DNA of 64,000 nt, taken from the NCBI GenBank assembly GCA_021604005.1, contig BQIV01000011.1:1-64000 (forward strand). Direction: 5' to 3'. The DNA comes from Nitrospirales bacterium. GTDB lineage: Bacteria > Nitrospirota > Nitrospiria > Nitrospirales > UBA8639. Below, one piece after another: positions 1 to 64,000 of the stretch (positions are counted from its first letter, which is position 1; each line of letters opens with the position of its first letter). The translations under genes and the position numbers were made by a program. The notes beneath the pieces are model-generated. The model worked only from the letters and a program-made list of their open reading frames with translations. It was not told where the DNA came from and searched no databases.

Positions 1-135
1 CGGGCTTGTTTGAGCGCAGCGAGTTAGCCCGCCCCACCAACCGGGGTTCAGCTCATCCGATGAGCCTGGCCTGGGCGTTCATGGTTTTGGGTCCTTTTGC
101 CGAAACAAAAGGGCCTCGGCCGCCGGGACGAACCC
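1..135. repeat. Nested inverted-repeat intergenic element
   Basis: This noncoding stretch packs several short inverted repeats: CGGGCT at 1-6 with AGCCCG at 26-31; GCTCAT with ATGAGC at 51-65; CCTTTTG at 93-99 with CAAAAGG at 106-112. No credible reading frame runs through it. Stacked palindromes of this kind look like a dispersed extragenic repeat, but only one copy lies in the window, so the repeat status is inferred. The rest, to position 287, shows nothing recognisable. Confidence 0.4.
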
Positions 136-287
136 CGGCAGAATGCAAAAACCTAGGACCATAAGAAATGCATACAAATAAGGGAATGAGTAAGGTTCTT
201 GAGCAAAAGCTCTTCTGACACCACGACTTCTCAGATGAATAAATCTTAATGAAAAGTTAAAAAACTATACGAGCAACGAGATACACA

Positions 288-941
288 CTATGCCATCTTC
301 AGCAGCTCGCCAATCGCCCCACTCACGCCTTCAAAAATCTGATGCGGCTTGGCTGTTCCGTACATATAGGCTGGAGTTGTAATAATTTTCTTATCGGCAT
401 CTACCACAAATTTTTCCACCGCACAATTTTGATGTTTGGCTCCGGTTTTCTCGATCTCTGTCGCAGTCCCGGCATCATCTCCAATCGTGACACTCACGCC
501 CTTCTCTCCAAATGCAAGAGCCATAATGGCCGGGGCAATACAGATCGCGGCAATAGGTTTCCGGCTTTCATAGAATTCTTTGACAACTCGTGCTACTTGA
601 GGGTCGATATCGCCGGAACTCCCCTTCTCTGCAAAATTACAGAGATGCAGTGCGGCGCCAAATCCACCTGGGAATGCGAGAGCATCAAAATCCTGTGCAT
701 GCAACTCTTCCAATGGCTGTATCTCACCACGCGCAATACGGGCAGCTTCCTGCATCGCATTCCGCTGTTGTCCCGTCGGTTTTTGCGTGAGGTGATTTGT
801 TTCAGCGACGTCTTTGTTGGGCGCAAACACTTTGTACTCTGCTCCATTTTGTCCTATTGCTACGAGCGTACTAATGGCCTCTGTAATTTCTGCCCCGTCT
901 AGGAACCCACACCCTGAAAGAATGACGGCAACCTGTTTCAT
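288..941 (-). CDS. elbB: ElbB-type glyoxalase (DJ-1/PfpI superfamily)
   Basis: A 217-residue protein of the DJ-1/PfpI class I glutamine-amidotransferase-like fold, matching the isoprenoid biosynthesis glyoxalase ElbB family in length and motifs. The N-terminal ILSGCGFLDGAEI block, the FPGGFGAA loop (about 90-97) and the nucleophile elbow ICIAPA with Cys134 are all visible. The family is a cofactor-independent glyoxalase acting on reactive dicarbonyls; the link to isoprenoids is historical. The start is supported by a strong AAGGAGG about 5 nt upstream (near 946-952 on this strand). It stands alone, but a decayed partial copy lies about 1.8 kb away beyond the phosphofructokinase gene. Confidence 0.9.
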   Translation of the reverse strand: MKQVAVILSGCGFLDGAEITEAISTLVAIGQNGAEYKVFAPNKDVAETNHLTQKPTGQQRNAMQEAARIARGEIQPLEELHAQDFDALAFPGGFGAALHLCNFAEKGSSGDIDPQVARVVKEFYESRKPIAAICIAPAIMALAFGEKGVSVTIGDDAGTATEIEKTGAKHQNCAVEKFVVDADKKIITTPAYMYGTAKPHQIFEGVSGAIGELLKMA

Positions 942-1152
942 AAGATCCTCCTTGGTTTCGAACCCCGTAATACATGCGCCAGTAAATTACTAAACAATCT
1001 GTCCCTCTATTAGCTTAGTAGCTGTACCCAACATAGCATATTGAAGTGATCAAGCATCCTGACGTATTGCCCAGCAATTGATGGTACAATGGTACAGATG
1101 ATACCGAATACCGGAACGTGGGTTCAAAGCTCACTGAGATTTTCTTCGGTCC

Positions 1153-1332
1153 CTAATAGGGTCGGCTCATTCGTCGTGTACAATCCGGACAACAATAGAC
1201 GAACCCCTCCTTGCCTCGTTCAGACGGCGAGAGAAAGACCGGCTCGATCCTAACCGCGTTCAACCTCCATCGCGACGTTGGCCAAGGGACTCGGCAAAGG
1301 CGGCAAACCCCGCTGGCGACTTCATTCAACAT
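1153..1332 (-). CDS. Small putative zinc-ribbon protein
   Basis: A 59-codon frame beginning at ATG (1330-1332), directly preceded by an in-frame TTG. It has a CRLC knuckle near the N terminus and CCPDC near the C terminus, about 33 residues apart, the spacing of a two-knuckle zinc ribbon. A purine-rich AAGGAGGAGG sequence lies 15-20 nt upstream and a weaker AAGGTGA lies closer. No family is recognised and no function is assigned. It could be a chance frame, but the paired Cys knuckles make it the best candidate in this otherwise empty 529-nt interval. Confidence 0.4.
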   Translation of the reverse strand: MLNEVASGVCRLCRVPWPTSRWRLNAVRIEPVFLSPSERGKEGFVYCCPDCTRRMSRPY

Positions 1333-1470
1333 CAACCCTCACCTTCATCCTCCTCCTTCAACCACTGTCAAAAGAGACAAAAAAGATTCCCTGAGTTGAT
1401 TCTGTTGTCAGAAAACCGGATGATATGATAAAGAAAACCAATTCAATAAAAGAAAGCGAGATCTTTTTCC

Positions 1471-2730
1471 ATGAATACGTCTCTGCCAAAAATTGCTATT
1501 CTTGTCGGCGGTGGTCCCGCACCAGGGATCAATAGTGTGATTACGGCCGCCACGATCAGGAGCACGTTATGCGGTGCGGAAGTTGTGGGTATACAAGATG
1601 GGTTTCATTGGCTAATGCAAGGCAACCTGTCAAAAGTTCGACCGCTAACGAGAGACATGGTTAGCAGGCTGCACTTTCGAGGGGGGTCTATCTTAGGAAC
1701 CTCGCGGGCCAATCCGACGAAAGACCCTCGACATCTGGAAACCGTCCTTTCCTCACTTGCCCAACTGAACGTGTCCGGTCTTATTACCATCGGGGGAGAC
1801 GATACGGCCTACTCTGCATCAAAATTAGAACAATTGGCCTCGGGCCGACTCCGGGTGGTCCATGTGCCCAAAACGATTGATAATGACCTCTGCCTGCCTC
1901 ATGGCAATTCGACCTTCGGGTTTCAGACCGCGCGCCATTTAGGTGTGGAAACCATCAAAAATCTCATGACTGACGCACGCACGACTTCACGGTGGTATTT
2001 TGCCGTCACCATGGGACGAAAAGCCGGTCATTTGGCGTTGGGAATCGGGAAAGCCTCGGGAGCATCCATTACCCTTATCCCCGAGGAGTTTCTACAAGGG
2101 AAGGTCACGCTCGCTCACCTCACCAATCTCTTAGTGGGTGCCATTGTTAAGCGACTGAGTTATGGACGGTCCGACGGTGTCGCCATTTTAGCGGAAGGGA
2201 TTGCGGAATTACTGGATCCCAACGAGTTTGCCGGGATGGGAACCGTTAATCTGGATGAGCACGATCATATTCGGTTGGCTGAACTCGAGATTGGCCGGGT
2301 TCTCAAACGGTCAGTCCAGATTGCATTGCAACGCTATGGCATTACCATGACCATCGAAACCAAAAATGTGGGGTATGAATTGCGCTCAGCCGACCCTATT
2401 CCCTATGACATGGAATATACGAGAGACTTGGGCTATTGCGCAGCAGAGTTTCTGCTCAACGGAGGCAATGCCGCAATGGTTTCGATTGATAATGGACGGT
2501 TCACACCTATCTCGTTCAAGGACATTATGGACCCCGAGACGGGACGAACCAAAGTCCGCCTGGTGGATGTGCATTCGGAATATTATACCATTGCCAGAGA
2601 ATACATGGTCCGCCTCACGCCCGAAGATTTTAATGAGCAACAGACAATAGAACAATACGCCGCCCTCCTACATCTGACACCCGATGCGTTTCGATCCGAA
2701 TTTTTCCCCTTGGTGAGAAAAGAAAAGTAA
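1471..2730 (+). CDS. pfp: 6-phosphofructokinase, probably diphosphate-dependent
   Basis: A 419-residue phosphofructokinase phosphorylating fructose 6-phosphate to the 1,6-bisphosphate in the cytoplasm. Visible motifs: phosphate loop GGGPAPG (13-19), GGDDT (108-112), PKTIDND (133-139) and MGRKAGH (181-187). In ATP enzymes the second motif is GGDGS and a Gly precedes TIDND. Asp at the former and Lys at the latter are the established marks of the PPi-using branch, so PPi is the predicted phosphoryl donor and the step would be reversible. That is inference from two residues. It is monocistronic, and its stop abuts a remnant of elbB on the other strand. Confidence 0.88.
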   Translation: MNTSLPKIAILVGGGPAPGINSVITAATIRSTLCGAEVVGIQDGFHWLMQGNLSKVRPLTRDMVSRLHFRGGSILGTSRANPTKDPRHLETVLSSLAQLNVSGLITIGGDDTAYSASKLEQLASGRLRVVHVPKTIDNDLCLPHGNSTFGFQTARHLGVETIKNLMTDARTTSRWYFAVTMGRKAGHLALGIGKASGASITLIPEEFLQGKVTLAHLTNLLVGAIVKRLSYGRSDGVAILAEGIAELLDPNEFAGMGTVNLDEHDHIRLAELEIGRVLKRSVQIALQRYGITMTIETKNVGYELRSADPIPYDMEYTRDLGYCAAEFLLNGGNAAMVSIDNGRFTPISFKDIMDPETGRTKVRLVDVHSEYYTIAREYMVRLTPEDFNEQQTIEQYAALLHLTPDAFRSEFFPLVRKEK

Positions 2731-2736
2731 CTTCCC

Positions 2737-2951
2737 CCCTTTTCTTCGGCAACATTACAAAGATATAACGCAGCCCCATATCCACCGGGAAGTGCCAAGG
2801 CGTCAAAACCTTGAGCATGTAACCTTTCCAAAGGCTGAATATCACCTCGTGCAATTCGCGCCGCCTCTTGCAGAATATTTCGTTGTTGACCTGTAGGCTT
2901 TTGCGTCAAGTGATTCATTTCAGCGACGTCTTTGTTGGGCGCAAAGACTTT
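2737..2951 (-). pseudogene. Truncated elbB remnant
   Basis: On the minus strand this stretch encodes about 72 residues aligning without gaps to ElbB residues 37-108 of the intact gene at 288-941 (KVFAPNKDVAE, HLTQKPTGQQRN, EAARIARG, PGGYGAALYLCN). The first 36 residues and everything after the FPGG loop, including the catalytic Cys, are missing. Many differences from the intact copy are synonymous, so it was a functional paralogue or foreign allele before truncation. It begins 7 nt after the phosphofructokinase stop. Confidence 0.85.
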
Positions 2952-3195
2952 GGTGCCCTTAAGTAAAATGGAAGACATATCTCTACTTTCTTTCCTCAGC
3001 TCTTTTCGTAGTATTCAGTATGTACATTCTTTTGCAACACTACCAACTCTACCCCAAACGAACATTGTGAACCACTTCTAGCAGGCCAGCCAAAGCACAA
3101 CAACATTCGACAGAATCGACTAAAGTCCTATGAACTCTTAAATCATTGCGGACAACGCGTATCACCGATACGCATTGCCTTAGTGCTAAAGTAGA

Positions 3196-3224
3196 TTGAC
3201 AGCATAGCTCATGTGGATTAGTAT
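3196..3224 (+). promoter_or_regulatory. Promoter of the toxin-antitoxin operon
   Basis: TTGACA at 3196-3201 is a consensus -35 hexamer, followed after 17 nt by TAGTAT at 3219-3224 as a -10. The predicted start, near 3231, sits at the edge of the repeats listed next and about 45 nt before the antitoxin ATG. Confidence 0.6.
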
Positions 3225-3231
3225 TAACATT

Positions 3232-3250
3232 TGGTATCATTTTGGTACCA
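3232..3250 (+). promoter_or_regulatory. Candidate VapB operator, two 8-bp sites
   Basis: TGGTATCA (3232-3239) and TGGTACCA (3243-3250) repeat with an 11-bp centre spacing, one helical turn; the second is a perfect palindrome. They overlap the predicted transcription start. Ribbon-helix-helix antitoxins usually bind such phased short sites and repress their own operon, so autoregulation here is a reasonable inference. Confidence 0.5.
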
Positions 3251-3275
3251 TAATGATTGCCAGACGGAGATTGCA

Positions 3276-3515
3276 ATGGCCACATTAACTATCAAGAATA
3301 TTCCAGAGCCGCTTGTGCGAAAGCTTAAAAACCAAGCAGAGGTCCATCGAAGAAGCCTCAATCACGAAGTCATTCAGTGTTTAGAGCAAGCTGCTGGGAG
3401 TGTCCCTCTCAACCCCGAAAGTCTTATTGCCCGGGCACGAATCATTCGGAAGAGCCCAACAACACGCCTCACAGATCGAACTCTACAGAAACTAAGGACC
3501 GAGGGGCGACCATGA
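3276..3515 (+). CDS. FitA/VapB-like ribbon-helix-helix antitoxin
   Basis: A 79-residue protein whose N-terminal half has the FitA/Arc ribbon-helix-helix pattern: TLTIKNIPEPLVRKL as the strand and first helix, then RRSLNHEVIQCLEQA as the second helix. The C-terminal tail (about 45-79) is the usual toxin-wrapping extension. The start at 3276 is chosen over an upstream in-frame ATG because GGAGA lies 6 nt before it and the fold begins there. It overlaps the PIN gene by ATGA. It should neutralise that toxin and, as a complex, repress the promoter just upstream. Confidence 0.85.
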   Translation: MATLTIKNIPEPLVRKLKNQAEVHRRSLNHEVIQCLEQAAGSVPLNPESLIARARIIRKSPTTRLTDRTLQKLRTEGRP

Positions 3516-3922
3516 TCGTCGCCGATACAAATCTCCTGATCTACCTCTACATCAAAGGTCAACGTACAGCTCAAGCTGAAGCTGTCCTACAAAAAGATCC
3601 CGTATGGACTGGCCCCCTTCTTTGGCGGTCAGAATTTCGCAACACGTTGATAGGCCTTGTCAAAAATCACGGTATCCGTCTTGACCATATGCTTGAGATT
3701 ATCGAAGAAGCAGAGCACTTGATGGCGGGGCGAGAATACTCTGTCGTCTCCCACCGCGTGATGAATCTTGCTGCACAATCGGCATGTTCAGCATATGATT
3801 GCGAATTTGTCAGCCTTGCACAAGACTTGGGAGTCACGCTGGTAACGGCCGACCGCCAGGTCCTTAGAACCTTTCCAGACGTGGCGATCGCGCCGGAGAG
3901 CTTCTTGGAAGAAAAAGTCTAG
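3512..3922 (+). CDS. VapC-type PIN-domain ribonuclease toxin
   Basis: A 136-residue PIN-domain protein. The acidic active-site set is present: Asp5 in VADTN, Glu41 after the WRSEF helix, Asp96 in SAYDCEFVSLA and Asp114 in TADR, consistent with a metal-dependent RNase. Family members cleave initiator tRNA or rRNA when released from antitoxin; the actual target cannot be read from sequence. Its ATG overlaps the antitoxin stop by 4 nt (ATGA), so translation is coupled. All key residues are intact, so the pair is probably functional. Confidence 0.88.
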   Translation: MIVADTNLLIYLYIKGQRTAQAEAVLQKDPVWTGPLLWRSEFRNTLIGLVKNHGIRLDHMLEIIEEAEHLMAGREYSVVSHRVMNLAAQSACSAYDCEFVSLAQDLGVTLVTADRQVLRTFPDVAIAPESFLEEKV

Positions 3923-3950
3923 CACTTCAACAGGGAGGACCCTTTATCAA

Positions 3951-4298
3951 TTAGCCATGGTAAAAATCTTCACGAATGATTTTCCCGTCTTTCCAGGTTT
4001 GCACGGAGACTTGATGCATCACGACATGCTTATCGCCTTTAAATGTCACATCAAACGTCCACTCGACAGCCGCATGATCGCCGTCGATAATTTTCCGTCC
4101 AACCGTTGCCCCATGAAATTCTTGTACACTATCCAAAAACTGTAATTCATACTCGCGATTCTTCGCCTTCCCGACACGTTCCTCTGTTCGATTCTCGCTC
4201 ATCACGACATCATCGGCATAATACGTATCGAATGTCTCTAGAATTTTTCTCGACAAAATTCCATCGATGACAGCCTGAGCGTGATTGTGTGTACTCAT
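3951..4298 (-). CDS. SnoaL-like/NTF2-fold protein
   Basis: A 115-residue single-domain protein of the NTF2/SnoaL-like type, with an initial helix pair, YYADDVVMSEN and a C-terminal beta sheet (AAVEWTFDVTF, QVSVQTWKDGKIIREDFYHG). Members are small ligand-binding or isomerase-like proteins; catalysis cannot be predicted. AAAGGAGG precedes the ATG. It lies downstream of the pirin-GS-hydroquinone reductase pair on the same strand, with only 53 nt between it and the reductase stop, so it may belong to that electrophile-response unit. Confidence 0.7.
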   Translation of the reverse strand: MSTHNHAQAVIDGILSRKILETFDTYYADDVVMSENRTEERVGKAKNREYELQFLDSVQEFHGATVGRKIIDGDHAAVEWTFDVTFKGDKHVVMHQVSVQTWKDGKIIREDFYHG

Positions 4299-4351
4299 TG
4301 TGCGCCTCCTTTGAAAGATAAAAGTTGAACTTAAAAAACCCTACGCAAGTT

Positions 4352-5290
4352 TTAGGGTACACCCTCTCGACCATGTGGTGATAATAAGTCCTGCTCCGGT
4401 CCCACTGGGACAATGCGGGTGGGATTAATATCATCGTGCGTGATGTAATAGTGACATTTAATGTGATTAGAATTCACCGTTTCGGCGATTCCCTCATGTT
4501 GATACAAGTCCTTGAGATATCCAAATAGATTCGGATAATCAATGATACGCCGAATATTGCATTTGAAGTGTCCGTGATAGACCACATCAAAGCGAATTAA
4601 AGTCACAAATAGCTTCCAATCTGTTTCTGTGATCTGCGAACCAAAGAGATATCGTTGATTCGAGAGTCGACGTTCTAGCTGATCGAGGGTTTCGAAGAGT
4701 GCACATACAGCTTTTTCATAGGCTTGTTGTGATGTCGCGAATCCAGCCTTATACACGCCATCATTCACATTTTCGTAAATACTCTCATTGAGTTGATCGA
4801 TATCCGAACGAAGAGATTCAGGATAAAAATCTGTCTGAATGTTGGTGAATCGATTAAACGTTTGATTAAACATTCGCATGATATCGTCCTCGGAATTATT
4901 CACGATCCGACGAGCCTGCGTGTCCCATAAGACCGGCACCGTCACGCGAGATTGGTATGCAGGATCGGTCATCGTATACGCGTCACTGAGAAACTGAAAG
5001 CCATTGACCGGATCAAGAAAATGGCCTGGTCCTTTTCGGAACGCCCATCCTCGTTCATCGCGAATGGGGTCCACGACCGTCATGCCAATAATGTTTTCCA
5101 GACCTTTAAGTTTTCGGATGATGATGGTTCGATGAGCCCAGGGACAGGCTAACGACACGTATACATGATACCGGCCGGGCTCTGCCGGGAACTCCGAACT
5201 CCCATCTTCCGTGACCCAATGCCGAAAGGCATCTTCCTGCCGCTCGAACGCTCCTTCCTCCGTTTGTTCATCCGGAAATTGTGCGCTCAT
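4352..5290 (-). CDS. Glutathionyl-hydroquinone reductase (YqjG/EcfG family)
   Basis: A 312-residue Xi-class glutathione transferase homologue. The signature YVSLACPWAHR places the catalytic Cys at residue 49, inside an N-terminal thioredoxin fold, with an all-helical C-terminal domain (about 165-300). Family enzymes reduce glutathionyl-(hydro)quinones with GSH to free hydroquinones. Its start overlaps the stop of the pirin gene by 4 nt (ATGA at 5287-5290), so the two are translationally coupled. Together with pirin and the upstream MarR regulator this points to quinone detoxification. Confidence 0.88.
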   Translation of the reverse strand: MSAQFPDEQTEEGAFERQEDAFRHWVTEDGSSEFPAEPGRYHVYVSLACPWAHRTIIIRKLKGLENIIGMTVVDPIRDERGWAFRKGPGHFLDPVNGFQFLSDAYTMTDPAYQSRVTVPVLWDTQARRIVNNSEDDIMRMFNQTFNRFTNIQTDFYPESLRSDIDQLNESIYENVNDGVYKAGFATSQQAYEKAVCALFETLDQLERRLSNQRYLFGSQITETDWKLFVTLIRFDVVYHGHFKCNIRRIIDYPNLFGYLKDLYQHEGIAETVNSNHIKCHYYITHDDINPTRIVPVGPEQDLLSPHGREGVP

Positions 5291-6162
5291 GACAAAGCCT
5301 TCTCCTCGGTCCAGATAAACGTACCTTTTCTGAGGTCAGTCAACGCTTCTTGAATTTCCTCCTGCGTATTCATGACGAACGGCCCATAGCGAGCAATCGG
5401 TTCGCCCAAGGGCTTTGCTGAAACCAACAAAAATCGAATTGGCTCTTCTGCAGTGACAATCTTTACTGCATCGCCCTCATCCAATACAATTAGTCTCGGG
5501 CTCGTCACCCAATCTTGCCCCTCGGCATGAACAATTGTCCCTTTCCCCTCAAACACATAGGCAAATGCCGTATGGTCTTGTGGAATAGTCTGAACAAATG
5601 ACCCATGGGATGGAACAGAGACATCAAGATACGTAGGATTAGCAGCAATATCGTTGACTGCCCCATCTGTCCCTTCAATATTCCCTGCAATCACACGAAC
5701 GTTTGCTCCACCCTCCAGAGTGACTTCTGGAATATTATTGGACGAAATATCTTGATACCGCGGTTGAGTCATCTTGAGTTTGGCAGGAAGATTAACCCAC
5801 AGCTGAAATCCAGCATTGCCTTCTGGTCGGACTTGCGGCATCTCCTCATGTAAAATCCCACCCCCGGCCGTCATCCATTGCACATCGCCTGCAGCGATCG
5901 TTCCTTCATTACCAAGAGTATCGCGGTGCTCCACTTCTCCAGCTAACATGTACGTCACGGTCTCAATCCCACGATGCGGATGCATCGGAAACCCAGCTTG
6001 ATAATCCTCGGCATGTGGCGATCCAAAATGGTCAAACAAAAGAAACGGGTCGAGATAATTCAATTCCTCACCACCCAGACTTCTTTTCAGTCGAACACCC
6101 GCCCCTTCCATGACTGGCTTTGGTTCAATAATCGTTTGTACTTTTCTATAGTGTTGACTCAT
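5287..6162 (-). CDS. Pirin family protein (possible quercetinase)
   Basis: A 291-residue bicupin of the pirin family. The metal site is intact: HPHR gives His61 and His63, and GGGILHEE gives His105 and Glu107. The C-terminal pirin cupin (about 170-285) follows. Bacterial pirins can act as metal-dependent 2,3-dioxygenases on flavonols or as redox-sensing regulators; which applies here is open. GAGGTGA precedes the ATG. It is the first gene of a coupled pair with the glutathionyl-hydroquinone reductase and lies downstream of a MarR regulator. Confidence 0.88.
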   Translation of the reverse strand: MSQHYRKVQTIIEPKPVMEGAGVRLKRSLGGEELNYLDPFLLFDHFGSPHAEDYQAGFPMHPHRGIETVTYMLAGEVEHRDTLGNEGTIAAGDVQWMTAGGGILHEEMPQVRPEGNAGFQLWVNLPAKLKMTQPRYQDISSNNIPEVTLEGGANVRVIAGNIEGTDGAVNDIAANPTYLDVSVPSHGSFVQTIPQDHTAFAYVFEGKGTIVHAEGQDWVTSPRLIVLDEGDAVKIVTAEEPIRFLLVSAKPLGEPIARYGPFVMNTQEEIQEALTDLRKGTFIWTEEKALS

Positions 6163-6312
6163 AAATCACCTCATTGATTTAGAAAATACATTTCAGACAA
6201 GAGAAAGTTTTAAATAGTTCGTTCAGCAAGATCGCAGATGAAGTGACGGCCGGAGCCTACGAAATAGTACGTGAGGACCACATTGCTCCGAGAACGCAAC
6301 TGGCGGTTACTT

Positions 6313-6762
6313 TCAACATTCCTCAAAACTATCTCGAAGTTTTTGTAAAAGAACCTTCATCTGCTTCACTTCTTCTTTTGTCAAAGCCTGTTCAAAGTAA
6401 GGCTTAAGAAATTCAGCATGTGCCGGAAAAGTTTTTTTATAGAGCGTCTCTCCCTTTGCTGTTAACCGAATGTTGCGAGCTCGCCGGTCGCCTTTGACCG
6501 GTTCTCGCCTCACTAACCCTTTGGTCTCCAATCGATCAAGGACACCCGTTAATGTTCCTTTGGTAATCAGCGTCCCGTCACCTAGCTCCGCACAGGTAAG
6601 ACCATCGGTGCCGCCAAGCTCGGCAATCACATCAAACTGCGCTGATGTCAATCCCATCGATTCAATATGACGAGTCCCCACCCGATAAAACGCCAAATAG
6701 GCCTCAACTAACGGCCGTAGCAACGACAGATATGGATCCTGTCTATAGTCTGTAATCGGCAT
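6313..6762 (-). CDS. MarR-family transcriptional regulator
   Basis: A 149-residue winged-helix protein of the MarR family: the recognition region runs from about 41 to 105 (LTSAQFDVIAELG, then GTLITKGTLTGVLDRLETKGLV, then the wing GDRRARNIRLT), with dimerisation helices at both ends. There is a single Cys, at the very C terminus. It is upstream of pirin and glutathionyl-hydroquinone reductase on the same strand, with a 150-nt gap. Its own promoter contains a 16-bp palindrome, so it is expected to repress itself and possibly the cluster. MarR proteins that sense quinones (MhqR/YodB type) are a fitting precedent. Confidence 0.88.
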   Translation of the reverse strand: MPITDYRQDPYLSLLRPLVEAYLAFYRVGTRHIESMGLTSAQFDVIAELGGTDGLTCAELGDGTLITKGTLTGVLDRLETKGLVRREPVKGDRRARNIRLTAKGETLYKKTFPAHAEFLKPYFEQALTKEEVKQMKVLLQKLRDSFEEC

Positions 6763-6802
6763 GCATTACCTTCTTAATCTCTCAACCCTTTTCATTCTAG
6801 AT

Positions 6803-6831
6803 AGAATAGTACTAATTAGTGCTTTTGTCAA
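6803..6831 (-). promoter_or_regulatory. marR promoter with embedded operator palindrome
   Basis: On the minus strand TTGACA (6826-6831) and TATTCT (6803-6808) are separated by exactly 17 nt. The spacer holds the near-perfect palindrome AGCACTAATTAGTACT (6808-6823, one mismatched pair). A repressor there would block RNA polymerase directly. MarR dimers bind inverted repeats of about this size, so autorepression is the natural reading. Confidence 0.75.
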
Positions 6832-7013
6832 GACGTATAATCGAGTCAAATACGGTTTGATGGCCTAAACTAATACAGCGCAGTCCATTCTCACGTCTGA
6901 GTGATATGTGTTATCACTGGTTGCAATATCACATTCTCAAATTTACCTTAACCCCACGCCAGAGGAGAACACAGCCGTTCTGAATGTATAACTGCGCCCT
7001 ATAAATGCCGGGC

Positions 7014-7403
7014 TTATTCTTTAGCAATTTGTGCAGCGGCCCAACTTCGAACATGCTCAACGATTGTTTGAGCGTAGTGGCGATCAAACCCTTCAAGGTC
7101 CATCAAGTCATACCGAAAGGTCACTGCAAATGGATTCAGGAAATCCTACTCTTCGGCATGAGGAGGAACCGACTTGCCAAAGTCCGCCAATAGATCGACA
7201 AGCTCTCCAATATCATGGGTTTTACGGAAAGGAATCTGATGCAACGAGAGAAGAGCTTTGAGACATTTCTCAACAGCTTGCTGTGCATGAAACCCAATTG
7301 CTTCATCATCACTTTCAGTGATAGGCACGAGAATCCTCATTGTATTAATATCACGATCAGCAATCAGGAGATAACGCTGTGCCAAATCAAGGGGTTGCTT
7401 CAT
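7014..7403 (-). pseudogene. HEPN-domain gene interrupted by an in-frame TAG
   Basis: The frame from ATG at 7403 encodes 85 residues with the HEPN signature FHAQQAVEKCLKALL, then hits TAG at 7146-7148. Reading on in the same frame gives another 43 codons that complete a typical HEPN domain (FAVTFRYDLMDLEGFDRHY) before TAA at 7014-7016, for a full length of about 129 residues. A single substitution therefore appears to have cut the gene. It overlaps the upstream MNT nucleotidyltransferase gene by 17 nt. In intact pairs HEPN is the RNase toxin and MNT the AMPylating antitoxin. Confidence 0.8.
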
Positions 7404-7707
7404 GCAGCGTTTTCCCCTCCTTGAGCGCCCAATAATAGAGTGTTCCTGGCAGATGTCCCCAATCCTCAATCTCTTGTTCAGATGCCACAAGCACATCTAC
7501 CGGGATTCGCATTGGTCTGAGCAATTTCCTAAGTCGCACCATTTCGTTTCTTTTATGAACCACTTCTGGCTCAATGACGAGAAAGTCCAGATCTGAGTCC
7601 TGGGTAGCATCTCCTCGAGCATACGAACCAAACAAAATAATCTTGGAAGAGTTGGCTCCTTCAGCTAATGTTTTTACAGCTTGCAAAATTCGCTCAAAAG
7701 AAATCAT
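7387..7707 (-). CDS. MNT-type minimal nucleotidyltransferase (antitoxin)
   Basis: A 106-residue minimal nucleotidyltransferase. The polymerase-beta signature is intact: GSYARG from Gly27, then DSDLD supplying Asp39 and Asp41, and a third acid at Asp71 (VDVLV). Members paired with HEPN proteins add AMP to the toxin. Here the partner, overlapping by 17 nt downstream, has a premature amber codon, so this enzyme may have no full-length target. Confidence 0.85.
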   Translation of the reverse strand: MISFERILQAVKTLAEGANSSKIILFGSYARGDATQDSDLDFLVIEPEVVHKRNEMVRLRKLLRPMRIPVDVLVASEQEIEDWGHLPGTLYYWALKEGKTLHEATP

Positions 7708-7871
7708 TGCGCATCAGCTCTCCAAACTACATACTCATCAGTTCACCCCATATCTCAGAAGAGAAATCTTGGCATCGATCCTCTCCGTTGAACTTATTCA
7801 TTCTCTTATGGAAGAGATGCCTTGACAAGGTATGAAATACTTGTCAACTTTGCCCACTCGCATAGAGTTTA

Positions 7872-8198
7872 TCACTCTTTTTTGCGGCGCTCTTTTTGCC
7901 GGAGTAATTCCAATTCAATTTTTTTGGCTTGCACTCTTTTGTTTCGAGGGCCAGTCACCCATTCATCAAGAAGCTGAAAGGCCCAGACGGCAAAAAAGAC
8001 CGACAGTGCGGTCAGACTGAGATACCAGACGACCGTATACGTTGCCATCAATCCCAATGACTGCAGCCACGGTATTCCCCAAAACCAGACAAGAAATGCA
8101 ACGGCTGGAAAAATGAAGACAGTGACTGGAGCGAGATAGTCCCGCCAGGTTTTGGGGATGGCCTTTTCGGCCTCTTCGTCGATCTCCTTACTCAGCAT
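7872..8198 (-). CDS. Hypothetical two-helix membrane protein
   Basis: A 108-residue protein of unknown function with two hydrophobic segments (about 25-48 and 52-78), an acidic N terminus (LSKEIDEEAEKA) and a very basic C-terminal tail ending in alternating Lys/Arg/Glu, suggesting a cytoplasmic amphipathic helix. The start is set at the ATG; two TTG codons directly upstream are alternatives. No good ribosome site is visible. Confidence 0.6.
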   Translation of the reverse strand: MLSKEIDEEAEKAIPKTWRDYLAPVTVFIFPAVAFLVWFWGIPWLQSLGLMATYTVVWYLSLTALSVFFAVWAFQLLDEWVTGPRNKRVQAKKIELELLRQKERRKKE

Positions 8199-8298
8199 CA
8201 ACAATTTTATATCAATGAATTCGATCGAATATCTATAGGGGCTACCCTACACATATTCCCGCCAAATTCCTCAAACGCCTCTTGCCTGCTTGAAAACA

Positions 8299-9873
8299 CT
8301 ACTCGGGACAACTATCGAGCACCTGACGAAGCTCGCCAATGAGCGGTATCAGAAATGGACCATAGCCCGGAACAGGCCCAAACACGTCTTCAGGAAATGC
8401 GACATGAATCGCCGTCGTTAATGGGAGATCGCAATATCCTTCTTCACCGGCAGGCTCCTGAGAACGCCATGTACTCACGGTCAGGAGGGCTTCTTGAAAT
8501 GCCACGATATTCATAAACGTATTGATGAATGCAAAAGCTCGACCTCCACGAAACCATTCAGGATTCAAGCCAGGAACAGGCATCCCATTGACGACTCGTT
8601 GAATCGACAAACTCACGGCATTGGTGAAGTTCTGACTTTCCCACCCTCCCACAATAGCACCAAGTTTTGCGTAGGCTGCAGAGCTGCCGTCATTGACCGT
8701 CCCCGCTCCTGTTTGAATTTGGGCAAAGCGATTCACGACGCCAAACCCAAGCCGTTGAATTTTCTTCGCAACCCGGGCAGCAAGGGTTCGTGAACGACGT
8801 TGTTGAATCCCGGCATCCTCATTCAGTGTGGTCACTACCGGGCTAAATACGACCGGCGACTGTGGACTTCCATCTTGGCATTGTGCACTGGGCAGTCCTC
8901 CAACGAGTGCGCCCGGCATAATGCTCGCTGGATCGATCACACAAGACGTTTTACTGATATCTCCATGGAGATCAAGCACTACCTCAGGGCGCCAGGCTAA
9001 GCCGACCGCAACCATGGCTTGGGCTTCTTGCGGTCGAATGGGATGTTTCAAATCGACAAAATGATATCGATTCAAATTATACCCGACGCCGACCGTTCCA
9101 AAAAAATCTTCCTCGGAATCCTCACTGTATCCACCACCGGCTTGTGGATCGACATTCGTTCGCGTCAAGGCACAATCTTCCGTAATCACGGAACCGATCG
9201 GCGTTCCGATAAAGCAATCAGACGACGGCTCACCACCGTCGGGATTGGCCCGCACCAGAATGAGGAGATTGACATTTTCCAGGATCTTCTGAGCCTGGGA
9301 ATTCCTGGCATGCGTAAGATACCTGATAAAACGTAGCGTGGCTTCGGTTGACCGCACTTCATTCCCATGTTGTTGCGTGATGACCATCACTTTAATGCCC
9401 TGAGGATTGCCGAGACGTGCGGCCCAGAGCTCGCGACCTTGCGTGGACAATCCAACAGCTATTGGATTGTGATTTCCACGTCCACCATCATTAACTGTGC
9501 AGAGTACCGCCTCTCGGATCGTAGGAGTCGGGTGATCAGTGCCGCACACATGCGGTTGCATCCAAGACTCAGAGGCTAATTCGCTATCGATATCGATAAT
9601 ACCTTGATTATCATGATTGCGAATCAAGGGACCCACGACAACCTTGTTCCGGGCAAACCGTTGAATGCGTAAGAGTGTTTTTTTGAGTTGTTCATGAGTC
9701 GTTAAATCTTGGAACCGCTGCTGCAGGACATCTGGCTCAATTCCACTAGCACTCTGCGACGCCGCACGCCTATGACTTGCGGCTTCCTCATCGGCCAGGA
9801 CATTCCATGCATTGGAAAAACACAAGCCAAGACTGAGGAGCGCGATACCCGTTTTTTGAAGTACTGTAGTCAT
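8299..9873 (-). CDS. Exported M14-family zinc carboxypeptidase
   Basis: A 524-residue protein with a signal peptide (hydrophobic core about 9-21, probable cleavage near LADEE). The M14 metallopeptidase set is visible: HGNE gives His169 and Glu172 as zinc ligands, RANPDG near 209, NLNRYH for the substrate carboxylate site, and LHGD giving His303 as third ligand. Such enzymes trim C-terminal residues of peptides in the periplasm or outside the cell. The start is chosen at 9873 because it opens the signal peptide and follows GGGGGA; an upstream extension would put 36 residues before it. It has its own promoter and is divergent from the hydrolase gene. Confidence 0.85.
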   Translation of the reverse strand: MTTVLQKTGIALLSLGLCFSNAWNVLADEEAASHRRAASQSASGIEPDVLQQRFQDLTTHEQLKKTLLRIQRFARNKVVVGPLIRNHDNQGIIDIDSELASESWMQPHVCGTDHPTPTIREAVLCTVNDGGRGNHNPIAVGLSTQGRELWAARLGNPQGIKVMVITQQHGNEVRSTEATLRFIRYLTHARNSQAQKILENVNLLILVRANPDGGEPSSDCFIGTPIGSVITEDCALTRTNVDPQAGGGYSEDSEEDFFGTVGVGYNLNRYHFVDLKHPIRPQEAQAMVAVGLAWRPEVVLDLHGDISKTSCVIDPASIMPGALVGGLPSAQCQDGSPQSPVVFSPVVTTLNEDAGIQQRRSRTLAARVAKKIQRLGFGVVNRFAQIQTGAGTVNDGSSAAYAKLGAIVGGWESQNFTNAVSLSIQRVVNGMPVPGLNPEWFRGGRAFAFINTFMNIVAFQEALLTVSTWRSQEPAGEEGYCDLPLTTAIHVAFPEDVFGPVPGYGPFLIPLIGELRQVLDSCPE

Positions 9874-9915
9874 GAGTCCCCCTTTAGATGAGAAGGTAAA
9901 GAAAATCCAGAGCGC

Positions 9916-9944
9916 AGTATAGAATTTCATATCCTGTAAATCAA
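9916..9944 (-). promoter_or_regulatory. Promoter for the M14 carboxypeptidase gene
   Basis: On the minus strand TTGATT (9939-9944) and TATACT (9916-9921) are spaced by 17 nt, giving a start near 9909 and a leader of about 36 nt. This supports the shorter start at 9873. The rest of the divergent 9874-10219 interval shows no other recognisable element. Confidence 0.55.
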
Positions 9945-10219
9945 AAGGAACAAATGCTGAACGTATGCGCATACCGTGCATAAGGATTCATGAGATCAAG
10001 ACCTCCGCTCGTAAGTCGCACTCTCCTTCTGCATGTCACACATCACGCATTCGGCCATTGCCAAAGACCATTGAAATTGGAGGGTTGACAGATACCGAAC
10101 TGGTCTTGCAGGGTGAAAGTGACGCTACATGCATTCCGTGCGTCTTTCTGAATCGTAGGATTTATGGAACGCGACGACACACAGACCCCATCGACACACA
10201 CGGGAAACGGCTTGAACCA

Positions 10220-11008
10220 ATGACGACTCATCACAAGACTCTGTCATTTCAAGACTCAAACGGACGAACAGTCTCTGGCATCCTGGCCCAACCCTCACCG
10301 AGGACCGGCCAGATTGTTGTGCTTTGCCATGGCTTTCTTTCCAATAAACAGAGCAACACCAATAGACGATTAACTGAATTGCTCACGGAACGTGGCATAA
10401 GTACCTTTGCTTTTGATTGGTTTGGAATGGGGGAATCCGACGGCAGATTTGCGGATCTCACCATCGATATCTGCTGCGATGAATTGGCACAGGCCCTGAC
10501 CTTTGTTCGTGAGAACGGCTATACTCGTATCGGCCTTGTCGGCTCAAGCTACGGTGGTCTCATCGCGACATTAATTGCCGCTCGTGACTCCAAACTGGCA
10601 GCACTCGGGCTCAAATGCCCGGTCCCTGACTTTCCAGAGATGCTTCGGTTAGAATTTGGACAAGAGGCTATGGACCGTTGGCAGAGTACCGGTGAGATCC
10701 CAGACGTAACAGGCTCTGAACACCCAATCGAATTACGCTATGGGTTTTATGAAAACTGTCTAACCTACGATGCATACACCGCAGCCGAAGCGATCACCAC
10801 GCCAACCATCATCGTCCACGGCGATGCCGACGAATTGGTGCCGATCCATCAAATAACAGGCCTTGAGCGTGCGTTGTCGGGAGACACACAGTTGCGGCTC
10901 CTACCAGGCGCCAATCATCACTTTGGGAAACCTGATGACTTTCGTACAATGACAACAAGCCTTGCGGACTGGATGACACACTACGTAACGCAATGCACTC
11001 GACATTGA
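10220..11008 (+). CDS. Alpha/beta-fold hydrolase (serine hydrolase)
   Basis: A 262-residue S33/lysophospholipase-like alpha/beta hydrolase. The oxyanion HG motif lies in VLCHGF (35-40), the nucleophile elbow GSSYG has Ser110, the acid is Asp204 in HGDADELVP, and His233 in GANHHF completes the triad. The substrate is not predictable. The start is placed at ATG 10220, where the fold begins; the upstream open frame (from 9965) overlaps the promoter of the divergent gene and has no family features. There is no signal peptide, so it is cytoplasmic. Confidence 0.82.
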   Translation: MTTHHKTLSFQDSNGRTVSGILAQPSPRTGQIVVLCHGFLSNKQSNTNRRLTELLTERGISTFAFDWFGMGESDGRFADLTIDICCDELAQALTFVRENGYTRIGLVGSSYGGLIATLIAARDSKLAALGLKCPVPDFPEMLRLEFGQEAMDRWQSTGEIPDVTGSEHPIELRYGFYENCLTYDAYTAAEAITTPTIIVHGDADELVPIHQITGLERALSGDTQLRLLPGANHHFGKPDDFRTMTTSLADWMTHYVTQCTRH

Positions 11009-11054
11009 TTGACATTGCAAAATCGACTGAACTTACCAAATTATTTTACATGGG

Positions 11055-11525
11055 ATGATCATGCCAGTTGACACAGATTTACGGGAGGAGCAACTAGAAA
11101 TTCTACGGGTTCTGTATCCGTGGTACAAAGAAGAAGTGTTCCGTCGGCGTGAACAGATGATGCGCCTCACGGCCTTTGCCAGCGCATTTCTGGTGCTGTT
11201 ATTAGTAACCATCATGGCGGTCTCACCAACTCATGGCACAAACGGAACGACGCAACTCTTTGCCATCACTGGCGTCGCACTGTTCTCTGCGATCTTTGTC
11301 TACCTCATCCTTCAACAACGTGATCGCCATCGCATTGCGAAAAAGACCTTAATCGAAATGGAGAAAATATTGGGTCTGTACGACGAAGGCCTCTATTCCG
11401 TCGGGAAAGCCCTGTACCCTGAAGATTGGCAAACCGCGTGGTTGAGTGATCGAAGCGTGACGGTGTATACGGCTGTGATTGCGGCTTTGACCGTCCTCGT
11501 TATTGCTGCCGTTCTTGTGCGCTAG
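11055..11525 (+). CDS. Hypothetical membrane protein with three TM segments
   Basis: A 156-residue protein of unknown family. A charged N-terminal helix (about 8-36, LREEQLEILRVLYPWYKEEVFRRR) precedes two TM helices (about 39-58 and 67-87); then a basic/acidic linker and a third TM helix at the C terminus (about 134-155). An ATG two codons later (11061) is an equally good start. It lies 46 nt after the hydrolase on the same strand and may be co-transcribed. Confidence 0.6.
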   Translation: MIMPVDTDLREEQLEILRVLYPWYKEEVFRRREQMMRLTAFASAFLVLLLVTIMAVSPTHGTNGTTQLFAITGVALFSAIFVYLILQQRDRHRIAKKTLIEMEKILGLYDEGLYSVGKALYPEDWQTAWLSDRSVTVYTAVIAALTVLVIAAVLVR

Positions 11526-11542
11526 TCAGCATTCTGTTGACT

Positions 11543-11608
11543 CGTCGCTCGTGAATCGTATTTCGTATCTCGTAACGGTCAATACAAGTTGTACAAAACG
11601 AAATACGA
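11543..11608. repeat. CGTATTTCG-type intergenic repeat with hairpin
   Basis: The sequence 11543-11577 is composed of CGT-rich words (CGTCGCTCGTGAATCG, then CGTATTTCG, then CGTATCTCG). TCGTATTTCGT (11556-11566) is complementary to ACGAAATACGA (11598-11608), an 11-bp perfect stem with a 31-nt loop. The same words recur at 12231-12281 and 13198-13273, always between genes. Confidence 0.7.
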
Positions 11609-11676
11609 GGAAATTGATAAACGTTTTCTAGTAATCAATTAATAACAAAAACCGTTCTTTCTGGAGAGATGTACCC

Positions 11677-12198
11677 ATGATTCGAGCATTTCGTGGCGTA
11701 ATGCCAACCATTGCCAGCAGTGCGTTCGTGGAGGATACCGCCGCAATAATCGGTGATGTCGAAATTGGCCCTGAAGCCAGCGTCTGGTTCAATGCCGTAA
11801 TCCGGGGAGACGTGAATTTTATCCGCATTGGTCATCGCACCAATGTTCAAGATCTGTCCCTGCTTCATGTGACACACGACACCTACCCGCTTACGTTGGG
11901 CGATGACATTACCATTGGGCATCATGTAGTCCTCCATGGCTGTACGATCCAGAACCGCGTTTTGGTTGGCATGGGTGCCGTCATCATGGACGGGGTTACC
12001 ATAGAAGAAGATTGCGTGATCGGAGCCGGAGCTTTACTGACGGAACACATGCATATCCCTGCAAATAGTTTAGTCTTAGGCAGCCCAGCCCGTGTCAAAC
12101 GGGGGCTTTCAGAGAAAGAGTTGGCATGGATTAAGGAGTCCGCACAAAACTATATTCACTACGCAAGCCAATACATGGCGGACCGTCAAGAACAATAA
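11677..12198 (+). CDS. Gamma-carbonic-anhydrase-family protein (left-handed beta helix)
   Basis: A 173-residue hexapeptide-repeat protein of the gamma-CA/YrdA/PaaY type. The RGDVNFIRIG block with TNVQD (about 43-59) and the His set His64 (LLHVT), His82 and His87 (IGHHVVLHGC) match the zinc site of this family. Members are trimeric; some hydrate CO2, others have no shown activity. A GGAGAGATG ribosome site lies just upstream. It sits between two copies of the CGTATCTCG repeat. Confidence 0.85.
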   Translation: MIRAFRGVMPTIASSAFVEDTAAIIGDVEIGPEASVWFNAVIRGDVNFIRIGHRTNVQDLSLLHVTHDTYPLTLGDDITIGHHVVLHGCTIQNRVLVGMGAVIMDGVTIEEDCVIGAGALLTEHMHIPANSLVLGSPARVKRGLSEKELAWIKESAQNYIHYASQYMADRQEQ

Positions 12199-12230
12199 TC
12201 AATCGACGTTGCTGGCCGTTCGTGACATGT

Positions 12231-12281
12231 CGTTCATCGATCCTGGCACTCGTATCTCGTTGTTCGTTTCTCGTATCTCGC
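12231..12281. repeat. CGTATCTCG-type intergenic repeat, second copy
   Basis: Between the carbonic-anhydrase-like gene and the next gene: CGTTCATCG, then CTCGTATCTCG twice, separated by TTGTTCGTTT. It shares its words with the copies at 11543 and 13198 but lacks a clear complementary arm. Confidence 0.6.
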
Positions 12282-12356
12282 AAAAACTCCTGAACACCCT
12301 TGAACGGCTCATTGGACTAAGGAGAGACAAGAGACTTCTCCGGCACAACAATTCTT

Positions 12357-13157
12357 GTGAGTAAGACTGAACTTCAATCTCGCCCTCTTGTGATCCTTGG
12401 TGCAGGATATACGGGGACATTTCTCTACCCGCTCGCAAAAACTCACGGCTGGCGGACATATGCCACCAGCCGAAATCCCATAACTCATCTTCCACTCGTT
12501 CCGGAAAACGACCGGATAATCTTTGATCTAACGGCCCCCAAAACATGGGGAAACATTCCTAAGAACGCACATGTGATTTGGTGTTTCCCTGCTCTCCCTC
12601 AAGACGCTGCAGTAAATTTTATCGAACAGCATTTTGAGGACCGGGGACGGTTGATTATGCTGGGCAGCACATCGGCCTATGGGTCAGGACAACCATCACC
12701 GGTTGATGAACACGCGCCTCTCGACTATTCCATTCCGCGTGTACAGAGCGAAGAATATCTTCGTGAAACCTATGGCGCGGTTGTGTTACGACTCGCGGGG
12801 CTCTATGGACCGGGTCGGCACGTTCTTGATTGGATGCGAAAGGGAAAGGTGAACAACACCAATAAATATGTGAATCTCATTCATATTGAAGATGTGGCCG
12901 CCATTTGTTTAGCGGCACTTGAAAGGGCGAAGGCTGGTGAGGTGTATAACGTAAGCGACGGCATATCCCGCCAATGGTCTAAGATCTTTGAAGTCGCTTC
13001 CGAACGATGGGGGCTGAGACTTCCACCATTGTCGCCACCCCAAAATCCAGGAAAACGTTTGACTATTGCAAAGCTCAGGAGCACACTGCATTCATCATTC
13101 TTACATCCTGACTTGTATGAAGCTCTGGAAGAAATCGAAAAGCAGAATAACCGATAG
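12357..13157 (+). CDS. NAD(P)-binding epimerase/dehydratase-like protein
   Basis: A 266-residue extended-SDR-like protein. The Rossmann glycine motif GAGYTG begins at about residue 15 (LVILGAGYTGTFL), followed by STSAYG near the usual catalytic Ser region, and HIEDVAAICLAAL near 175-190. It is shorter than sugar epimerases and resembles the YeeZ-like uncharacterised group. GTG is the apparent start with no clear ribosome site; AAGGAG lies about 30 nt upstream. The reaction is unknown. Confidence 0.72.
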   Translation: MSKTELQSRPLVILGAGYTGTFLYPLAKTHGWRTYATSRNPITHLPLVPENDRIIFDLTAPKTWGNIPKNAHVIWCFPALPQDAAVNFIEQHFEDRGRLIMLGSTSAYGSGQPSPVDEHAPLDYSIPRVQSEEYLRETYGAVVLRLAGLYGPGRHVLDWMRKGKVNNTNKYVNLIHIEDVAAICLAALERAKAGEVYNVSDGISRQWSKIFEVASERWGLRLPPLSPPQNPGKRLTIAKLRSTLHSSFLHPDLYEALEEIEKQNNR

Positions 13158-13197
13158 CGGGAATGCGAAAAAACGCCGCTAGCAATTCTCTCATGAT

Positions 13198-13273
13198 CGT
13201 CGCTCGTAGTTCGTATCTCGAAAGGAAGGCAGAGCGCCGACTATTTTTTACGAAATACGATTCACGAACGACG
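13198..13273. repeat. CGTATTTCG-type inverted repeat between convergent genes
   Basis: The left arm 13198-13220 and right arm 13251-13273 are inverted copies of the same 23-nt word, matching at 18 of 23 positions, with a 30-nt loop. It lies between the stop of the plus-strand epimerase-like gene and the stop of the minus-strand CPBP gene, so it could terminate both transcripts, although no clear T tract follows. Confidence 0.65.
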
Positions 13274-13286
13274 AAATACAAGCCGT

Positions 13287-14816
13287 CTAGCGAAACACCA
13301 CGAGCAAACTGGCGAGAAAAACAAAATTATTCAAAGCATGTGCCGCGATGCCCGGCAACAGACTTCCGGTTTTCTCATAGGCCCATGCCCAAAGGAATCC
13401 ACTCCACCCCACAGCCAACAGGCCGACCATTCCATACCCGTGCACAAGGGCAAAAATGGCTGCGCTCAACACAGCCGAGAGTATCCAGCCAAATCGTCGC
13501 CGCAAACTGGCATACACAATACCTCGAAATATGATTTCCTCAAAAATTGGGGCCAGTACGGCAACTTCTACAAAAAGCATGAATAGCTCGGTCTCATTCC
13601 CCCACACCAAGCTATTGTGAAACCATTCGGTCCAATGCGTTGACTGTCCAACGACATCACCAGCGAAACTGACCACCACATCTCCGAACAACCCGCAGGC
13701 GAACAAGGCCAAGACGGTGAGAGAAAACACTCCAACTCTTGCATGACGGAGTTGACAGCCAAACACGTGGCGCAGCGAGTAGCCCTTGGGTCGCAGGAGA
13801 TAGTAATACAACAACAGAGGAATCGGCACATACAGCATGACCGTGCTGATCAATTCGATGAGTCGCTCATTCACGTCACTACTCATGAAACTGAAGTATG
13901 CCCCTAAGAAGGCTCCCATCCCAGACAACAATAGCAACGTCACAGCCGCGCCGCGCATCAGCACCGCAAAGCCATCGCCCCCCTTCCACGGTGGAGGCAA
14001 AGCCGCATGGCCGATAACCAGCCCATCTGCTCCCTTGCGATAGCGGATCCAGAGAAGGGTCACTAAGGCCGCTAGGCTCACAAGTGCTCCGCCAACCTCA
14101 ATAAAGATTAAGAGACGATTGCGCCAAACGAGCTGATTCTGTCGACTCTGAACGTGATCTTGCGTCATACGGACAAACGCGGTGTCGTGCGCCTGCGTGG
14201 CAAGTTGAAACGCCAATCGACGGTAGAACCAATTATCAGGAACTTCTTCGGCCAGTCGTGCTTGTAGCCGGTGAATACCTTCAGGAGTATGCGCCTTACC
14301 GCCATACGCGGCTTCTAGGATATCCCGAAAGAGTTGCCGCCGCTCATCTTCGACATCCCATGTCGCTCCCCGTTTTTTCATTCGATCTACATGTCCGGCT
14401 TCTGCCTCCAAGACTCCGGCATAGAGCGCATTCACTGAGTCATCTGACTCGTGCGCCAACTCGCTATACCACTGAACAAGCGGCTGCACGGTCTCCTCTT
14501 CCCCATTCAGCGCCCGATGCACGTATCGCTCCCAGGGCGAAACCTGACTCAGCGATGATTCGAGCAACATAGATCGACTCGCAATGTGTGCTAACGCCCG
14601 TTCGGGTTTTTCGACGCGCTCTAATGTTGCACGCATACTATACGACCATACCAATAACCCGATGCCGCCAAGAACAATCACCGTACAGACGAGAGTCCAG
14701 CCTCTGGAGAACTTCACGGTGGAATCCTCCAACTGATCAGCTAGCCCATCTCCAACACCAGGGCCCTCATGCTCTTGCCTGTAAGAATCATGCTCCACGG
14801 TCCATTGACCTCTCAC
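13287..14816 (-). CDS. CPBP-family intramembrane metalloprotease
   Basis: A 509-residue membrane protein ending in a CPBP (CAAX protease/Rce1-like) domain: EEIIFR (426-431) supplies the glutamate pair, FALVHG gives His459, and HALNN gives His493 and Asn497. One TM helix (about 40-58) precedes a soluble region of about 170 residues rich in helices, then a helix near 235-256 and the multi-helix catalytic core from 285. The long N-terminal soluble domain is unusual for the family. The start is GTG; a second GTG six codons on is possible. Substrates are unknown. Confidence 0.82.
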   Translation of the reverse strand: MRGQWTVEHDSYRQEHEGPGVGDGLADQLEDSTVKFSRGWTLVCTVIVLGGIGLLVWSYSMRATLERVEKPERALAHIASRSMLLESSLSQVSPWERYVHRALNGEEETVQPLVQWYSELAHESDDSVNALYAGVLEAEAGHVDRMKKRGATWDVEDERRQLFRDILEAAYGGKAHTPEGIHRLQARLAEEVPDNWFYRRLAFQLATQAHDTAFVRMTQDHVQSRQNQLVWRNRLLIFIEVGGALVSLAALVTLLWIRYRKGADGLVIGHAALPPPWKGGDGFAVLMRGAAVTLLLLSGMGAFLGAYFSFMSSDVNERLIELISTVMLYVPIPLLLYYYLLRPKGYSLRHVFGCQLRHARVGVFSLTVLALFACGLFGDVVVSFAGDVVGQSTHWTEWFHNSLVWGNETELFMLFVEVAVLAPIFEEIIFRGIVYASLRRRFGWILSAVLSAAIFALVHGYGMVGLLAVGWSGFLWAWAYEKTGSLLPGIAAHALNNFVFLASLLVVFR

Positions 14817-15002
14817 TTCTTACAGACCACTCACCCATTATGATGCCCAGATAGCATGGAACGTTGAAAGGAAGAACAGCAATAACCGGCTCACAACCAC
14901 GTTCGCTCAACACAGCGCTGTCATTCAATTTTGCCCCCGGCACCATAGCGTTCAACATTCCGAATCCGATACAATCAGCGGAACTCTTGGCGACATACAA
15001 TC

Positions 15003-16202
15003 ATGCAGCCACTTCCAGCACTCACTCCACCACATCGTCTTCTTCTTGGGCCAGGACCTAGCATGGTCCACCCACGCGTCTTGCAAGCCATGGGCACCCC
15101 TTTGGTTGGCCACCTAGACCCTGTATTTCTCTCCATTATGGATGACATTCAAGCAGCGTTACGATGGCTTTTTCGTACGCGCAACGCGCTCACTATTCCA
15201 ATTTCCGGAACAGGTTCGGCCGCCATGGAGACGGCAATCGTCAATCTCATTGAGCCTGGAGATTCCGTCATGGTCGGAATCAATGGAGTATTTGGAACCC
15301 GATTGGCCTCGATGGTTGAACGATGTGGCGGACACGCGATTCGACTCGAAGTGCCGTGGGGACAACCTCTCAATCCCGAACATATTGAACACCATTTACG
15401 CACAACAGGTCCCATTAAAGCGGTCGCGATTGTGCATGCCGAAACCTCAACCGGCACACATCAACCTCTCGAACACATTGGCCAATTATGTCGGCAACAT
15501 AAGGCATTGTACATTGTCGACACCGTCACATCGCTAGGAGGAATGGACGTCAATGTCGATGCCTGGCACATTGATGCCTGTTATAGCGCTGCGCAAAAAT
15601 GCTTGAGTTGTCCGCCGGGAATCTCACCCATCACTTTCAGCGACACAGCCGTCGACATCATTCGTCATCGAACGTCTCCTTCCACAAGCTGGTATTTGGA
15701 CTGTTCGTTGATCGCCGATTACTGGAGTGAGTCCAAACGTACGTACCATCACACTGCCCCCATCTCCATGGCCTATGCCCTGCGGGAATCTCTCCGCTTG
15801 ATTCAGGAGGAAGGTCTCGACGTCCGCATCGCTCGCCATCAACGAAACAGTCGGGCACTCATGGCCGGTCTCCAAACACTCGGATTTGAACCATTCCCCA
15901 CTGCCGACTATCAGCTCACCACATTACTCTGCGTGAAACTTCCTTCCTTCATTGATGATCTCAAAATACGAAAAGCCCTACTGCAGGATTTCCACATTGA
16001 GATTGGCGGCGGACTCGGGCCATTGGCGGGAAAAGTCTGGCGCATAGGATTGATGGGAGAGTCTTCCCGCGAAGAACATATCCTGGCATTGCTCTCTGCT
16101 CTTGAACAACTGCTTGCCCGCATCTTTCACCACCGCTCCATAGGTACAGCCGTCGCAGCAGCCATGGCCACATGGAGTCAGTCCAAGAATTCATACGCTT
16201 GA
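15003..16202 (+). CDS. Alanine-glyoxylate/serine-pyruvate aminotransferase (class V)
   Basis: A 399-residue PLP-dependent class V aminotransferase. LLLGPGPSMVHPRVL at the N terminus and SGTGSAAME (68-76) are typical of the AGXT/SPT group; Asp173 (IVDTVTS) contacts the pyridine nitrogen, and Lys199 in SAAQKC is the Schiff-base lysine. It probably interconverts glyoxylate and glycine with serine or alanine as donor, a photorespiratory-type or one-carbon step. It is divergent from the CPBP gene; the start has only a weak ribosome site. Confidence 0.87.
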   Translation: MQPLPALTPPHRLLLGPGPSMVHPRVLQAMGTPLVGHLDPVFLSIMDDIQAALRWLFRTRNALTIPISGTGSAAMETAIVNLIEPGDSVMVGINGVFGTRLASMVERCGGHAIRLEVPWGQPLNPEHIEHHLRTTGPIKAVAIVHAETSTGTHQPLEHIGQLCRQHKALYIVDTVTSLGGMDVNVDAWHIDACYSAAQKCLSCPPGISPITFSDTAVDIIRHRTSPSTSWYLDCSLIADYWSESKRTYHHTAPISMAYALRESLRLIQEEGLDVRIARHQRNSRALMAGLQTLGFEPFPTADYQLTTLLCVKLPSFIDDLKIRKALLQDFHIEIGGGLGPLAGKVWRIGLMGESSREEHILALLSALEQLLARIFHHRSIGTAVAAAMATWSQSKNSYA

Positions 16203-16627
16203 CAAACTAAAAGGAACGGATTTTAATCAAGCATCCCCCTAGGTAGACCGAGCATGAAGAGCCGGAAGAGAAGGTAGGAATTGGTGATTACGCCTTCCGG
16301 AACGTAGACGAAAACACCTCACGTTCTTCGGCGTGCACGTAACGGAACCCCTTTCTGCTTCTCCAGCCACATCTTCACGAACGTGTCAACTTATATTACA
16401 GTCACTGTACACGATGTATGCAATTTTATATTTTGTGGACATGTATTAGACACCCTGAAAGACTCAACGTGGAGACATATCGGATTCAATCGATGACTAA
16501 ATCCATGAGCTTTCGGTCGATAATCCTAGAGAATGCCAGACGTTCTTTCGAGGAAAGACTAACTGGAATCAGTTTTGCTCTTTTTAATGGTCAAATCACG
16601 ACGGAGCACAGCTGAGAGGCGGAATCG
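16203..16627. other. Intergenic region before the signalling block
   Basis: This 425-nt gap separates the aminotransferase from the first sensor kinase. It contains the small palindrome TTCCGGAA near 16300 and an AT-rich stretch around 16400-16440, but no hairpin with a T tract and no convincing gene; a 65-codon frame at 16418-16615 has no recognisable features. It probably carries the promoter for the signalling genes. Confidence 0.4.
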
Positions 16628-19123
16628 ATGAGTTTTCACCCACCCATAACACCCATGTCCTCCGTTCTGCTCGTGGATGACGACCCCAGACTCGTCCCCG
16701 CAGCGATTGACCTCCTCGGGCTCAGGGGGTATTTGTTCGAAACTGTGAAGACCGGGGAAGAAGCCATCACAAGGGTCAAACGAAAAAGTTATGGCGCGGT
16801 GCTCTTAGATCTAGGCGTGGAGGAAAAGAACGGAACATCGATATTTCACTCATTGTCACAATTAGACCCCCTCCTTCCGATCGTGCTTCTTATCACCGAG
16901 ACGAAAGCAGAGAAAAGGAGCGAATTCGTCAAACTCGGGGCATTCGACCTTCTCAGGAAACCCTTCGAAGAACAGGAGCTCCAAGAAACGTTACAGAGAG
17001 TCGCGAGTGTCCATGCTCTCCGGAAAATAGCTCAGAACACCGCTAGCGGATTGATGGCTAGCACTGAACGATACCGGTCGATCGTGGAGACGGCTCGGGA
17101 TGCGATTATTTTAGGAGATCCTGACGGAAATATCCTGTCCTGGAACAAGGCCGCCGAGCTTATGTTTGGCTATTCGGCCAAAGACATCGTCGGCCAACCG
17201 CTCACTCGACTCATGCCGGCACGGTATCGCGAACAACATAACCAAGGATTGAAGCGAATTCGTTCAATGGGCGAGGCTCGCGCGATCGGAAAAACCGTTG
17301 AACTCCATGGCCTGAAAAAAGGGGGAGAAGAGTTTCCTATTGAGTTGTCTCTCTCCCGGTCAGTGGAATCGAATGAGCAATTTTACTGCGGCATCATCCG
17401 CGACGTGACCAGCCGAAAACGCGCGGAGATAGAATTACTGGAACGCAATCACATCCTAGCCTTGGACGCAGAGGTAGGCCAAGTTCTTTCCCGTAATCAA
17501 GAACTCCGGGCCCTGTTACAGGGCTGCACGGAAGCCTTAGTGCGGCATCTGGACGCGACGTTCGCCCGCATCTGGACGCTCAATACAACGGAACAGATCT
17601 TGGAGCTCCAAGCCAGTGCCGGACTGTATACTCACTTGAATGGCTCACATGCCCGCGTCCCGGTCGGACATCTCAAGATCGGGAAGATTGCCGCTGACAA
17701 GAAACCCCATCTGACCAATACCGTCATTGGAGACCCGTACGTGCCGGAACAAGAGTGGGCTAAACGTGAAGGCCTTGTTGCTTTTGCTGGGTTTCCATTG
17801 CTGAGCAACCAAGAAGTTGTAGGCGTGATGGCCATGTTTTCTCAACACCCGCTAACACACTTCACGTTGAACAGTCTGGGTATGGTGGCAGACCGCATCA
17901 CGACAGCCATTGAGCGTGAGATTGCCCATGAAGCCCATTTGAAATCCGCCAGACACAGTGAACAAATCCTGGCATCGGCTGGTGAGGGCATTTATGGCGT
18001 GGACCTGGACTGCAAGATGACGTTCGTGAATCCGGCTGGGGCTACGATACTAGGGTATGAAGCACAGGAACTGATTGGACGCTCCATACACATGGCCGTT
18101 CATTGTACAACCTCCGAAGATTTCGATCACACGAAGAATGCCTGTCCGATGTGCGCAACGTTGAAAAACGGAGAGGGACATCATGTGAATAATGAGGTCC
18201 TATGGCGTAAAGACCGCTCCAGTTTTCCAGCGGAATACACCAGCACTCCCATATGGGAGAATGGGCGTCTGACCGGAGCCGTGGTCACATTCCAGGACAT
18301 CACCGAGCGAAAGCGCATGGCTCAACAATTACTCGAAGAAGCCAAACTCGCTGAAGTGACCAGAGTGCTTGGAGACATTGCTCATGATATGAAGAATATG
18401 CTCATGCCCGTGCTCAACGGAGCCACGCTGATAGGAGAAGAGCTGCAAGACCATTTTGCGAGCTTGCCGGACACTCACCGCATGCAGACCGACGCCACCA
18501 GAAATTTCACGGCGGAGGCGTTGGAGATGGTCATCAATAATACACGCCGCGTCCATAACCGGGTTCGCGAGATTGCCGAGACGGTCAAAGGGACAATCAA
18601 TCCGCCTCGCTTTGCGCCCTGCCTGGTTTCAGATGTTGTGAATGCCGTATTCGAATCTCTCCGTCTCTATAGCATCGAACGGGGAGTTTCGTTCCACACA
18701 CACGGACTGGATAGCCTTCCTTGTCTTCACGCTGATGAGAGCCGTCTCTTCAACGCACTCTACAATCTCGTCAATAACGCGATCCCGGAAACCCCTTCAG
18801 GCGGAACCGTCACCATTTCGGGTGAAACGGGTCCCGATCCGTCAATTGTCATGCTCACCGTCGCCGACACGGGTCAGGGCATGCCTCCTGAAATTTGTGG
18901 CAGTTTATTCACCAAAGAGGCAATTAGTCATAAAGTCGGAGGAACTGGACTGGGAACAAAGATCGTGAAAGATACCATCGATGATCATGGGGGAACCATC
19001 ACGGTACACAGCGTACAAGGAAAAGGCACGACCTTTACAATCCAACTGCCGGTGAATGCCGCGTCTTCCGAACATGGGTTGGCGAAAGAAGAAAAAGGGT
19101 GGGACGATCAAGAAAACTCATGA
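16628..19123 (+). CDS. Hybrid sensor histidine kinase REC-PAS-GAF-PAS-HisKA-HATPase
   Basis: An 831-residue cytoplasmic kinase with no TM segment. In order: receiver domain (about 12-130, DDD acidic pocket and phosphoacceptor Asp61), PAS (about 145-270), GAF (about 275-435), second PAS (about 440-570, with CPMC and several His/Cys near 505-515 that might hold a metal), phosphoacceptor His586 in IAHDMKN, and an ATPase domain with DTGQGM and GGTGLGT. The N-terminal receiver means an upstream kinase can feed into it. It opens a run of four signalling genes and a heme protein on the same strand. Confidence 0.87.
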   Translation: MSFHPPITPMSSVLLVDDDPRLVPAAIDLLGLRGYLFETVKTGEEAITRVKRKSYGAVLLDLGVEEKNGTSIFHSLSQLDPLLPIVLLITETKAEKRSEFVKLGAFDLLRKPFEEQELQETLQRVASVHALRKIAQNTASGLMASTERYRSIVETARDAIILGDPDGNILSWNKAAELMFGYSAKDIVGQPLTRLMPARYREQHNQGLKRIRSMGEARAIGKTVELHGLKKGGEEFPIELSLSRSVESNEQFYCGIIRDVTSRKRAEIELLERNHILALDAEVGQVLSRNQELRALLQGCTEALVRHLDATFARIWTLNTTEQILELQASAGLYTHLNGSHARVPVGHLKIGKIAADKKPHLTNTVIGDPYVPEQEWAKREGLVAFAGFPLLSNQEVVGVMAMFSQHPLTHFTLNSLGMVADRITTAIEREIAHEAHLKSARHSEQILASAGEGIYGVDLDCKMTFVNPAGATILGYEAQELIGRSIHMAVHCTTSEDFDHTKNACPMCATLKNGEGHHVNNEVLWRKDRSSFPAEYTSTPIWENGRLTGAVVTFQDITERKRMAQQLLEEAKLAEVTRVLGDIAHDMKNMLMPVLNGATLIGEELQDHFASLPDTHRMQTDATRNFTAEALEMVINNTRRVHNRVREIAETVKGTINPPRFAPCLVSDVVNAVFESLRLYSIERGVSFHTHGLDSLPCLHADESRLFNALYNLVNNAIPETPSGGTVTISGETGPDPSIVMLTVADTGQGMPPEICGSLFTKEAISHKVGGTGLGTKIVKDTIDDHGGTITVHSVQGKGTTFTIQLPVNAASSEHGLAKEEKGWDDQENS

Positions 19124-19262
19124 AACCTCTTGCAATTATCGTGAGTTTTCTCCATTATAACTACCCAGAATATTGCACTTCAGGATTTCCCCTCGACATT
19201 CACCGAACCTATGGATAGAGTTCGAGTGACGAAGGTTGAATTGTTAACTTAGGAGGTACAGC

Positions 19263-19697
19263 ATGTCTGAATCCAAATCAGCTGGGATGTTCAGCGGTCG
19301 AGAGTCTCAAGGTCTGGTGCTTGTCGTTGATGACGAGCCTGATGTCCGGAAAGTCGTGCGCATGACATTGGAAAAATCCGGATACGAGGTGCTTGAGGCC
19401 GAAGATGGAGAAAAAGCCATCGAAGAGGTGAAAAAAGGTGAAAACTCAATGTTGTTGAGCCTGATCATCACCGATATCCGCATGCCCAACATGAATGGCA
19501 TCGACGTGATCAATTACTACAGAAAGGAATGGCCCAGCGTTCCATTAATCGTTCTCACAGGATTTCCGGACATGGATATGGCAACATCGATGCTCAAACA
19601 TGGCATTGTCGATTACCTGGTCAAACCCGTCGAAGCTGAGAAGTTACGCGCGTCCGTAGCCAAAGCTATGGAACAACGTGAAGTCCGTGGATTTTAA
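19263..19697 (+). CDS. Single-domain response regulator (CheY-like)
   Basis: A 144-residue stand-alone receiver domain. The acidic pair Asp23/Asp24, phosphoacceptor Asp71 in ITDIRMP, Thr99 in LTG and Lys121 in VKPVE are all present. There is no output domain, so it acts by protein contact or as a phosphorelay shuttle. TAGGAGGT precedes the ATG at ideal spacing. Its position between two histidine kinases suggests it serves one or both. Confidence 0.9.
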   Translation: MSESKSAGMFSGRESQGLVLVVDDEPDVRKVVRMTLEKSGYEVLEAEDGEKAIEEVKKGENSMLLSLIITDIRMPNMNGIDVINYYRKEWPSVPLIVLTGFPDMDMATSMLKHGIVDYLVKPVEAEKLRASVAKAMEQREVRGF

Positions 19698-19810
19698 TCC
19701 GAGAAACCGATACAATTTTTATGAGGAACGGGAGAACCGCCTATCGATTTCTAATAGTAAAGCCATGACCCCATCTCATGTGAGATAGCCTAATGGATGT
19801 ATGACCTCAC

Positions 19811-19835
19811 AGCTCTCCCATTCAGAGGGAGGGCT
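19811..19835. other. GC-rich hairpin between signalling genes
   Basis: AGCTCTCCC (19811-19819) pairs with GGGAGGGCT (19827-19835), 9 bp with one G-T wobble around a 7-nt loop. No T tract follows on either strand. A 14-bp palindrome ATCTCATGTGAGAT lies just upstream at 19773-19786. These may be an attenuator and an operator in the 266-nt gap before the Rossmann kinase. Confidence 0.45.
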
Positions 19836-19963
19836 GCTGCTGGGGGTAGATGATGGTCTTTCCCTTCAGCTCAATGTCTCCTCCGACCGTGTGGGAGTTC
19901 AACAGCGTTTTTCCTCGTTTACAGCAACCGTCGAATTTCTGTACCCCTAAAAAGAGTAGGACT

Positions 19964-20995
19964 ATGAGCGACCCAGATCGAACGACCATTGTCATCTTGG
20001 GAGCTGGAAAAGGGGGAACCGCCCTCCTTGAGCTCTTTTCCCGTCTTCCGGAAGTCGAGATCGTCGGAATTGCCGACCGCGAGGCCTCAGCACCCGGACT
20101 ACAGTATGCCGACCGTCTTTCCATCCCAACAACCCAGGATCTTCTCACCCTCATCCGGCATCCGGGAATCAATCTCATCGTGAATGTGACTGGAGATCCT
20201 GACCTAGACCACCTTATCGCTGCTCAAAAACATCCAGAGACAGAAGCCCTAGGAGGAGCGGCGTCGAAAGTCCTGTGGGACCTCGTCCAACATGAATCTC
20301 AAATGCAAGCGCAATTGTTTCAGGCAGAAAAACTTGCCGGGATGGGAACCTTTGCCTCCGGGATCGCCCATGATATCAACAATCCGTTATATATCTTGTT
20401 GGCCTTTGCAGAGAACATCCGTGAAGAAACCGATCTCGCCACCATCCATGAACAGGCTAAAAGCATTATCGATGCCGGCAAGCGGATCCAAAGCATTTGT
20501 CAAAATATCACGCAATATGCCAGAGCTGCCAAAGCCCGGGATGCCACACTCGTCGAAGTAAACACGACACTCGACGAAGCCTTAAAAATTGCTCAATTTG
20601 CCACAATCCTTCAGGATCTTTCTATCGTCAGAAACTACGAAGAGCATCTTGAAGTCCTCGCCAATCCCGATGAACTCTTCCAGGTCTTCGTGAATCTCAT
20701 GACCAATGCGATTCATGCCATGGAAGGAAAGGGGACCTTGTCCATTGCATCGTGGCGTGAAAACGGTCTAGGAAAAATTTCGATCGCAGATACGGGGCAC
20801 GGCATATCCAAAGAACACCTCCAAAAAATTTTTGACCCGTTTTTCACGACAAAGCCGGAGGGGGAAGGAACAGGATTGGGGCTCCACAATGCCAGAGCCA
20901 TTGTCAAAAAATATCAAGGCGAACTTTCAGTCGTCAGTGAAGTCGGCAAAGGCACAACATTTATCATAGAGCTTCCCAACTCGGCCACCCAGTAG
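19964..20995 (+). CDS. Histidine kinase with N-terminal Rossmann domain
   Basis: A 343-residue soluble kinase. Residues 7-110 form a dinucleotide-binding Rossmann fold (IVILGAGKGG, then IVGIADRE at the end of the second strand, then NVTGDPD), like the NAD-binding part of homoserine dehydrogenase or MocA-type enzymes. A HisKA helix follows with phosphoacceptor His136 in GIAHDINNP, then an ATPase domain (NLMTNAIHAM, DTGHGI, FDPFFTTK, GTGLGL). The start at 19964 is preceded by GAGTAGG and opens the fold; the upstream frame is not supported. A nucleotide or redox sensor role is inferred from the fusion. Confidence 0.83.
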   Translation: MSDPDRTTIVILGAGKGGTALLELFSRLPEVEIVGIADREASAPGLQYADRLSIPTTQDLLTLIRHPGINLIVNVTGDPDLDHLIAAQKHPETEALGGAASKVLWDLVQHESQMQAQLFQAEKLAGMGTFASGIAHDINNPLYILLAFAENIREETDLATIHEQAKSIIDAGKRIQSICQNITQYARAAKARDATLVEVNTTLDEALKIAQFATILQDLSIVRNYEEHLEVLANPDELFQVFVNLMTNAIHAMEGKGTLSIASWRENGLGKISIADTGHGISKEHLQKIFDPFFTTKPEGEGTGLGLHNARAIVKKYQGELSVVSEVGKGTTFIIELPNSATQ

Positions 20996-21020
20996 TCAGC
21001 ATGGTCAGAGGGATACGCTG

Positions 21021-23510
21021 ATGGATGCCACACATCAACAACAAGGAGGAGCAACCGTCAAGCGAGGACTCAAGCGTCGATTAATCCTCTCTATGCTCCT
21101 GGTTGGCGCTCTTCCCCTCACCATTGGCTTACTCATGGCCTTTCTACAGGGAACAAAAGAAATTCGAGAAGTGAGCGGAACGAACTTTGAAGCCCTAGCG
21201 ACAGAAACCGCAAGAAAAGTCGACCTGATTTTAAACGAAGAACTGGCGACAAACTCTCAAATCACTACCGACGTCAACATCATTCACGCGCTAGAGACCC
21301 GCCGTGATCAACTTGCCGAGTATAGCGATGAGGCATTGCAAGCATTGATGGCTCAAGAAACGCAGGCGTGGACCGAAAAGGATCCTGCGTTTGTCCAGAG
21401 TCTGACTGAGAATGAACTCGTGACGATACTTCGACGATACGATGGCGGGACTTATGTCGATCCCGGCCACCCGATTCCAATCGTCACGCGTTCAGCCACC
21501 CGGGGGCTGTTCCTCACAGATGTGGCCGGACGTCTCGTGGCGACACTCACCACAACCATTCCCTATGCCCATAACCGTACCCCTTGGTGGAAAGGGGCCA
21601 TGAATAAGGGAGTCGGGCAACCGTTCATTGAAAATGTGGCCTTTAATGAACAGCTTGATGTGTACACCTTCACGCTTTCTCTCCCGATCATGGACAGTAT
21701 CCGCTATCAAGTTGTCGGGGTACTACACCGAATTTTTGATGCCAAAGAGTTTTTTGCACCATCGATCGAAACCATCCGTTTCGGAAAGACCGGTCATGTC
21801 ATGCTGATCGACGGCAACGGAAAGGTCCTGAGCTGCCCGGTTCTGCCCACAGGCACATCCTTGAGCGATCCCAACATCATTCCCTTAGTCACACCCATGC
21901 AAAATGGCTGGACAGCGGCTCCGAGCGACGGGCATGGTGGAACCCGTTCTTCCATCATCGGCTTTGCGCCCCTCCCCACGACCAGTCGAATCACTCAAGC
22001 CTCGACTGGGATGGGGTGGCACATGTTCGTGTGGCAATCGTCTGAAGAACTCTTTGCTCCCATCGACCATCTGTTTACATGGGTCTCCGTTTTCGGACTC
22101 TTATCCATCGCCCTACTCGCGACGCTCGGGGCGATTGCTGCCGGCCGAATCGTGACGCCCATCCGCCACCTCCAAGAAGCCGCAAAACTCATTGGACGTG
22201 GGCAATGGCAGGAACCGATCAAGATTCAGACCAATGATGAACTTGAAGAATTGGCCGATGAGATGAACCGAATGAACCGTCAATTGGCATCAACCTTTGC
22301 AGGACTTGAGAGTGAAGTCGCCAGCAAAGCCCAGGAAGTCCAGTACCTTCAGGAATCAACCTCTCAAATTCTTGATAGCGTGCCGGATCCGGTCATCATG
22401 CTCGACCACCACCAACACATCCAGTACATGAACCGCGCCTCCAAAGAGGCACTTCATGTGAATAATAATGGTCATGCTGTCGAAGGAGAACCCCTCTTTC
22501 ATGTCCTGAAAACGGATACATCGACCATCAAGCGGCTTGGAGAAGAATTTCAATCAATCTGTGCCGGGTCCGGAAACGAGAACATGCCGGTCGACTCCGC
22601 CTCACCAACGTTTCAACGAGAACTCAGGGACCCGCTACAGCAACAATCAGATTGGAGTTCCACATCGGACGGTCGAGAGTTTCATGTCGACAATCAAGCA
22701 TACCGCTATGAATGGTTCACCGTGAGGGCCCGACCCGGCCAAGATCCACGAATAGGATTAGTGTTCCGGGATGTAACAGAAGAAAGCCTCTTACAGGACC
22801 GTCTGCTCAAGGAAGAAAAACTTGCAAGCCTGGGCGTTCTGAGTGCCGGAATAGGTCATGAACTAAATAACCCTCTTGTGGGCGTGATCGGGCTTGGAGA
22901 AGCCATTCAACAAGAAGACAATCCAACCCAGATTAAAGAGTATGCCGGTAACATCATCCAACATGGGCGTCGCATGGCTTCAATTATCAAAGATTTTACA
23001 GGATTGGCGACGGCGGAGCTGAAAGAACGACTCACTCGCGTGAATATCAATGAACAATTGGATCACGCCCTTCACACCGTCAAACAGACCCATGAGACCT
23101 CCTCGTTCATCATCCGAACCAATTATCAATCGCTTCCGTCGCTCAACGTCAATCCTCAAGAATTCAGCCAAGCCCTCACCAACATTCTCACGAACTCGGT
23201 CCAAGCCATGACACGTGGTGATACGCTTGACATCACCACTACCCTCACAGACAACGTCATGCATATCACGATCGAAGACTCGGGAACAGGCATTCCACGC
23301 ACACAATTATCAAAAATCTTCGATCCCTTTTTCACGACCAAACCACAGGGAACAGGCGCCGGGTTGGGGTTAACCATTGCCCGCCGAATCATTCAAAAGT
23401 ATGGCGGACAGATCCAAATCACAAGCCAAGAAGGAGAGGGAACCACCTGTCTCATCACGTTCCCTTCTGATGAGAACAATTCGTCCGAAGTGAAGGAGGA
23501 TGCCTCATGA
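21021..23510 (+). CDS. Membrane sensor histidine kinase CACHE-HAMP-PAS
   Basis: An 829-residue transmembrane kinase: TM1 about 21-43, a periplasmic CACHE-like sensor domain about 45-350, TM2 about 353-375, HAMP about 373-425, coiled coil, PAS from about 445, phosphoacceptor His613 in GIGHELNNP, and an ATPase domain ending near 820 with DSGTGI, FDPFFTTK and GAGLGL. It should read a periplasmic ligand. Its stop overlaps the start of the heme protein gene by 4 nt (ATGA at 23507-23510), tying the two together. It follows the Rossmann kinase by 25 nt. Confidence 0.87.
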   Translation: MDATHQQQGGATVKRGLKRRLILSMLLVGALPLTIGLLMAFLQGTKEIREVSGTNFEALATETARKVDLILNEELATNSQITTDVNIIHALETRRDQLAEYSDEALQALMAQETQAWTEKDPAFVQSLTENELVTILRRYDGGTYVDPGHPIPIVTRSATRGLFLTDVAGRLVATLTTTIPYAHNRTPWWKGAMNKGVGQPFIENVAFNEQLDVYTFTLSLPIMDSIRYQVVGVLHRIFDAKEFFAPSIETIRFGKTGHVMLIDGNGKVLSCPVLPTGTSLSDPNIIPLVTPMQNGWTAAPSDGHGGTRSSIIGFAPLPTTSRITQASTGMGWHMFVWQSSEELFAPIDHLFTWVSVFGLLSIALLATLGAIAAGRIVTPIRHLQEAAKLIGRGQWQEPIKIQTNDELEELADEMNRMNRQLASTFAGLESEVASKAQEVQYLQESTSQILDSVPDPVIMLDHHQHIQYMNRASKEALHVNNNGHAVEGEPLFHVLKTDTSTIKRLGEEFQSICAGSGNENMPVDSASPTFQRELRDPLQQQSDWSSTSDGREFHVDNQAYRYEWFTVRARPGQDPRIGLVFRDVTEESLLQDRLLKEEKLASLGVLSAGIGHELNNPLVGVIGLGEAIQQEDNPTQIKEYAGNIIQHGRRMASIIKDFTGLATAELKERLTRVNINEQLDHALHTVKQTHETSSFIIRTNYQSLPSLNVNPQEFSQALTNILTNSVQAMTRGDTLDITTTLTDNVMHITIEDSGTGIPRTQLSKIFDPFFTTKPQGTGAGLGLTIARRIIQKYGGQIQITSQEGEGTTCLITFPSDENNSSEVKEDAS

Positions 23511-24106
23511 CAAGTCTACGAACACGAATGATGTGGATGAGCATCCTGTGTTGCGGTCTCATCACAACCAATGGGATAGCTATTTCATCCGACACAAAGA
23601 AAGAGACGGTCGTTCGAGGAATTGCTCCGGAAAAAGTGGCGGACTTTGTCCATTCAATCATTGAAGCCGACCGTACGGTGTACACTTCTCACGTCGTTAA
23701 TAGAATGCACGATAAAGGCATCGTCTCGGCAAACGAACATTGGGAACAACAAAATGCTCTTCCTTTGCCCGCTCAGTTTCTGCAACGTGCGGGCCGTTTA
23801 GTGGCAAAAAAAGGCAGCGGGGTCCGTTATCGTCTGATCAGTCTCTGGCCAATTTATCGACGAAATGGCCCCGCCACGGATTTCGAGCGCCAAGGCCTTG
23901 AAGCGGTTACTAAAAATCCCGGGACGCCCTATCGAGGTATCGTGAAAAGCGGGAAAAAACAATATTTTCAATCCATCTATGCCGATAAAGCCGTCGCAAA
24001 GGCCTGTGTGGATTGTCATAATTCCCATCCGCTCAGCCCGAAGCGTGATTTCACGCTCAACAGCGTGTTAGGTGGGATCGTCATTACCATTCCGATTGAG
24101 CCATAA
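23507..24106 (+). CDS. Tll0287-like (DUF3365) heme c protein
   Basis: A 199-residue exported protein: signal peptide about 1-27, then a PAS-like DUF3365/Tll0287 domain with a single heme c motif CVDCH at 167-171. The N-terminal helix pair, the VRYRLISLWPIYRRN strand region and the terminal LGGIVITIPIE strand fit that fold. Such domains are periplasmic redox or gas sensors, often fused to kinases; here the domain is a separate protein translationally coupled to a CACHE kinase, so it probably supplies the redox input. Heme attachment needs a cytochrome c maturation system not seen in the window. Confidence 0.82.
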   Translation: MTSLRTRMMWMSILCCGLITTNGIAISSDTKKETVVRGIAPEKVADFVHSIIEADRTVYTSHVVNRMHDKGIVSANEHWEQQNALPLPAQFLQRAGRLVAKKGSGVRYRLISLWPIYRRNGPATDFERQGLEAVTKNPGTPYRGIVKSGKKQYFQSIYADKAVAKACVDCHNSHPLSPKRDFTLNSVLGGIVITIPIEP

Positions 24107-24290
24107 TCCCTCGTGTCAGACCTCGCAAGACACATCACCCCTCTCTCCATCTGGCCTTACCTTCAGGCCATCCACATCGGGGTTTTATTTTCGGCAGATT
24201 TTGTCCGAAAAGCATATAATGAAGTATACCGATGGCCTTCCCTTCTTGAATCTCACGAATGAGAGGAACATTCCACAGAATTATCCAACC

Positions 24291-25757
24291 ATGACGCCAA
24301 AAAACATTGCCCGCCCCAAACGACGACGCCTGTCCCCGGAAGATGGCGGTCCCTATTCAAACTATCGTATGGCCGTCAGACTCGAACTCACACAACGCCC
24401 CGGAGTCTTCGCGCAATTAGCCACCGCACTGGCCGAAGAAGGCGCGAGCGTTGGAGCCGTCGATCTCATTTCTGCGACCAAAACAACCGTGATTCGGGAT
24501 GTGACCTTCGATGCGAAGAGTGAAGAACACGGTGAGCACATCCTTCAACGCTTGAGCCAACTGCCGGACGTGAAGGTCGTCGCCGCATCCGACAATATTT
24601 TCATGATGCATCTCGGTGGGAAAATTCGAGTGGAAAGTAAATTTCCCATCAAAACGCGCAACACACTCTCCATGATCTATACACCCGGGGTGGGGCGAGT
24701 GGTGAAAACCATCGCGCAGGATCGAGGCAAAGCCTATGCCTTCACGAGCAAACACAATAGCGTTGCCGTCGTCACGGATGGATCGGCCATTCTCGGACTC
24801 GGCAATCTTGGCCCAGAAGCCGCCCTTCCCGTTATGGAAGGCAAAGTGATGCTCCTGCATCAATTTGCCAACATTGATGCATGGCCCATTTGTCTCAACA
24901 CGCAGGATCCCGATGAAATTGTTCAAACGATTACGGCCATCGCCCCTGGATTTGGCGGCATTAACCTTGAAGATATCAGTGCGCCTCGTTGCTTCGACAT
25001 CGAACGGCGCCTCCGTACAGAGTTAGATATCCCGGTGATGCATGACGATCAACATGGAACTGCCGTCGTTGTGCTTGCCGCATTATACAATGCCCTGAAG
25101 GTCACCAAACGGCATCTCAACCGGGTCAACATCGTGGTGGTGGGACTCGGTGCAGCCGGAACGGCCTGCTGTCAATTATTAATAGAAGCCGGGGCGTCAT
25201 CCATCAAAGCCTGTGACAAAAACGGATTAATCCTTGATCAACCGATTCATGTCCTACAAGAGCATGCACAGAACCTTCACACACTCATTGACTATAACCG
25301 TCCGACAGGAACCCTCCAAGATGCGTTGAAAGATGCTCATGTCGTCATTGGCCTCTCAAGCCAACATGCCTTGAAACCTAAAGACGTATCGCTGATGGCC
25401 AAAAATCCTATCGTGTTTGCTCTGGCAAACCCCGACCCTGAGATTTCACCGCAAGATGCCGTTCCATATTGTCGCATCTATGCCAGTGGCCGGTCCGATT
25501 ATCCCAACCAATGTAATAACCTCTTGGCCTTTCCAGGAATCTTTCGTGGTGCGTTAGATATTCAAGCGAAGACCATTCACGAGCCGATGCTCCTTGCTGC
25601 CGCTCGCGCGCTCGCCAATTTGGTTCCGTCCTCGGCCCTTAACGAAGAATACATTATTCCCAGTGTCTTTAATAAAAAAGTGGTCTCTCATGTTGCCAAA
25701 GCCGTTGCCAAGGCAGGCGTGGAACATGGCGTCGCGCGACGGACAGTCAAAGCGTGA
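24291..25757 (+). CDS. NAD(P)-dependent malic enzyme with N-terminal ACT domain
   Basis: A 488-residue malic enzyme that decarboxylates malate to pyruvate. After a basic leader, an ACT domain (about 26-105, RLELTQRPGVFAQLA) precedes the catalytic domain: YTPGVGRV, VTDGSAILGLGNLGPEA, the metal-binding run NLEDISAPRCF, and MHDDQHGTAVV, then the cofactor Rossmann motif GLGAAGTA. The ACT domain suggests control by a small ligand, possibly an amino acid. The ATG at 24219 is an alternative start that adds 24 residues. The last codons and stop lie inside a heptamer tandem repeat. Confidence 0.88.
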   Translation: MTPKNIARPKRRRLSPEDGGPYSNYRMAVRLELTQRPGVFAQLATALAEEGASVGAVDLISATKTTVIRDVTFDAKSEEHGEHILQRLSQLPDVKVVAASDNIFMMHLGGKIRVESKFPIKTRNTLSMIYTPGVGRVVKTIAQDRGKAYAFTSKHNSVAVVTDGSAILGLGNLGPEAALPVMEGKVMLLHQFANIDAWPICLNTQDPDEIVQTITAIAPGFGGINLEDISAPRCFDIERRLRTELDIPVMHDDQHGTAVVVLAALYNALKVTKRHLNRVNIVVVGLGAAGTACCQLLIEAGASSIKACDKNGLILDQPIHVLQEHAQNLHTLIDYNRPTGTLQDALKDAHVVIGLSSQHALKPKDVSLMAKNPIVFALANPDPEISPQDAVPYCRIYASGRSDYPNQCNNLLAFPGIFRGALDIQAKTIHEPMLLAAARALANLVPSSALNEEYIIPSVFNKKVVSHVAKAVAKAGVEHGVARRTVKA

Positions 25758-25871
25758 AGCGTGAAGCGTGAAGCGTGAAGCGTGAAGCGTGAAGCGTGAA
25801 GCGTGAAGCGTGAAGCGTGAAGCGTGAAGCGTGAAGCGTGAAGCGTGAAGCGTGAAGCGTGAAGCGTGAAG
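25750..25871. repeat. 17-copy heptamer tandem repeat (AAGCGTG)n
   Basis: Seventeen perfect copies of AAGCGTG run from 25750 to 25868, followed by AAG. The first copy supplies the final codons and TGA stop of the malic enzyme. With a 7-nt unit every reading frame is visited, so slippage cannot extend the protein far before a TGA recurs. It is probably unstable between strains. Confidence 0.97.
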
Positions 25872-25940
25872 ATCGTGAGGAATGGTGAAGTAGCAGTCAA
25901 GTATAATCGTTATGAATTGTTCACTCTTTAAAGGGCACCT

Positions 25941-26756
25941 CTAAAGAACATACATCCAGAGTATAATGGCCAGGCCAACCGGCCAAAGATAATACGAAAA
26001 TAAATGGAAATGATTTTGTTTCACGAGACGCAGAATAATGCCGATGGACCAATACCCCACCAAGGCCGCTACGCTCATTCCCACGAGATAGGGACCAGTC
26101 AGCACATCAAGACTATTCATCACCTTGAGCATCTCTAACAGCATGGCTCCAAGAATAGCGGGTATAGAGATGAGTAATGAAAACCTGACAATGAGTTCAC
26201 GCTCAAGCCCAAGGAGCAGCCCTCCGGCAATCGTCGAGCCTGAGCGAGAAATACCCGGCAACACTGCAATACCTTGAACGAACCCGATAATAAGCGCATC
26301 AACAACGGTCATGTCTTGAATGCCACGACCCAGCGATTTGCCTCGACCGATCCATAGAACGATTCCCGTCAAGATCAACAATGCCCCGACTATATCGGGA
26401 CGCGAGAACAGGTCTAACCCAATTTTCTGAATACTTAGTCCCAAAATCGCTGTTGGAATCGAGGCCACAACGACCATCAGGACAGTCCTCCATTCCGCTC
26501 CCGTAAACACACTTGCCACATCTGTAGACGGTTGAGAACCTAGCAGCCCCCGTGCCAACGCGATCCAATCGTTTCGAAAATATACGAGAATGGCCACAAC
26601 CGTTGCACAATGCAGCATGATATCAAATAAAAAACTGGTTTCCTCCACGTGCCCAAACCAATACTGCGCCAATACGAGATGGCCGGATGACGATACCGGT
26701 AAAAATTCGGTTAATCCCTGCAAGACAGCCAAGATGATCGCCTCTATATAACCCAC
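25941..26756 (-). CDS. uppP: Undecaprenyl-diphosphatase UppP/BacA
   Basis: A 271-residue polytopic inner-membrane protein (about eight hydrophobic segments) with both active-site blocks of the UppP family: EFLPVSSSGH (17-26) and GISRSGST (168-175). It dephosphorylates undecaprenyl diphosphate so the carrier can be reused for peptidoglycan and surface glycans, and it confers bacitracin tolerance. It lies 88 nt downstream of rmlD on the same strand and is probably the last gene of that transcript. Confidence 0.95.
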   Translation of the reverse strand: MGYIEAIILAVLQGLTEFLPVSSSGHLVLAQYWFGHVEETSFLFDIMLHCATVVAILVYFRNDWIALARGLLGSQPSTDVASVFTGAEWRTVLMVVVASIPTAILGLSIQKIGLDLFSRPDIVGALLILTGIVLWIGRGKSLGRGIQDMTVVDALIIGFVQGIAVLPGISRSGSTIAGGLLLGLERELIVRFSLLISIPAILGAMLLEMLKVMNSLDVLTGPYLVGMSVAALVGYWSIGIILRLVKQNHFHLFSYYLWPVGLAIILWMYVL

Positions 26757-26844
26757 GATGACTCCTTACTCCATGCGATATGAATGAGAGGGATTGTGTG
26801 AACGCGAAATGCGAGGGCCGTTTCGGAACACAAAGTATCCTTTC

Positions 26845-27723
26845 TTATGTAGCCCGTTTCGATACATCGTGATAGCCCATAGACGTTTTCTGTGAACTCG
26901 ATGAATAGTGAAGAGCAAACTCGGAGACGCCCTGCTTCCACGGCGGCAGGAGTATGCAAGGATTTTGCAACGAGGTCAATATGGCAGAGGCCGGTCGCGG
27001 CGCCGGTCGAGGAAATTCTTTCGTGGAGACCGGCGTGATCGGCGTTCGAATCTGTAATTGCGCAAATAGCTCTTTGGTAAAATCAAACCAACTCGTTCCT
27101 CCGGACCCCGCAAGATGATACGTCCCGTAAGCACAGGTTTGGAGTAATTGCCCAATGCCGTTGGCCAGGTGAGGCGCATAGGTGGGAGAACCGAATTGGT
27201 CATTCACCACACGAACCGGAGATGTGTGAGCCAGCGCACAAATCGTGTTCGGAAAATTTCTTCCAACCGTATGATAGAGCCATGCCGTTCGAATGATAAA
27301 ATGACGCTTCGCAGTCGTACGAACACGTTCTTCTCCTGCCAATTTACTTTTTCCGTATATTGAACGGGGATTCGGTCGATCATATTCATGATAGGGTTCC
27401 GTCTGTGTGCCATCAAACACGTAATCAGTCGAAATATGAACAAGCGGAATATTCAACGCGTCCGTCGCCAACGCGAGGTTGTGTGGACCATCGGCATTCA
27501 CACGATACGCCGAATCCGTATCGGATTCCGCCTGATCCACATTGGTGTAGGCCGCCGCATTAATCACAACATCCGGCATAGCCGTTTCCAGTTTTTGCCG
27601 TGTCAACTCACGATCGGTAATATCCCATGCATTTTTTCCATACGCAGACAGATCATGGACGTTCAACGACTGTTGCAACGCATGACCAAGCTGCCCATCG
27701 GCTCCGACAACGACCACCTTCAT
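26845..27723 (-). CDS. rmlD: dTDP-4-dehydrorhamnose reductase
   Basis: A 292-residue extended SDR carrying GADGQLG (7-13) for NADPH and the catalytic pair Tyr123/Lys127 (YGKSK). It makes dTDP-L-rhamnose from the 4-keto sugar, the last step of the pathway. Its start overlaps the rmlC stop by 4 nt. The extreme C terminus (about 265-292) departs from the family pattern and may be a locally frameshifted or variable tail. Confidence 0.93.
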
Positions 27724-28289
27724 ACGTAGGCATCGTGATAGATTGGTAAACGTTCGCGCTCTTCCTCAAGACTCAACGCCACCGAATCCTTTGCTGAGAT
27801 AATTGGAGTTGAGATCGGCCATGTAATGCGAAGAGCAGGATCTTTCCAGGAAATCACAATTTCATCATCCGGGTGATACAATTCCGTACATTTATACTCG
27901 ACATCCGCCGTTTCACTCATGACGCAAAAGCCATGGGCAAAACCAGGAGGAATATATATTTGCTTAAAATTTTCAGCAGACAATGTTTCACCAACCCATT
28001 GCCCATAGGTTGGAGACCCGCGCCGAATATCCGCAGCAACGTCAAAAACAGCTCCGTGACTCACTCGTATCAACTTTCCCTGCGGATAGCGAACCTGCGC
28101 ATGAAGCCCACGCAACGCATTGCGCCCTGAACGGGAGTAATTATCCTGTACAAATGTTTGAGGAAGGCCAGCCTTGACATATTTTTCTCGGTGGTAGGTT
28201 TCTAAAAAAAACCCTCGACTATCTCGATAGACATCTGGCTCGATAATCACCACACCGGGCAAGGACGTGAGAGAAATCTTCACCATCAA
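27720..28289 (-). CDS. rmlC: dTDP-4-dehydrorhamnose 3,5-epimerase
   Basis: A 189-residue cupin of the RmlC family. The catalytic His63 lies in LRGLHAQ, followed by the [16 protein letters not shown] strand region and the IPPGFAHGF loop. It epimerises C3 and C5 of dTDP-4-keto-6-deoxyglucose. Both ends overlap neighbours by 4 nt (ATGA), with rmlA upstream and rmlD downstream, so the block is translationally coupled. Confidence 0.94.
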
Positions 28290-29164
28290 CTCCTTATGGA
28301 CTGACCAAGGATAGACAAGAGATATTGACCATAGGTATTCCCCTTCATCGTCTCGGCAAGTTGCTTGACGTCTTGCTCGCTAATATACCCCATCGTATAG
28401 GCAATTTCCTCAGGGCATGAAACCATCAACCCCTGACGTTCCTGTAGCACCTGAATATAATGTGCTGCCTGGAGAAGCGACTCATGGGTTCCCGTGTCGA
28501 GCCACGCAATGCCCCGCCCCAATTGCACAACGTGCAACTGTTCAGTCTCTAAATATTTGATATTGACATCGGTAATTTCAAGTTCGCCTCGAGGAGAGGC
28601 CTTCAAGGAATCGGCAATCTCAACAACATGGTTATCGTAAAAATAGAGGCCGGTCACGGCATACGAAGAAGCTGGAACGGTAGGTTTCTCCTTAAGGCTT
28701 GAGGCTTTGCCATCTTGATCAAAACTCACGACACCATATCGCTGAGGATCGCGAACTTGATACGCAAACACAGTTGCGCCTGATTGGCGGACAACGGCAC
28801 GACGAAGATAGTCGGCCAACCCATGTCCATAGAAAATATTGTCCCCTAAAATTAACGACACAGAATCTTTACCGATAAAATCTCGGCCGATGAGAAACGC
28901 CTGCGCAATCCCACCGGGATGCGGTTGAATGGCATAATGAATATCTAACCCTAAATGACTTCCATCCCCCAACAGCCGGACGAAACCGTCTTGCTCATGT
29001 GGCGTGGTAATAATGAGGATGGTTTGAATACCGGCCAGCATCAGGGTGGACAAGGGGTAATAAATCATGGGCTTGTCATACACCGGCATTAATTGCTTGC
29101 TCACGGCATAGCTCAAAGGATACAGCCGTGATCCGGTTCCCCCGGCCAAAATAATCCCTTTCAT
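28286..29164 (-). CDS. rmlA: Glucose-1-phosphate thymidylyltransferase
   Basis: A 292-residue nucleotidyltransferase with [10 protein letters not shown] (8-17) and the [15 protein letters not shown] block. It forms dTDP-glucose from dTTP and glucose 1-phosphate, the first step towards rhamnose, and is normally inhibited by dTDP-rhamnose. The length matches the short RmlA class. Its stop overlaps the rmlC start; it follows rmlB after 71 nt. Confidence 0.95.
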
Positions 29165-29235
29165 CTCACGCTCGTCGCTCCCTCTCGCAATTGAGAATGC
29201 TCATGCGATGACACACACGTGCCATGTAACGATGG

Positions 29236-30345
29236 TCATGTCTCACGAATTCCTGCGTGCAACCCCACACGCTCACGTGCTCCCTGCTCAGCTTGGATGG
29301 CCAGGCACCAGTCTTGATGATCAAGATACCATTGTACCGTCTGTCGTAGACCACTTCGAAAATCATACGTAGGCGTCCAACCAAGTTCGCGTCGAATTTT
29401 GGTGGCATCGATGGCATACCGTCGGTCATGACCGGGCCGATCAGTCACAAAGGACTTTAATTCGTCATACGTCGTGATCGATTGACCCCGAAGCCTTTGA
29501 TTGTGTGACGCCGGAACCACTTCTTGGAGTATTTCTAATAGGGCATTCACCAATTCGATATTTGTTCGTTCGTTCTGACCGCCGAGGTTATATTTTGCCC
29601 CAGGTTGTCCTTGCGTCAACACAAGCCAGAGGCCTTCACAATGATCTTCGACATGCAACCAATCGCGAACATGTTGCCCATCACCATAGATCGGAAGCGG
29701 TTTTCCTTCTAACGCATTGAGGAGCATCAGCGGGATGAGCTTTTCAGGGTATTGGAACGGTCCATAGTTGTTGGAACAGTTTGTCGTGACCGTTGGGAAG
29801 CCATAGGTATGAAAATACGCTCGTACAAAATGATCAGCAGCCGCTTTGGAAGCGGCATAGGGTGAGTTCGGCGCATATGGCGTCTCTTCGGAAAAGAGGC
29901 CTTCGGTCCCTAACGTGCCATACACTTCATCTGTAGACACTTGCAAAAATCGAAACTGTTGCTTGAGTTGTTCCGACACCGTCATCCAATACTGTCGAGC
30001 CACGTTTAACAACACACAAGTGCCGACCGTATTGGTTTCGATAAAGGTCATCGGACTGTCAATTGAACGATCGACATGGGATTCTGCGGCAAAATTGATG
30101 AGTGCCTCAGGTCTATGCTCAGCAAAAATTCGACTCATCGCCTCTCCATCCGCAATATCAGCTTGGATAAACGTCAGCCGTTCATGGGGTAAAAGACTGT
30201 GAAGATTCAGCCGATTCCCGGCATACGTCAATTTGTCGACTACCACGACATTAGCCGTAGATCGTGAAAACAGGAGTCGCACGAAATTGGCTCCAATGAA
30301 CCCTGCACCTCCCGTGACGATAATTGATGAGGTCTGTCTGCTCAT
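29236..30345 (-). CDS. rmlB: dTDP-glucose 4,6-dehydratase
   Basis: A 369-residue extended SDR: NAD motif GGAGFIG (12-18), catalytic TDE (138-140) and Tyr163/Lys167 (YAASK). It converts dTDP-glucose to the 4-keto-6-deoxy sugar. It is the first gene of the rmlBACD-uppP run on the minus strand. The 241 nt upstream of it contain no gene and presumably the promoter, though no clean -35/-10 pair stands out. Confidence 0.95.
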   Translation of the reverse strand: MSRQTSSIIVTGGAGFIGANFVRLLFSRSTANVVVVDKLTYAGNRLNLHSLLPHERLTFIQADIADGEAMSRIFAEHRPEALINFAAESHVDRSIDSPMTFIETNTVGTCVLLNVARQYWMTVSEQLKQQFRFLQVSTDEVYGTLGTEGLFSEETPYAPNSPYAASKAAADHFVRAYFHTYGFPTVTTNCSNNYGPFQYPEKLIPLMLLNALEGKPLPIYGDGQHVRDWLHVEDHCEGLWLVLTQGQPGAKYNLGGQNERTNIELVNALLEILQEVVPASHNQRLRGQSITTYDELKSFVTDRPGHDRRYAIDATKIRRELGWTPTYDFRSGLRQTVQWYLDHQDWCLAIQAEQGARERVGLHAGIRET

Positions 30346-30586
30346 GATTGCTCAGCTTTCGTGTACATGGCTCACACGCCACACACACCCAACACGTCAT
30401 CGAACACATGCGACGAGTGCAATGCGAGTCTGTGAAAAACCTGAGACGTCAATTAAGACACATGCAGATAAATCGTTCGAATAGGTTAGGATAGGCGAGA
30501 AAAATAACACGTTATCATATCGAATGGCTCACATAGAACCGTATGAAAATAGTCGTGTATCGATATCAAGAAACTGCTCGTTGATA

Positions 30587-32416
30587 TTATTCGACCGTCA
30601 CGCTCTTTGCTAAGTTTCGAGGTCGATCGACATCCAGCCCGCGCAGAACGGCAATATGATACGCCAAAAACTGCAACCCCACCGCAAACAAGATAGGTGT
30701 CAATAATGGATGCACCTCAGGTATCGGCACGACCACTTCAGCCACTCGGCTCAACTCCTGATCATCTTCGAATCCAAACGCAATAACCGGTGCGCTTCTG
30801 GCTCGTACTTCCATTAAATTATTCACCGTCTTCTCATAGAGTCGATCACGCGGTGCGAGAACCACGACGGGCATGTCTTGATCCACCAAGGCAATCGGGC
30901 CATGTTTCATCTCCCCCGCCGCATAGCCTTCGGCATGAATATACGAAATCTCTTTGAGTTTTAACGCGCCTTCGAGAGCAATCGGATAGTTAATCCCACG
31001 GCCTAGGTACAAGAAATTAGTCTTCGAGAAATATTGCTGTGCAATCCCGAGGATAGCCTGTTCACGTTTGAACACGGCTTCAACCCGGCCGGGAAGGGCA
31101 GTATATTGATCTAACCACCACCGACCCTCTTCCGCACTCAATACATTCCGAACACGGCCCACATGAAGAGCGAGTAAATATAACGCCATCACTTGCCCGG
31201 TAAAGGCTTTGGTTGAAGCCACGCTAATTTCAGGACCACACCGCGTATAGATGATGCCATCCGACTCGCGCGCCAACGTGCTGCCAACCACATTGACAAT
31301 AGATAAGACCCGTGCGCCTCGTTTTTTGGCCTCCCGTGCGGCCGCCAGAGTATCTGCAGTCTCTCCGGATTGCGAGATGGCAATGAATAAATCATCTTTT
31401 TGAATCATGGGCTCCCGATAGCGAAACTCCGAACCAATATCGACTTGAACGGGCTTTCGAATCATTTCTTCAAACAGATACTTGCCCACCAATCCTGAAT
31501 GCCACGACGTGCCACATGCCACAATCCAAATACGACGCGCGTCAATCAACTCTTGTGCAGTCATGGATAAATCAGGAAGATCGGCCTCCCCGGTTTCATA
31601 ATTAAAACGCCCCCGAAGCGTATCCATGATGACCTGAGGCTGTTCATGAATTTCTTTGAGCATGAAGTCGGGATAGCCGCCTTTTTCCGCCGCATCCGCG
31701 TCCCAGTCAATGGTGACACTGGTACGATTGACGACGTGGGCATCGGCTCCGATTACTGAAATATCCGATGGGGTTAACATCCCAACATCCCCATCTTCCA
31801 AAAATACTACGTCTCGAGTGTGGGCAAGAAGTGGAGTCACGTCGGAGGCTAAGAACGAACCTTTTCCGTTCTTTCCGATGACCAATGGGCAGCCAGACCG
31901 CGTTGTCACAATGACGTCAGGCTCTGAAACACAAATGGCTGCGATGGCATAACTGCCTTGGAGATCCGAATCCGCCGCCTGTAATGCTTCCCGCAATGAA
32001 AGTCCGTTCTTCATATAGGACTCGACTAAATGGGCAATGACTTCCGTATCGGTTTCTGAGGAAAACCGGTACCCTTCGGACTCTAAGCGATGTTTGAGCG
32101 AAAGAAAATTTTCGATGATGCCGTTATGAACCAGCACCAGATTGCCTGAGCGGTGTGGATGGGCATTTTGTTCAGATGGTTTTCCATGGGTGGCCCATCG
32201 CGTATGCCCAATCCCGAGCGACCCATCGAGCTGTTCCTGCTCAACCACCTGTTCTAAATTCACAAGTTTTCCAACACTCCGCCTCACGGCAAGTTCGCCA
32301 TGATGCAGGAGCGCAATCCCAGCAGAGTCGTACCCGCGGTACTCCAATCGCTTGAGCCCATCAATCAGAATCGGCGTGGCATTGTCTTGTCCGATGTATC
32401 CAATGATACCGCACAT
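30587..32416 (-). CDS. glmS: Glutamine-fructose-6-phosphate aminotransferase
   Basis: A 609-residue enzyme making glucosamine 6-phosphate from fructose 6-phosphate and glutamine. The start at 32416 is fixed by the need for Cys directly after Met (MCGIIGYIG), the amidotransferase nucleophile. The class II glutaminase domain (to about 220, with HTRWATHG) is followed by two SIS sugar-isomerase domains (about 285-420 and 455-595), ending in the typical RNLAKSVTVE. No glmS ribozyme is recognisable in the 199 nt between this gene and glmU. Confidence 0.96.
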   Translation of the reverse strand: MCGIIGYIGQDNATPILIDGLKRLEYRGYDSAGIALLHHGELAVRRSVGKLVNLEQVVEQEQLDGSLGIGHTRWATHGKPSEQNAHPHRSGNLVLVHNGIIENFLSLKHRLESEGYRFSSETDTEVIAHLVESYMKNGLSLREALQAADSDLQGSYAIAAICVSEPDVIVTTRSGCPLVIGKNGKGSFLASDVTPLLAHTRDVVFLEDGDVGMLTPSDISVIGADAHVVNRTSVTIDWDADAAEKGGYPDFMLKEIHEQPQVIMDTLRGRFNYETGEADLPDLSMTAQELIDARRIWIVACGTSWHSGLVGKYLFEEMIRKPVQVDIGSEFRYREPMIQKDDLFIAISQSGETADTLAAAREAKKRGARVLSIVNVVGSTLARESDGIIYTRCGPEISVASTKAFTGQVMALYLLALHVGRVRNVLSAEEGRWWLDQYTALPGRVEAVFKREQAILGIAQQYFSKTNFLYLGRGINYPIALEGALKLKEISYIHAEGYAAGEMKHGPIALVDQDMPVVVLAPRDRLYEKTVNNLMEVRARSAPVIAFGFEDDQELSRVAEVVVPIPEVHPLLTPILFAVGLQFLAYHIAVLRGLDVDRPRNLAKSVTVE

Positions 32417-32615
32417 AATCAACCCTCAATGACATTCAATTTCACGAGTTTACAGCACGTTATCTTCATTATGTCGGTTGTTATTGCACAAATCTATAGC
32501 CTAGAGCGTTCAGAGAAATGAGAAAATACCGACCTAGCCGCGACAGAATATCAGCATGTTACGGGAATACTGCGTTCTAGGGACCTGTGCCAGATGATTT
32601 TTCCGTGGCACTCGA

Positions 32616-34034
32616 TTATTTTTTGAGATGACGCGAGTCGCGTTTTCGCTTGGCCGCACCCTCTTTATTCAGTTGCACTGGGCGAGAAATCCCCAATGCC
32701 TCAGGAGGCACATCTTGTGTCACCGTCGTGCCGGCGGCAATCATCGCGCCACGGCCAACCCTGACAGGTGCAATAAGTTGGGTATCACTTCCTATGAATA
32801 CTTCATCTTCGATGATGGTCTTTTCCTTTTTATATCCATCGTAGTTACACGTAATCGTACCCGCCCCAATATTCACACTTTGTCCAACCTCTGTATTGCC
32901 AAGATAGGACAAATGATTCGCCTTGGAACCTTCGCCTAATTCCACCTGTTTAAGTTCGACAAAATTTCCCACCTTGGCACGAGCCCGTATTGTCACCTTG
33001 GGCCGCAAGTGCGCAAACGGCCCTATCATGGCATCTTGCTCGATGTCTGCCTCATTGATGACACAGCAATCTTGTATGGTCACACCATTCCCTACTGTAC
33101 TATTGGTAATCCTTGTATGGGAACGCACAATACAGGATTCGCCAATCACGGTCCGGCCTTCTAACCTCACATCTGGATAGAGCACACTATCTCTCCCGAC
33201 CGTAACATCCGCATCGATACTTGTTCGACTTGGATCCACGACTGTGACGCCGTTTTGCATCCATACCCGGCATACACGCTGACGCATTTCTCGTTCAGCC
33301 AAGGCCAGATGTTCTCGGTTATTGATCCCAATCGTCTCATTCGTATCGGTTGTGACGAACGCTGACACTCGCAAACCTTGGGAGACAGCCATGCCAACAA
33401 TATCCGTCAAATAGTATTCTCCCTGAACATTCTGAGGCTTCAAGGTATCGAGACTCTCAAAAAGAAAGCGTGTATTGACAACGTATGTCCCGACATTAAT
33501 CTCTTGAATGCTTTTTTCCAATTCTGTGGCATCACGATCTTCAACAATGCTGAGGACCTGGCTCTCAGAGCCGCGCACCACACGGCCATAGCCCTGTGGG
33601 TGTTCCAAGCTCGTTGTCAAAATGGTCACGGTTGCCTGACTCGAGTCATGCGCGTCGAGTAAGGCACGTATCGTCTCCTCAGTGAGTAACGGCGTATCAC
33701 CATTTAAAATCAGACATTGCGTGGCAACGGGTTGCGTATCGCCCACGAGAACGGATCGCGCCTGTTGCACGGCATGTCCGGTTCCCAATTGTTGCACCTG
33801 CTCAACCACAGAAAATGGCGAAAGGGCCGACTCCTCTTGAGTAAGATACTCCCGTACCTGTTCGGCACCATGTCCAATCACAATCGCGACGGCGGAGTCC
33901 GCAACACGACGGGCCAAGGCCGCCATATACCACACCATGGGTTTCCCGGCGACGGGATGGAGGACTTTGGGAATAGCGGACTTCATGCGTGTTCCTTGCC
34001 CCGCAGCCATAATGACGGCAGATACAGTGTTCAT
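32616..34034 (-). CDS. glmU: Bifunctional GlmU (GlcNAc-1-P uridylyltransferase/acetyltransferase)
   Basis: A 472-residue two-domain enzyme: an N-terminal pyrophosphorylase (AAGQGTRMKS, then PKVLHPVAGKPM) and a C-terminal left-handed beta helix with NFVELK, NHLSYLG and GAGTITCNYDG for acetyl transfer. It makes UDP-GlcNAc. The start is set at 34034, where the family begins and GGAGAG precedes; an upstream in-frame extension of 47 residues runs into the DUF502 gene. It is followed by glmS, so the two consecutive steps are adjacent. Confidence 0.95.
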   Translation of the reverse strand: MNTVSAVIMAAGQGTRMKSAIPKVLHPVAGKPMVWYMAALARRVADSAVAIVIGHGAEQVREYLTQEESALSPFSVVEQVQQLGTGHAVQQARSVLVGDTQPVATQCLILNGDTPLLTEETIRALLDAHDSSQATVTILTTSLEHPQGYGRVVRGSESQVLSIVEDRDATELEKSIQEINVGTYVVNTRFLFESLDTLKPQNVQGEYYLTDIVGMAVSQGLRVSAFVTTDTNETIGINNREHLALAEREMRQRVCRVWMQNGVTVVDPSRTSIDADVTVGRDSVLYPDVRLEGRTVIGESCIVRSHTRITNSTVGNGVTIQDCCVINEADIEQDAMIGPFAHLRPKVTIRARAKVGNFVELKQVELGEGSKANHLSYLGNTEVGQSVNIGAGTITCNYDGYKKEKTIIEDEVFIGSDTQLIAPVRVGRGAMIAAGTTVTQDVPPEALGISRPVQLNKEGAAKRKRDSRHLKK

Positions 34035-34068
34035 GACAGACTCTCCATGCTCTTCGATGGCTGACCGT

Positions 34069-34737
34069 TCATCCAGTCTGGACCTTGACATCAGCTCTCG
34101 CGGTGTCCCGAGATTTCCGGCGCATTTCATCAACGTTGGATTGACGATCGGATGAGTACAAGCCGCCGGAGACAATTAGTTTCATCGCTTCCTCAACCTC
34201 AAGGTCGACAGGGATGACTTCGTGTTCAGGGATTAATAAGAAGTAACCCGATGTGGGATTGGGAGATGTCGGAACAAAGACGTGAATGAGTGGTTCGGGA
34301 ACTAAACACTGCACCTCGTTTCTCGTCTCCCCCGTGACAAAGGCCAAACAGTAATTTCCGTCCTTCGGAAATTGAATCATGACGACTTTGTCATATTTTT
34401 CCCGTTGTTTAAAGGAAAGAATATCCATAACAGACTTGAGCGTGGCGTAAATCCCTCTCACAATGGGGACACGGTCTAAAAACCCTTCCCACCGCTTCAC
34501 AATTCTACGCCCGAGGATATTGGTCGCCAAGATCCCTGCCAGAAAGATCAAGATAAGCAGGGCAATAATGCCAAGCCCAGGGAAATAGTACTCCTGAATC
34601 ACTAAATCGGCTAAGACATTCCCGAGAATACTGTCGACTGTCACAAACAGCGTCTTGAGGACGAGAATCGTCCCCCAAATCGGTGTAATAACCAATAAGC
34701 CTGTAAGAAAATAGCGCTTAAGCGAAGCCTGCGACAT
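34069..34737 (-). CDS. DUF502 family membrane protein
   Basis: A 222-residue protein of the DUF502 family: two TM helices (about 8-30 and 50-72), a conserved cytoplasmic stretch (VPIVRGIYATLKSVMDIL), then a beta-rich domain with TSPNPTSGYF and IPEHEVIPVDLEVEEAM. The function is unknown. It ends 34 nt before the glmU start on the same strand, which links it to envelope precursor synthesis. It is divergent from tmk. Confidence 0.85.
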   Translation of the reverse strand: MSQASLKRYFLTGLLVITPIWGTILVLKTLFVTVDSILGNVLADLVIQEYYFPGLGIIALLILIFLAGILATNILGRRIVKRWEGFLDRVPIVRGIYATLKSVMDILSFKQREKYDKVVMIQFPKDGNYCLAFVTGETRNEVQCLVPEPLIHVFVPTSPNPTSGYFLLIPEHEVIPVDLEVEEAMKLIVSGGLYSSDRQSNVDEMRRKSRDTARADVKVQTG

Positions 34738-34887
34738 AGCTAACGAGGCTCAACGCCTGACTCCCGGACAGAAGGATAATAGGGTTTGGCATGCCTGGTA
34801 GAATGAGCGTACGTCATCTTACAAATATCGTCTAGCCCCTGCAAGCCTTTTCTTGAGATTTTCAATAACTTAGATTAGGATCTCTTC

Positions 34888-35595
34888 GTGGGAACGGCTC
34901 ATACACGTAAAAAAACACATACGCGACGGTTGAGCAAACGATCGGGGATTTTTCTCACGTTTGAGGGCATCGAAGGCTCGGGAAAGACCACTCAGTGCCA
35001 CCGTTTAGCCACTACGCTCACCACTTTTGGACACACAGTCCTCGAAACGCGAGAACCAGGAGGCACACCCTGTGCCGAAAAAATCCGCACACTGCTCCTC
35101 GAGAACAACCTTAGTTCGGGCAAGCAGGAATCGATCACCGCCGAATGTGAAACGGCTCTCGTTCTGGCTGCCCGCGCTCAACATATCCGGCATCACATTC
35201 TTCCGGCTCTTGCAAACAACACGATCGTACTCTGTGACCGGTTTACAGATTCCACGCTTGCATATCAAGGATTTGGACGAAAACTTGACATGAAAATCCT
35301 TGCCACGTTCAATGATTTCATCACACAGGGGCTCACGCCGGACCTGACCTTTTTATTTGATCTTCCCATTCAAGAAGGCCTCGCCAGACGCAAACGTGAT
35401 AAAAACCAAAACCGTCTTGATCGAGAGTCCCAGGCATTTCACAGCCGTGTACGACGGGGCTTCCTGGCTATTGCGGCACAATACCCACGGCGCATTATCA
35501 TTATCAATGGACGGGAAAAGCCAGAAAACATCGCGCAGGTAATTGAGCACACGGTCATAAACCTGTTACAAAAAAGAGCACGCGTGAAGACATAA
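34888..35595 (+). CDS. tmk: Thymidylate kinase
   Basis: A 235-residue dTMP kinase: P-loop GIEGSGKT (27-34), the DR motif in LCDRFTDSTLAYQG and a C-terminal helix. The GTG start gives about 20 extra basic residues (RKKTHTRRLSKR) before the fold, which is unusual; no better internal start is visible. It lies directly before holB, a common bacterial arrangement. Confidence 0.93.
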   Translation: MGTAHTRKKTHTRRLSKRSGIFLTFEGIEGSGKTTQCHRLATTLTTFGHTVLETREPGGTPCAEKIRTLLLENNLSSGKQESITAECETALVLAARAQHIRHHILPALANNTIVLCDRFTDSTLAYQGFGRKLDMKILATFNDFITQGLTPDLTFLFDLPIQEGLARRKRDKNQNRLDRESQAFHSRVRRGFLAIAAQYPRRIIIINGREKPENIAQVIEHTVINLLQKRARVKT

Positions 35596-35641
35596 GCTTA
35601 TTCTCCAATCATCAGATAGTCCGCTCAAAATCCATTCATTT

Positions 35642-36655
35642 ATGTCCTTCCAAGATATTATAGGCCACGCAACCCCCATCGCATGGTTGCGCAGTGCAAT
35701 GCAATCAAACCACCTTGCCCACGCTTACCTGTTAATCGGGGACGAGGCGATCGGCAAGCGCATGACCGCCATGCAATGTATTCAGGCCATGAATTGCGAT
35801 ACCCATGCCGACGCCGCCACGCCAGATGCATGTGAAACGTGCCGGTCCTGTCAACAAATCATGGCTCACATTCATCCCGATGTGCTATTCATTCAACCCG
35901 ACGAAGGACAAGGCCAGCACCCACAAATTAAAATTGAACGGGTTCGGGAAATCGAGCATCACATGATTTACCGCCCCTTACTCGGGCCGAGAAAAATCTG
36001 TCTGATTGACAACGCGGATCGCCTCACTATCGGGGCGGCCAATGCGCTGCTCAAGACGCTGGAGGAACCTCCGGATCATTGTCTATTCCTTCTTATCACC
36101 AGCCGGCCCTCGGCTCTTTTGACGACACTGAAATCTCGTTGTCTCACGGTACGATTCTCACCGCCGTCTCAGGAGCAAGCCATTGCCTACCTTATGGAAC
36201 ATCGAGGGTTTTCACAATTCGATGCACGATTTATCAGTTTCCTCACAAATGCACGGTTGGGAGAAGCCATGACTATTGACCTTGACGCGACCAAAGCCAA
36301 GCAGCAGGAGTTTTTCTCTTTGCTATTTGACGACTCCCAGTCCTCTATCTCCGCGGGCTTTGATGCTGCCGAAGCCTTATCCAAATCCGGACACATTCCG
36401 GAAGCCCTGTTGTGGCTATGGACTGGGTTGCGTGACATCCTCCTCGTGACCATCCATGCGCAGACAGAGTTTCTGTTCCATGAGGATCATCTTCCTACAT
36501 TACGAGAGTTGGCCCAACGAACGTCCCCTCAGCGCATCTTGGAGCTACTTGACACACTGCATCATTTGGAGCAAGGGCTTCAACGGAATCTCAACTCGCA
36601 ATTACGATTTGAGCAATTTTTCCTACAACTTAGAGAAGCAATTCCACCAGCATGA
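35642..36655 (+). CDS. holB: DNA polymerase III subunit delta'
   Basis: A 337-residue clamp-loader subunit. The zinc module is clear (Cys52, Cys64, Cys67, Cys70), followed by IDNADRLTIGAANALLKTLEEPP and the SRC of LKSRCLTVRF. The Walker A loop GDEAIGKR is degenerate, with Arg where ATPases have Thr or Ser, as expected for the non-hydrolysing delta' subunit. It forms the middle of the tmk-holB-metG run. Confidence 0.92.
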   Translation: MSFQDIIGHATPIAWLRSAMQSNHLAHAYLLIGDEAIGKRMTAMQCIQAMNCDTHADAATPDACETCRSCQQIMAHIHPDVLFIQPDEGQGQHPQIKIERVREIEHHMIYRPLLGPRKICLIDNADRLTIGAANALLKTLEEPPDHCLFLLITSRPSALLTTLKSRCLTVRFSPPSQEQAIAYLMEHRGFSQFDARFISFLTNARLGEAMTIDLDATKAKQQEFFSLLFDDSQSSISAGFDAAEALSKSGHIPEALLWLWTGLRDILLVTIHAQTEFLFHEDHLPTLRELAQRTSPQRILELLDTLHHLEQGLQRNLNSQLRFEQFFLQLREAIPPA

Positions 36656-36754
36656 ATAGACACAGGACGAGAATCGCTCATTATCAATCACATGATTGAG
36701 GCAACATGACTCGTGAACCCTATAGATAAATAGAGGAACGCACATACTCCTATT

Positions 36755-38746
36755 ATGACACACCCATTTTATATCACCACCCCGATTTATTACGTAAATG
36801 ATGTCCCACATATTGGACATGCCTATACGACAATTGCCGCCGATGTCCTGGCCAGATTTTACCGCTTGCGTGGCAACGATGTTTTTTTTCTTACCGGGCT
36901 TGATGAACATGGGCAGAAAGTCCAACAAGCCGCGACCAAAGCCAATATTGCTCCGCAAGCTCATTGCGATCAACTCACTCCACAATTCAAAAACTTGTGG
37001 AAAACACTCATGATGAGTCATGACGGATTCATTCGAACCACGGATTCACAACATCAAACAGTCGTTCAACAATTTTTACAAACTCTGTATGACAAGGGGC
37101 TTATTTACCAAGCTGAATATACTGGGTGGTATTGTACATTCGACGAACGCTTTTGGACTGAGAAAGATGTTGAAGGAGGGCTCTGTCCTGACTGCAAACG
37201 TCCTATCGAGCAATTGAGCGAGAGCAATTACTTCTTTCGAATGAGTCACTATCAGGACCGGCTTAAAGCCCATATTCAAAACCATCCTGAGTTTATTCGA
37301 CCAGCCTCACGTCGCAATGAAGTACTGGGATTTCTGGAAAAACCCTTGGAAGATCTCTCTATTTCCCGTCCAAAATCGCGACTGTCATGGGGCATCGAAC
37401 TCCCATTTGATTCTGCCTATGTGACCTATGTGTGGTTTGATGCCTTGACGAACTATATTTCGGCCTTAGACTACCTGCCATCATCGCCTTCGAGGAATCG
37501 TTATTGGCCAGCGACCGTTCACCTGGTAGGCAAAGACATCCTGACGACTCATGCCGTCTATTGGTCCACGATGCTCATGGCGCTTGAGCTTGCGCTGCCT
37601 CACACCATTTTTGCGCATGGCTGGTGGACGGTCAATGGCGAGAAAATGTCCAAAAGCCGGGGGAATGTCGTGAATCCCAATGCCGTCGTCGATGAATTCG
37701 GAGTAGATGCCTTTCGATATTTTCTCCTTCGCGAAGTTCCATTTGGCCAAGATGGCGATTACTCTCAAGAGGCTCTCATTGGCCGGAATAATAGTGACCT
37801 GGCCAATGGCCTGGGAAATCTGCTCAGTCGAACCGTGACGTTAATCCAACGTTTTGCTAGCGGACAAATCCCTGCGCCGGTTCGTTCAACCGAAGATGAA
37901 CATGATCGAGAATTACACGCTGCCGCCGAAGCACTCCTTCAGACAACGCTGCCATACCACCTGAACCCTGAACGCTTGGAATTTAATCGCACATTGGAAG
38001 CCATTTGGGCACTGGTTCAACTGGGCAATCAATATATTGATAAGACGGCTCCCTGGGTCTTGGCAAAAGATCCAGCCAATCAGGAACGCTTGCAGACGGT
38101 CCTCTATAATGCCGCCGAAACCTTACGCTTTTTATGTCTCGCCACTGCCGCCTTTATGCCGGCCACGGCTCAGAACATGAATGAACAATTGGGATTATCG
38201 TTAAACTTTTCTCACTCGCTTCTCGCTCAGAAAATCACATGGGGAGAACTCCCAGTCGGCACAACTGTTCGAAAAGGACAATCCCTGTTCCCACGAATTG
38301 AGGCAACAACACGGAACAAGGAGAAACACATCGTGGAGCAGAAGGTGGAAGCTGTCAAACGGGAATCTAAGGAAGGGACCAAAGAAGAAGCACACAAAGA
38401 TCAGGCAAATCAGACAGGTGAAGAACAAATCGCCATTGAAGACTTTATGAAGGTCAAGCTGAAAGTAGGAAAGGTTCTTGAGGCCGAGCGAGTACCGAAA
38501 TCAAATAAACTGTTAAAACTTCAAGTAGACCTCGGCAGTGAACGTAGACAGATTGTGGCAGGAATCGGCAAAAAATACGAACCTGAAGAATTAATCGGAC
38601 AGACGATTGTCGTCGTGGCCAATCTGAAACCAGCTAAACTGATGGGGGTTGAATCTCAGGGGATGGTCTTGGCGGCAGGAGGGAAGGAAGTCTTGGGATT
38701 ACTTACCATAAATGAAGATACTGCACCTGGAAGTCAGGTAAAGTAA
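36755..38746 (+). CDS. metG: Methionyl-tRNA synthetase with C-terminal EMAP/Trbp111 domain
   Basis: A 663-residue class I synthetase: PHIGH (18-22), a connective peptide with CPDC and nearby Cys residues, KMSKS (297-301), an anticodon-binding helical domain (about 370-520) with WVLAKD, a charged Lys/Glu linker (about 525-555) and an OB-fold tRNA-binding domain (about 560-663, KVGKVLEAERVPKSNKLLKL). The C-terminal domain mediates dimerisation and tRNA affinity. It is convergent with asnB; 70 nt separate the stops. Confidence 0.96.
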   Translation: MTHPFYITTPIYYVNDVPHIGHAYTTIAADVLARFYRLRGNDVFFLTGLDEHGQKVQQAATKANIAPQAHCDQLTPQFKNLWKTLMMSHDGFIRTTDSQHQTVVQQFLQTLYDKGLIYQAEYTGWYCTFDERFWTEKDVEGGLCPDCKRPIEQLSESNYFFRMSHYQDRLKAHIQNHPEFIRPASRRNEVLGFLEKPLEDLSISRPKSRLSWGIELPFDSAYVTYVWFDALTNYISALDYLPSSPSRNRYWPATVHLVGKDILTTHAVYWSTMLMALELALPHTIFAHGWWTVNGEKMSKSRGNVVNPNAVVDEFGVDAFRYFLLREVPFGQDGDYSQEALIGRNNSDLANGLGNLLSRTVTLIQRFASGQIPAPVRSTEDEHDRELHAAAEALLQTTLPYHLNPERLEFNRTLEAIWALVQLGNQYIDKTAPWVLAKDPANQERLQTVLYNAAETLRFLCLATAAFMPATAQNMNEQLGLSLNFSHSLLAQKITWGELPVGTTVRKGQSLFPRIEATTRNKEKHIVEQKVEAVKRESKEGTKEEAHKDQANQTGEEQIAIEDFMKVKLKVGKVLEAERVPKSNKLLKLQVDLGSERRQIVAGIGKKYEPEELIGQTIVVVANLKPAKLMGVESQGMVLAAGGKEVLGLLTINEDTAPGSQVK

Positions 38747-38816
38747 TACGTTTCAGGCAACAAGATACTGATAATCACAAGCAAGTTCTTGGCATATTTT
38801 ATCGCTCTCTTCCCTC

Positions 38817-40730
38817 TTATGTTACTTGATGCTGCATCATCCACTCGCCATCGATAAACATTCGAAACCACAACTCCAGCATGAGTAAATTCCAAATTTG
38901 ATAGTGCCATGCTCGCTCGCTGTTCGCATGTTCGTGTAACAAACGTTCAACCACGTCCCTATTGAAATATCCACGTTGTGTTGCACGAGGTGAGAGCAAA
39001 ATATCATAGGCCATTTCGCGCAATTCATGTCTCAACCAATGATCAATCGGTACGCCAAACCCCATTTTGGGTCTGTTTAAAATATCTGCCGGCAATAGAT
39101 CTTTGGCTGCTTTTTTTAGCACAAACTTTTTTACAGACCCATATAGCTTCATGGATGCTGGCAAACTTGCACAAAACTCCATCACCTCGTGATCAAGAAA
39201 TGGAGACCGAGCTTCCAGACCATGCGCCATCGTGGCCACGTCAACTTTCACGAGTAAATCGTTGGGCAAATACGTCTGAACATCAACATCCAATGTTTTA
39301 TTAAGAAGATCTTGCGCTTGTGATTGTTCAAATACATCAACAAGCATATCGGTTGATTCCTGACTACCTGATGCCTCGAGAAATTCCTTTGTACAAAGTT
39401 CAGTTTTTAACGTTTGATCAAAGTGAATCACCCATGACAAATATCGTTGATAAGGAGAATACCCTAAGCCTGAGGCAAAGCGTTTCACCCGACTCGTTAA
39501 TGTCTTTGACTCCTTGGCTTCCGGCAAATACGATGCGGCCCGTTCAATGCTTTTCCTTAAAAACGCAGGCAACCGATCGTATCGATGACTTAACAGAGAA
39601 GCCCAATAGCGATCATACCCAGCTAAATTTTCATCTCCGCCATCTCCATTCAGAGCCACCGTCACATGCTGTCGCGTCATCTCGGCTAAGTACATCGATG
39701 GAATGGCTGATGAATCGGCAAAGGGTTCATTATAGTGCCAGGTTAATTTAGGGAAAATTTTCATAGGTTCAGGCTTCACCACAAATTCCTGGTGATCTGT
39801 CCCGAATCGTTCAGCAACCGACCGGGCAAACGGCAACTCATTGTACTTCTCCTGATCAAAACCAATCGAAAAGGTTTTTAAGGGCAAACTGCCTAATTGA
39901 GCCATGAAACCGACTATCACACTTGAATCTATCCCGCCGCTGAGAAACGCCCCTAAAGGCACATCACTGATCAATCGGCATTTTGTCGCCTCAGAAAGTT
40001 TGTGAAGCAATTCGTGAGACGCATCCTCTAAAGATCCCCGAAACGTTTGAGCATAGGATAATTGCCAATAGCGTTCCATTCGTATTTGACCATTTTCCAC
40101 AATCAATATATGACCAGGTGGAAGTTTAAGAACTCCTTGAAAGGCCGACCACGGACTCGGAACATATTGATAGGTGAGGTAATGGGATATTGCATCAAGT
40201 GCTGGGGCCGGCTGAAAACTCGGATCGGCTAAGAATGCTTTGGGTTCAGAGGCAAAAGCTATTCCGTCTTTATCCAACCAATAGTAAAGCGGTTTCTTCC
40301 CAACACGATCGCGCACAATCATCAGACGCTGCTTTTGCCGATCCCAAATTGCAAACGCAAACATCCCTCGTAAATGTTCAACACATTTCACGCCATATTC
40401 TTGATAGGCCGTCAGAATGACTTCCGTGTCGCTCTGGGAACTGAACTTATGACCGTACCCCTGAAGAACGTTTCTCAATTCTCGAAAGTTATAGATTTCT
40501 CCATTATAGGTAATGATACAATGCCCATCTTTGCTCACCATGGGTTGATGGGCAGCATCCGTCAAATCAATTACGGCTAATCGTCGATGCCCAAAGCCTA
40601 GATCGTCGTTGCGATATGTCCCTTGCCCATCAGATCCTCGATGAGCAAGGAGCTCACACATCGCCCTAAGACTATCCTCTTTCACTGGGGCTTGGGTGAA
40701 GAAGTTATATCGCCCAACAATTCCACACAT
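38817..40730 (-). CDS. asnB: Asparagine synthetase, glutamine-hydrolysing
   Basis: A 637-residue enzyme with an N-terminal class II glutaminase (Cys2 nucleophile, YNGEIYN, an HRGSDG variant of the usual HRGPDG) and a C-terminal synthetase domain with PP-loop SGGIDS (264-269) and YLPNDLLVKVD. This length and these motifs match the AsnB type common in exopolysaccharide loci, where homologues amidate sugar carboxylates or supply asparagine. It is the first of three intact homologues at the left end of the glycan region. Confidence 0.9.
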   Translation of the reverse strand: MCGIVGRYNFFTQAPVKEDSLRAMCELLAHRGSDGQGTYRNDDLGFGHRRLAVIDLTDAAHQPMVSKDGHCIITYNGEIYNFRELRNVLQGYGHKFSSQSDTEVILTAYQEYGVKCVEHLRGMFAFAIWDRQKQRLMIVRDRVGKKPLYYWLDKDGIAFASEPKAFLADPSFQPAPALDAISHYLTYQYVPSPWSAFQGVLKLPPGHILIVENGQIRMERYWQLSYAQTFRGSLEDASHELLHKLSEATKCRLISDVPLGAFLSGGIDSSVIVGFMAQLGSLPLKTFSIGFDQEKYNELPFARSVAERFGTDHQEFVVKPEPMKIFPKLTWHYNEPFADSSAIPSMYLAEMTRQHVTVALNGDGGDENLAGYDRYWASLLSHRYDRLPAFLRKSIERAASYLPEAKESKTLTSRVKRFASGLGYSPYQRYLSWVIHFDQTLKTELCTKEFLEASGSQESTDMLVDVFEQSQAQDLLNKTLDVDVQTYLPNDLLVKVDVATMAHGLEARSPFLDHEVMEFCASLPASMKLYGSVKKFVLKKAAKDLLPADILNRPKMGFGVPIDHWLRHELREMAYDILLSPRATQRGYFNRDVVERLLHEHANSERAWHYQIWNLLMLELWFRMFIDGEWMMQHQVT

Positions 40731-40783
40731 AATTATTCAACTAAAGCATCAATCTCCTCGTACTTTCCCAAATTTCCAATCTG

Positions 40784-41530
40784 TTAGAGAACGGTTTTAA
40801 AAAAATAGGAAATCCAACCAAGTAGTTCATACAAAAGGACATGATTAGCTTTTACTCCCCCTGTCCCCGGAACAAAATCCTCCCATACGAATCGTAAGTC
40901 ATGGCGTCCAACAGAGTAAGTATCAGGCTGTAACTTCTGATGTTGGAAAGCAAGAAGGGCTCGTCTCATATGCATCTCCGAGGTAATGAGTAAGAGTCTA
41001 ACCCGCCCATTCTTCTTAAGATAGGTTTTTACTCTCGAAGCTTCATCCCACGTATTTTTCACCGTACCTACAATCACAAATTGTTCCTTCCCCACTCCTT
41101 GACTTCTAACAAATTGGCTCACGACTTCTGTCTCGCTATAAGAACCAATAGACAAATTACCATAAAGCAGAGATTGAGCAATTCCTGACTTTAGAAAATA
41201 CACACCTGCGATAATTCGTTCTCTATTCTGGTTGAGCGAAAAATATTCGATGCCTGGATAATTATTGCTCAGCGCCCCATACCAATTGGGATTCGTAATC
41301 CCCGATAATACTGCGACTGAATGGTAAGGACGAACAGTTGATAGGGTATCAGGCACACTCCACAATTGTAGTGCCAATTTGTAAACAATTGGAGTGCTCA
41401 CAAGATAAAAAAGAAATAAAACAATAACTACACTTCCACGAGACTTCCGACGCACAATGCTCATTCCAAGTAAAATCAAGAAAAAAATAAGCAAAGGACT
41501 AGCTAACGCTTTAACGAGATTCACAAACAC
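40784..41530 (-). CDS. YdcF/ElyC-family (DUF218) membrane protein
   Basis: A 248-residue protein with two N-terminal TM helices (about 7-25 and 31-52) and a DUF218 domain: VAVLSG, TWDEASRVKTYLKKNG and LLITSEMHMRRALLAFQ. ElyC/SanA/YdcF homologues influence peptidoglycan or lipid-carrier metabolism; some loci pair them with polysaccharide export. It lies 53 nt upstream of asnB on the same strand. Confidence 0.82.
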   Translation of the reverse strand: MFVNLVKALASPLLIFFLILLGMSIVRRKSRGSVVIVLFLFYLVSTPIVYKLALQLWSVPDTLSTVRPYHSVAVLSGITNPNWYGALSNNYPGIEYFSLNQNRERIIAGVYFLKSGIAQSLLYGNLSIGSYSETEVVSQFVRSQGVGKEQFVIVGTVKNTWDEASRVKTYLKKNGRVRLLLITSEMHMRRALLAFQHQKLQPDTYSVGRHDLRFVWEDFVPGTGGVKANHVLLYELLGWISYFFKTVL

Positions 41531-41946
41531 GTTATAACCTACCTCACTAATGGCGTATCAGGGTATTAGGGCTTGAATTTACATATCGCCATCAAGGCGT
41601 GGCGAGCGTCTGCCTCTAAAGGTCAAGACCATCCATACCATTGAAACAAGACTGACGTACGTCGCTAAATAAAAGATCCCCGCAGCAAGGCTACGGGGTA
41701 TTCAGAGGGACAATGATTAGGAAATCCCTCTAACCCCCTTTTCCAAAGGTGGGACTTAAGCGGTAACCCCGTAGCAAGCTACGGGGAATAGCAAGTTTAG
41801 TGGTCCAGTGTTTGGAGAGTATTATACTCAGGTTAGACAAGCACGCTTTCAATATTTTTTAGCTACCAAAAGATCATTAGAAGAATGGCACGAGAAAACC
41901 GATCTACTCAAATCAGACGAAGGGTTTTTATTGGCATACACAGATG
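41531..41946. repeat. Intergenic region with paired CCCCGTAG hairpins
   Basis: This gap holds two near-identical hairpins: CCCCGCAGC/GCTACGGGG at 41678-41698 and CCCCGTAG-CAAG-CTACGGGG at 41767-41786. Between them lies a third palindrome-like run (CCCTCTAACCCCC, CTTTTCCAAAGG). The arrangement is that of a bacterial REP/BIME-type extragenic element. A GTG-initiated 60-codon frame (41808-41990, plus strand) begins after it and overlaps the next gene's end; its product has no recognised family. Confidence 0.7.
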
Positions 41947-42708
41947 TTATTCTTTTGGCACTGAAAAGAACCCAATTACAAATGCAGTAAATAAACCTGC
42001 AAGAATGACAATTGCGCCACCAATATAGATATACCTATTGGGGTCTGGGCCTACCTTAGGTACGGACGCTGAAGGCTCTCGAATAATACTCGTTGGATTT
42101 GAAAACAGACCGAGTTGCAACTGCTCAAGTACAAACTGTTGTGAGCGAGAAGGACTAATCGCCTGCATATCAATTGGCCTTTTTAGGTTGGTTTTCGTAT
42201 CCGAATTCTCTTTCATGTTGTGCTGTATGAGTGCAAGATCACCTTCAACGCGCTTTAGTTGTCTCACCACCTTCTCTTGCCACTCCTGATATAATCTATC
42301 GTGTTGACTGAGAAGACCTTGAAGCAATTCAGACATCTTCTTTTTCAATTTTTGAGGATTATCATCGATCATTCGAAAATCCATAAACCCATCATTTAGA
42401 ATTCCCACACTCAATTCTGTACCGTAAACTGCCGTCAATCGACGAGTCACGATTTGCGGATCTTCCAAAAACACACGAGTTCGCGTCCAGGAATGATCAA
42501 AATAACTCACTTGTCCAATTTTAACAATTACATAGCTTTCATACATAGGGACGGTGTTAAAAAACTTTATCATTCCCAACAAGATCAAGATACCAGACAC
42601 CATCATGCCCACGCGCCATCCACGCTTAAAATATTTACCAACATCAAATAACGGCACGGAATAACTCACCATCTTCATGCTGTTCACACGATTTGTCATA
42701 GACATCAT
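41947..42708 (-). CDS. Wzz-like polysaccharide chain-length protein
   Basis: A 253-residue protein with the PCP topology: TM1 about 35-52, a periplasmic helical region (about 55-220, with SYFDHSWTRTRVFLEDP and coiled-coil-prone QEWQEKVVRQLKRVEGDLAL) and TM2 about 226-247. The second TM segment is preceded by a Pro-rich stretch, as in Wzz proteins. Such proteins set glycan chain length with a Wzy polymerase, and the upstream gene, directly abutting, is Wzy/WaaL-like. There is no tyrosine kinase domain. Confidence 0.78.
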   Translation of the reverse strand: MMSMTNRVNSMKMVSYSVPLFDVGKYFKRGWRVGMMVSGILILLGMIKFFNTVPMYESYVIVKIGQVSYFDHSWTRTRVFLEDPQIVTRRLTAVYGTELSVGILNDGFMDFRMIDDNPQKLKKKMSELLQGLLSQHDRLYQEWQEKVVRQLKRVEGDLALIQHNMKENSDTKTNLKRPIDMQAISPSRSQQFVLEQLQLGLFSNPTSIIREPSASVPKVGPDPNRYIYIGGAIVILAGLFTAFVIGFFSVPKE

Positions 42709-43992
42709 TTACTTTCCCTCAAATTTGGCCCCTCGTACACTTGCCACTGACCGAGAAATCAGACTTCCCCCAATGCGGTGCGCTTTCATCAAGTCATAAG
42801 CAGAATCCCAAGAACAGCCCGCCTGAGACCACATTAGAAATAAGGGAATGGCAAACCACCATTGAAGGTATAACTCAGACACCATAACCCCGAGGATCAT
42901 ACTCAAGGCTGCAATAGATTTCACGATGCTTTCACGTGGTGTAGAGTAGAAAAGAATGCCCACAAATATTACATAGGGCAAGATTCCTAGTACCCCATAA
43001 GATGCGAGGATAAATACAAAATGCGTATGAGTGAGAAGTTCAGCATATCGAATTGTAACAGCAGAGTTATATCCAACGCCCGTCAAGGGAGCATCAAGAA
43101 ACTGCTGAAAACTGGCTAGGGTAGCTCCCATTCTAATAGCAATACTTCCATCGTCGAATGATAGCCCCCGACCAAATGACATAACTGATAACAGCTCGCC
43201 GTATGGAAAAAGACCAACCAAATGAGCCAAAACCATGAGGGTAATTCCAAGGGGAAAAACAATTAAAATTCGTCTCATCGGCATTTTATCCAACAGCCAT
43301 AAAATCACCAATCCAAGAACGACCAGTGCAGCCCCACGAGTTTGATTTAACCAGAGAAGGAGCAGACTTAACCCCACGGTAAAAAATAGTGATATTCGGT
43401 GAATGACGCTTAGATTCTGGGGATGAAAAAATATTACGAGTAATATACTCATGATTGCCACATGTGAACTGATGTTCAGATGCAATACATTTGGTCTTTC
43501 TTCAAACCACTTCCATTGGGTTAGAATCCCCGGCACAACCCCAATATAAGAAAGAATCTGTAGGACAACCAGAAAAAGAATTGCATAGATACTTATTAGT
43601 ACGACAGTATCCCGAAGATTATCTTTTAAAGAATGGAAACTTTTAATCGAAAAATAGAAAAAAAACATCCAGAAGTACGATTGAATCAGATGTAGATTAA
43701 ATCCTCGAGTAAAACCATGCCAGTATTCAAGTACGCACCAGATAATCAGTGCAACCGCGAAAACCAAATCTGATGCATCAAATTGTATCTGTGGTATTCC
43801 CCGATCTGCGCACAGATACCAGTTGAAAACGAGAATCATCACACAGAAAGGCGCCAGCAATGTAAACTGATTTCCATAGGTATACGGAAGCGTGAATTTT
43901 TCTGCTACGTATCCAACTAGATTGAAACAAGCCACAATGACCAGCAATAGTGTAGCATTCACAAGAGAATTATGAGGAATTTTTATAACCAC
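42709..43992 (-). CDS. O-antigen polymerase/ligase-like membrane protein
   Basis: A 427-residue polytopic protein with about 10-12 hydrophobic segments and a longer periplasmic loop around 275-330 (GRGLSFDDGSIAIRMGATL, then APLTGVGYNS). The pattern HTHFVFILASYGVLG after that loop is characteristic of the Wzy_C/WaaL family. It either polymerises repeat units or joins glycan to an acceptor; sequence alone cannot separate the two. The stop abuts the Wzz-like start with no gap. Confidence 0.8.
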   Translation of the reverse strand: MVIKIPHNSLVNATLLLVIVACFNLVGYVAEKFTLPYTYGNQFTLLAPFCVMILVFNWYLCADRGIPQIQFDASDLVFAVALIIWCVLEYWHGFTRGFNLHLIQSYFWMFFFYFSIKSFHSLKDNLRDTVVLISIYAILFLVVLQILSYIGVVPGILTQWKWFEERPNVLHLNISSHVAIMSILLVIFFHPQNLSVIHRISLFFTVGLSLLLLWLNQTRGAALVVLGLVILWLLDKMPMRRILIVFPLGITLMVLAHLVGLFPYGELLSVMSFGRGLSFDDGSIAIRMGATLASFQQFLDAPLTGVGYNSAVTIRYAELLTHTHFVFILASYGVLGILPYVIFVGILFYSTPRESIVKSIAALSMILGVMVSELYLQWWFAIPLFLMWSQAGCSWDSAYDLMKAHRIGGSLISRSVASVRGAKFEGK

Positions 43993-44028
43993 AGGCTTAC
44001 TATTCTCGCATTTGCAATTGTGGAATTC

Positions 44029-45300
44029 CTATCCTGACCATCGAGCACTCCAAGCTTAGAGTATGAATTTATTCTATAATGAATATTGCCAACTTCTTGC
44101 CACAGATACATGCTGTTTCCACCAGGTGAGGATGGGCTCAAGCAAAAAAAACCGGCGTTGATAAGTCGTCGTTCATCAACCAAGTCACTTGCGCGCCCAC
44201 GCAACGGGCCAAAGCCATTGATCGACAGGCACACTAAAGCCTATCTTATGTCTTTCCATGAGTTTTTTGGTAATATATTTTGCCAAAATTTCGCGCATTT
44301 TTTAGATCGCCTCTGACGAAGCTTCAGCAAGAGAGAGACCTTCTATTTTCAAGCACACGACAATCGAGCAACGGCACCAGGGCTTCTAGGCTAACATTCA
44401 TGTTTGCTCTGTCAACTTTCGTCAAGATATCATTCGGCAAATAGTCAAGCATGCCTGTAATTGCATTGACTTCACAAAAGCATGACTTTCTTGGTTCGCT
44501 ATTCTCTTCCGAAACCTGCTGTTCCTGGAACTATTCTTGTTTCATTTGATCAGGCTGACAATAAAATCTGGCAGGCATGGCATTCATTCTGACGGGCAAT
44601 CACATCAACTAATTTGTGGAGCTGATCACCTAATCGAGAAGGAACTGGAATTCTCAATATCCCTAACGACAGGATATCTCAAGTTAAAGTAATGCGGCAT
44701 GTAATTCTACTGGAACATATGCGACGGATAAAAAACGACCACAACTCAACACTAAGATACTTTGCGACTTTTTTTGCAGTACATCTTGACTGTAACCTCT
44801 TCATAAAACCCAGCACCAAATGCTCATAACGGTTGTGAACTTTGGTCCTACTTCAAGGTAACCACGTCATCCACCCCTCTCGAGAGCAACGAACCAAGTA
44901 AAACATACAGAATCATACGTCATTGAACGGCCGATAGAAGCCGTGCATCCAGTTCTTCAACAAAGTATTCAGAATCCTCATCACGACAGTTGACCAGATC
45001 CTGTCTTGCGATTGCAGTCAAACCCCAGTACCCCATGTACTGCTGAAATCCAAATAACACCCGACTCTTTCGGCACCTCCAATAAAAAGGCTTGCAGCCC
45101 AAACGGTCTCGAACTAAATTTAAACGTACGTTCTTGGCTGTCCCACGCACTGAAGGCAAACGTCCCAATACAACTACAACGACGAATCGTGTGAGTAATG
45201 CCCAAGCTTCACATCTATTCAAAAGTACCTCGTGTCAGGACAGTTTTCCTAAGTTTTTCAGGTTATTTAGACAGTAATATGATTCTCGTTACTTCATCCA
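44029..45300 (-). pseudogene. Decayed asparagine synthetase (asnB) pseudogene
   Basis: Segments of an AsnB homologue can be read on the minus strand across three frames. From 5' to 3': a glutaminase-domain piece (GTFAFSAWD, then shifted to VRDRLGCKPFYW) near 45050-45220; a damaged PP-loop SRGVDD near 44870; LGDQLHKLVDVIARQ near 44620; [15 protein letters not shown] and LEALVPLLD near 44360-44440; LMERHKIGFSVPVDQWL, then PLRGRASDLVDERR and SWQYSL near 44070-44290; then a final frame ending TAG at 44029-44031. Multiple frameshifts, stops and an internal deletion show it is dead. Both ends are approximate, especially the 5' end. Confidence 0.88.
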
Positions 45301-45419
45301 CTAGGGCTTTAGCATTCACTCCAGGATCAGAAAATGCCTACCCCATGTCCAGCATCGATTAGTATAGAGCTAAAATATCCATAGTCAAATAGGGACTCTC
45401 ATCTAACGCGCATCTTGAT

Positions 45420-46256
45420 TTACTGGCTAACTCGTCGAAAGATAAACTCATTACATCCATGACGTCGTCCACAGGTTTTTAGCTTCACCAGTCGAAAACC
45501 ACGGCACGTAAACACTTGGACGACCTCTTCCGGCTTGGCCACCTCAAATGGGTAACCGCCTAACCAGTCCACCATATCCCGCCATAAGTCCATCCCGCGT
45601 GGCAATTTCCCTCGACCTTGGATCAATCGAACTAAACGGCGAAGGATATATAGGTAAGGTGCATGTATAAGAATCATTACTACTTGCCCCCACCAGTTTG
45701 CGTTATATACCTTTTTGACTTGCAGCCAATAACGTGAGATAAACCCTTGGTCATTATAAATAGCAATAAACACATATCCCTTATTTCCTACCACAGTTGT
45801 AATATTCTCTAGTGCCTTCCACATGGAGCCCGTATGGTGAAGCACACCCCAGCTATATATAATGTCATAGGTATCGAGGGACATAAGATATTTCTGATCC
45901 AGAACATCACCTTGCTGTATTTTCCACTCAGAATCATGAGGAAAGAATTGGTCTCGAATAGACTTGGTACAGGCCACCGCTTCAGCATCAAAATCAAACG
46001 AGCAAACCGACGCACCTAACATTCGAGCGGCTAATGAAAACAGACCACTCCCTGACCCTATGTCCAGAAATCGCTTGCCACGAAAATCCTGAATTTCTAG
46101 CATGGCGTGTAGTGATTTTTGCGCTTCGACAATTCTACTTTCATCCAGGAGTTCAATAAATCGCTTCCAGTTTTTTCCGAATTGAAAGCGAACAGAATCT
46201 CGACTTATTGGTCTGCTTGGAGAAGTCATGGTCATTCTACTTAGCTTATTCGACAC
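45420..46256 (-). CDS. SAM-dependent class I methyltransferase
   Basis: A 278-residue methyltransferase. Motif I LDIGSGSG (64-71), an acidic SFDFDAEAV after the second strand and SWGVLHHTG as the motif IV region define the class I fold (Methyltransf_11/23-like). The substrate is unknown; in this setting a sugar hydroxyl or lipid-linked intermediate is plausible. The second Met (residue 8) is an alternative start. It is located between the asnB pseudogene and a GT4 gene. Confidence 0.82.
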   Translation of the reverse strand: MSNKLSRMTMTSPSRPISRDSVRFQFGKNWKRFIELLDESRIVEAQKSLHAMLEIQDFRGKRFLDIGSGSGLFSLAARMLGASVCSFDFDAEAVACTKSIRDQFFPHDSEWKIQQGDVLDQKYLMSLDTYDIIYSWGVLHHTGSMWKALENITTVVGNKGYVFIAIYNDQGFISRYWLQVKKVYNANWWGQVVMILIHAPYLYILRRLVRLIQGRGKLPRGMDLWRDMVDWLGGYPFEVAKPEEVVQVFTCRGFRLVKLKTCGRRHGCNEFIFRRVSQ

Positions 46257-46335
46257 AATACTCCATTTGTAAACTCAGCACGTTCATTGACGTGAAAGTC
46301 TCTGGGCCTAAGACTGGAACAGTCTTGCATAAAAC

Positions 46336-47496
46336 TCAGGTATGCTCACTCAACAATTCTTCATACAGTTTTTCATATTCAGCTACACATGCCCTGACAG
46401 AAAATAGCTGCTGCACTCTCACACGACCAGCTGCCCCCATACAACGTCGCTTTCCTGGATCCTTCACAAGTGTCAGTATAGCTCTCCCAAGTTTTTCTGG
46501 ACATTTTGGTGGGACAATTATTCCCGTTTCCCCATCTATTACAGCTTCTGCATTACCTCCCACATCAGTAACAACCATTGGTAGTCCCGCAGCCATACCT
46601 TCCAAAATACTGTTGGAAAATCCCTCCTGATGAGAACAAAGCACTCCAATATCTGCACTGAACAATAATTCTGGAATCCGCTCTCTTTGCTCCCCCAAAA
46701 ATTGAATATTGGAATGAATCCCTAATTCCTTAGCTTTCTGTTCCAGGCGCAGCTGAAGACAATAAGGTTTGCCTACGCAAAGTAACTTCCAGGAAGTTGT
46801 AAGAGCTTCACGGATATTGCTGAGTGCCATTAGCAAGTCCTCATGCCCCTTATACGGTATGAGATTAGCAACTACAACAATTAGAACTATGTTTGGGGCA
46901 ATGTTTAACCATTTGCGGGTTGTTGTTCGAGACAGTCCTCCCCCATACTTGCAAACATCAACTCCATTGTAGATTAAACGTAACTGTCTTTCTGACACTC
47001 CTTCGGCAACTAACTGATGCAACACGGCGTTAGAATTTGCCACAATTCGATGCATCCAGCGATTCATATAACGTTCCAGCTGAGATACTAGGGGGTATTT
47101 TTTTTGATAGTCATTCAAACTGCGACGACTCATAATGCGAATAGGCACGCCTGCCAATATTCCGCAAACACCACCAACAAAATGAGACAACGGCAAATAA
47201 CAATGCACAATATCAGGCTGTTCTTTTCGAAGAAAACAGTACAGATTCATCATCGATCGTAGGACACGGGTAGCGGTTCGAATTGGATTGCCAGATTCAA
47301 ATAACTTACCTTGTGAGAGTGTAACGACCCTGACCCCATTTTTCCCTACTTCACATGCGAGAGTTCCTGCATGCGTGAGCGTAAAAATACTCGGCTCAAA
47401 ACGGCTCCGATCAAGGCGTGGCACAATTTCAACAATATGACCTTCTGCACCACCAATATCCAGGCTACCGATAACATATAGGATCTTGACTCTCAT
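46336..47496 (-). CDS. GT4-family glycosyltransferase
   Basis: A 386-residue GT-B enzyme. The N-terminal domain opens with SLDIGGAEGHIVEI, the usual acceptor-side glycine loop; the C-terminal domain has FLGEQRERIPELLFSADIGVL and the nucleotide-sugar site SHQEGFSNSILEGMAAGLP, with the E-x7-E retaining-GT4 pattern. It transfers a sugar from a nucleotide donor to the growing repeat unit on the cytoplasmic face. Donor and linkage cannot be read. Confidence 0.88.
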   Translation of the reverse strand: MRVKILYVIGSLDIGGAEGHIVEIVPRLDRSRFEPSIFTLTHAGTLACEVGKNGVRVVTLSQGKLFESGNPIRTATRVLRSMMNLYCFLRKEQPDIVHCYLPLSHFVGGVCGILAGVPIRIMSRRSLNDYQKKYPLVSQLERYMNRWMHRIVANSNAVLHQLVAEGVSERQLRLIYNGVDVCKYGGGLSRTTTRKWLNIAPNIVLIVVVANLIPYKGHEDLLMALSNIREALTTSWKLLCVGKPYCLQLRLEQKAKELGIHSNIQFLGEQRERIPELLFSADIGVLCSHQEGFSNSILEGMAAGLPMVVTDVGGNAEAVIDGETGIIVPPKCPEKLGRAILTLVKDPGKRRCMGAAGRVRVQQLFSVRACVAEYEKLYEELLSEHT

Positions 47497-47727
47497 GTTA
47501 TGAAGCCACTCATGAATATATGAAATGCTCGCGACGCGTGAAGACCAAAAGTCTCTTTCGACTGGACTGAAATATCTTGATCATGTAAGTATGTTTCCTC
47601 TTGCAATTTATCAATACTTATTCCATAAGCTAACAATTGACATGAAGGTAATCAGCAAAATATTGCAATTAAGACGAGATGACTTAAAGCATTCAACTGA
47701 AATGAGAGCCAGTCAGCGAGACTTTCT

Positions 47728-49515
47728 CTAACCTTTACTCAAAAAATCTTCCAGGACACATAATCTAACTGCCAACCCTGTATATCGATCATTCAATCGG
47801 TTTTGCCATATCTCCTGGCAAAGTGCGTGGGGAAGACCCCGTATCACATCACATGATTTTGGAGCTATGCTTAAATAGCGTTTGGTGGGGTAAACAAAAC
47901 CTTGTTTACTTTTGGAAAGAAGGTCTTGGGGTATGTAGCGATAGAGAAGTTGTCTAAGAACATACTTTTGTCCATATTGCATAAATGCTCTCTGGTCCAA
48001 CTTCGATGTTTCTGCCAACAACTCGCGTGATAAAAAGGGCGTCCGTACCTCAACACTAGCACGCATACTACCCCGCTCAACAGCAGAAATATAACTACCT
48101 GGAAGCGTCTGGGTTAGATCAAAATCTCTTGCCAAGTAGACAAGATCTCGTTTGTCTGAGGAAAAATCCTTAATATACGAATCCGGTAAGTGATGCAAAC
48201 TCCGAAGCATCAGGCCAAGCCCATAATTTTTCAATGATATAAACTGCCACGCCTTATCACCACAGAATAACTCCTGCGCTAACCTCAGCTTGTGAAAGGC
48301 ACCAAACTTCATACCTTTAATTCTGCTGAAGAGCCTTGCAAGATACCGATAGGCAAATCTGTGCTGGTACAAGAAAAAATACTTACTGTACCCATAAAAT
48401 AATTCATCACCACCCAATCCAGACAATGCAACAGAAACGCTGGGCTTGATTAATTCAGACATCTGTCTGACTGCGATCACCGTGGGATTATCATTCGGGA
48501 CACCATAGAGACTTCTGAGTTCTGCAGGGATGTGTTGCCAGCTTAAATCCTGGAGGCTATTTATGACTTGATGCCGTATGCCGAAATGACAGGCAACACG
48601 CTTCGCTGCATCACTTTCATCCACACCATCTGCAAATGAGACCGTAAAAGCACTAATATCGACATTCAACTCCTTCGCAATTAATGCAGCAAGAAGGGTG
48701 GAATCTACCCCACTTGACAGAAAAAGCCCTACAGGCACATCAGAACGTAATCGGCGGCGTAACGATTCAATCAAAACTTCCAATATGCGATCAAGGTCAT
48801 TTTCATCAGGTTTATGGATGATCCCTCTTTTTACAGTGACCTGAGGGATACTCCAGTAACGACTCTCATCAACTTGAAACCGTTGATTGATTGTGAGATG
48901 AGTGGAAGGGCGGACTATTGATAAGCTGGGAAAACCTGTCTCTGGCGCTGGGAAAAACCCCATTCCTAAAAAAAATGTTACTTGCTCACCTGTCGGTTCA
49001 AAACCAAGATTGAGCAGCTCGGTTAATACTCCTGCTTCGGAGGAAAAATAAATCCCGCTAGATAATCTTGACCAATATAAAGGTTTTTCTCCAAATGGAT
49101 CACTGACTAAATGCACACAATCACCGTCGTAAATGACAAATGCATACATACCGTCAAACCGATCTAACGCAAATTTACCCCACTCCATCCATGCTACCAA
49201 CAACACTTCCGTATCGCTGGAAGTTTGAAATTCCCAACCAAGAATGATTAGCTCTTTTCGTACTTCAAGATAATTGTAAAGTTCTCCATTGTACGCAATA
49301 ACGTGATTTTTCCTAACCATTGGCTGACTGGCTCCATCAGATCTATCTATAATTGCCAGCCTAGTATGTCCCAAATATAATCCTTTTCCCGCGTCGCACC
49401 ACTCTCCATTACCATCAGGTCCACGATGCCGAAGCATCTCTGCTCCACGCCTACCAAATTCTTTGTCTTCCACAACAAGAGGGCGTTTTAAGAAAAATCC
49501 AAAAATTCCACACAT
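47728..49515 (-). CDS. asnB: Asparagine synthetase, second homologue
   Basis: A 595-residue AsnB homologue with an intact glutaminase domain (Cys2, HRGPDG, YNGELYN, SDTEVLL) and a synthetase domain whose PP-loop reads SSGVDS (267-272) instead of SGGVDS. Ser for the first Gly is a tolerated variant in some homologues but could change activity. It lies 10 nt downstream of the Cys-less homologue, so the two are probably co-expressed. It likely amidates a carboxylate on a sugar or amino acid. Confidence 0.86.
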   Translation of the reverse strand: MCGIFGFFLKRPLVVEDKEFGRRGAEMLRHRGPDGNGEWCDAGKGLYLGHTRLAIIDRSDGASQPMVRKNHVIAYNGELYNYLEVRKELIILGWEFQTSSDTEVLLVAWMEWGKFALDRFDGMYAFVIYDGDCVHLVSDPFGEKPLYWSRLSSGIYFSSEAGVLTELLNLGFEPTGEQVTFFLGMGFFPAPETGFPSLSIVRPSTHLTINQRFQVDESRYWSIPQVTVKRGIIHKPDENDLDRILEVLIESLRRRLRSDVPVGLFLSSGVDSTLLAALIAKELNVDISAFTVSFADGVDESDAAKRVACHFGIRHQVINSLQDLSWQHIPAELRSLYGVPNDNPTVIAVRQMSELIKPSVSVALSGLGGDELFYGYSKYFFLYQHRFAYRYLARLFSRIKGMKFGAFHKLRLAQELFCGDKAWQFISLKNYGLGLMLRSLHHLPDSYIKDFSSDKRDLVYLARDFDLTQTLPGSYISAVERGSMRASVEVRTPFLSRELLAETSKLDQRAFMQYGQKYVLRQLLYRYIPQDLLSKSKQGFVYPTKRYLSIAPKSCDVIRGLPHALCQEIWQNRLNDRYTGLAVRLCVLEDFLSKG

Positions 49516-49525
49516 TGGGGAAAAA

Positions 49526-51340
49526 TCACCTTATTTGGTGCAGAAAACGATGCAGAGTTATGAGGGTTACCGCTAAACCACCACCGCCGGCAGGTTGCGC
49601 AAACCAAACCTCAAATGCATGACGAAGGCTAGGCCAATCAATGTAATCTAACGCAACCTCAAGCTCTTCTGACCAGATAGCCTGCCTTGCTAGAGCCATA
49701 TAATCCTTATGAGTACGAAGATAAATGTCTCTGTCTGGCCAAGTTCTATCTTTCGCACTCGGAGCTTGTAAATGCATTTTACCGGTGAGATGCCGCATAA
49801 CTTTACGTCCAATGAGATAACTAGTCTTATAGATAGGTGAAGCTCCTGCAGCTATGCCCCAATTGCCAGTCGGTATTCCTGCTAGATCCGAAGCTAACTT
49901 CTTCATCGCGTACCTCATGGGCTGTGCATAGAGCCGGTGCTTCGGAATCAATGATGCATAAAACTCGAACAATCGGTTGTCAAAGCTGACTGTACGTTCT
50001 TCCGCATAAACCCCTTTACTCGTAATATTTGGACGGGAATAATGTCGACCTAACGCGTGTATCAGAAGATATTCCCAGCGGTCATAATTCGTCTGACAAA
50101 CATCATCGCCTGACCTCAGAACTTGCGTCACTGATTCCCTTAACATTTCCCACATGCGATTTTTCCAAGCTGGCTTAAGAAAATCCAAAAGAGGGACCTG
50201 TTTTAACCGAAAAGGAATCGTCTTGAGATATAATTCAGATATGTTTCCATCGATTGGAGACAAACGGCGAAAAAAGGTAGGACTGCCCAACAAAAATATC
50301 GGATGGGCCGTCAGATAAATTCCTTGAAAGAAATAATCAAAACCATGCCCATGAAACAGCACATCTGCATTAGGAATGATATCTGCCGCCATGCCCAGAA
50401 AAAGAGCGTGGTCGGTTGCATACATACCACCACACAGGTATGACGCCTCATCAATATATTTCATAAAATGGGAATCGTCCAATGACACGTATCGATGCAT
50501 TGCATTGACCGCATGTGCAGCAAGTCTTGCACACTGAACTTCGTAATTGTCCGAAAAGGCCACAGTAAAACATTCAGGAGGCTTTTCAAAGGCAGCAAGG
50601 AGAGTGCGACTATCGTGTCCACCACTCAGGAAAAGGCCATATTTCTTCTGACTACAATCACTCGTTCTTGACCGGATGGCCTGCACCAGCAACGAAGTAA
50701 ACTCCTCTCCAGCTTCTACCGTAGTTCTACTCTTTTTTGAAAAATCTGGACGCCAATAATGTCGCGCGATAACACCTTTTTGTCCTATAGCCAGCTTAGT
50801 TGCTGGGAGCAAATAACTTGATTGGGAATCATAAGTCTTATCTCCCAACAACCTTTGCAACCAAATAAACTCAAACATGGGTTCCGTGCGTAAACATGCT
50901 CCAAATCTATTCCTCAGACACTTAATAAGATCAATATACCCCGTAGCAGCTACAAAATAACCGTCCACATTAGCCCAAAAAAGAGAGACTCCATTAAATC
51001 TATCATTAATTACATAGACTTCTCGTTTAGACTTATCAGCTATTACTACTAAAAACTGTCCATTGATATTAGGCAGCACAGCATCAATTTCTTGACCAGA
51101 TATCAACCATTCTGCGAGAGTGTCAGCATTTATCTTGTCATTTACAATTGGCCCACCAATAATTAAGACATCCCTAAATTTCGACTTCTTGATATGGGGA
51201 GCAGGATGGAGATTTCGACAACCAACCACTACCCCGCGTCCTGTTGGGTATGTGCCCTCAAGAAGTTGAATTTCCGGCATTGCAACCGTAGACCATTCAA
51301 TGGTCATCGCTGGAATAGAATATTCAAAATCTTGAATCAT
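49526..51340 (-). CDS. Asparagine-synthetase-like ligase lacking glutaminase Cys
   Basis: A 604-residue protein with the AsnB layout but a degenerate N-terminal domain: it starts MIQDFEYS with no Cys2 and lacks the HRGPDG and YNGE motifs, although INGQFLVVIADKS and NDRFNGVSLFW still follow the glutaminase fold. The synthetase domain keeps PP-loop SGGHDS (239-244). Without the Cys it cannot release ammonia from glutamine, so it would use free ammonia, or another amine as beta-lactam synthetase and lasso-peptide cyclases do. Its start overlaps the upstream gene by 4 nt. Confidence 0.8.
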   Translation of the reverse strand: MIQDFEYSIPAMTIEWSTVAMPEIQLLEGTYPTGRGVVVGCRNLHPAPHIKKSKFRDVLIIGGPIVNDKINADTLAEWLISGQEIDAVLPNINGQFLVVIADKSKREVYVINDRFNGVSLFWANVDGYFVAATGYIDLIKCLRNRFGACLRTEPMFEFIWLQRLLGDKTYDSQSSYLLPATKLAIGQKGVIARHYWRPDFSKKSRTTVEAGEEFTSLLVQAIRSRTSDCSQKKYGLFLSGGHDSRTLLAAFEKPPECFTVAFSDNYEVQCARLAAHAVNAMHRYVSLDDSHFMKYIDEASYLCGGMYATDHALFLGMAADIIPNADVLFHGHGFDYFFQGIYLTAHPIFLLGSPTFFRRLSPIDGNISELYLKTIPFRLKQVPLLDFLKPAWKNRMWEMLRESVTQVLRSGDDVCQTNYDRWEYLLIHALGRHYSRPNITSKGVYAEERTVSFDNRLFEFYASLIPKHRLYAQPMRYAMKKLASDLAGIPTGNWGIAAGASPIYKTSYLIGRKVMRHLTGKMHLQAPSAKDRTWPDRDIYLRTHKDYMALARQAIWSEELEVALDYIDWPSLRHAFEVWFAQPAGGGGLAVTLITLHRFLHQIR

Positions 51341-52413
51341 GCAGCAAGGATATCTCTAAAATGCTGACAAAAGAGTTCTGGACTGGTACTTTGACTGGTG
51401 TAACGAAGATAGTTTTGCTGTCCTTCTTTTGCTATCGCAACATAACGTTGCCTATTAGACAGAATTTCCTCAATTTTGCTTTCTAAGTTTAGAAGGTCCC
51501 AGTCATGGCACACGACCGTCTTGTCAGACACAAAAAAATCAGGCCACGTGAGCATGTGACTGCCATCAGGTTTCAAAAGCAAGGCACCAGCTAGGAAGGT
51601 TTCAAAATCCTTCAGCGTTATTTCTCCAAATCCAAACGGCGACAAGACTATTTTACTCTGCTCTAATTCTCGAAAGTACTGGCGTCTTGATAACTTGGTC
51701 GTTGGTATTCGGCTACCCAATCGTTCCCTGATTGCTCGTCGTTGCCAGGCCACACTCTGACGTGAATAGCTCAATCCCATCCGGCAGGATATGTCATAGG
51801 GTCTATCCTTTAAAGGATTTACGAATTTTTGAGGATAATAGAGCAGCCAACTTGTAGGAATATATCGATAGATCTCAGCAAAATATGGTCCATATAGCGA
51901 GTAGTTAGCCAACCCTGAGTTCCAGGAGACTCTGATTTTGTCCAATTGACCCGGATCTGACACTGGTATGGAGAACTCTGGTTGGCTATCAGTCACTCCA
52001 TATTTTTGATGATAGTAGTCAGTATAGGCCCTATGACCATACATCGGCCTCAGGTAGCGAGAACGGTTTTTAAGTATTTGGCTTTTCAAGTATCCATCAA
52101 CTAAGGGTAACAGTTCAACTTGGATCCAACCACTACTATCCGTGGTATCAAAATATAATATTTTTGAAACCTTCCTCCTAAAGGACCCAACTTCCTGAAT
52201 AATGCCCTCAGTATTAGTGATCCAGCGATCTCTATAATATTTACTGTCAATAATCAAAACATCGCATTCATATAAAGAATCTTCGAGACCGTGATATTCA
52301 CGCCACTCAATACCATGATCCCGTAAGACTTTACGATGTATCATTAAAGGAAATAGAAATGCTTGACCATTCGGGGTCACGAACCCTTCCGTGAGAATAT
52401 GAACCTTGGTCAT
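51337..52413 (-). CDS. Putative glycosyltransferase (CgeB/GT1-like)
   Basis: A 358-residue protein with a GT-B look: an N-terminal HILTEGFVTPNGQ segment and a C-terminal domain carrying SPFGFGEITLKDFETFLAGALLLKPDG, which resembles the nucleotide-sugar site of CgeB-like and related transferases, and EEILSNRQRYVAIAKEGQQNYL as the closing helix. Family assignment is by pattern only. It is coupled by ATGA overlap to the Cys-less ligase gene, so the two products may act on the same sugar. Confidence 0.65.
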   Translation of the reverse strand: MTKVHILTEGFVTPNGQAFLFPLMIHRKVLRDHGIEWREYHGLEDSLYECDVLIIDSKYYRDRWITNTEGIIQEVGSFRRKVSKILYFDTTDSSGWIQVELLPLVDGYLKSQILKNRSRYLRPMYGHRAYTDYYHQKYGVTDSQPEFSIPVSDPGQLDKIRVSWNSGLANYSLYGPYFAEIYRYIPTSWLLYYPQKFVNPLKDRPYDISCRMGLSYSRQSVAWQRRAIRERLGSRIPTTKLSRRQYFRELEQSKIVLSPFGFGEITLKDFETFLAGALLLKPDGSHMLTWPDFFVSDKTVVCHDWDLLNLESKIEEILSNRQRYVAIAKEGQQNYLRYTSQSTSPELFCQHFRDILAA

Positions 52414-52885
52414 ACTATTTCAGGCTATATGCAGATTGCGTTGAGTTAGAGGAGGCGAGCATTCACCTGCTATCTTCACGTACAAACATTTATAACAGGA
52501 AAAAGATGCAAGATTGAGCTTCAAACTAAAAACTATTTGGCAATCGTGAGAACCAAATCCTGCTTGAAAAAATTAACAGCATTACCCATTAATGCATGAA
52601 GTAAAGCACTGACTTACATCTTTTCTAAATAAACTCTTTTAGAAATACTCTTAATAATATCCAAGATAATCCAGGGAAATATTTTCTGCATATTAGGGGT
52701 TAGGGTATTTTATGACATAAAACGTGAAGGCTATGCTGCGTTCCTCTGGAGTCGAACTTCCTTCATAGATTTACTTATTAACTTTCCACGTTCGACTTGA
52801 TCAGTTAGAATACAAATGGGTTATCCATACCCTTCCATCTGGTCTGTATTAAACACGCAGGCATGAAGATTTACTATTCAGGCTA
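52414..52885. other. AT-rich divergent intergenic region
   Basis: This 472-nt gap separates the minus-strand transferase from the plus-strand PhyH gene and must hold promoters for both directions. It is visibly AT-rich, with runs near 52610-52700. I see no hairpin with a T tract, no clean -35/-10 pair and no gene. Confidence 0.4.
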
Positions 52886-53818
52886 ATGTCATCACTACCC
52901 ATAACTCTCAGCGAGAAAATTCGAAATCTGCAAAGTGGCCGACAACTGCTTTACCTATTTCGCCGTCTTGGGATAGGAAGAAACACTGCGAGAGTGGTGG
53001 TCAAAGCTATCAAGATCATGCTTTATCCTCGCGAATATGTCAAACGAAAGTTACTCACACGTCAACTTCGTCGCTATCTCAACACTAGTCTCAGGATTAG
53101 TGAATGTGATGGTTACTGCACATTTAATGTCCACAGTCTTCCCTATGGAACAGAAGTACTTGAACTATGCGAACAAATTTTTCAGAAACGCTGTAAATCC
53201 AATCTTTCCGAAACTAACCAAATCGAAGGCAAACCGTGGCGACGAAACTTGTTGTACTCGACCGACTTCAACGAGCACACTGAATTACTTCAATTCGCCT
53301 GCAGTAACGAGGTCCTTGCTATCGTTTCGACGTATCTTGGAACCATTCCAGAAATCGGCAACATCCAGCTATGGTGGACACAAGTTAATGATGCCACAGA
53401 ATCAAGTCAACTGTTTCACATCGACCAGGAAGATTTCCGACAAGCAAAAATGTTCGTGCATGTTACCGACGTTGATCACAGTAGCGGCCCATTCACACTG
53501 GTTAAAGCCAAGGCAGCTCGAAACATCGAACGAAGGGCCGCTTCACCCTATAATCGCATATCAGATGACGAGGTCATGACTTTGTGTTCAACTGATGCTG
53601 TGATACCTCTGATTGGCCCGTCTGGCACCGCTGCTTTCGTCGACACATCCCGATGTTACCATTTTGGCAGTCGATCACGTGGTCGTGATCGAGTTGTGCT
53701 CGTCATCACTTACATCCCATTCCACCATATCATGGAACCAACATACACGCTCTTGCAGCGCAAGAATCTTCTGGTAGCCAATCTTCCTGAATTCGCCCGC
53801 TGGGCCTTACCTGCCTGA
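52886..53818 (+). CDS. Phytanoyl-CoA dioxygenase (PhyH)-like protein
   Basis: A 310-residue protein with the PhyH double-stranded beta-helix pattern: His178 and Asp180 in FHIDQED and His259 in SRCYHFG form the iron facial triad, and Arg267 or a nearby Arg could bind 2-oxoglutarate. Such enzymes hydroxylate or otherwise oxidise small molecules, including sugars and lipids. It is the only plus-strand gene in the glycan locus and is convergent with the SGNH gene. The substrate is unknown. Confidence 0.75.
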   Translation: MSSLPITLSEKIRNLQSGRQLLYLFRRLGIGRNTARVVVKAIKIMLYPREYVKRKLLTRQLRRYLNTSLRISECDGYCTFNVHSLPYGTEVLELCEQIFQKRCKSNLSETNQIEGKPWRRNLLYSTDFNEHTELLQFACSNEVLAIVSTYLGTIPEIGNIQLWWTQVNDATESSQLFHIDQEDFRQAKMFVHVTDVDHSSGPFTLVKAKAARNIERRAASPYNRISDDEVMTLCSTDAVIPLIGPSGTAAFVDTSRCYHFGSRSRGRDRVVLVITYIPFHHIMEPTYTLLQRKNLLVANLPEFARWALPA

Positions 53819-53832
53819 TAGCAACACGACAT

Positions 53833-54846
53833 TCACGAGTCGGACACAAACGGACTAGATGGGCCAAAACAATCTCTCACTACAAGCTTACCAATCTTTA
53901 ATGCCCCAAGGTTACTGAGATGATTTTCATTCGTAAAGTCCTTTAGGTCACTGAGCCGATCCCAATAATTGACATACTTCACCTTCTGCTTTTTTGCAAA
54001 ATTTTCAAAAAATACAGGAACCGCTGCATAGGCTGGATACTCCTTGGCCGCCTGCCTGAATGCGGGAGACATTGGATAGGTCACCAAACAGACATCAGCT
54101 TCACGACTACGAAGGAATTTCACCATTGAATGGTAGATTTTCGCAGCCTTTGATCCCAAAAGGTTAATTCCAGGAATTTCCTTCATCACCGTGTTACGCG
54201 CGCGCCGTATCCGCTCCGTTTCCGGCATTCTAGCGTATCTAATATTTTCTTCCGGATCCAACGGCACAAGCGTTCCATCGGGCAATATCTGAAATTTCGT
54301 TTCGAACTTGCCTTTCAACAGAAAAACTTTCCAGTACTGCAATAAGCGATGAGTATGGGTGGGACGTAATGACCGCCACATTCCATGATTGCCGCGCAGG
54401 AATATTTTCTTATAATTACTCAGCGATCGAGGGTCTGTGTTCGCTTCAAGAATCGGGGTTACTCTCAAGACGCCATTATCCCCTTCTGGCTGAAACACAT
54501 TGTGGTTTGCTCCAAGAATCACTCTCCCCGGCCTCTTCGCTTGGAAATATCCTCTTACCTTGATTTCCGTTCTTTCTAGCGTCTCACCTTGTAACGCAAG
54601 ATTGACGAAATCAGGTTGTCCACGAAACCCATAGAGTGAAATCGAGTCTCCAAAAACCACATTGCGCCGATCGGACTCAAAGAACACGTTTATACTCTGT
54701 GCATAGTGATCATTGGGTTCGACCTTGCTGCGAACAAGCCATTCCGATGAGATAAGAAACAGAAAAAACAGACTAAAAACAGCAGCCAGGAAAAAGACAC
54801 TCCATGTCCGAAACCTAAAACTGGAAGTAGATAAATTCATGGTCAT
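53833..54846 (-). CDS. SGNH-like acyl-transfer partner of MBOAT
   Basis: A 337-residue membrane-anchored protein: TM helix about 14-34, then a periplasmic SGNH-like domain with GDSIS (66-70, the Ser nucleophile block), GANHNVF near 117-123 and NENHLSNLGA near the C terminus supplying the His. AlgX/AlgJ and DltD are analogous partners of MBOAT proteins. The gene overlaps the MBOAT gene end by 32 nt, so the pair should move acyl groups onto a periplasmic glycan. Confidence 0.78.
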   Translation of the reverse strand: MTMNLSTSSFRFRTWSVFFLAAVFSLFFLFLISSEWLVRSKVEPNDHYAQSINVFFESDRRNVVFGDSISLYGFRGQPDFVNLALQGETLERTEIKVRGYFQAKRPGRVILGANHNVFQPEGDNGVLRVTPILEANTDPRSLSNYKKIFLRGNHGMWRSLRPTHTHRLLQYWKVFLLKGKFETKFQILPDGTLVPLDPEENIRYARMPETERIRRARNTVMKEIPGINLLGSKAAKIYHSMVKFLRSREADVCLVTYPMSPAFRQAAKEYPAYAAVPVFFENFAKKQKVKYVNYWDRLSDLKDFTNENHLSNLGALKIGKLVVRDCFGPSSPFVSDS

Positions 54847-56437
54847 GCCCTACCAAGATAAAGATCAGGGATATCACCGCCAATCCCACTATCCAACACC
54901 CATTCCAGGAATTAGCCCGCCAGGTCAGCAGTGCGTCCAGACTGATCACTTTTCTTGTACTAGCCTTCATGAAAGGGACAGAAGAATGAAATTTAAAATT
55001 TTGAATGACCGTTGGCCGGTAGTAGCAAAATATTTGCTGAGTATTAGGCAGCAACCAGAGACAAATATAGGCTGGGACCAACCAGGCTATTACCGGCGCC
55101 CCCCCCCAGAAGGGAGTGATATTGAATGTCCAACCCATCGCCTTGAGAATGTTTGCTAATGGACCCAACAGGGCCTCATAAGAAGCAGGGAGAGTGAAAC
55201 CTCCTCCTCCTACCATCCCAATGATGACTAAATTCGCAGCCCCGAATGTCTCAGAGCGAAAAAACACCCAAGCAACCATCACGAAAAAAAAGGTGACTCC
55301 AATTGCCAGCAAACGGAAAACACGAGATAAACTCGGCCATCGTCCTACCACATTGAAACCAAGACTGTAGCGTAGGGCACACCAGCGATGATTGATAATC
55401 ATGTACAATCCATGAAGCCCACCCCAGACAACGAACGTCCATGCTGCACCATGCCATAACCCGGCGATCAACATCGTCACCATGATATTGATATCTCGTT
55501 TCAGGTTGCCTTCCCGATTGCCACCCATCGGAATGTATAAATACTCGCGCAGGAAGCGCGATAATGTCATATGCCAACGTCGCCAAAATTCAATGATGGA
55601 ATCCGCTTTATACGGCGAAAAGAAATTCATCGGCAAACGGATTCCAAACAACCGCGCTAACCCAATGGCCATATCTGAGTATCCTGAAAAATCAAAATAG
55701 ATCTGAGCGGTGAACGCTAGTAATGCAGTCCAAGACTCCACGAAACTAATCGGTGTCCCAGCGTTGGCTGCCGCGAATACCGGATCGGCATAAAAAGCCA
55801 AGGTGTCAGCAAACACGACTTTTTTAAATAATCCAATCGTAAGAATCGACAATCCGACGGCTACATCTACCCAAGGCCTTCTTCTATACTCCATAGATCG
55901 ATATTGATCGCAAACCTCATTGAAATGAACAATCGGCCCGGCAATGAGCTGAGGGAAAAATACAACAAACAACAGATAATCTTGGAATGAGAACTCCGAT
56001 ATAATCTCCCGCTTCACCTCAACAAGAAAAGCGATCTGCTGAAATGTAAAGAATGAAATGGCGAGAGGCAAAACAATATTCGTGAATGTCCATCCGAGGG
56101 CAAGAGTTTCATTGATGGTTTCGATAAAGAAGTTAGTGTATTTGAAGTACCCCAAAACGATAAGATTGACCGCGATCCCAAAAACCAAAACCTTCAAAAC
56201 CCTTCTCGAGAATCCCGAATTTCTACAGCGCTCGATAAATCGTGCAATTCCATAATTAAATATGACTGAAAACAATAATAAGAGAATATAAGGAGGATTC
56301 CACCACGCATAAAATACGAGTGATGCACTAATTAATAACCATACTGCAGCTCTAAAATGGATTCTGCGCAGGAGATAAAAGGCTGTCACCACAAGAGGAA
56401 CAAAGACGAATAAGAATTGAAAAGAGTTGAAAAGCAT
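54815..56437 (-). CDS. MBOAT-family O-acyltransferase (AlgI/DltB-like)
   Basis: A 540-residue polytopic protein with the AlgI/DltB signature: FWRRWHMTLSRFLREYLYIP (around 270-290) and the catalytic His in GLWHGAAW (about 326-333). It carries acyl groups, usually acetyl, across the inner membrane to an extracytoplasmic acceptor. The C-terminal part (about 440-500) is longer and less conserved. It is the upstream partner of the SGNH gene. Confidence 0.9.
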   Translation of the reverse strand: MLFNSFQFLFVFVPLVVTAFYLLRRIHFRAAVWLLISASLVFYAWWNPPYILLLLFSVIFNYGIARFIERCRNSGFSRRVLKVLVFGIAVNLIVLGYFKYTNFFIETINETLALGWTFTNIVLPLAISFFTFQQIAFLVEVKREIISEFSFQDYLLFVVFFPQLIAGPIVHFNEVCDQYRSMEYRRRPWVDVAVGLSILTIGLFKKVVFADTLAFYADPVFAAANAGTPISFVESWTALLAFTAQIYFDFSGYSDMAIGLARLFGIRLPMNFFSPYKADSIIEFWRRWHMTLSRFLREYLYIPMGGNREGNLKRDINIMVTMLIAGLWHGAAWTFVVWGGLHGLYMIINHRWCALRYSLGFNVVGRWPSLSRVFRLLAIGVTFFFVMVAWVFFRSETFGAANLVIIGMVGGGGFTLPASYEALLGPLANILKAMGWTFNITPFWGGAPVIAWLVPAYICLWLLPNTQQIFCYYRPTVIQNFKFHSSVPFMKASTRKVISLDALLTWRANSWNGCWIVGLAVISLIFILVGHDHEFIYFQF

Positions 56438-56732
56438 GAGGAGCCTATCTTCTATCCTCTAGCCAGCAGAACTCAATACACCTAAAAAGAAGGCCGTTTG
56501 CAAATACAAATTGGCATATTAGCGTTTTTGGCAAGAACAATTTTTCCAATCTGGGTATTTTGAAGACATACTCAGGCCGTATGACTGAGCTGATGCGCAT
56601 GCAAGGAGTGGATTTCTAGTTCTCACAAGACTTTGAGTGGGAAGGTCATTACAGATGAGTCATGACACTAGGCACTTCACGTCGAATTATGCTCTAGGTT
56701 GTAGCAGGGGTGAACAATTTCTTCTGACCAAC

Positions 56733-57854
56733 TCAGGGGATTAATTTGTTGTCAATTAAAAACATTCGGAGCACCTGATATGCAATTCGATGTCCTTCCT
56801 GATTCCAATGCCCCTCATTACCACCTGTAAATCCATGAAGTGGATTCCCAGTCGTTTCATAATAATCGATAGCTACCGATGCCATTGCAGTAAAGTGTAG
56901 TGCGTGTGTTTGACTCAACTCCCCCAATCGGTCTTCCACATAATACCTATTATTGGTTTTCGTCAATTGACTGGGCATGGAATCCAATACAAACAAGACA
57001 AATTCTGCTCCATCTTTTTCTACCTCACGAGCTAATTCCACAATTAATCGTTCTGTTATCAACCATGCCGTTACTTCGACTTTGGATTTTGGTGCATAAA
57101 CAATATCAGAGTGGATGTCTGAATCTTTACTCCCATCCTTCCCGCTCACCTCTTCCTTTTTATTTACACTCGCACCATGGAAACCCTTGTTATACCGCAG
57201 CTGATCTAATAGAGCGAATACGATTGAATGATCTGTCAAGAAGTAATAGATATCATATACCCATTTTGAACGTAGATGACGAGAGGAGGTTTGAAACGAC
57301 TCATCCAGGACTAATCCGGCCTGACTATCTGAATAGTACGGGCGAGGATACCCTTCAGAAAGACCCTTGTGATTATCCGCTATATCATTTCCAGGATAGA
57401 AAGCTAGCACGACTATATCCGGCTTGAATTTTCGCACAAAATTAATATACGTCAACAATTCTTGTGCCGTCCCGTATCCACTGACTCCGAAGTTCAACAC
57501 TTCCACGGCTTCTTCAAATTCTAGCTCCAACAACTCATGAAATGTTTCCTCAAGATTGACTTGAAGTGCTTCCGCAAAAGAATCTCCTAGTACGGCTATT
57601 CTCTTTTTTTGATTGTTCTCTATCTGATATTCTCTATCTCGAAATCCATGTCTGTTAATCTGGATAAAACCAAAACCTTCACGAGTATAATACCCTTCTA
57701 TGTTTGGCCGAAGTCTATGACCAACGATTGGATCAATTGTCAGAAATTGTGGCTGAGGAAACTCATAGATCTGCCGTAATACAAATTCTCCCATGAAAAA
57801 AGACAGCAATGAACTGGCAAATACTACTGCTAAAATTGTGACAAGTTTTTTCAT
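56733..57854 (-). CDS. SGNH/GDSL hydrolase-like exported protein
   Basis: A 373-residue protein with an N-terminal membrane anchor or signal (about 4-24) and an SGNH fold: GDSFAEA (90-96) with the Ser nucleophile, GVSGYGTAQE for the Gly block, PGND for the Asn block, and HWNQEGH near 348-354 with the C-terminal His. It may remove or transfer acyl groups on the glycan. A 295-nt gap with nothing recognisable separates it from the MBOAT gene. Confidence 0.8.
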   Translation of the reverse strand: MKKLVTILAVVFASSLLSFFMGEFVLRQIYEFPQPQFLTIDPIVGHRLRPNIEGYYTREGFGFIQINRHGFRDREYQIENNQKKRIAVLGDSFAEALQVNLEETFHELLELEFEEAVEVLNFGVSGYGTAQELLTYINFVRKFKPDIVVLAFYPGNDIADNHKGLSEGYPRPYYSDSQAGLVLDESFQTSSRHLRSKWVYDIYYFLTDHSIVFALLDQLRYNKGFHGASVNKKEEVSGKDGSKDSDIHSDIVYAPKSKVEVTAWLITERLIVELAREVEKDGAEFVLFVLDSMPSQLTKTNNRYYVEDRLGELSQTHALHFTAMASVAIDYYETTGNPLHGFTGGNEGHWNQEGHRIAYQVLRMFLIDNKLIP

Positions 57855-57920
57855 TATGACGGTAATTCGCTAACAGGCGAATCGAATAGATACATTTGAG
57901 TCTGACACACGCTTACGATC

Positions 57921-59333
57921 TCAGCGAGAACGCTGTCGTGCGAGAACGATATCGTCCTTCATCTTTTCAACAATCCGATTGGACACGTGTCCATCAAAGT
58001 AGCCAAGAAAATCCTTGACCATTTCATTGGAAATGGATGGAAGTGTTGGTTCGGTTGCATTCAACTGCGCTATAATTGCATATTTCATTTCCTCTGGAGA
58101 ATGGGCAACGCGAAAGGTCTCAAAGTACTTTTTAAAATACACATGGTCCCTGAAATATTTTCCAGCTGCCTCTGCAAAAAGCGGAATAATTACCGGTCGG
58201 CGAGCAAGCTTGGCCTCGAGAAGAGTCGTGGAATTGATGCCAATGACGACTGCCGAGTTCTTGATCAGTTCCTGTGCTGTAACATCAAGCGAGATCGTGA
58301 GGTTTGGGAGTGACTCAGGGTCAATCTTGGTTTTCCTTTGGATAGAATCCTTAATTCTTTCGATCCAATGGCCTCCCCATTTGGGCTTGATATGAAATCT
58401 GATATCGGAATATTCACACGCGAGTTCAGCAATCGCAGCATGAACAAGAGCAAAATATTCCACAAAGCCTTCATGCGGGTCATCACTAAAAAACCCGTTC
58501 GATTGGGTAGGCTGGAGTAAGCCCACATAATGATGAAAGGAAAACAGCACGACCTGCCTGCCTGGGTTCTGGTATAAACCTCTCTGTATATCACTGAACA
58601 ACGAATCAAGTCTCAATGCTCCGACGGTTTCAATGCGCGTTGACTCGCAAACCCCAGCTTGTTCGATGAGAGATGCCTCATGGTTGTTATAAACAAAAAG
58701 TCGAGTACCTGTGAACTGAAAGTGACGAGCTTGGTAACGAACAATCGTACTTTGGTGAACCGGTTCATCTTTCATATTTTCTTTATGCAAACAAAAAAAC
58801 GGAATTCCTGCTTTGGGCGCCGCACTCTCCCATTCACGATCCTGCCCATAATAAAACGCACACGTAATAATGGCATCGATGTGATTTTTCCGAGCTAGAC
58901 AAGGAAGCAAACGTTGCAGAAATGCGTTTAAACCTTGACGAGCCTCCTGAATCCTGACATTCTCAGCACGTAGGTAGGCATCTGGATCAGAATTCGTAAT
59001 ATCTCCTATTCCAGATAAGAAAATCGCATTAACAAGATGCTGAACGTTCGATGGCAATGAGACCAGCTCAATATCGCAGTGACGGCTAAGTTCTTTTAGG
59101 TCAGGCATAAATCGCTCACAGTTCAACACTAATAGTTTGACCCGATCAGGAGTCACCGATGATCCTCCAAGGGGCTCAAGACGCCGTGACACATATTGCT
59201 CAATAATTGGAATAAACCATGTTAGACTTGAGATTTTCCTTCCAAGCGCCACAATATGACGACGCCAGGCTGATCCCACAGAGGGACGAACGACCCACTC
59301 AACCAGATTAGCGAAAACTCTCTCCAAAACCAT
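57921..59333 (-). CDS. Surface-carbohydrate GT-B-like protein
   Basis: A 470-residue protein with a GT-B-like C-terminal half: FHIKPKWGGHW, then GINSTTLLEAKLARRPVIIP, the phosphate-loop pattern of the CDP-glycerol/polysialyl-transferase-like fold used in capsule and teichoic-type synthesis. The N-terminal half (about 60-200) holds DRVKLLVLNCERF and IDAIITCAFYYGQ. The start overlaps the upstream stop by 1 nt (TAATG), indicating coupling. Donor and acceptor are unknown. Confidence 0.68.
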   Translation of the reverse strand: MVLERVFANLVEWVVRPSVGSAWRRHIVALGRKISSLTWFIPIIEQYVSRRLEPLGGSSVTPDRVKLLVLNCERFMPDLKELSRHCDIELVSLPSNVQHLVNAIFLSGIGDITNSDPDAYLRAENVRIQEARQGLNAFLQRLLPCLARKNHIDAIITCAFYYGQDREWESAAPKAGIPFFCLHKENMKDEPVHQSTIVRYQARHFQFTGTRLFVYNNHEASLIEQAGVCESTRIETVGALRLDSLFSDIQRGLYQNPGRQVVLFSFHHYVGLLQPTQSNGFFSDDPHEGFVEYFALVHAAIAELACEYSDIRFHIKPKWGGHWIERIKDSIQRKTKIDPESLPNLTISLDVTAQELIKNSAVVIGINSTTLLEAKLARRPVIIPLFAEAAGKYFRDHVYFKKYFETFRVAHSPEEMKYAIIAQLNATEPTLPSISNEMVKDFLGYFDGHVSNRIVEKMKDDIVLARQRSR

Positions 59334-60745
59334 TAGACACTCTGACCTTTCACCAACTTCCTAGGTTCCTGCCTCAGATGATCCGAAATGATTTTTACGA
59401 TCTCCGTGCATGGGGAAAAATTCTCACAACAGAAGTTTTCGCAAGCAAACTGTTGTCTACGAGCTGACTCTGCCAATCCTTCTGGAGTTGTTAACCGGTC
59501 AAGTGTTTCGTTGAGCTCTGAAACATCCCTCACGTGAAAAGAGCCACCGATATTTTCATACATGTCATCGTCATCGTCTGTCGTATAGAAATTATAAGAA
59601 ATAATTGGCAAACGACATAGCATAGCAATGAATCCCACTGTACCCTGCTTCTGTAAAAGAAAGTCAGAAGCCAGTACAAGAAGTGTATTGTGATCGTCTC
59701 CAAAGAACTCAACTACGAATCTCACGTCATTATCATAACCAGTAAGAGCGTTTTTAAAACGTTTGATTGCAGTTTGAACAGTTTTTGGATGAAATTTCAG
59801 CAAGAATTGACTATCCTGATTTTTTTTACGGATGCTATCGATTACCGTTACAACCTCATTCAACTGAATCTCGGAAAAATCAGAAGGGGATAAAAAGAAC
59901 GAGAACAGAGGACGATTAACATCTAACCCAAGTTCTTTGCGTATTTCCACCCGTTGTTGGGCAGTAAAACTAGCCTTTCGTTCCAGAACGTGCTCATAAC
60001 TCGGACTTCCTATAGAAAAAATCTTTGGCTCTATAAGACCGCATGCTTGATAGTTTTCTCGTATACGGCTTCCCGTCACCGTGAGATATTGCACTTTCCC
60101 AAACCCATGAATAGTATTTCTCGCCCACCATCCCATCACCCGGTCAAGAATTAAATGAGACGGGACAAATTTAAGGATACATCCACGAGCTCGAGGCAAG
60201 AAACGTCTTCCCAGGAGTCGATCTAAAAACAAACAGGCCTGGAAAACTGGCCTTTGCAATACATGCTCTGAAAGAGATTCATGATCAAGGTACCCTTTAA
60301 GGTTAGAAAGATTTGTAACTGTATGTACAGTGAGCGACGGTATTCGTACTGCAATGACATACCAATACGGCTTATTGTCCCAAGGCAGAATGGCAAAGTG
60401 ATAGTGGCGCTTAAGAGATTCAGCCCATATCCACCCACAACACCAGAGTAATAATCGAAATGGTAACTGCCCAGAGCGATTTAGACACACACGAAGCCAT
60501 CTCGGGCCACGGACGATTCGACACATCGAGTCATCAGTACACAGATCGCTATATTGCTTCTCAATTTTTGGGTCAATGGTCAGAATAGTGACTTTAAACC
60601 CATGCGCAATAAGTTTTGGCACTAGAAATTTAAAATAATTGAATAAATAGTAATCATAGAGCAACGGAATCAAAATCTTTCGATGTTCTTGAAGTTCCTT
60701 ACATTTTTTTTTCGCTTCATTCATGCCTTGAGGCTCACTCGACAA
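59333..60745 (-). CDS. Second surface-carbohydrate GT-B-like protein
   Basis: A 470-residue protein, equal in length to its downstream neighbour. The N-terminal YYLFNYFKFLVPKLIAHGF and C-terminal FLLKFHPKT, LLQKQGTVGFIAMLCRLPII mark a GT-B fold of the CDP-glycerol or UDP-GlcNAc-epimerase-like group. The phosphate-loop Ser/Thr after QKQG fits donor binding. The two genes are a tandem pair that may have arisen by duplication, though sequence similarity is low by eye. Confidence 0.65.
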   Translation of the reverse strand: MSSEPQGMNEAKKKCKELQEHRKILIPLLYDYYLFNYFKFLVPKLIAHGFKVTILTIDPKIEKQYSDLCTDDSMCRIVRGPRWLRVCLNRSGQLPFRLLLWCCGWIWAESLKRHYHFAILPWDNKPYWYVIAVRIPSLTVHTVTNLSNLKGYLDHESLSEHVLQRPVFQACLFLDRLLGRRFLPRARGCILKFVPSHLILDRVMGWWARNTIHGFGKVQYLTVTGSRIRENYQACGLIEPKIFSIGSPSYEHVLERKASFTAQQRVEIRKELGLDVNRPLFSFFLSPSDFSEIQLNEVVTVIDSIRKKNQDSQFLLKFHPKTVQTAIKRFKNALTGYDNDVRFVVEFFGDDHNTLLVLASDFLLQKQGTVGFIAMLCRLPIISYNFYTTDDDDDMYENIGGSFHVRDVSELNETLDRLTTPEGLAESARRQQFACENFCCENFSPCTEIVKIISDHLRQEPRKLVKGQSV

Positions 60746-60894
60746 AAAACAGTACCCTTAAGAAAGTTCCGCATATGCGAACCTTGTGAGTCATCCTCAT
60801 TTCACACGTCAACGAAAATACATCTAATTTGGTGTGTGATGGGAGTAAACTCCCAATATATCATCGGGGATGCACCATACTCGACATAGAGAGC

Positions 60895-61734
60895 CTAGTG
60901 ATATTTCACCATTCTAGCCTGACAAATAGCAGGGTAGATTTCACAGTACGTTGTGAAAACTCCTCGTACGCGTACGGGTTCTGAAAGAGGAAAGCGTGAC
61001 TCGTTGATAACAACTACCGGGCCGCGTTCATCTGAATAAGACGCTAAGGCCATGTATTTTTTTAGATTCTCTGCTCGATCATTTCCAACAGTCTGAAGAT
61101 CCCAACCACACCCATCACGCTCATGACACGGCACATATGCATCGATATCGAGCTTGAGCATTTCTTCTATGGATATCCTTCTCTTATCGTGTACCGTGGT
61201 GAAATACACATTGTAGTCAGGGTCTGTGACTTCCCAGGACTTAGTATCTGAATTGAAAACCTCTAACAAGGTGTGTGACGGAAACTCATTAAGGTGAGTC
61301 CAAATGCTTACCACACGTGATGGTACGGACAAATACGTTAATATCTTTTGAAAGAGCGTTGTTCTAGACGAACATTCGAGATGCGGTAGAGGCCCACTTC
61401 CTGAATCATGAGCAAGGAGCATCTCTATCACTCTGACGTGGTCAGAATAATAAGAACGGAACTCGTCATCGATCTTATTGATACTATTTCGATTAATAAA
61501 CTGCCGTATCTCATCCAGTAGTTCTGAGTGTTGCACACGAGGCTCGAAAGAGATACGAGAGAGTAGCCTTTTGACAACGGCTAGTTCCTCAAAGTTTTGA
61601 GAGTCTGAAACAGAGACTTGATAGATTGGTTGATGTGGGTAGAAATGTGATCGTGAAAAATAGAATAGAATAATCCCACACACAAACAGTAAGATTAAAA
61701 ACAATGATCGCCTAATCCCATTATAAGAGTGCAT
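60895..61734 (-). CDS. Membrane-anchored transglutaminase-like protein
   Basis: A 279-residue protein: TM anchor about 9-27, then a transglutaminase-like domain with a complete catalytic set, Cys121 in LECSSRTTLF, His154 in SHTLLEVF and Asp171 in VTDPDYN. Members are proteases, amidases or peptide-glycan ligases. The start at 61734 (AAGGT 6 nt upstream) is chosen over an upstream ATG at 61863, whose extra 43 residues lie over the end of a pseudogene. It faces the periplasm or exterior, so it might act on amide-decorated glycan. Confidence 0.72.
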   Translation of the reverse strand: MHSYNGIRRSLFLILLFVCGIILFYFSRSHFYPHQPIYQVSVSDSQNFEELAVVKRLLSRISFEPRVQHSELLDEIRQFINRNSINKIDDEFRSYYSDHVRVIEMLLAHDSGSGPLPHLECSSRTTLFQKILTYLSVPSRVVSIWTHLNEFPSHTLLEVFNSDTKSWEVTDPDYNVYFTTVHDKRRISIEEMLKLDIDAYVPCHERDGCGWDLQTVGNDRAENLKKYMALASYSDERGPVVVINESRFPLSEPVRVRGVFTTYCEIYPAICQARMVKYH

Positions 61735-61813
61735 CAGATACCTTGGAGCTGAATGCCAAAAAAGTGGGATGTCATTGCCCCGACAAACCATGGCCAGGTC
61801 ATTAGAGGGCAGA

Positions 61814-62647
61814 TCATTTAAACAAACTAACCTGAATGGCCTCATCGAACGACGCAATATCAAGCCAATAACCCGTTGAGTAAATCACTCTGACACGCTC
61901 ACCTGCTTTGATAAGCTCATTGAGTAGCAAAGGCATCTTGATATCTTTGTTCCCTAATTCAACGAGCAATCGACTTAAATCTCTTTAAACACAGGCATTC
62001 TTTCACAGAAATTTTCCATGAAGCTCATCCACTCCCCGTGAGTTTCAGCATTTGGTAAATTCTCTTCTATATGATTGAGGAATACTTTCGATGCAAAACT
62101 CCGCCGGGAACTGCTCATGGTACAGTTGACAGAATCCGCTTGACGATCACGGTTGACAATTTCTTTCCAATTGATGTCCACCGCAATCACATAATCGTCG
62201 GACATGTTAAGGAGCGCCTGAGGAATATACTTGTGAAATAATACATCCTCATAAGAAACTACCGTTGTTTTGTTTACATCGATGGGTTCCAACCCTTTCT
62301 GTAATGAAAAAAGTTCGCCACGAGATTCGAACTCATCATCCGGCCGAGGATCTTTACCAATCAGAGCTTACCGCAAAACACATCAGCATCAACTAACGGT
62401 TGCGTCTTTCCCTTAATGAAACTGTTTGTTGTCGATTATATTTCTTTTCGATGCAAAGAGATGCAACACGACGTTGTTCAAACTTGCGAACAAAACGTCT
62501 CATGTTGTTGAAAGTGCCATACCTCATATCTCCATGAAGGATTATCGGACCTGAGTGGCATCTGACATAAATTTCAAAACGTCTAAGACTTGACTCCATA
62601 AGGCCTAATTGCTATCACGCACTCCTAGGGCCGCAGAAATCGACAAT
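61814..62647 (-). pseudogene. Decayed phosphoenolpyruvate mutase/nucleotidyltransferase fusion
   Basis: Pieces of a PEP mutase with a C-terminal nucleotidyltransferase read on the minus strand across frames. In order: SAALGVRDSN, an in-frame stop, then QVLDVLKFMSDATQV near 62550-62640; shift to HGDMRYGTFNNMRRFVRK and VASLCIEKK near 62450-62540; shift to TNSFIKGKTQPLVDADVFCGK near 62370-62430; then GKDPRPDDEFESRG, TTVVSYEDVLFHKYI and YVIAVDINWKE (62100-62350); then MPLLLNELIKAGERVRVIYS and YWLDIASFDEA, ending TGA at 61814-61816. The middle of the TIM barrel is deleted. An intact enzyme would start phosphonate synthesis. Confidence 0.87.
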
Positions 62648-62771
62648 TCCATTGAGCACAACGAATTCCTAAATTGTTTGGTCTTCTATGGACGGTTTCG
62701 TGACTTTTCATGTTGTATATTCACACAACCTTTTACTTCTTTATCATTCCCCTTCTTTCGAATTGACAATA

Positions 62772-64000
62772 TCAACAAGACCGAGTTCCCATTACTTTCT
62801 GAACGAACGCCATATCCTTTTTCATGAACGAAGCATCAATAGCTTCACTCAATTTGTCAAATCTGATCTGTGCACGATTCTCACTATCGTACCACCCACG
62901 AATCACAGCACAACGCCGCTCAAATAAGAGTTGATCTTCATCAGGGAGTCTATTAAACCCAAAGTCGATAAACACAATTGGCATGTCTGTCTGAAGAGCA
63001 AATCCAAATGTCGTCGTGAGTGGCCAATCGAATACCAACACATCGGCACAATCATATACGTTTTCAAACAATCCGGAGAGCTCTTCCACACCAAACTGGG
63101 TACCAAAGACTTCAGGTGGATTCGTCGGGCACTGCGGGTGCGGTTTCTGGTAGATAAGAATCCCTTGCTCTTTGAGTTTACAGAACAGCCGAGCCTGCCA
63201 ATCTACCGCAACGATTGATGGCATTAGAGGAGCGGGCCCTACGATGTCGGTTGGGAAATACGGCGTGACATACAGGATTCTTTTTGACTGAATTTTGGTC
63301 GATCGCAGGGCAGGTTTCTGCATCCGTTTCCCAGCGAACTCTTTTAACGAATCTGTGAGATAGTGCAATTGAGGCATATGCCCAGTAATGAGATACTTTC
63401 GGCAATTTTGTTCATACAAGTCTGCCTGTGCTTTTGAAAAGGTAACAAATACATCACAACTCTGAAACTCCGTAAATGGAACCGGGGAGATTTCTGAATA
63501 ACTCGCACCCAATACGTGATCATGGCTCACAACGGTACCGCCCTTGCATCGAACGGCATGGGCCAATAGACGGGACCAAATTATCCCAGACGATCCGGCC
63601 CACAAGGTCTTTGGAAGTCGATCTGAATTTCTTCTAAGCCTTTCTCGATAGAAATCGATCCACGCGTAAGCTTCACTTAACCAATTAACCAAATAAGACA
63701 CTAAGTATGGCGGCAGTTTACCGCCTCGCTCAGCAAACCCCATGTTCAATTCTTCTAACAACTGCAGAGCCAATTCCAGTGCGACATTCTTGTTGAATAG
63801 AGTTACACATTCATGCGTGGCAGGAGGGTAAAACCATTCATTTAACGGACACAACACTACACGCGCAGACTCCTGCTCCACATGCGCAGTGGTGAGCGGA
63901 CAATTGGTCACACAAACAATGTCGTGGTCAAAATCAATAAACTCTATAGATCTTCTCGTAAACCCATCGCGCTCCTGGAAAGCGCGAAGGGGGCGTAACG
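62772..64000 (-). CDS. Surface polysaccharide transferase-like protein, 5' end off window
   Basis: At least 409 codons; the frame stays open through the right edge of the window, so the true start lies beyond 64000 and the GTG at 63911 is internal (upstream codons read RRSIEFIDFDHDIVCVTN). The C-terminal half has a GT-B-like layout: LYVTPYFPTD, IYQKPHPQCP, DVLVFDWPLTTTFGFALQTDMPIVFID, similar to transferases of the CDP-glycerol or capsule type. The downstream neighbour is the PEP-mutase pseudogene. Confidence 0.65.
   Translation of the reverse strand, partial: LRPLRAFQERDGFTRRSIEFIDFDHDIVCVTNCPLTTAHVEQESARVVLCPLNEWFYPPATHECVTLFNKNVALELALQLLEELNMGFAERGGKLPPYLVSYLVNWLSEAYAWIDFYRERLRRNSDRLPKTLWAGSSGIIWSRLLAHAVRCKGGTVVSHDHVLGASYSEISPVPFTEFQSCDVFVTFSKAQADLYEQNCRKYLITGHMPQLHYLTDSLKEFAGKRMQKPALRSTKIQSKRILYVTPYFPTDIVGPAPLMPSIVAVDWQARLFCKLKEQGILIYQKPHPQCPTNPPEVFGTQFGVEELSGLFENVYDCADVLVFDWPLTTTFGFALQTDMPIVFIDFGFNRLPDEDQLLFERRCAVIRGWYDSENRAQIRFDKLSEAIDASFMKKDMAFVQKVMGTRSC

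Follow-up and report, generated by a model that had tools for sequence, protein, structure and literature searches.

We describe here a Cys-less protein of the AsnB fold, encoded in a surface-glycan cluster of a Nitrospirales bacterium. It falls within a divergent, newly recognized clade of Cys-less AsnB-like proteins found in Alphaproteobacteria, Omnitrophota, one Salidesulfovibrio and this genome. The protein is a real finding that gains in interest when seen together with its relatives. Nonulosonic acids and various other sugars of bacteria are known to carry amino acids and related groups in amide linkage, and to our knowledge most of the enzymes that join them are unassigned. The family is a concrete candidate for such a joining enzyme, being widely scattered, glutaminase-free, marked by a conserved new motif and associated with both nonulosonate clusters and a single clade of AsnB. 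Our tentative reading, which we consider quite possible, is that the protein takes part in building a surface glycan that contains nonulosonic acid, as a ligase that forms amides with ATP and independently of glutamine, beside a glutamine-dependent AsnB.

Table 1. Features of the glycan cluster, with positions in the window (the whole 64,000-nt stretch of DNA analysed)
Feature	Positions	Strand	Remarks
Wzy_C/O-antigen ligase-type membrane protein	42709..43992	-	
GT4-family glycosyltransferase	46336..47496	-	downstream of the Cys-less protein/AsnB pair
Complete partner AsnB	47728..49515	-	595 aa; MCGIFGF, HRGPDG, YNGE, GGDELFYGY
Cys-less AsnB-like protein	49526..51340	-	604 aa, ATG start; N-terminal Ntn-like domain ~36-197, PP-loop synthetase domain ~205-604
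Family motif, residues 331-342	50315..50350	-	GHGFDYFFQGIY; stands where AsnB has GxGGDELFxGY
PP-loop, residues 239-245	50606..50626	-	SGGHDSR
Glycosyltransferase PF13524	51337..52413	-	upstream of the Cys-less protein, ATGA overlap
MBOAT O-acyltransferase	54815..56437	-	adjacent ORF 53833-54846

Domain organization and predicted structure

Sequence and structural model support the assignment of the protein as an AsnB-fold member with a dead glutaminase domain. The original prediction of a glutaminase outline devoid of Cys2, HRGPDG and YNGE holds for the 604-residue translation, which begins with MIQDFEYS and contains none of these elements; the Pfam model GATase_7 matches only residues 82–132, with 22.3 bits against a cut-off of 25. 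The PP-loop is intact, as had also been predicted, and Asn_synthase scores above its cut-off (51.7 bits). An overlooked upstream start providing an N-terminal Cys, named at the outset as a possible refutation, is excluded: 5′ of the ATG, a TAG is followed by just five codons (AGA TAT CCT TGC TGC, encoding RYPCC; open frame of 609 aa), and since no start codon is among them, the extension cannot supply the Cys. Matches to the NCBIfam models for glutamine-hydrolysing AsnB (TIGR01536, 64.8 bits, cut-off 267.1), lasso peptide cyclase (NF033535, 31.6 bits, cut-off 525) and eps_aminotran_1 (TIGR03108, 38 bits, cut-off 816.9) all remained below their cut-offs.

A PDB search with the single sequence gave zero matches, and beta-lactam synthetase (1jgt) matched weakly (E 0.11) over residues 208–290 only. 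The AlphaFold2 model based on six orthologues (mean pLDDT 79, pTM 0.82, first 36 residues unsure) yielded the AsnB/beta-lactam-synthetase fold expected from the original prediction, with VIA-align Z-scores of 20.8 for beta-lactam synthetase, 20.6 for E. coli AsnB and 19.1 for carbapenam synthetase. The top full-length match was the hydroxyamidotransferase TsnB9 (7ylz; Z 24.4 over 476 residues), which shares 12% identity with the protein but starts with MCG and keeps the N-terminal Cys. The beta-lactam and carbapenam synthetases (Z ~19–21) resemble the protein in being Cys-less two-domain enzymes of the AsnB fold with an Ntn domain and an intact PP-loop, but they are only ~12–15% identical to it, and the protein differs from them in its replaced Glu-Tyr acyl site and its glycan context. 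Furthermore, the N-terminal part of the model matches the Ntn domains of EgtC, PurF and GlmS (Z ~9–10 in Foldseek and VIA-align), indicating that the outline of the glutaminase fold has been retained without its nucleophile.

Phylogenetic distribution

No orthologues were detected in genomes of the same order (97 genomes), class (269) or phylum (395), so the gene is an accessory one in this lineage; several ordinary AsnB genes are present in the host genome. Querying the genomes with this protein alone gave no hits; the orthologues emerged from a scan of genome contigs with a three-sequence alignment. Five clear homologues, with 27–45% identity over 90–99% of the length, come from a Pseudorhodoplanes MAG (L016, 45%), an Omnitrophota MAG (L017, 35%), Salidesulfovibrio brasiliensis (L019, 33%), a Pelagibacteraceae genome (L018, 32%) and an alphaproteobacterial MAG (L020, 27%). 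A profile of these five and the query (A4) gives the family more than 150 bits and ordinary AsnB mostly ~30–80. With this profile, further members were found in 3 of 285 genomes from the phylum of L017 and in 12 of 385 from the class of L016 (E up to 1e-35 in both), and no further member was found among 277 genomes from the phylum of L019. Phages gave no match, and viral contigs only weak AsnB-like ones.

Cys2 is absent at the listed start of all 25 members of the Cys-less clade. In the synthetase-domain tree, a 100/100 branch separates the Cys-less members, together with haloarchaeal ‘asparagine synthase-related proteins’, from complete AsnB; L004 forms a long branch of unsure placement. The haloarchaeal plasmid proteins resemble the protein in lacking Cys2 (MVG start) and the dyad and in having an SGGSDSR-type loop, but they are only 20–24% identical to the query, carry the motif GLYSDTLFKG and have other neighbourhoods. 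Numerous Cys-less proteins with such loops occur on haloarchaeal megaplasmids (L011–L015), including one tandem pair in L015. In the wider alphaproteobacterial clade (L062–L066), a Cys-less AsnB is repeatedly arranged near FkbM-type methyltransferase, DUF7033 and WbqC-family genes. The Nitrospirales genome itself encodes a second Cys2-less AsnB-like protein (contig C10, L002 712–2607, minus strand; start MSGICGIAF); its SGGIDSS loop and GGDELF motif are of the ordinary kind, and it clusters with ordinary AsnB.

Remodelling of the synthetase active site

In the profile alignment, the AsnB site G347 E348 G349 S350 D351 E352 ... Y357 (numbering of 1ct9, E. coli AS-B, counted on the alignment) lies opposite G331 H332 G333 F334 D335 Y336 ... 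I341 of the Cys-less protein. The Mg/PPi-binding D351 is retained as D335. In the core members, E348 is substituted by His, E352 by Tyr (Y336) and Y357 by Ile or Met (I341), the last position being adjoined by the invariant Tyr342. Thus, none of the six core members keeps the Glu-Tyr dyad (E352–Y357); in its place they share a conserved GHGxDYxFQGxY, whereas their complete partners retain GxG[GS]DE and Y. Within the core, SGGxD[ST]R, H332, D335, Y336, Y342, R449, D454 and N493 show little or no variation; MAFFT places the invariant N493 at the position of the catalytic Lys (K449), although hhalign aligns this stretch differently. SGGxD[ST]R combined with GHGxDYxFQGxY can serve as an annotation rule separating the family from asparagine synthetase, under which its relatives are currently filed.

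The C-terminal domain is better conserved than the N-terminal one, both in mean identity (34.5% versus 27.9%) and in invariant columns (43 versus 11), whereas mean identity in the partner AsnB runs the opposite way (42.9 in the N-domain and 36.1 in the C-domain). By sequence conservation, the protein would look like a working, re-tooled synthetase that carries a vestigial glutaminase domain. A Glu-Tyr dyad of equal spacing is reported for five amidating AsnB-like enzymes, with activity lost when the Tyr is changed (PMC13060819); going by this spacing, we read it as equivalent to E352–Y357. The altered dyad weakens the direct analogy with beta-lactam synthetase, and the predicted likeness to that enzyme and to lasso cyclases is, as worded, unsupported by the six core members. 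With the dyad presumed to assist carboxylate adenylation absent, the enzyme may catalyse a reaction other than this one. A degenerate acyl-adenylate site would have spoken against the prediction, and its replacement throughout the core goes half of that way: the motifs for ATP and pyrophosphate persist, whereas the acyl residues have changed and yet are conserved within the family.

Genomic context

Neighbourhoods were read as ORFs of at least 90 aa. Besides the glycosyltransferases and the Wzy-like protein, the cluster contains an MBOAT O-acyltransferase that would carry out O-acylation of the glycan (Table 1). Homologues of the upstream glycosyltransferase occur in L016, L020, L056, L057, L071 and L087, and the one in L016 overlaps the Cys-less gene by 4 nt as well. 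Past the window end (L030, contig positions 64001–84000), nonulosonate genes occupy positions 65055–76568 of the same contig, with NeuC at 480 bits (cut-off 236), NeuB at 477 (cut-off 400) and NeuD at 226 (cut-off 161) in NCBIfam, accompanied by a CMP-nonulosonate-type cytidylyltransferase, a LegC-like aminotransferase, a formyltransferase and a PIG-L deacetylase. Judging from these genes, the cluster encodes a nonulosonic acid pathway, probably of the legionaminic type. NeuB is present in 7/7 core clusters (the six core loci and G949), in 5/14 wider-clade loci within 9 kb and in 1/9 AsnB-like loci from the same scan that lie outside the family, counts that come from small samples with unequal flank sizes, NeuB being 20 kb from the Cys-less gene in this genome.

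The original prediction had envisaged a dedicated sugar-amide chemistry and put forward uronic-acid nucleotides as substrates to try. Its broader part is favoured by the surface-glycan setting and by the recurring coupling to a glycosyltransferase and an AsnB; the uronic-acid substrate is not, because a nonulosonic acid pathway was found rather than evident uronic-acid genes, making a nonulosonate or its exposed amine the likelier substrate. In L017, a PIG-L deacetylase gene overlaps the start of the Cys-less gene by 4 nt; among the core clusters, PIG-L was found only there and in this genome. At the start of the glycan cluster (window ~38000–64000), G+C falls from ~0.50 to 0.43; together with the lack of orthologues in relatives, this makes the cluster look horizontally acquired.

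Association with a dedicated AsnB clade

The coordinates confirm the ATGA overlap with the glycosyltransferase and the 10-nt gap, on the 3′ side, to a complete AsnB. The partners of the Cys-less proteins form a dedicated AsnB clade (100/99) in the synthetase-domain tree. A partner-clade AsnB (680–960 bits) is present in 7/7 core genomes and in 0/14 genomes that have only wider-clade members, where the best AsnB reaches 406 bits. In 6/7 core genomes the two genes stand side by side, in one order or the other, with a gap of -4 to 10 nt; in the seventh, G949, whose Cys-less protein groups with L020, the partner (680 bits) belongs to the same cluster but at a distance of ~20 kb. G501 carries a second copy of the Cys-less gene, split over two contigs, which ends beside an AsnB (L072) that scores 253 bits and falls outside the partner clade. 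The partner clade also occurs without the Cys-less protein in four alphaproteobacteria, three of them readable (L084–L086), which rules out strict two-way dependence and means that dependence runs one way. That the clade is always tied to nonulosonate genes is likewise unsupported, NeuB not being seen in L085 and L086.

This pairing bears on an alternative that we regard as unlikely but worth weighing, namely, that the Cys-less protein serves as the synthetase component of an amidotransferase made up of two proteins, and would take ammonia from the partner AsnB or use free ammonia to place a carboxamide or acetamidino (amidine) group on the nonulosonate. The constant presence and frequent adjacency of a partner with an intact glutaminase agree with it, and the identities between pairs of Cys-less proteins track those between their partners (r 0.66, with 11/720 permutations as high), although this correlation could result from shared descent alone. 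Moreover, acetimidoyl groups occur on nonulosonates, to go by a title cited in PMC7371886. By contrast, wider-clade members with similar motifs lack such a partner, the partner has an intact synthetase site of its own in addition to occurring alone, and no N-acetyl sugar amidotransferase model was among the NCBIfam matches.

We consider it improbable that the Cys-less protein is a catalytically silent pseudo-enzyme, associating with the complete AsnB in a heteromer to scaffold or regulate it. The ever-present partner in the core subclade and the loss of both the glutaminase Cys and the Glu-Tyr dyad would fit such a role, but the PP-loop and the Mg/PPi Asp are kept, the synthetase domain is the better conserved one, the remodelled motif is itself conserved and wider-clade relatives exist without the partner.

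Proposed function

As an amide-forming ligase, the Cys-less protein would adenylate a carboxylate and join it to an amine other than glutamine-derived ammonia, its target being a nonulosonate or a neighbouring glycan residue. Most likely, either a sugar amine, bared by the cluster deacetylase, would be acylated with an amino or hydroxy acid, or an amine would be joined to the nonulosonate carboxylate as an amide. The complete AsnB next to it would act like WbpS-type enzymes and form a simple carboxamide elsewhere in this glycan. The sugar amidotransferases WbpS, WbqG and eps_aminotran_1 (TIGR03108) are of AsnB type, occur in surface-glycan clusters and exemplify the likely role of the partner (298.2 bits to TIGR03108, below the cut-off of 816.9); they have a glutaminase, unlike the Cys-less protein.

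Several glycans provide precedents. Flagellin of C. botulinum carries 5-(N-methyl-glutam-4-yl) legionaminic acid, substituted on N5 (PMC5207245), and a methyltransferase, with no ligase named, has been tied to N-methyl-glutam-4-yl legionaminic acid (PMC13317340). In Porphyromonas, a linking sugar undergoes deacetylation and then aminoacylation, and the AsnB-type WbpS makes a uronamide (PMC7468200). The Bordetella b-Cool locus, whose glycan has two uronamides, includes a putative asparagine synthase (PMC12407052). By analogy, these cases make carboxamide formation by the partner AsnB likely and an N-acyl role of the Cys-less protein plausible, no more; our literature search found no paper joining asparagine synthase with legionaminic acid.

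Against the amide-ligase reading stand the missing Glu-Tyr dyad, the lack of an acyl donor or amine-generating gene common to all clusters, the frequent lack of nonulosonate genes within 9 kb in the wider clade, and the unequal flank sizes. The more specific proposal, that a hitherto undescribed family of ligases, derived from AsnB and remodelled at the acyl site, attaches amino or other acids to nonulosonic acids in tandem with a dedicated glutamine-dependent AsnB, has in our estimate a rather low probability; if it is true, the family would supply the ligase class so far missing for nonulosonates with amide decorations. Some other adenylation chemistry on the same fold (such as amide-carbonyl activation, a nitrile- or hydroxamate-forming step, or adenylylation) is very improbable: the nearest structural match is a hydroxyamidotransferase, the AsnB-like PesC makes a nitrile (PMC13060819) and the acyl residues are replaced, but no cluster gene points to such a product, and Z rank among AsnB-fold enzymes is no functional evidence.

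Additional features of the clusters

A remnant AsnB gene with frameshifts and stops (window 44050–45166, minus strand; 23–59% AsnB identity in several frames) sits between a methyltransferase and the Wzy-like gene. Homologous proteins of 490–555 aa that match no Pfam family are encoded in two of the nonulosonate clusters, at window positions 62772–64000 (running into L030) and at 2004–3479 of L016.

Follow-up and report, generated by a model that had tools for sequence, protein, structure and literature searches.

A decayed fused PEP mutase–nucleotidyltransferase gene in a surface-glycan locus of a Nitrospirales bacterium with an intact phosphonate route elsewhere in its genome

Phosphoenolpyruvate (PEP) mutase (PepM, also written Ppm) starts the synthesis of carbon–phosphorus bonds. 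The enzyme is commonly part of a larger protein: a direct fusion with a nucleotidyltransferase has been reported in ~60% of Ppm enzymes, PF12804 being the partner in 32.9% (PMC6697681). The usual use of such fusions is the phosphonate tailoring of surfaces, and CMP-2-aminoethylphosphonate (CMP-AEP) is made by PntC enzymes from two bacteria (PMC6697681). Among the papers searched, the few that name both Nitrospira and phosphonate synthesis concern, judging by titles and abstracts, other subjects.

The DNA of interest (hereafter the window) is a 64,000 nt stretch of a Nitrospirales genome: positions 1 to 64,000 of contig BQIV01000011.1, assembly GCA_021604005.1. The original prediction had proposed that three reading frames at 61814-62647 together spell the N terminus of a PEP mutase, joined across a deletion to the nucleotidyltransferase domain of fused PEP mutases. 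These coordinates proved accurate, and every quoted peptide is present on the minus strand (Table 1). The frameshift-tolerant protein-to-DNA alignment that had been proposed as a check recovers the same arrangement: the minus strand from 62646 to 61820 carries a decayed gene for a PepM of the TIGR02320 type fused to a MobA-like nucleotidyltransferase of the PF12804 type. The nearest intact relative, L106 (from the metagenome-assembled genome Gammaproteobacteria S141_57), is identical at 151 of 273 positions (55.3%; score 515), while lower scores were obtained with L107 (444), the Nitrospirales PepM L027 (393) and the intact copy in the same genome (292). Plus-strand controls scored 31-38 (L106: 32). 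Chance similarity to PepM is ruled out by a null set of 60 dinucleotide-preserving shuffles: scored against L107, these reached 36.4 +/- 4.2 (maximum 50), versus 444 for the real DNA.

Matches to families and to the intact copy agree with the alignment. Piece 62611-62396 is the only single piece to match a curated family, TIGR02320, at E=7e-8 (against PF13714 the value is 0.03), and the C-terminal part aligns at 48% to L106 and 44% to L107; the remnant thus once belonged both to the PEP mutase family (TIGR02320/PF13714) and to the MobA-like nucleotidyltransferases. In tblastn, the genome's own intact PepM matches three N-terminal pieces in three frames (E=1e-23) and two C-terminal pieces (E=3e-14). 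An isocitrate-lyase relative is ruled out as the identity of the gene: the best family is TIGR02320, and a second PF13714 protein of the genome, on C7, gives no real match. We are near certain that the remnant is a fused PepM pseudogene.

Table 1. Features of the remnant, its neighbours and the C4 gene set. Coordinates are window positions unless the C4 set is named.
Feature	Coordinates	Strand	Basis or remark
Pseudogene, fused PEP mutase–MobA-like nucleotidyltransferase	61820..62646	-	frameshift-aware alignment to L106
PEP mutase barrel, N-terminal half, core residues ~44-155	62350..62646	-	alignment
Junction of ~217-codon deletion	62338..62350	-	alignment
Nucleotidyltransferase domain, C-terminal part, frameshift near 61979	61820..62338	-	48% identity to L106
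Piece containing SAALGVRDSN	62685-62608	-	frame 2
Piece containing GTFNNMRRFVRK	62611-62396	-	frame 1
Piece containing TNSFIKGKTQPL	62435-62364	-	frame 0
Piece containing TTVVSYEDVLFHKYI	62367-61978	-	frame 2
Piece containing YWLDIASF	61984-61817	-	frame 1
Intact upstream ORF, 555 aa in full, runs past window	62772..63998	-	surface-polysaccharide type by context only
Intact downstream ORF, unknown family, 279 aa from ATG	60898..61734	-	transglutaminase-like by eye only
Two intact GT-B-like surface-carbohydrate genes, downstream	57921..60745	-	weak matches to BFO_1060 family and TIGR04396
Phosphonopyruvate decarboxylase, split into two ORFs	C4 set		two TIGR03297 halves
AEP transaminase-like	C4 set		340 bits, just below 360.8 cut-off
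Nucleotidyltransferase, PntC-like	C4 set
CDP-alcohol phosphatidyltransferase (CDP-OH_P_transf), N-terminal extension	C4 set
LPG_synthase_TM protein	C4 set

Alignment to the intact proteins reveals three kinds of damage. These are (i) small lesions, consisting of one stop (TAG, at 62607) and four frameshifts (near 62549, 62436, 62362 and 61979), (ii) a missing N terminus, with the first ~43 codons of intact fused PepM proteins absent, and (iii) one large deletion of ~217 codons (~650 bases), which removed the second barrel half, the linker and the nucleotide-binding start of the nucleotidyltransferase domain (its first ~70 residues). Key residues have also changed. The equivalent of Asp85 in the Mg site (numbered as in mussel PepM, via chain alignment) is a His. 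The EDKxxxxxNS motif, which tells PepM from its isocitrate-lyase relatives and is intact in relatives from the remnant's clade, reads EKK...TNS with a frameshift inside it; NS is kept, and D is lost. We take Asp85 and the EDK positions to be residues that PepM needs for catalysis. The remnant has neither the motif nor the complete, open-frame barrel of a working PepM, and it now makes nothing.

A PF13714 search of the genome revealed a second, intact fused PepM of 535 aa at C27:12309-13913. It exceeds the TIGR02320 cut-off (381.6 bits against 319.6), carries PF12804 at residues 297-418 and the motif EDKLFPKTNS, and lies between secA and nuoA, an interval that also holds a methyltransferase-like gene. 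Another contig carries an AEP-route gene set (C4:130973-136700; L052:8929-14703; Table 1). Taken together, the C27 and C4 genes amount to a route for AEP synthesis, followed by activation with CMP and probably by transfer to a lipid—these two later steps as suggested by family names—and the C4 set is likely a phosphonolipid pathway. Because the genome still has an intact PepM together with the other AEP-route genes, its phosphonate synthesis is not lost; the original prediction was right about the PepM–nucleotidyltransferase identity of the remnant, but the dead gene is no proof of a lost phosphonate ability. A set similar to that on C4 was seen, by eye, near the PepM of another genome (G052, locus L057). 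Window gene 15003-16202 was considered as an AEP transaminase and rejected, at 201 bits (E=3e-59) versus the 360.8 cut-off; it is more likely another class V aminotransferase, probably of other specificity.

The remnant sits in a glycan locus of low GC content (0.496 in window positions 1-38 kb, 0.431 in 38-64 kb). Its downstream neighbour has no homologue in the phylum sample (395 other genomes), and its upstream neighbour none in 60 order relatives. Searches with both flanking genes and with 7.3 kb of DNA found no syntenic relative; against ten relatives, the 7.3-kb stretch gave short matches only, inside their PepM genes where these could be placed. The same locus contains a second decayed gene (44028-45420), whose minus-strand pieces look asparagine synthase-like by eye. 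Further upstream, at C11:65055-76570 (L008:4055-15568), are nonulosonic-acid-type genes, assigned partly by profile and partly by eye: a cytidylyltransferase, NeuB-like and NeuC-like proteins, DegT aminotransferases, a PIG-L deacetylase and a formyltransferase.

The original prediction had proposed a search for phosphonate pathway genes beside homologues of this locus. Such genes do lie beside homologues of the gene; the locus itself has no homologue in the relatives searched. Downstream of its fused pepM, L107 has in turn a decarboxylase (436 bits to TIGR03297, over the cut-off), an AEP transaminase and then a nucleotidyltransferase; L106 has a decarboxylase (415 bits to TIGR03297, also over the cut-off) and an AEP transaminase, up to the contig end. 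Neighbourhoods are similar, as far as they were read and judged by eye rather than by profile, in L112, L117, L147, L149 and L150. A former role of the remnant in a phosphonate route is likely. Near the remnant, no decarboxylase, transaminase or PntC-like gene or gene remnant lies in window positions 38-64 kb, nor any decarboxylase or AEP transaminase in L008; the locus does not have the decarboxylase and AEP transaminase, or the LicD-type transferase, by which a phosphonate-decorated glycan locus would be recognized. LicD (PF04991) and Glyphos_transf (PF04464), two phosphonyl-transferase families among other conceivable types, are missing genome-wide.

Several accounts of the remnant can be weighed. 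The genome sequence is a 92-contig draft, as would suit a gene that is whole in living cells and merely looks broken through assembly or sequencing errors; however, such errors would have to account for five separate small lesions, a ~650-base deletion, a missing N terminus and substituted catalytic residues, and a sequencing slip is unlikely because the remnant lies between two intact ORFs. We consider this account extremely improbable. A duplicate of the genome's own intact PepM is ruled out: grouping the two costs 33.6 log units (AU p=0.006). In the maximum-likelihood tree the remnant falls within a 22-row set (support 97/90), together with Gammaproteobacteria (L106/L107), Gemmatimonadota and the order-wide Nitrospirales PepM. 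The order-wide subfamily and the Gammaproteobacteria match it better than the genome's intact copy does, and its PepM lineage differs from that of the intact copy. Its end branch is long, as expected of a decaying gene. Fused PepM occurs in 55 of the 60 Nitrospirales genomes searched and divides into two subfamilies, one with 52-93% and the other with 35-41% identity to the query; in some (L090, L092, L094, L097) it adjoins a decarboxylase gene or one that is aldo/keto reductase-like by eye. Might the remnant, then, be a relic of the ancestral Nitrospirales PepM, which the divergent C27 copy replaced in this genus? Its clade takes in the order-wide PepM, placement with Nitrospirales is not rejected (AU p=0.355 and 0.516, with 0.51 for the Gammaproteobacteria/Gemmatimonadota group), and the order-wide copy is missing from the searched members of the genus. 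Yet the Nitrospirales form a 100/100 clade that excludes the remnant, its highest identity (55%) is to gammaproteobacterial L106, and none of the searched Nitrospirales has a counterpart of the flanking locus. Such a relic is quite unlikely.

The best explanation overall, in which we have considerable confidence, is a dead bifunctional PepM–nucleotidyltransferase of a separate lineage, lying in a surface-glycan locus of a genome whose AEP route is alive elsewhere. The intact ancestor would have converted PEP to phosphonopyruvate with its N-terminal PEP mutase, while the fused MobA-like nucleotidyltransferase would, by analogy with PntC, have used CTP to activate AEP or another phosphonate, which would then be transferred to a surface molecule. 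Its substrate was presumably a phosphonate of this kind, and the product would have been destined for the glycan of the same locus. Since no phosphonate gene or remnant adjoins, the gene may instead have relied on partner genes elsewhere, or acted on a different substrate. Because its lineage differs from that of the intact copy, the gene probably arrived with the low-GC glycan locus—present in no relative searched—or survived from an older copy. Point mutations, frameshifts and a single large deletion then ruined it, and the present AEP route uses the intact C27 PepM and the C4 genes. Does the remnant also testify that the glycan of the locus once bore AEP or a similar phosphonate, a decoration that disappeared with the death of the gene? 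The remnant lies inside a polysaccharide locus, PepM adjoins export and polysaccharide genes in its close Gemmatimonadota relatives L112 and L147 and a CDP-glycerol-transferase-like gene (by eye) in L117/L150, and phosphonate tailoring of surfaces is what such fusions usually do (PMC6697681). On the other hand, the locus is without decarboxylase, transaminase and phosphonyl transferase, the genome has neither LicD nor Glyphos_transf, and phosphonate for the glycan could still come from the intact pathway elsewhere, so that nothing need have been lost. A glycan that once carried phosphonate is plausible, if somewhat short of an even chance, and its loss at gene death is a reading that we hold just as tentatively. 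It is doubtful, though conceivable, that the lineage once ran two phosphonate branches from two PepM lineages: a living phosphonolipid branch (C27 and C4), and a surface-glycan branch, in a cluster that also encodes nonulosonic-acid-type genes, which was switched off when its dedicated PepM was lost.

How does the dead gene compare with known systems? Like the published Ppm–PF12804 fusions (PMC6697681), it has the same two domains in the same order, a TIGR02320-type PepM and a MobA-like transferase; unlike them, it is a pseudogene: the barrel is incomplete, the EDKxxxxxNS motif is mutated and a nucleotide-binding motif is missing. The Mytilus PEP mutase (PDB 1m1b, 1pym) aligns end to end with the barrel of the genome's intact PepM (E=8e-127). 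The mussel enzyme has no fused transferase, whereas the remnant keeps only part of its barrel. The nearest intact relative, at 55% identity, belongs to the pepM–ppd–AEP transaminase cluster of L106: there pepM is intact and the decarboxylase and transaminase genes follow, while the remnant has neither beside it. Fused PepM–nucleotidyltransferase is a published and common architecture, and the remnant is a dead member of it rather than a new kind of system; it adds a further case in which the entry enzyme to phosphonates is found, and has decayed, within a variable surface-glycan locus. Of greater use are the living counterparts that came to light on the way, namely the fused PepM found across most of the order and the likely phosphonolipid gene set in the remnant's own genome.
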